From Geosiphon pyriformis (lineage: Eukaryota > Glomeromycota > Glomeromycetes > Archaeosporales > Geosiphonaceae): DNA of 33,453 nt. The stretch spans positions 29,008 to 62,460 of the forward strand of contig JAAOMT010000603.1 in the NCBI GenBank assembly GCA_016748015.1, in the 5' to 3' direction. The notes under the pieces are model-generated. The model did not search any database, was not told the DNA's origin, and worked only from the letters and a program-made list of their open reading frames with translations. Below, one piece after another: positions 1 to 33,453 of this stretch. The translations under genes and the position numbers were made by a program. The first letter of the stretch is position 1. Every line of letters starts with the position of its first letter.

Positions 1-1320
1 CATGATGCGCTGCTTTAATTAAAGACGGATAGGATTGAAAAAGGTTAAAAACGTTTTAGGCTGTTAGCAAAATCAGTTTTTATCTTCTTTTTTTTTTGCC
101 CACAACCCCTCGAGTAATATCATTGGCTATAATTTTCTACTTATTAAAATTAATCATGAGATTTAATAAAATTATTATTGATTTTAAAAAATTAAATTTA
201 TACTACTTTTTTAATAATTATTTTCCGTTTTGAGGAAATTAATTATTAAAAAAGTAGTAATGTTACAATTTAATTATGCATTATTTGCAAAATAACTTTT
301 TTATATATTATTATTAAAATTAACAATTTGAATATAATAAACATTTTTTAATTATTTTATTTTATTTTATTTTTAAACAATATAAATTTATAAAAACAAA
401 AGTTTTTTAATTTTTAAGCATAATTTTAATTATTTTATTTTATTTAACAACTACTACTTATTATAATATAATTATAAAAATTTTTAAAATAAGTATAGCT
501 TATATTTTTTTATATATTAATTATTTAACTAATTAAGATTATATAGCGTTAATAATATCTATGTGTTTACAAAATTTCTTAAAAAACAGTCACAAACTAA
601 CAGCAAAACCAGAACCAATATAATGCTTTTCAATAAAACTTTTATTACAATTATATTTTTTAAAGTTAAGCTTAAAACAACTATAAACATCAATTAAAAC
701 TGACTTATTATTAGCAACCAATTCTTTTTTTATTATTATTAACTCTAAGCTTAAAATTTAATAACTAAATATTTAATTTGTAATATATAATAAAATTATA
801 AACAAAGTTTATTATATACAAACTAGTTTTATTATTATTATTTAATATTAAAAGTAATTCAAAAAATCAATTCTTGAAAACGAAATCTTTATTAAAACAG
901 TCTTTAATAATAGTTTTTTTTACAACAAAATCAAAAAAATATGATTAAAGTCTTTACATATATATTGTAATAAATATAGTTTAAGCTTAAATATCTGGAA
1001 TTAAAAAGCCTCTTCTTTGAACTTTTTTGTCAAAAATTTGTACAATTGGTTTTCCAACCAGCAAAACTCATAAAATCAAACAAGTTTTTTATATACTAAC
1101 TATTTTTCATCAAGAGAAATCTCTTTTTAATTTTAACAGATAACACAAAACTTCAAATTTATAGCATTATGTCAACATGATTATTGCCTACGACATTCAA
1201 ACTTAAAACAACTTGGAAAATCAAAAAATCTGCCAGATCGTCATGATCTACAGATAAAAACAAAATTTAAATTGTTTCTAAATTTATCGTGTTCAAGAAC
1301 ATCCAACTTGAAAACGCGTA
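1..1320. other. AT-rich intergenic region, no gene seen
   Basis: Very AT-rich sequence with long A and T runs and no open frame that reads like a protein. The minus-strand frame over 1267-1710 is a shadow of the kinase gene that starts at 1321. The last few hundred bases presumably hold the promoter and 5' leader of that gene, but I see no distinct element. The base composition resembles the repeat compartment at the right end, so old decayed transposon sequence is possible but not shown. Confidence 0.6.
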
Positions 1321-4186
<2,866 letters not shown>

Positions 4187-4535
4187 CCCGACTTTTTCCT
4201 GATATATATGTTTCAGGGCAAAATGAAAATTTCTACTGCATAAACAATTTTCCCTCGTCTTACTACTTATAATACTTTTTGAATTGTATCTTCAGCCTTT
4301 TGCTAAATTATTTGGTCAAATCATTGAGGCATCTAGTAAAACAACAAATCGTATTGACCGATTATGATAAATTTAGTCGGGACAGTATTTTTGGATAAAA
4401 CTCGTTAGGGATCTAGTGGGAAAAGATTTTCAGTACTGCTTTAGTAAATGAAGATTATATTAGAAAATCACATGATTGATATTTTTTATCGAGTAAGTAA
4501 ATCAAGATTTGGATTGAACACTTTTTCTTTGTGTC
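4187..4535. other. Intergenic region between two co-oriented genes
   Basis: About 350 bp between the stop of the kinase gene and the start of the next gene on the same strand. It must hold the kinase 3' end and the next promoter. I see no RNA gene, repeat or clear motif. Confidence 0.6.
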
Positions 4536-5512
4536 ATGGACCCGCCGCAAAAAAAAAGCCTTTTAAAACCAAGGTATGGAAGGTTTAATGGAGTGTTTCA
4601 GATCTAAAGAGTTACTCGGTTTTTTACACAAAATTCTTTGGAAAGATCTCGACTTGAAAACCCCTCGGAAACAGTTAATGTTTCTCGCCGCGCCATTTTT
4701 TTCAAAGATGTAGATGATGAACAGGAAGAGGGACAATTTAAAGCAAAAGCCACAAAATGCTTAGCCGAAAGACTACAGAGAGACTTGGAGATAGTTGAAC
4801 CAAATCTATCAGGTAGATCTTAATCGAACTGATAAAGAATTATACCGACATTGATCCAACCTGAAACAAGATAGATGTTGAAGATCGAGCAAAATCGGAT
4901 AAGGATCATAATTTAGAAGGACAAGGTATTTTCTAAAGATTGTGTAAAATATTAAACCTTAAATTTCTGAATATTATCATACTACTCACTTTCATATAGT
5001 ATTTCGCCTCTTTGCGCGAGATCCCCCCTCGAAGATTTCATTGGAATCATCTGCGATTGAAGCTTACAATTCTAAACTTAAAACTTTGCGACAGAAAATA
5101 GATTCTTATCAATTAAAGTAAATACTTTTTTCTGTTTTCTTGGATCCCATGTACATGACTTATTTTTTGAAAAAGTGATGAATTTGTGGTAGATAAGGAT
5201 ATCCCCAAAATTTGCGTGACCTCCCAATATATAATGGAACAATCCAAAATCCCCTGTGAACGCAATTTTTTTCCACACAAGGTGATACATGTATCATTCC
5301 AGGATACCAAACGTCAGAAACGAAATAAGCGGAAAAGGAGCAAGAAACAAAGAGACAAAGAAAAGCAAGGTATTCAGGATTTTCCTAACTTTGTCATTTT
5401 CATTAATTTCATTGAGCATAAATCATAATTGGGAGATATATTAGGTGATGCTCGACGACGATTTGGATATCCACAAGGCCTAAGAGGTAGAGGAATAAAT
5501 CATCGACGATAA
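4536..5512 (+). CDS. Unrecognised small basic protein, lysine- and arginine-rich C-terminus
   Basis: Function not recognised. Five exons, 4536-4573, 4646-4812, 5000-5117, 5176-5369, 5445-5512, give 194 aa with consistent phases. The ATG at 4536 was chosen because the long second exon has no internal methionine, and splicing 4573 to 4646 gives a continuous frame. In order: a short basic N-terminus (MDPPQKKSLLKPRSR), an acidic patch (DVDDEQEE), a helix-prone segment, a conserved-looking FRLFARDPPSKISL stretch near residues 69-83, a middle part, then a highly charged KRQKRNKRKRSKKQRDKEK run and an RG-containing tail. This layout suggests a nuclear or nucleolar RNA-binding or ribosome-assembly protein, and I recall a fungal family of unknown function (DUF2011) with a similar FRLF motif and basic tail. 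That link is memory only. The acceptor of exon 2 (GAAAG) is weak. Confidence 0.6.
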
Positions 5513-6194
5513 GGGATATAATCATTAAGGTATATATGTTTCAATAAATATTTTAAATATTGGACAAAATTGAATGGTACAAGGTTTGCTTGTTTTTGAC
5601 AAGATTTTGTGATATATTTTACGACTTGATCCTGTCCTTCCTTTTGTGGTGAAGGTACACCGATGAATATTCCTGCCACAGAATAATTAAATCATGAGTC
5701 CGCTGCAATTTGTTTCTAGACAGGATTGAAAATTTCAAAATCTCTCAAGGTTAGTATTTTCTGAGGAATTTACCTATTCTTCAGTGTTCATGTCTTAGAC
5801 TGAAATAATTATCGAATTAATTGTCAATCTTCGCACCTCTGAAGGTGAGTCCTAATTATTATTACCCAATAGATAAAAGTGAGAATTAAAACAAAATGTT
5901 GCAAGAGCAACGCTTGTATCATAGTTTCCATAAGACAACTGAATACCATCTGATGGACTTTTTGGCCGTTACCGAAAGTTCACCTTTGAGCCATTTGAAA
6001 GCATCTCACACGGGAATAATTAATGATCTGAAGCATTATCGCATTTTATTAGAAATTTATTGAGGCGTTATATTGTAGAGGATGGCTTATAGCTTCAGTC
6101 TTATATCGCCCCGAAATGAACATTCCCAATCTGGTAATCGTGGATTATGTGAGGACAAATCATAAATATAGACGAAAGCATTTTAATGATTGTC
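5513..6194. other. Intergenic region between convergent genes
   Basis: About 680 bp between the stop codons of the small basic protein (+) and ALG2 (-). One short open frame, 5896-6063 on the plus strand (55 codons from ATG), has no motif I recognise and no convincing splice extension. No tRNA, snoRNA or repeat is visible. Confidence 0.5.
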
Positions 6195-8026
6195 TTATGC
6201 ATAATAAGAATTTATAATTTTCCAAATCAACATAGTCATTGCCAAAGAGATTAGAGATACAAGTATGGGGCCGATAAATGAAAAAGAATTACGCGGTTCT
6301 TGGACAACTCGCTTCAATATATCTTCCAAAGTAGTTATGAAAGCAGTTAAAGAAAAGGAATCTTTCACGTGTTTTCTTCCATTATCCCCCATAAGTTCAC
6401 GGTCGAATTGCCCATTCAAGATGGAGGCTATAGATTGTGAAAAAGATTCTGGTGTCGGTTCACATAAAAATCCCGTTTCACCATCAATTACAGTTTCCTT
6501 TGGTCCTCCATTATTCACAGCTATCACTGGAAGTCTAGCGTACATAGCTTCTATCGGTACGATTCCGAAATGTTCATTCGATGGTGTATATAGGAGGCAG
6601 ATGGCACTCGAAAGTAAGAAATTTCTTTGTAGCTCAGTAAAAGAACATAGAAACACAACTTGAGTAGACTCTGGAGGCGAATTAAATGACCCAGGATTAA
6701 TACTAAATGTTTCAAGGTCAAGTTGAATGGCAATTTGTTCCAGCTCAAGATGATGCTCTACGTTTTCTTGAACACGAAAATCAAAACCCCCTGAAAAGAA
6801 TATATATTAATATAAGAGAAAAACTAACTCTAAGATTCTATCACTCATCCCTACCAGCAATTATTAACCGAAGATTGTCAAATTCACCATCGGAGACCAA
6901 TTGATTGTTTCGCAAAGCAGCAAAAGCCTTAATTGCAAGAGAGATATTCTTTTTTCTTTCAAAGCGATTGATTGAAAGTATAATTTTTTTTCGACTTGTA
7001 AAATCCATTAGGAGTGTATCATTAATTTAGAATTTCAATAAAAATGATATATTTTAATAAAATGTGGAGTAAATCTCTTACCTTTCCAAAATTCTTACTT
7101 CAACTTTACTGGGAATGTCCCTATCATAAGAATCTAAATTTATACCAGGGTATAAAACTTGTGGAATTCTTTTAATATTAGGGAAGGAGAGACTGAAAAT
7201 CTTTGCTGTAAAACGGCTGTTCACAACAATGCAATCTGAGATTCCTAGAAAATAAATAGACCTGTTAGTATAGCCTAAATTAAAAGCATTGAGAAATATC
7301 TGTTACTTGCCAGTTGTTACCTCTTCAAACTTATCAACGGGTAACCTATAGAGTTTTTTCAAAATTGATTCTCGCCGTGTCAATAGTTTATCAGGAAAAT
7401 GGCAATAAAATAAAATCTAAAATTTTCAATGTATTAAAATTAGTCAGAAAAAACCGTGACAGAGAGAGTTGGCTCGATCAAAAACATATTACCTTGGCCC
7501 CAGTCCAGCTTAATATTGGTACACTGGCGGACAATTGATCAACAAAGATAACATCAAATTTCTGTCTATCCCAATAAAGTAGTGCAAGTGTCAAATGAAA
7601 TTGTCGCAAGATGGCGCAAACTATGTAGAAGGAACCAAATATAGTACGCGGTATAACCGAGTTACCACGAACACGGACTTCAAGAGTGCCTGGTTGGAAA
7701 AAATGTAATTAATACAGTCTAAGAGTTCCAAAACTCAATAACACGAAAGTGGCAAAGAAGTGGAAACGTTAACCATTTTTTGTTTCTTCGAAACAATGTG
7801 CTGGGTCATGGTACATAGTGTATATAGTTACTTTATGGCCTCTTGACTGAAGGCCTAAAGCAGCGTCAACTACCAATCGTTCAGCACCTCCTAGGAAAAG
7901 TACAGTTTAAAAGTTAAAACCACCCGGACATCAAGCCTAAAGAGTGACTATTCATTCAATCCTAAGGCTACCTATGCCGAGATCGGGGTGTACGAAACCA
8001 ACATTCAAAAATTTTGTGGTAGACAT
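6195..8026 (-). CDS. ALG2: ALG2 alpha-1,3/1,6-mannosyltransferase
   Basis: Glycosyltransferase family 4 enzyme that adds the second and third mannoses (alpha-1,3 and alpha-1,6) from GDP-mannose to the dolichol-linked N-glycan precursor on the cytosolic face of the ER. Seven exons in gene order: 8026-7972, 7890-7774, 7689-7493, 7416-7311, 7244-7082, 6994-6855, 6790-6195; 457 aa (yeast 503, human 416). Seen: N-terminal [17 protein letters not shown] donor/acceptor loop, [15 protein letters not shown], the [12 protein letters not shown] segment, RLIIAGGFD, and the E-x7-E motif in [13 protein letters not shown], then VNNGGPKE. A hydrophobic helix near the C-terminus (about 430-450) could anchor it to the membrane. 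Intron 4 uses a GC donor (G|GCAAGT); no GT donor keeps VTTGISDCIV in frame. It is divergent from the CLC gene with only 45 bp between start codons. Confidence 0.93.
7245..7310 (-). other. GC-AG intron, 66 nt, in ALG2
   Basis: On the minus strand the donor is ACTG|GCAAGT, a near-ideal GC donor, and the acceptor is TTTTCTAG. A TACTAAC branch site lies upstream of the acceptor. Splicing gives [13 protein letters not shown], the conserved ALG2 sequence; the nearby GT (GTAACA) gives a stop in the next exon. Confidence 0.85.
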
Positions 8027-8071
8027 GACCCTGCAAACTGGGCTTAGTTCGAAGGTTCGTCAGAGTTAAAT
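8027..8071. promoter_or_regulatory. Very short bidirectional promoter region between ALG2 and CLC
   Basis: Only 45 bp separate the ALG2 start codon (8026, minus) from the chosen CLC start codon (8072, plus). Core promoter and leaders must therefore be shared, overlap the other gene, or the CLC gene starts in an upstream exon or at the in-frame ATG at 8122. No TATA box is visible in the interval. Confidence 0.45.
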
Positions 8072-11000
8072 ATGTCATTACTGCACAGCGCACAGGAAAA
8101 TTGTGCAATTTTCATAAGAATGGATCATGTCACACATCAAGAGATTCTGTTGACTGATTTTCTAAATATTATGTCTTCCTCTATCAGAGAGCAAGAAACC
8201 AGAAATCTTTTCTTGTCCAGAATTTATGGGTTTGTATTAAACTTTAGAAACAGTATTATTAAGAATTTATAACACAACTTACTTTTTTCAATAGAATTTG
8301 GGACTCTTTTCGACAACTTGAGTATACTAAACTTGGGGAAAGTACCTCTTCACCTTCAATAATACCTTTATCACCTATCACACCGCAAACATCAACCTTT
8401 AGTAATGACAATCATAATAATAGTAACTATGATAAAGGATTAGAGAATATAAAACGATACGAAGATTTTACCACAATAGGTAATTAATTCGATATAAATT
8501 AATCAACATTAATTTGATTTGAGAAAATAAACTTCGGTCCTGAAAATAAGAATAAACATCCCAGAAATATTTTCTACAAAGACAAATATTGTCATCAACA
8601 CTAAATCGGATCAAAATATTTATATCACATTTTTAGATTGGGTTCAAGAAGCCGTACGTGAACGAACACGACAAAACGCATTAAAAGCAGCGGCAAATGA
8701 AAATCGTTCTTCGTGGATTACATGGTTTTGGCTATATTACGAAGCCTTACAAGTCTGGATCGTTGTTTCTATCGTTGGTTTGTATAGCATTACAAGTTTT
8801 CTCTGTATTACTCATTATTTCTCAATATATTCTTTGTAATAAATCATTAGGCTCTCTGATTGGACTCAACGCAGGATTAATTGATATCACTACTGAATGG
8901 TTGTCAGACATCAAATTAGGCTATTGTAGAAATTCATGGTGGTTAAACCAAAAATTTTGTTGTTTGGAACAAGAAGGTAAAAAAATCATTTTTTTAGTAT
9001 AATTGATCCTTACTTTTATTTCTAAATCGATTCTTTTTTGTATAAAAAACAGATGGCTCTTGCGAGGAATGGAAACTTTGGTCTAGATTTTTTATAATCA
9101 ATTGGATATTTTATATAACTTTCGCCGTACGTGGTGTTATTCAAAAATTCTTGATCAAAATTATTAATCTTTTAATATGTCATTGCTCACAAATAACATA
9201 ATTTCCCTAATTATTTCTTAATAGACTACATTCGCCGCCGTCTGCGCCCATTTAATACGAAGTTTTGCACCTTATGCTGCCGGTTCGGGAATCGCAGAAA
9301 TCAAATGTATTTTGGCAGGCTTTGTAATGAAAGGATTTTTGGGAAGTTGGACTTTGCTTCTAAAAAGCGTTGGTCTGGTGAGTCTTAACTTCTTTGAATA
9401 TGATATATTGATTTCTTGCTAAGACAGCTAATTCAAAGCTCCTATTTAGCCCCTCGCAATTGCATCAGGTTTGAGTGTTGGTAATGAAGGCCCATCGGTG
9501 CATACAGCATCATGTATCGGAAATGTCATTTCGAGAATGTTTGGGCAATACAAGGGGAATAAAGGTTGAATTTAATTTTAAGATGTGAATATTTAGATGG
9601 ATGCTTAACGTATTATTTTTGATTACCAGCAAAAAAGCGGGAAATATTATCGGCCTCATGTGCCGCTGGAGTAGCCGTTGCTTTTGGTTCTCCCATCGGA
9701 GGTGTTTTATTCTCTTTTGAAGTAAGGTTGAAACTCGTGAAATCTTGATTTTTTTAATTTATATTTAAAAAAATCAATATACCTTATTGTAACATTCAGG
9801 AAATGAGCTCTAATTTTCCCATGAAAACAATGTGGCGAAGTTTTTTTTGTGCTTTGGTGGCCACCGCTGTGCTACAGGTATATTAAATATTCATTTGCGA
9901 TCATTTTTCTTCAAATATTTCATGGTAATTTTTTTCAAAGGGTATGAATCCATTTCGAACCGGGAAACTTGTACTGTTTCAAGTAACATATGATCGTACA
10001 TGGCATTTCTTTGAGATCATATTTTTTGCACTCCTCGGTATTTTTGGGGTAAGGAATTGCTATCAATTTTGAAATTTTTTTACTTTTGATTATTTGATTA
10101 ATCAATATTTTTTTATTTATAGGGATTATACGGGGCCTTTGTGACAAAATACAATTTAAAAGTTCAAGCTTACCGCAAAAAGTATTTAAAAGAACATGGA
10201 GTCGCCGAAGCGATTATTCTTGCATTTCTTACAACCTTGATAGGATATCTCAATATTTTTATGAGATTGGACATGAAAGAAACATTGGGCATTTTATTTA
10301 GAGAATGTGAAGAAGGAGTAGGGGATTATGAAGGCTTATGTCGGTAAATCTCTCAAATATATATTATAGGATTTTTTCAGAAGTTGTATCAATCTTGCAA
10401 TTATTATTTTTAGACGAGCTGAAATGACTAGGATGGCCTGGCTCTTATTTATCGCAACTATTCTTCGGACTGGCTTTGTGATAATAACTTATGGTGCAAA
10501 AGTAAATTCAAAGTATAATAAATAAATTCCCTTTGATAAAACGTCCCATTTGCTAATGAACTCCCCATCTAACCTTCAGGTGCCTGCTGGCATATTTATT
10601 CCATCAATGACTGTTGGTGCCACATTTGGACGATTTGTCGGCATCATAGTAAAATCTATACACTTGTACGTTGCACCTAAATTATATATCATCTTATTAA
10701 CTGAGAACAGTGCTGACATTCTCACGTATCCAAACTGATGGCAATCAAGATATGAACTGATCCTGGTCTAGCAAAACTGAAACGATACCAGGTCCGTATC
10801 GTATGATCGTACTGATACAGCTTTGGTCTCGTTACAGCTTGCATTTATACAATTCCTGGAATCAGTATAATTGTATCAATACCAGGATCAATCGATCTCT
10901 TAATCATCATCATTTCAACAATTTTTTCAATTAATTGGCCGATAATCTGCAGCGTAATATCAACTACCGAAATCAACGCTTTCTTTGAGGACACTGATTT

Positions 11001-12761
11001 CGAGGACCTCATCTAGTTTGATAATCGTTTCTCGATGCCAGTTACATCGCCCACTGGGTATACAATAATTTATTGCATAAACAGATCACTTAAATAACCT
11101 TCCATTACTCAAATTTAGGTCTTATCCTAAATTTCCGTTATTTTCCAGCTGTAAGCCGGATGTGCCAGTGAGTGCTGGGTATTTTCATTACCAATATGTC
11201 TATAATTCAATTTTCGAAACTGATTTCTTTGATCCTTATAGTGTATCACTCCAGGAATGTACGCATTCTTAGGTGCTGCAGCTGCTTTAGGGTTAGTAGG
11301 AATTAATTCATTATTCAATATTTTTTACCTTAATTTGCTTAAATCTTTAAAATTTTCTTTTCTAATACCCAAATTTCAGTGGGATCATGCATCTTACAGG
11401 TAATTGCTTAACTAATCAGATTTCAGTTATTAATGTATGAGGTTAACATAATGGTTTTTATAGTATGCGTTGTTGTCATCATGTTCGAACTGACTGGTGC
11501 TTTGACTTATATTTTACCAACAATGGTAAAATTTTCACAATAAAACATTACCTGGCTTAATTAAACTATTCCATTTTATAAATTTCTTTCACTACTATTG
11601 TAGATTACTCTTATGATCACAAAGACAATCGGCGATTTCTTTGGAAAAGGGGGGATATATCCTTCATTTTTTGATTTTTAATTTATGTTACAATTTTAAG
11701 CTACATGATTCCTTAATAGATTCCTTTAATACTGCTGATCAAATGATTCGTTTAAACGGGTATCCCTTCTTGCATAAAGAGGAATATTCATTTGGGGTTT
11801 CAGGCAAGTAATTCGTCCTGAAAGCTCGATAGTTTATTCACATTTTAACTTACTTTATATTTTAGTTGGGGAGGTTATGCAAAAGGATCTCATGGTTATG
11901 ACTTCTGGCCAACGCTTGGATGAAATTGGTATCATAAATATTTTATTATTCTTGTTTCCCTGATTTAAATTTAATCTGTTCTGTTTTTCACCAAGATCAA
12001 ATATTACTCGAGAAAAATTATCAAGGATTCCCTGTAGTGAAAAATAAGGAGAGTATGATTTTAGTAGGGTATATAGGACGTTCTGAATTAAAATATGTTA
12101 TAGGTGAGTTGAATATTTTAACTAAATTTCTTAATCCTATTAGTGAATAACCCTTATTTCAAATTTTTCATTCAGACAAAGCTAAACGGATACACGGGAT
12201 CTCAAATGACGCTCAATGTTTTTTCAATCTAGAGGGAGCCAATTCTAATATCGATGGTAATGATATTAGCCAAAGCTCTTCGAGCTTTATAGACTTTGGT
12301 TCCTTTATTGATGAGGTGAAAATGTTTCTGGTTTTCATTTGCATATCTTTCAATGTCATCATTAATATTATGATTCATCGGCAGACTCCCATGTCTGTTC
12401 ATCCTCGATTGCCACTAGAAACAGTCGTAGATCTATTCAGAAAAATGGGGTAACTTCTAATTTTTTCTTGTCTAAATCACATTGATTTTAGGCTTCAAGG
12501 CTAAAAGATTATATAACTTTTAGACCCCGGGTTATTCTGATTGAATATATAGGAAAATTGGTGGGACTCATAACTGTGAAAGATGTGTTAAAATATATAG
12601 CCAAGAGGGAAGAAGCCGAAGAACTAGAAACTATTATACCAGATGCTAGTCAAACCTCGTATAGTGACGACGATGGACTGGAGCTAGTATCTAGAAATTC
12701 CAGAAAACAAGGTCTATCATTGTTGGAAATGGGTCGATTACAAACCAGTGAAGATAGTTAA
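8072..12761 (+). CDS. CLC-type voltage-gated chloride/proton exchanger with CBS domains
   Basis: Intracellular CLC antiporter of the Gef1/CLC-3 class, acidifying Golgi, endosome or vacuole by exchanging Cl- for H+. 24 exons: 8072-8229, 8295-8479, 8637-8777, 8851-8976, 9053-9126, 9225-9377, 9450-9564, 9630-9721, 9800-9877, 9941-10048, 10123-10343, 10414-10501, 10580-10665, 11149-11167, 11242-11291, 11380-11399, 11464-11525, 11604-11656, 11733-11803, 11866-11928, 11996-12103, 12176-12315, 12385-12449, 12524-12761; 837 aa. Selectivity motifs [16 protein letters not shown] (gating glutamate kept), [10 protein letters not shown] (proton glutamate kept) and [15 protein letters not shown] are all present, so an exchanger rather than a channel is likely. 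The C-terminus has two CBS segments (VGEVMQKDL... and [17 protein letters not shown]...TVKDVLKYI). Exons 14 and 16 are 19 and 20 nt; intron 18 is U12-type; intron 19 is GC-AG; intron 13 (483 nt) is far longer than the rest. The start is less certain than the rest. Confidence 0.92.
10758..10890. repeat. 133-bp foldback-like element inside CLC intron 13
   Basis: A perfect 10-bp inverted repeat, TGATCCTGGT at 10758-10767 and ACCAGGATCA at 10881-10890, encloses sequence with further internal inverted pairs (ACGATAC/GTATCGT and ATACAATT/AATTGTAT). It sits in the only long intron of the gene (10666-11148). This is consistent with a small non-autonomous insertion, but no clear target duplication is seen. 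Confidence 0.4.
11657..11732 (+). other. U12-type AT-AC intron (minor spliceosome), 76 nt, in the CLC gene
   Basis: The donor is ATATCCTT at 11657-11664, the exact U12 AT-AC consensus. TTCCTTAAT at 11709-11717 matches the U12 branch site, with the branch A about 16 nt before the AC acceptor (11731-11732). There is no GT or GC donor here that keeps frame. Splicing GGGGGGAT to TGCTGATC reads [18 protein letters not shown], the conserved CLC segment. Confidence 0.88.
11804..11865 (+). other. GC-AG intron, 62 nt, in the CLC gene
   Basis: Donor TTCAG|GCAAGT, acceptor ATTTTAG. It joins FGVS to [11 protein letters not shown], entering the first CBS domain. The GT four bases downstream gives the wrong frame. 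Confidence 0.85.
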
Positions 12762-12847
12762 CGCGAGATTACGTAGTATTTAGAGATTAATATATGCATC
12801 CTTGCTTGACAACATAATTCACATTTGTATATTGTAGCCAAAAATTT

Positions 12848-13536
12848 TCATTTTTTTTTGATTATATCAATAGAATGTTTCAAAAGATGTTTCATACGCT
12901 CAAACTCATGAAGTTGAGACACCTTTTCAACTATTTCCCTCGCATCGGTGACGTCTGATAAAGCACTATCTAAGCCTTTAGTCAGATCAATAAAATTTTT
13001 CTGCCAAAAAAAAAGGCTTTAGTCAAGTTGTACTGGAACTTCAAAGGAAGGAGAATCCAACCCACCTTTTCATCTACAAATTGTGGCACTCTTTTACGAA
13101 TATGTTCGCTCAAGTGATATAATTCCAAAGAGGAATCATTGATCAATTGACGTGTATACAGCTCAATATCCGTGCAAACTTTTGGTAATTGCCAATTGAT
13201 AAATGATCGTAAACATGGCCATAGAATGAGCAAGAGGCAAAGCACTCCAATAGAATGCTCAGAGGATCATTAAAAAGTTGTTGCTAATAAAATACATCCG
13301 GGAATTTTCCTTGATTTCCTATAAATCCAACTCGATAACGCACCTTTTTTCGATTTGTCTTTTAGCACAACTTGCTGGGCCTGGCCATCTATCAAGCGGA
13401 GGGTAGTCTCGCTCTCACTACCGTCAAAAGAGGAGGCAACGAGCGAAGTAAGCCTGGTTGAGATTTGATCAGTGTTTTTGGGAATGTAATTCATGGGAAA
13501 GTCGAAGAGGAAGTGAACCTCCGTATTTAAGACCAT
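12848..13536 (-). CDS. BORC complex subunit 8-like protein
   Basis: Similar to BORCS8 (MEF2BNB) of the BORC complex, which in animals sits on lysosomes and recruits ARL8 and kinesin for organelle movement. Exons 13536-13344, 13178-13066, 13000-12848; 152 aa. The match is to residues from about 65 on: ELYTRQLINDSSLELYHLSE followed by HIRKRVPQFVDEKK parallels the family's helical core, and the remaining helices (DSALSDVTDAREIVEKVSQL) continue it to the HLLKHSIDI end. The first 64 residues (MVLNTEVHFLFDFPMNY...) are an extension I do not recognise. The long intron 13179-13343 (165 nt) was chosen because joining at 13178 keeps phase and yields KSKKVCTDIELY; shorter splices run into stops or a spurious hydrophobic stretch. 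It is convergent with CLC (86 bp apart) and divergent from EDC4. Identification is from recalled family sequence, moderate confidence. Confidence 0.72.
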
Positions 13537-13816
13537 TATATTAAAACTTTGATAATAAAACTATTTCTATTAGTAAGCTACCCATAAATAGGATGATATA
13601 ACCAGAAGAAACTTAGATACGATCATCATCAAATGACTAAAGTTTCAGGTTAAATTCTTGTGTTTAGCATAGTGTCAAAGTTGAGCGGTTAAGAACAAAA
13701 CTATCAGGTAAGAAAGAGGGCTGTATGTAACTTTGGTTAAAGAAATTCGTTAACCTAGCTTGTTTAACATATAGTGGACTAAGGAATTTCAAGAAGAATA
13801 AGAGTAGGCTTGAGCA
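13537..13816. promoter_or_regulatory. Shared promoter interval between BORCS8-like gene and EDC4
   Basis: 280 bp between two divergent start codons (13536 minus, 13817 plus). It must contain both leaders and probably a bidirectional promoter. No individual factor site can be called from the sequence alone. Confidence 0.5.
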
Positions 13817-16800
13817 ATGGTAAGTTCTCTTGATAAAAGCAAAATATACTGTAATTTAAGTCATTTTTTGAATTCGCGGATTTTAGGAGCAAATAGACCC
13901 CTCTGCAGCACTATTGAGTCTTCTTCACCAGAACCAATCTTCCCCAGCTGAATCATCGGGGGCTTTTCAAAGAAATTCAAGTGCTCAATCCTCATTCTCC
14001 CAAACAAACTCACAACCACCGACACAATCATCCCCACTGCTGCAACAGGATTCGACGAGCACTGCCTTATCCCTGTTCAGCGTGTCTCCTTATCGAGATC
14101 CTGGTTCCCAATCATTTAATGGGGGACTTAGTCTCATTTCGGGTATGACACTTCCCTCTAATGGCGTTCCCCCAGCTTCACCACCACCTCTATCGCCACC
14201 TCTAGAAACAATATCCCCATTATCCTCACATATTCATGTCTTGAAACCCATACCGATGGCTCCCCCACCTCCACCAATGTCCTATGTGACTTCTTATACA
14301 CGGGTGGCTTCTACAAATGCTTCTAGTGAGTCTGCTTCTCCTTCAACTTCTTCGGCCGCCTTAAATGTGGATCCCACTTTGAATGTTGATGAAGTACAAA
14401 CTAAATCTTTAAAATTGGCTCTTTTTGGTCCACAACAAATATCACAATTTGAAGTTGAAAATAATATCAGGTAAAATCCACAATCTATTTCGATTTGCTA
14501 TTTTATTCGAATGTTATAGTTTGTTTTATAAATATTTTCCCTTAAATACTATTAATATTCATAATGTCTCTTAGTTACCAACAGGAAGATCGTTTAATCT
14601 TGCCTTCAATTGATCCTGATATAGCTCAAGTCACGAAAATCGTAGAGGAGAAGATCGTATCTCCTACTGAACCTGTGGCCGAAGAACCCAATCCCTCTCC
14701 AATTAAAGTGATAGACTACAACACATTAGGGAGCCTTTCAGTAATCAAGCCAACATCCAAATCTGAATCATCTTCCTCGGAGAAGCAGTCGCCTATAGCG
14801 GCTCACAAGTCAATTTTTACTTACACTAACCCATTCGACCTTCTGAAAAAATCTCCACCTTCCACCTCTCCCCCAACCCAAGAATTTGTCCCTCAACAAT
14901 GGTCCACGTTTAATTCTTCTCCCTCTCTTAAAAAGCGGGAGGTTTCTACGGTACAGAAGGAAGGTGGGATGTTTTCGAGACCACAACATCAAACAGAACC
15001 CTTCTTATCGGGCCTTTCTGCATGGAATGTTCGAGCTACTTCTGCGCTCAAAACAGATCTTAGGTAATAAAACTATAAAGCTTTTCGACCTTAAACAAAG
15101 TTGATCTTTTTTCGAACGAGATCTGTGTATTATCCTTTCTATAAGTTAATATTACAAATTTTTATTAGTACTCCTGATGGTGTAAGACTACCTCCTAATG
15201 ATATAATATACAGCGCAGCGGAACGAAATGAAGCAGTATTATGCACCAAAGACTTAAATTTAGAAACCATAACTTTAGTTCCAAGTGATCTCGAATATCG
15301 CGTTGGAAAATCAATTGCTGTAAATGGGCAATACATTTGCTATACAGTGAAAGGTATTTGTAGCGTATCTCTTTTTTCCATCATTGATTTCATTATTAGG
15401 AATTTATATTTTAACGGTTTTGATTTACAGCTGGAAAAGTTCGCGTGATTAGCCTGCTTTTTGGCAGCAAAACTTTGCTGCGAAACCATGAAAAACCAAT
15501 TCTTGATATATGCATTCAGCCTTCTCCCGCTATAGATGCTCCAACTGAAAAGCAGCTACTCCTTGCAATTGGAGCTGATAGCAAGATCACTGTATGGGAA
15601 CTCTCTGAGCCGCCACAAGAGCAAAATGCGGAAATTCCGTATGTCTATAGGTTTCAGCTCGTTATTTAAAAAGCCATCCCTGTTGAATCTACTCTGAATT
15701 TTTTAGATATAAGACTATACTTGAGATTGATGGAAAGGGATCTGCTGACGATAAACAACGGCGTTACCTTCGGGCCATTTGGCATCCCCTAAATCGAAAC
15801 ATGTTCGCTGTCGCAACGGACACCAATGATGTTCTATTAATAAATATCGATAAACTCTTGCAGGGTAAAGAAATAGGGAGCTTCAAAGAATTTGAAATTG
15901 CCGAAAGGATTATCAAAACTGATCGTCATGACGAGGTTAATAATTTTGGCAATTAGATATTTATTATTTATTATCGGAATCATCCTAAATTTCCCTCTTC
16001 CTTTCAATGGAATATAGCCTATAACTGACATGGCATTTTCATATGATGGAACCATCCTTGCAACAGCAAGTTTTGAAAATATAATGTTTTCCGAGTCGGA
16101 GATAAATGATGATGTTTTCGAAGGAATTGGGCCAATTCACAAAATCATCATGAGCGGAGAACAAATTTCGTCGCTTTTCTTAGTTAACCCTGATAGTTGG
16201 CTTATAGGATCTCAGGAGCTTCAGCTGAAATGTCGCTATGCAATTATTGGTACCGAACGAAATACCAAATTACATCTTTATGATGTTGTGGAAGGACAAA
16301 TAATTCAGACTATAACGTTTTTGCCACCACCTGCCAGACGCCCATCTTTGAATAAAGCCTATCGAAAGGAGGAAGACATGTTTAATTGCATCGATTTTGA
16401 TCAACATAGTGGAACCCTGGTTCTTGCGAATAGTGCCAGAATATCCATTATTGCTTTGCATTTGAACACCTCACGGGAAAAGATAGATGATTCAAGCATC
16501 CCCCAATATAATACAGCTGCCAAAGAACCCATTGAAAATGAGCTAACAACATCACTTGAAGAATATTCTGCTGAATCTTCCAATCTGGCACAGTTTGATT
16601 ACATGATTGAGTATCCGATAAATCAACTTGTCGGTAGTTTTGTGCTTGTCTCAGATGTGTCAACCTCGAATCAGTCCAACGGATTTTCTTTTTATTGTAT
16701 TCAATCTAAAGCGGTACAGCAATATCACATTGCTTGCGAGGTATTGTTACCAAACAATATTGATGCTTGTCCTTTATTTGAAAGCGCTACGCGTATGGTC

Positions 16801-19465
16801 GGCCCAGTTGAACACGACGATAAAAAAATATTTACTATGGAATCCATGGTGGATGATATCAAGGAAGAAGCTGAAAAAAGGCTCACAAAGTCATCGGTCA
16901 AGTCTGAAAATTCACAATATCCAGTCTTTGATGAAAAAATTGAAAAAGACCTTATTAAAGAAACAGTTGTGGGTCAAGCCTCTACGGTTGCCGAGATTCC
17001 TCCAAATGATTTAAATGCACTTGGTTCGGAAATACAAGAGATAGAGGTAACGGAAAAAAGAACAGTTTCTGAATACGCCTCTGATAATATTCTAGAGGCA
17101 GCTCTGAGTGCTCTTAATAACCCCGAAGAAATTGAAGGAAAAAGTTTGGACAATCCCAAGGGGACATCATCTGGGATTAAACTTTCTGGGTCCGCTGTCA
17201 ATGTTACAATTGCGAAACTGAAAGAAAAAAAGAGAGGAAATGGTTCAACAGTCCACAGTGATACTTTATCTGATTCAGAGAAAAACATAAGACGTAAGGA
17301 GTCCCGAAAAGTTATCGAAAAGGAAAAGGAAAAGGAAGTTGCTGATGGCTTTTCAGATACCATTGGGAAACCTGCGGGAAAGAAAGCAATAAATGGGAAA
17401 CTCACTAGCAGTGCTGAAAAATCACGTAGAAACGCCGATACACCTCAAGAAATTCCAAACAATAGGACCAATGCTGGCACCAAACTTTTTTCACCTACTA
17501 ATCCGTTATCATCCTCTAGTGGATACGAACTACTTATAGCAAATGATGTTTCTCAACAAGGTCAAAGGCGGTCCATTGCCTCACCTGAAGTTTATAGCAA
17601 TCAAAACCTTACCCGAGAATTGAAAAAAATAGAGGACAGTCTTACAAACAAAATCAGCAAAATGTTCGCTAAAGAAATGGATAAGCAATGTTTGTCACCT
17701 TAATTTATTTGTTTCAAAATCTTATCTAACATTAATGAAGGAAACTAACCTTGCTATCTAATTGATTTATCCTGATAGATCAAAGATTGGAAGATGAACG
17801 CAACTCTCATCAAGCAGCCGAGACCACGCGTCAGGAAACTATTCTGAAGCTAGTTTCACAAGCTCTTAACAATAACACTGCAAAATTTTTGGAATCAACT
17901 ATTCGCTCGGAAATACAAAATAATGTCATTCCCATGTTGAACAAATTAGTCGCTACTTCAGTTGACAAACAGGTTAACCGTGGAATGGTAGAAGCTATTA
18001 ACAAAGTATACAATGATAATTGATATCCGATGTTTGAGGGAATTATGAATAGATTGTTAATTTTTACTGATGCATTTATTTACGTCCAGAGTATCCCGGC
18101 GGCTATTGATAAAACAGTAACAGAAAATGTACAACGTGTACTCTCAAAATCATCGGTTATTGATTCTATTGCAAAGAGTGTATCCAAGTCTATCAAACCT
18201 ATAATTGAAGAAATATATCGGGAAAATTTTTCCAATATGCTGATCCCTTCATACCAAAACGCCACTACTGCTATGTTTGAGCAAATTCACAGAACTTTCG
18301 AGGCTGGATTACAGCAGATCGCGCAAAAGACTGCGCAATCTCATGCTGGATCTGCTGCAGAATCAAGTGCCATAGTACGGCTTCAAGCCTCAATTGATCA
18401 ACTCACCATTTCGATGTCGCAATTGCAACAGGTGCAACAGCTGCAAGCCACCATGCAAGCCAATCTAATAAGTCAATTGAATGGTTCGCATTCTGAACAA
18501 CAAATTGGAAGAAATTCTAATGAATATCCTTTTTCTCTTCTCGAAATCTTGAAGATTTTAATCAAGAAATTCCCATGTAAAGTAGGATGGAAATTCCCTT
18601 AACCATACCTCTTTCTTACCCTGCAGCATCAATTAGCTCGCGAACTGAAGAAAATGCTCAATCCGCAAGTGATGGCGGCATCTCAAACGTCGTCGACGAT
18701 TGCGCAAGATTTATATGGATACCCATCTTCAGGCAGAACATCATCTTCACAACAACAACAGCAGCATCATCAACAAACACCTCTTCAACAACATCACCTT
18801 CAACAACAGCGACAAATATTTTCTCCTATGGAGCCTCCTGGACTCGTGGAGCTGAAAACAACTATCGATCGACTTTTAGAATTAGGGGAGTATGAAGAGG
18901 CTTTTTTAAAGGTATGTCCTTCATAAATGCTAAAAAATCATGTTTACGACACCATTTGTTAACTATCCCTATACTTTTCTCCTGACCAAAGGCTCTCGCA
19001 TCCAGTGATCTATCAATAATTTTACGCCTCTGCAATAAAGTGAGCCCTAAAACCGTGTTTTTCCCGTCACGACCATTGCTCTCCCAGCCTGTGATACTTT
19101 CACTTGTTCATCAACTTACCTTTGATTTAAGTAATTATCCGGAGCTAAAGTTCTTGTGGATAGAAGAGGCTTTGATTCATTTGGTTCCTAAGGTAACATG
19201 TTGATTTGCAATTTATCAATTTATTCTTACGTAGACATGAATCTTTAAACTCCCCATTATTTGGTCCCTTGGATATTTTCTATAATTGCAGGATAAAACT
19301 ATCAGAGATCATTCTCAAGTGATTCTTCAACTTGCAAGGCAACGATTGATAGATCGCTGTAGTCAAATTGCCTCTGAAGAAAATCAGAACCCTTATTTGA
19401 AAAGCATCACGGTTCTAATTCACATATTGAATAGTCTCATGAAATATCCCAACACTCAAACATGA
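13817..19465 (+). CDS. EDC4/Ge-1-like enhancer of mRNA decapping (WD40 scaffold)
   Basis: Scaffold of cytoplasmic P-bodies that brings the decapping activator DCP1 and catalytic DCP2 together. Twelve exons: 13817-13819, 13887-14470, 14575-15063, 15169-15353, 15431-15638, 15707-15935, 16018-17689, 17779-18005, 18090-18581, 18627-18911, 18992-19192, 19292-19465; about 1582 aa. In order: a Ser/Pro/Gln-rich disordered N-terminus (1-360) with a PPPPP run; a WD40 region (about 370-720) with ADSKITVWEL, RYLRAIWHP and MAFSYDGTILATAS; a charged linker; long coiled-coil helices (about 1085-1340); a Gln/His-rich patch; and the helical C-terminal domain ELKTTIDRLLELGEYEEAF...ALASSDLSIILRLCNKVSP...LLSQPVILSLVHQL. 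That C-terminal domain is the strongest family signature. The first coding exon is only the ATG, followed by a perfect GTAAGT donor. The exon 9-10 junction is uncertain: the 45-nt intron chosen could instead be 18577-18636 (60 nt, five residues shorter). Confidence 0.9.
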
Positions 19466-19787
19466 AGAGGGTACAGCCCAATTTTCCGATACATGTCAGT
19501 CTTTTTTGAGCAATTGTAATATTTGACCTAAATTTTAGTTGTCACTGGGCAAGTTATTTATTAGTGCTATCAACAGATTTTACTACCAAAAATGAACTAT
19601 GATCCAGTGAAACTTTTGGTTTCGAAAATCCTGTACATTAAGAAATTTCAATTTTAATAAAGAGTTATAGGGCAGTTGGTCCATTCGTCATAAATTTGAT
19701 TCAAAATAAAAATATGCTAATTTCTAATTGGGAATTAACAAGTATCCTTACAATATGCCATATAATAATAGCATCGGTGTCGAGGAA
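19466..19787. other. Intergenic region between convergent genes
   Basis: About 320 bp between the EDC4 stop and the stop of the PHD-finger gene on the other strand. It should hold both 3' ends; AATAAA-like words are present (for example near 19660) but are common in such AT-rich DNA. No other feature seen. Confidence 0.6.
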
Positions 19788-23148
<3,361 letters not shown>

Positions 23149-24180
23149 CTTTGGTTGAAATGTTGAAAGATAAAAGTACGCTTAAATTGGATAAGTGTTT
23201 CAATAAAAGCTGTAAGGAGATATTCAAGACACGTCTGTTACTCAATTTTTACGCGCCCTCATTCTCATTATATTGATATATATATTATGATGGATAGGTG
23301 ATCCCATGATGACTCAGCAGTAGAAAGGTTTTATCTGAACATTCAGATTATCCATCTTAAATTTTAAGTTTCTGAATTTTTAAATTTAATACAAAAAATA
23401 TAATTAATTTATTATAAAATTAATAATTATAAAAATTAATAATAAATTAAAATTAAAATTGTAAATTTAATAAATAAATATTATATAAATTATAATAATA
23501 AAAAACTTCTTTTTTTTTATTCAAAATTCTTTAAAAAACAATATTTTAAAAAAAGTTTTTGTTTTTTGTATTTTTTTTTTGTATTTTTCTTTTATATTTT
23601 TCACAATTTTCTAAAACACAAACTCTTTTATTGTAAATTAGATAACTGCTTTTAACAATAATATAACAAAAAAAACAACAAAAGAAACTGCTTATAGTTC
23701 TGTTAATAATACTTTTTTTAAAGCAAAAAATTTTAGTTAATAATATTAAATACTTTAATAATAATAATAAAAAACATATTACTAAACAGATTTTTAATTA
23801 GTGTTAATTGATTTTAAACAAAAACTCATTTGAATAAAAAAATAATTATAAAATAAATAATAAGAATAAAATTCATCTTAATTTTAGAATAAATATTCTT
23901 AAAATAAAAAAAATTAATATTAACAAGATAGATAATACTTTAATTAAAACTTTTAATTATAATATAAATAATAAGTTAATTTAATAATAATTAAAGAAAA
24001 AATAAAAATATTTATTAAAAAATTTTATATGTTAAATATTAACTTTTTAAATTTTTTTTTAATAAAGACATTTATTAAGTAAAGTTCAACTACTATCTAA
24101 TACATAGAATTAGACTAAGTGGCTTAAACTAAATATGACTTATATACTTACTACATGTGGCTAGCTACTTAGACCAGACA
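23149..24180. other. AT-rich boundary between gene island and repeat compartment
   Basis: The first 200 bp should hold the promoter of the remodeller gene. From about 23350 the sequence turns almost pure A/T with many homopolymer runs and no open frame. No specific element can be named. Confidence 0.6.
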
Positions 24181-25943
24181 AAGCAATACTACATACCTAT
24201 ACAAACACAAACATTACAATCTAAATCAAAAAAAAAACATAGTTTATAATAGCCAAAACTAATAGCAAAGGACTCAATAATGTTAAACATCCTGATCATA
24301 CTATCCAACAGTATTGATGTTAAACTATAAAACAAACCAGACATCACACCACCATTTCCAATCAAACTAGTTTTCTCTATATTAATTCTAAACTTAGACT
24401 TAATCAATCAGACTCTAGAATAATACAACTTTACCAGATACCTCACAAAATCAATAATAACAAAGGTGGACTTTTTTCTACCATCAAAAATTTTAATAGT
24501 CTCTGTATACTAATTCTTTAGTACAAACTCTTTGCACATAATTGCATAAGTCTCAATATTTAATGAACAACAAAAAAACACTCTTAAAACAGCAAAAGAA
24601 GACAAATCATAAGCACTTGTTAAAGCAGTCTATTGTGTAAAGGCCTTAGCCAAAATTTTTTTTTGAACATTAATATTCCAAGCACAAGTAAAAACATAAT
24701 TTGATAATTCCATCTTACTACACAACAAATACAGCACACTAAAATATCCTCTATCATACAATCTCTTTTTAACAGCCACTGGTAATTGTCTGTATACAGC
24801 TTTTATCAAATACATATAAAAATTGGATAACTTTTGACTAATAAAACCAACAAGCATATGTGAATCAGAGTGCCAGATTTTTGTGATAACATTCCAATCT
24901 ATATTATTAATTAATACATTAAGAACTACATTGTGGCCAAAGCCAGCTTTCCAATGAGCACAACAAACAGATCTAAAAATGTTTTTAACAAAATAATGAG
25001 TATTGTCAGATACAACAGTGTCTTCAATTACCAAAAAACATTTTTATACTCCTACTGGCAAAAAAAAAGGAAAGTCAGCAGTCATGCCTACAGTAATATC
25101 TGCTTTTACATTATTATAAATCTCAAAATGATCTTTAATCTTAATTCAACTTACCATGAGATTTTTATTCCTAATCAAATTATTAATATGCCTTTTTTCA
25201 ATTCACCATTGATTACAGAAATCTGGCATAGCAAATAACACCTCAGACATATACATATTAATAGCAACTTGGCTGTTAAAATGCAAAACCAAAGAACAGA
25301 ATAACAGAATACACTCCAAAGACAAAGAAACAGCCTGCAACTCAGCCATAGTGGAAAATACCAGACTGCAAACTCTAATACCAACACTCATATCCAAAGC
25401 TAGAAAGTATGTAGTAGCACTACAAATAACACCAACAAAAGCCAGCATTCTTTAATAAACTATCTGTGTATACTTCGAATAAACCAGACCAAATATCATG
25501 TAAACTATTCTGTATATTAGCAAACTTTCTGGAATTCAAAATGTCTAAGCTAACTGGCCAAGTAAATACAAGTAAAATAAGTAACAAAAAACTCTTATTA
25601 CACAATAATTTTGATGTGATCTTAAACCAAAAAGAAACAAAATCTCTAGGATCCAACCTCTTTTATTAACAAAAAGTCTTCCAATCTATTATACAGTCTT
25701 TCTTATCAAAAAGTTTATCACTATAAGTGATCTCAAAATGCTTCAAGAAACAAACAGAACTAAGATATAAAGTCCTTTCAAAAATTAATAACATAAAAAA
25801 AACACCAGAACTACAAAAAGCATTGGGCAAATTGTTTATCAAAAAAAGATTATTGCTTAAAAAATCTTAATCATACCAGCCAGAAAATTGTTCACAGGAC
25901 TAACAAGCAATTTAACAAGGAATTGCAAAGAATTCAAAGAAGC
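24180..25943 (-). pseudogene. Degenerate non-LTR retrotransposon, C-terminal part with RNase H region
   Basis: Broken 3' portion of a LINE-type polyprotein, read on the minus strand. From 5' to 3': VSPVNNFLAGMI, a stop-riddled stretch, STMAELQAVSLSLECILL (RNase H-like core, about 25330), HYFVKNIFRSVCCAHW, then YLIKAVYRQLPVAVKKRLYD and a Cys-containing LYLLCSKMELSNYVFTC. It ends with a hydrophobic C-terminus near 24200. These pieces match, in the same order, the reverse-transcriptase family very abundant in Rhizophagus (from memory). Many stops, frameshifts and A/T-biased substitutions make it non-functional. It continues upstream at 26923 beyond an inserted solo LTR. Confidence 0.75.
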
Positions 25944-25947
25944 CCAG

Positions 25948-26918
25948 TGTTACTAGTAGAATTTTAGCTATTAATTAGCATGAAATTACTCTTATAATTT
26001 CTATTATTAATTAGCATATATTATTATCATTTTGATTATCACTTATTATTTAATCAAATTATCAAATATCATTACTCAATCAATAATCTAATTTGTATTA
26101 TAGAAATTAAGATGATTAAATTACACAATACCCTGAACCATTTAACATAGTCAAAATTTGCCGAAATTAATAAAAATTGGCCGAAATAATCAATAGTTTA
26201 GTGAAATAACTTGTAGTTTGCCGAAATGTATCTTTAGTTCACCCAAATTGTAGCAAAGAGAAAAGTGCAAATTCAAAGACTAGTACTACAACAAGTTGTA
26301 TAAAAAAAGAGCTTCTCTCTTCAAAAAAATGTATTTTTTTATAATACTTTATCATAGTATCTTACTTTAGATATCTTAATTAAAACAAATTACCTTTTAC
26401 ATATTTCAAATAAAAATTAAATATTTGAAACCCAAATTCTTTGATTATTGTACTTGAAATTTTCTCAACACAACTAACGTTTTGAAATTGATTAGCTACC
26501 AATTTCAATAATCTGTTAGTGATTCCAGGCCTGGATAGAAAACATTTCCCTTAATAAAATCTTATTTCTTTTATATTTCTTTTATTTTTCTTCTTTCTAT
26601 TATCATAATCATTAAGGTAGCCTACAGATAAGATTCCTGTAAAAAAGTTGACTTTTACAACAAAATAACTACACATTTTTAGTAAGCTTTCAAACAAGCA
26701 ATTCCTGAGAAAAAGTTGATGTTTACTACAATGTAATTACATAAAGCAACTGGTAAGGAATTGGCCATTCTACTTATAAGCCCAGCAGTTCAAATTATAG
26801 GAAATAATTTAAAGATAAATTCAGTTACTGAAGATCCAACTACTTCTTGAGAATGTGAATTTACAGCAAATCAACATTAACAACATTCAAGAAAAGAGAC
26901 CAAAAACCTTCAGTAACA
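25948..26918 (+). mobile_element. Solo LTR, family A, copy 1
   Basis: 971 bp with LTR-like termini TGTTAC...GTAACA and a perfect 4-bp duplication CCAG on both sides (25944-25947, 26919-26922). It splits the LINE open frame at a Trp codon that is present on both flanks; removing the LTR and one CCAG restores co-linear LINE protein. No internal retrotransposon sequence is attached, so recombination between two LTRs is the likely origin. It is nearly identical in reverse complement to 29129-30103. Transcription direction is unknown; strand is given for the shown TGTTACTAG end. Confidence 0.82.
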
Positions 26919-26922
26919 CCAG

Positions 26923-29128
26923 TCTAAAATTTGCAAATCCAAGAACTTATGATGAAACAAATGATCAAGAATGCCCAAAGCATTAAAAAATAAGACTACA
27001 ATAGCAAATTTACTCTTTGATTGCACTTGCTCAAAAGATTTCAGACTATATAATAATAAATGGTGCAAAGCTTCATTAAAAAAATTATGTGGCAAATATG
27101 TTTTAGACTTAAAACTCTTTTTGACCATAACATTTCACTTGCAATACACACTTGACAAGACAAAACTAAACTAGATTTTGTAACTAACAATGAGCTGTAA
27201 AACAACTAACACTAAATAAAAAAACTGCTTATTTATAATAGCCTTTCTGAGTACAATGTTGATAAAAAAATAAACATCAGAGTAAATCTTAGCCACACTT
27301 AACTTGGACAGTTCTTTAGTTGATAAAAAAATTCTCAGATATCTGTGTGTTTTACTCTTTTTGGCAATTAAAATTGATTGACCACTGACATTTAAAAAAG
27401 CAACCTTAATACCCTAATTAATAAGAATAGCCACAGTTTTTTCAATATTAATCAAAATATTATTGATCAAAAAAAATTCACTAATAATATCCAAAGCATA
27501 CTGCATAAAAGCCTGACAATTTCCAACCCAAATTGTATCATCAACAAATGTGCCAGCTACAAAAAAAGAAGACAAACTATTACTATTCTCAATTCTGCCA
27601 GTTTTTACTACAAACTTGGTATCAATCCAATATCTACATAAATATTCATGTCTCTTGATTTTACATAACAGTAGATTATAGAAGATTCTTCAAAAAAGAG
27701 AGGAAAAAACTTTACCCTAATCCAAACCATTATGCACTTTATAGTTTTTTAAGAGATTGAAATCTATCATTATCTTATTAACCCTATTACTATATATGCT
27801 ATCAAAAAAATCAATGAATCTATCACACATTTTAATCTGTCTCAAGCTAGCCTTCAAGTGATGCCAATTAATTGAATCATATATCTTATGCATATTTTAC
27901 AAAACCAACCAAAGTTTCCAATTCTTTTTTAATGTATTTTCAACTACTAAACCAACTGCAAACATCAGAGATTGGATGGATATACCTTTTAAAACAGAAA
28001 AATTATTACCACAAAGGACACCAAACTTGCTGTACATAAATAAAATTCTATTAAAAAGAATCTTAAAAAGAATTTTCCTAGCAGTCTCAATTAATACAAT
28101 AGGATAAATGTTCATAAGAACTCCATCTTAGTTATAGGATTTAGAAATCATTAAGACTCAAGTCTTTTTCCATAAAACAAAAACACCACCAACTGTTAAA
28201 CATACATTTAACAGTCTTAAGAGGCACTTCATTACCTTATTTTTACTATGCTTCTATAGTTTATTAAGAATGCCAGACAATCCTACAGCTTTGCCATCAG
28301 GCAGACCATCAACAACCAAGAGCAACTTACTCATATTGATTGCACACATCACACTAAAAAAAGTATTATTCCTTATGTAATTTAATAGAGCATATTGGCA
28401 AGCTCAGAGATCAGACACTGCTAAAGATACATTCTGTTTTCTTGTCCATTTTTCCATAATTTTATTGACACTGAGCCTTACTTCTTTTGGTTTCATTTAT
28501 TATCTACTACCAAGTAAATCAGAATTACTTTGCAAAAGAGCTGATCCAAAACACTTCTAATCATACTGTTCTTATTAGAATAAAAATTTTTCATGTATCT
28601 TTCAACCATCTTTCTAATAGATGTTTCTTCACCAATTTTGATTCATATATCTTAAACCACCTATACTCTTTTCTAACCAGAGACAAATATTTGAGAATAT
28701 CTATCAAATTTCTACTATTTTGAATCATGTTAGTTATTACAAAAGCTTTTTCAGCATCCAAAATCAACCACTTTCTTATGAAATAATCGAAATCAATGTT
28801 GTTACCTGAGCTCAATCTTTTAACAATTTTGACAACTAATAATTTCAGCTCTAGAAACTTAAAAGATTGCATATTTTTCAAACATTAAAAATTATCAAAC
28901 CAAAGTCTAGAAAATATTTTATCAGCCAAATTCATTATTACTCTCTTCAACAACAACCACATATTGTCCAAATTATAATGAGCTTTAGCATTCAGAAGCT
29001 TATCTCTTATTCCCAAAAGTTTGGCAAAAGAGCAATTCTTAAAACATATTTACTTGGCCCCATTTATGTCTTTAATTTTAAACTTTTAACAATTCTTATT
29101 AGCTTGTTTACACAAGATATTTAGACAA
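26923..29128 (-). pseudogene. Degenerate non-LTR retrotransposon, reverse transcriptase part
   Basis: Central part of the same LINE, minus strand. From 5' to 3': HYNLDNMWLLLKRVI, an AEKAFVITNMIQ segment, YPIVLIETARKILFKILFNR (fingers), a KLWLVL-stop-NMHKIYDSINWHHL palm segment, KMCDRFIDFF, a VHNGLD-stop-GKVFS segment, the catalytic TFVDDTIWVG with Asp-Asp at 27537-27542, and LYSLKSFEQVQSKSK before the LTR insertion. The two in-frame stops lie where the family has Gln. Both RT catalytic Asp residues of the FVDD motif survive although the frame is broken. Confidence 0.85.
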
Positions 29129-30103
29129 TATTACTGGAGGTTTTTGGTCTCTTTTCTTAACTGTTGTTAATGTTTGTTTGTTGTTAATTTCATATTTTCT
29201 GGAAGCAGTTGAACCTCTAATAACTGAATTTATCTTCAAATTATCTCTTATAATTTAAACTGCTGGGCTTATAAGTGGAAAAGCCAATTCTGTGTCAGTT
29301 ATTTTGTGTAGTTATGTTGTAGTAAATGTTAACTCTTTCTTAGGAATTGCTTATCTAGAAGCTTACTAAAAATGTGTAGTTACTTTGCTATGAAAGTTAA
29401 CTCTTTTATAGGAATTTTGTCTGTAGGCTACCCTACTAATTATAATAAGAAAAAAATAAAAAAATAAGAGAAATATAAAAGAAATAAAATTGTGTCAAGG
29501 AAAACGTTTTTCTATTCAGGTCTGGAATCACTAACAGATTACTGAAATTGGTAGCTAATCAATTTCAAAATGTTAGTTGTGTTAAGAGAATTTCAAATGT
29601 AATAGTTTAAAGAATTTGGTTTTTGAATATTTAATTTTTATTTAAGATATGTAAAAGGTAATTTGTTTTAATTAAGATATCTAAAGTAAGATACTATAAT
29701 AAGATATTAGGAGAAGATACATTTTTTTGAAAAGAAAAGCTCTTCTTTTATACAACTTGTTATAATACTAGTTTTTGAACTTGCACTTTTTTTTTTGCTC
29801 TAATTTCGGTAAATTAAAGATACATTTTGGCAAACTACAAGTTATTTTTACAAACTATTGATTATTTTAGCCAATTTTCATCAATTTTGGCGAATTTTGA
29901 CTATATTAAATGGTTCAAGATATTGTGTAATTTAATTATTTTAATTTCTATAGTACAAATCGGGTTATTAATTGAATGATAATATTTGATAATTTGGTTA
30001 AATAATAATTAATAATTGAAATGATAATAATATATGCTAATTAATAATAAGAATTATAAGGATAATTTCATGCTAATTAATAACTAAAATTTTACTGGTA
30101 ACA
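29129..30103 (-). mobile_element. Solo LTR, family A, copy 2, inverted
   Basis: 975 bp, the reverse complement of the copy at 25948-26918 along its whole length, with termini TATTAC (TG changed to TA) and GTAACA. The flanks are ACAA (29125-29128) and ATAA (30104-30107), a 4-bp target duplication with one C-to-T change. LINE sequence continues on both sides. It forms, with copy 1, a nearly 1-kb inverted repeat around a 2.2-kb spacer. Confidence 0.78.
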
Positions 30104-30200
30104 ATAAACATCCAAAAGCCCATCCAAGTCAATAGATACTATAACAATCTTGTGATCAGTATTATTCATAGAATATAGGAATTATATATTAATACATAAT
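30104..30200 (-). pseudogene. Degenerate LINE fragment, end of endonuclease domain
   Basis: Directly after the LTR, the minus strand reads NNTDHKIVIVSIDLDGLLDV, which fits the terminal SDH motif of the LINE (APE-type) endonuclease that precedes the reverse transcriptase. Upstream of about 30200 the resemblance is lost, so the 5' end of the element is truncated or too mutated to follow. Confidence 0.5.
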
Positions 30201-30229
30201 TGGCCAATCAGAATAAAATGTAATAAAAA

Positions 30230-30396
30230 TGGAATTCTAGGATTCTTCTTAGAAAAATCACAGGATTTCAGAATTACAAAATTCCCATGTAAAAAATTAC
30301 AAAATTTCAGAATTCTAGAATTTCTTTTAAGGGATTACAGAATTCCAGGAATTTTAGGATTCTTGGCTAAAAAATTGTGAAATTCAAGAAATTTTG
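30230..30396. repeat. Degenerate tandem repeat, about four units of 38-41 bp
   Basis: Successive units share a TAAAAAATTACAAAATTTCAG-like start (shown in part) and an AGAATTCTAGAATTTC-like end. They sit just upstream of the LINE remnant. Units are diverged by many substitutions. Confidence 0.55.
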
Positions 30397-31694
30397 TACA
30401 ATAAAATTCATGTATATAGCAGCAGTATTAGAAGCAAAAAAGACAGAATTCTTAGTTTTAGAATCTTCAATGCCAACTTCCTACCCATTTCTTTATATAA
30501 TAGTATTCTATAACTTAAAGTAAACATATCCAATATCAATAAAATACTTGTTACTATTACAATTTATCTTTTTTTTTATCATTTTGTTTGTTGTATACTA
30601 ATTGATTAAGAATTAAGTCCTAAATTACTAATATCAAGAATTGCTTAGTGAAAGATCCTTGTAAAAAAGTAAACACTTGAATTTAAGAATTACTTACCAG
30701 AGAATTGCCAGCCACCAAGTCAAGAAAAAAATTGGCAGAATTGCAATTTTGAAAGGCTACTAAAAACCACTATTAAATCTCTGTCTATTATATAAAAGAC
30801 TCTATTAAAACTTTCAGATACAAAAACCTTCAGAAATTACCAACTTATATTAGCTATTAAACACCAAGTTACAGGTTTTTTATTTGTTTTTAGACTCCAA
30901 ATAATCATCTGTAATATTTGGTGCTCTCTGTGAAGTATAATCTAGCAGAGAACCAGCACCAATAGCAATCATCCAAAACAGTAACAGAATTAGAAGAAAC
31001 AAGAACAAACCACTTGAAATTTATGAAAACTTTATTTCGACACCATCAACCTTACCTAAAATTAACAAATAATCATTGGCCAGCAGAGTCAACCTTCAAT
31101 TTTTACATCAATAAAAGGATCAAATTCTATTTAAAAGATTAAAGAGATCTAAAAACAGCACTTACCAATTTTTATAATAAATCATTTCAAAACATCACTC
31201 TTTCACAAAATTATTTGTTCATTCAAATAATTACAGAAATTAATAGAAAAATTAAGAAACACACCAGACAGAAATTTTTTATTTTTTTTGCAGACAAAAA
31301 CAAAAAAAATTACAAACATTAGCAGAAACACCAAGAAACATACAACCACTTACTTAGAAAAAACCAAGGATAGTTTCACTCATTCACTCATTATATTATT
31401 ATACACCAGAGAGTACCATTAACATTACATCAGCAGACATGTCTATATTAACAGCAAAAGCATTAGCAGCAAAAATTACATTCCAAAGTTAACAAAAAAA
31501 AGCCAATTTATTGAGAACTTATGGTAATTACTTTGAAAAATTTAAATCATGATCACTTACATTATCAAGATTTTGATCTTCATTACCTCAACCTGATTTT
31601 GGAGTCACTGGTTCTTGGAAAATAACTGACTTGGAAAAAGAGAAAGATAGCAATTAGGAAGTTAATAATTAAAACCCAATCTCAGAAAACCCAG
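30397..31694. other. AT-rich region without recognisable feature
   Basis: About 1.3 kb with no open frame over 60 codons on either strand and no recognisable repeat. Its composition and lack of frames fit a decayed transposon, but I could not align it with the elements on either side. Confidence 0.5.
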
Positions 31695-31989
31695 TGTTAC
31701 TAATAAAATTTTAGCTATTAATTAACATAAAATTATTTTTATAATTCCTATTATTAATTAGCATATATTATTATTATTTCAATTATTACTTATTATTTAA
31801 CCAAATTATCAAATATCATTATTTAATTAATAATCCAATTTGTATTATAGAAATTAAGATAATTAAATTACATAATACCTTAAACCATTTAATATAGTCA
31901 AAATTCGCCAAAATTAATAAAAATTGGCTGAAATAATTAATAATTTGTAAAAATAACTTGTAGTTTGCCGAAATATATCTTTAATTCAC
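31695..31989 (+). mobile_element. LTR family A, copy 3, interrupted
   Basis: The first 295 bp of the same LTR, same orientation as copy 1, starting TGTTACTAATAAAATTTTAG. It follows copy 1 base for base with scattered transitions up to TTAATTCAC, then breaks exactly where another LTR (TGTTACGG) begins. The missing remainder should lie beyond the right edge of the window. Confidence 0.8.
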
Positions 31990-32608
31990 TGTTACGGAAT
32001 GGTTTTCTTGTTATATTTAATTGCTGATATCCCATTTTAATTGCAATCAGTCTTTCGTGAATTCCTCAATTCTATTTGTGTGATAATGTCACTATTATAC
32101 TGAAGGCTTTCTTTTTAATGTTGCGATGTAAGTTATTCTTCAATTCCTGATTGTTGTGTGTGTTCATGTACTCCTTCTCAAAGGCTGAACTGAAATCTAC
32201 CCACTGTCTGGGGTCTTCTCTGAGGCTATCCTTGCAATTGCCTGATGTGTTTCTCTAATCTAGAAACACAGAATGTTAATGGTCTTTAGTGCTTTTTCTA
32301 ATTCTTACAATAAAGCTTTTATTAATTAGTAACAACATGAATAATTTTGATCAAGGATTATTCTTCCAAGAGATTCAGTTGATAAATGATAGTTTCATTC
32401 AATAAATAATACAAGTAAGTTTCTTAATACTTTGGGTTGTGATAATTCAGTTTTAAATATTTTTTTTCATTTCTTTTTGATTTAAAGGTTTCTTGGGATA
32501 TTTAATTTGAAAGTATGATTTAAAGTGGAGTTTTTTGGATGAAATTGGATCTATTGCTTGATAAGTTATGATTTTTATTACTTTATTTTTCCTAATATTA
32601 AAACTACT

Positions 32609-32622
32609 GTATATATACATAT
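32609..32622 (-). promoter_or_regulatory. TATA-like box in the family B LTR
   Basis: TATGTATATATACA on the minus strand, about 45 bp downstream of the 23-bp repeat array in the transcription direction. This is the expected order of enhancer repeats and core promoter in a U3 region. Confidence 0.45.
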
Positions 32623-32667
32623 TTGTAGTTCTACAAGAAAACACATTGTAATACTTTCTTTTTGATA

Positions 32668-32759
32668 TTTCAACCTGGTGTTTGCTGCTATCACCAGTTG
32701 GTGTTGGCTGCTATTGTGAACTGGTGCTTGCCACTATTGCGAGATGGTGTTTGCTACTA
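32668..32759. repeat. Four tandem 23-bp repeats in the LTR U3 region
   Basis: Units 32668-32690, 32691-32713, 32714-32736 and 32737-32759 share a core of GGTGTTTGCTGCTA (plus strand) with a few substitutions each. The array is exact in period and lies upstream of the TATA-like box on the transcribed minus strand. Confidence 0.85.
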
Positions 32760-32860
32760 TGTTAATTATTACCTTTCTAAGATTATTACTGCGCTATATT
32801 ATGATTGAATAGTTTGTATTATTTTTATGATTCTTTTTGCTAAATTTTTAAACTGTAACA

Positions 32861-32875
32861 TTATCCCCTCCTTTT
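32861..32875 (-). other. Polypurine tract adjoining the 3' LTR
   Basis: Minus strand AAAAGGAGGGGATAA directly before the TGTTACAG start of the LTR. This is the primer site for plus-strand DNA synthesis in LTR retrotransposons and fixes the orientation of the element. Confidence 0.75.
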
Positions 32876-33453
32876 AAAATTGAGCTCCATCGAAATCGAA
32901 GTTAATTTCTTCATTAAATTTTAAGTTACTATAGTGGTTCAATACTGTGTTATTAATTTGTTGTTGTAATTCTTGAAATTGCAAATTGGTAAGTCATCCA
33001 ATACTGTTGGTTGTTATTATGTTCATGGTTGGGTCCAACAATAATTTGTGACAGTTTTCAAATGCTTTGAAAATTCTGTAAACTGTTTTTGAATAGAATG
33101 TAGTGTTGGTTTTTCCAATGAAAGGTTCTAATAGTTGGATAGTTGTTTTGTCAAACACTTTAGTTGAGTTTTTTGAGTATAATGTTTGTATGTTCAAGTG
33201 CTTTTCTAGTTGATAATAACAGTAATTAATTGGAAATTTCGTTTTCAAGTTGCTAAATGTGTCTGGTGTTAATTCACTTATTTCTATTTCTTCCATTATT
33301 AATGTATTGCCCAATGCTATCTCTAATTTTTCAATAACTTTGCTAATAAATTTGTTGTTATATTTGGCAATATTATATGGTTCAAAATTATGTTCTTTTT
33401 TTGTTTTTGGATTTTCTATTGTTCTTTTTATGTATGTTATCTTGGAGCTATTA
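32874..33453 (-). pseudogene. C-terminal end of a family B retrotransposon open frame, partial, one stop
   Basis: Minus-strand frame that enters from the right edge and reads ...FISKVIEKLEIALGNTLIME..., a helical stretch with KTKFPINYCYYQLEKHLNIQ and LLEPFIGKTNTTFYSKTVYR. It meets one TGA at 32994-32996, then continues in the same frame to FNEEINFDFDGAQF and a TAA at 32874-32876 that overlaps the polypurine tract. Its position makes it the last protein segment of the element. I do not recognise a protease, reverse transcriptase or integrase motif in it. The single stop could be a transition in an old copy or a real end followed by a fortuitous frame. Confidence 0.6.

Follow-up and report, generated by a model that had tools for sequence, protein, structure and literature searches.

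Minor (U12-type) introns are already known from fungi. The glomeromycete Rhizophagus irregularis has been reported to have 205 minor introns, along with all four minor snRNAs and many minor-specific proteins (Larue et al. 2023, PMC10639083), and the portions of that paper drawn on here also give 249 minor introns for Basidiobolus meristosporus. U12 introns were described earlier in Rhizopus oryzae and Phycomyces blakesleeanus (Bartschat and Samuelsson 2010, PMC2846911), about 4 in the former and about 20 in the latter as cited in PMC10639083. Here we consider an apparent AT-AC intron in a gene of Geosiphon pyriformis for a CLC-type Cl-/H+ exchanger. Rhizopus and Phycomyces are like Geosiphon in being early-diverging fungi with U12-type introns, theirs being both AT-AC and GT-AG in the relevant passages of PMC2846911, and Rhizophagus is like it in being a glomeromycete with both minor introns and minor-spliceosome genes, although it is a different species.

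The intron is of a known kind, because minor introns and all four snRNAs have already been reported in Rhizophagus irregularis (PMC10639083, in the portions used). What is new is the Geosiphon CLC case, in a gene that is apparently split in the public record. The preliminary description of this DNA was right that a U12 intron appears to be kept in a fungus outside the Dikarya, but the surprise is smaller than its rating implied, given the 205 attributed to Rhizophagus irregularis in PMC10639083. The words chloride, CLCN and Geosiphon are absent from the main text of that paper, as is chloride from the main text of PMC2846911. In the open literature searched there was no paper with both Geosiphon and U12, and none that brings together an AT-AC intron, a chloride channel and the term U12-type.

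A parallel with animal ion-channel genes had also been drawn. Animal voltage-gated Na+ and Ca2+ channel genes (Wu and Krainer 1999, via a review) also have minor introns and are membrane-transport genes, although they belong to another protein family and no shared position is implied. The likeness is superficial: one review, in the passages concerned, names sodium and calcium channels and another names voltage-gated ion channels only, and chloride appears in neither set of passages. A literature search on animal CLC genes sharing the intron position gave nothing of use.

A CLC exchanger gene with an AT-AC intron

The window, by which we mean the whole 33,453-nucleotide stretch of DNA that was analysed, comes from Geosiphon pyriformis, a glomeromycete that hosts cyanobacteria and thus the non-Dikarya fungus that had been supposed. 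The features on which the following sections draw are:

8072..12761, forward strand: gene for a predicted CLC-type Cl-/H+ exchanger of the ClC-3/4/5 group, 24 exons, 847 amino acids (exon joining, Pfam, PDB match)
11604..11656, forward strand: exon 18, end of the membrane domain, 17 residues plus two bases of the next codon (exon joining)
11657..11732, forward strand: putative AT-AC U12-type intron (frame, joint motif, and a public model that reads into the intron and then stops)
11657..11664, forward strand: predicted U12-type 5' splice site ATATCCTT (motif match; predicted U11 pairing)
11709..11717, forward strand: predicted U12-type branch site TTCCTTAAT (motif match; joint-motif scan)
11731..11732, forward strand: AC 3' splice site (splice-choice listing)
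11733..11803, forward strand: exon 19, start of the cytosolic part leading to the CBS domains (exon joining)
11804..11865, forward strand: GC-AG intron with a GCAAGT donor, directly 3' of exon 19 (splice listing)

The best PDB match of the joined product is a chain of exchanger-3 (ClC-3), over its length and with an E value of 7.1e-168. Voltage_CLC (PF00654) lies before the intron, in the first of two public parts of the gene, and two stretches of CBS (PF00571) lie after it, in the second, the AT-AC intron separating the membrane domain from the two CBS domains. The motifs GNEGP and FSFEEMS align with GKEGP and FSLEEVS of ClC-3, and their glutamates we take to be the gating and proton glutamates of CLC exchangers. 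With Voltage_CLC followed by two CBS domains in the joined chain, the predicted product is a CLC Cl-/H+ exchanger of the ClC-3/4/5 group, and the exchanger identity originally assigned to the gene is borne out. A search of the Geosiphon genome with 146 residues around the junction found only exons of this CLC gene, with four matches in contig C333.

The gene has 23 introns, comprising 21 GT-AG, one GC-AG (11804-11865) and one AT-AC (11657-11732); the last is the eighteenth, is 76 nt long and interrupts the frame in phase 2. Twenty of the other 22 are 62-98 nt in length, one is 157 nt and one 453 nt.

Several further features of the window were noted. The 453 nt CLC intron (10666-11118) may hold an insertion, 21 of the 23 introns being only 62-98 nt. 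Open frames were found with a Polo-box domain (3632-4186; PF00659, E 4.3e-16), with a Glycosyltransferase group 1 domain (6195-6656, minus strand; PF00534, E 9.1e-22), with a weak match, below the Pfam cut-off, to the WD40 part of the mRNA-decapping enhancer Ge1 (16030-17703), and with a PHD finger barely above cut-off (19788-20237, minus strand; PF00628, E 3.2e-5). A frame for an Rsc7/Swp82-type chromatin-remodelling subunit (21719-22570, minus strand; PF08624, E 2.1e-34) adjoins one with a very long glutamine run (21084-21662, minus strand).

U12-type branch sites follow a consensus like TTCCTTAAY and lie near the 3' splice site. In the AT-AC intron, TTCCTTAAT matches TTCCTTAAC at 8 of 9 positions, and its adenosines at 11715 and 11716 precede the final base of the intron by 17 and 16 nt. 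The donor ATATCCTT matches all eight positions of RTATCCTT, the rule for 5' splice sites of U12-type introns given in the passages used of PMC2846911. The donor, the branch site about 16 nt before an AC acceptor and the 76-nt length first described were thus all found in place. Either half of the motif alone is unremarkable, with four donor matches in the window against 3.69 expected and four branch-site matches against 2.63. The two combined as a joint motif and closed by AC or AG are found just once on the two strands, against an expectation per window of 0.007 (0.003 for AT-AC only) from 2000 first-order Markov simulations, and this single occurrence falls where the CLC reading frame requires an intron. 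It is also the sole one of the 23 CLC introns to score high on both U12 elements, at 7/8 after the first base and 8/9 at the branch site, a score pair above those of the other 22 (at most 5 and at most 7). This scoring, like the splice listing of the 23 introns and the queries behind two of the protein lists used below (those of 2358 and 4647 matches), used an exon-14 boundary at 11149, for which the public model gives 11119.

We listed the splice choices around the junction, taking GT-AG, GC-AG and AT-AC introns of at least 30 nt with donors from 11604 and acceptors up to 11799. Eighteen choices are in frame and free of stops, 16 of them AT-AC and two GC-AG, and only 11657-11732 yields GKGGIADQM. 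The earlier claim that no GT-AG or GC-AG splice keeps the frame holds for GT-AG, for which no such choice exists within these limits, but fails for GC-AG, as 11632-11719 and 11632-11779 both leave the frame open. We rejected these two choices, which have a poor donor in common, GCGATTTCT, and lose at least 10 conserved residues. Across the exon 18/19 junction the joined product and human ClC-3 align ungapped, 22 residues being compared on each side of the alignment, and the CLC-like character claimed for the 18 residues produced by the AT-AC splice is confirmed by this ungapped alignment. Motifs, frame and protein match therefore agree on a predicted U12-type AT-AC intron in a fungal CLC exchanger gene.

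Minor-spliceosome genes of Geosiphon

The Geosiphon genome (124.7 Mb, 406 contigs) was searched for the minor snRNAs and the minor-specific proteins. U11, U12 and U6atac each gave one match over cut-off, at 80.9 bits for U11 (contig C312, cut-off 39), 55.1 bits for U12 (C150, cut-off 53) and 70.9 bits for U6atac (C365, cut-off 33). A single U4atac candidate (C191, 43.7 bits, E 1.7e-4) is below the Rfam gathering score of 53. Its predicted duplex with U6atac covers both of the stretches expected (U4atac 3-19 with U6atac 33-48, and 57-63 with 24-30), and A10 of the candidate faces U41 of U6atac at positions that are g and C in the consensuses, such that a C-G pair has become U-A and is kept by change on both sides. 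The 3' end of the candidate is CAAUUUUUGGAAAA.

Genes for three minor-specific proteins are also present. For U11-59K/PDCD7 there is a family match over cut-off and a PDB match to the human protein (E 6e-7), and for U11/U12-25K a clear Pfam match (E 1.7e-9) with a weak PDB match to the human protein (E 0.0044). For U11-48K the family match is over cut-off, and about 320 bases beyond the zinc finger, with the same orientation, an open frame matches human U11-48K in the PDB (E 7.5e-9); the family searched for that finger (PF05253) also matched a Sulfolobus control, but it is human U11-48K itself that the neighbouring frame matches. The 14 control genomes were prokaryotes and thus weak controls for both the snRNA and the protein searches. 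SCNM1 (PF15803), whose model has 27 positions, had no match in the genome and none in any control either. The suggestion that this lineage keeps a minor spliceosome is thus upheld at the level of predicted genes, with three snRNA genes, a candidate fourth and three protein genes.

In a duplex prediction, the 5' end of U11 (AAGGG) is predicted to pair with the CCUU stretch of the donor ATATCCTT, as expected. With unconstrained prediction, the pairings of U12 with the branch site and of U6atac with the donor both fall in registers other than the usual ones. The Geosiphon U12 (L001:1501-1669) reads GUAAGGAUAA against the Rfam consensus GUaAGGAAAA, that is, AAGGAU for AAGGAA, and one pair with UUCCUU is lost, the first U of UUCCUU facing a U. 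This could point to a shifted branch-site code, and were that so, the matching code would be ATCCTTAAC.

We looked for the joint motif elsewhere and found no further instance in 200 kb of contig C312 (6,304 N) or in loci L001-L006, four control motifs giving 1, 0, 0 and 0 in the same 200 kb. The C312 scan says little, since a genome with about 205 minor introns, the number reported for Rhizophagus, would have only about 0.3 of them in 200 kb, and all but the best-matching ones would escape the motif. According to the passages used of PMC2846911, a U12 intron of the GT-AG kind lies towards the 3' end of RPS13 in both Rhizopus and Phycomyces. In Geosiphon RPS13 (L032, contig C402, minus strand) the last intron, of 224 nt and near the 3' end, starts with GTATCCTTTT, a perfect donor of the U12 type; no branch-site match in the 40 nt nearest the AG is better than 6/9, a 7/9 match (TCCTTTAAC) lies 56 nt away, and the 3' end is polypyrimidine-rich. 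As no good branch site lies near the AG, we do not regard this intron as proven to be of the minor class; it is perhaps a minor intron turning into the major type.

The junction in public gene models

The public Geosiphon annotation has two models that meet at the intron. G9A89_015358 is identical to residues 1-620 of the joined product and ends YPSFFDF, the AT-AC intron having been read through to the first stop. G9A89_015359 starts at a methionine four codons after the split codon, and all of its 224 residues are identical to residues 624-847. One CLC gene has therefore apparently been recorded as two, broken at the AT-AC intron.

We examined the same junction in 11 other Glomeromycotina CLC models, picked by name from three protein lists (best 120 of 2358, of 4647 and of 411), scoring a model as gapped when 3 or more of 12 residues are missing. 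Among the matches listed, the junction is gapped in nine of these 11 and in one of 198 models outside the group (P0124). A tenth (Entrophospora P0010) is mis-joined at the junction by eye, and only that of Gigaspora rosea is intact, being a single chain with the joined sequence. The 11 include two models of a single Entrophospora isolate and five that bear the label partial, and the Racocetra model P0222 begins immediately after the junction; the independent number is therefore below 11. The 198 outside models come from two best-120 lists, and mis-joins that leave no gap were sought by eye in the 120 models of one list only; among the best 120 of 2358, none of the 113 non-Glomeromycotina models is gapped here. 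At the other 22 junctions, between 1 and 6 of the 11 Glomeromycotina models are gapped; in the 198 outside models the corresponding numbers are 41 to 177 across junctions one to five, in the region of a divergent or missing N-terminus, and 0 to 9 at the rest. A Rhizophagus CLC was absent by name from the protein lists (best 120 of 2358, 4647 and 411).

How these models fail is also informative, with the DNA of the relatives at the junction being deduced from protein letters alone. The Paraglomus model ends TKGGIYPF and that of Ambispora reads GKGGIYPLDML, as expected from ATATCCTTT read in phase; this end and this continuation fit read-through of a ATATCCTT donor. The reading HTADQM in two Funneliformis models is what would be expected from ...CAYAC|T. 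Because the models of relatives fail as read-through of the intron would make them fail, the AT-AC intron is probably old in the subphylum, and on these protein letters it would date to the early history of the Glomeromycotina.

Proposed splicing of the intron and its meaning

Taken with its motifs, its frame, the protein match, the minor-spliceosome genes of the genome and the failures of the relatives' models, 11657-11732 is almost certainly a genuine U12-type (minor) AT-AC intron; from the same observations we infer that it is spliced and by which machine. The order of events in minor splicing, with U11 and U12 acting before U4atac/U6atac and U5, is established. In Geosiphon, U11 and U12 would recognise ATATCCTT and TTCCTTAAT, U4atac/U6atac with U5 would then take the place of U11, and removal of the 76 nt would bring the membrane domain of the CLC protein into one chain with the two CBS domains. 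Were the intron not removed, a stop would be met seven residues beyond GGI, leaving a protein that lacks the CBS domains.

It is conceivable, though unlikely, that this minor intron is subject to regulated retention, with some of the transcript keeping it and encoding a CLC protein without CBS domains. On read-through the chain ends early, in Geosiphon with seven residues after GGI (YPSFFDF) and in the Paraglomus model with three (YPF), but the Ambispora model continues past the junction, and models from automatic gene prediction do not testify to transcripts. Passages of a review and of a paper speak of slow or inefficient minor splicing, although newer mouse data in the same part of that review qualify the idea of a general inefficiency. 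A broader proposal, which we regard as a long shot, is that an AT-AC minor intron has lain exactly between the membrane and CBS parts since the early Glomeromycotina, that its slow splicing would act as a switch between the full and the CBS-less transporter, and that AAGGAU in U12 would be the lineage's shifted branch-site code.

U2-type AT-AC introns exist, and the other 22 introns of the gene are GT-AG or GC-AG, none of them combining a strong U12 donor with a strong branch site, such that removal of the AT-AC intron by the major (U2) spliceosome could be entertained. We consider it very improbable with a donor matching at 8/8, a branch site at 8/9, the best score pair of the 23 introns and a genome that has minor-spliceosome genes. 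That the gene simply ends at IYPSFFDF as in the public record, whether through a GC-AG or other cryptic splice or through a natural stop with no intron, is scarcely credible, for although G9A89_015358 and G9A89_015359 are separate models and both GC-AG choices keep the frame open, the second model starts at the fourth codon past the junction and bears the CBS domains found on the same chain in this CLC group, and the Gigaspora rosea model has the joined sequence as one chain.

With the minor-intron reading, minor splicing is extended to Geosiphon, and the case shows a cost of gene prediction, as the CLC gene is split, truncated or mis-joined at this point in 11 of 12 named Glomeromycotina genes (that of Geosiphon and 10 of the 11 other models). 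The gene prediction behind such models probably disallows AT-AC ends. Since CLC models are split at an AT-AC intron, surveys of minor introns that are built on annotated genes may undercount AT-AC introns in Glomeromycotina, a worry about annotation-based surveys that is raised in the portions used of PMC10639083 itself. Split gene models of this sort may mark further AT-AC introns.
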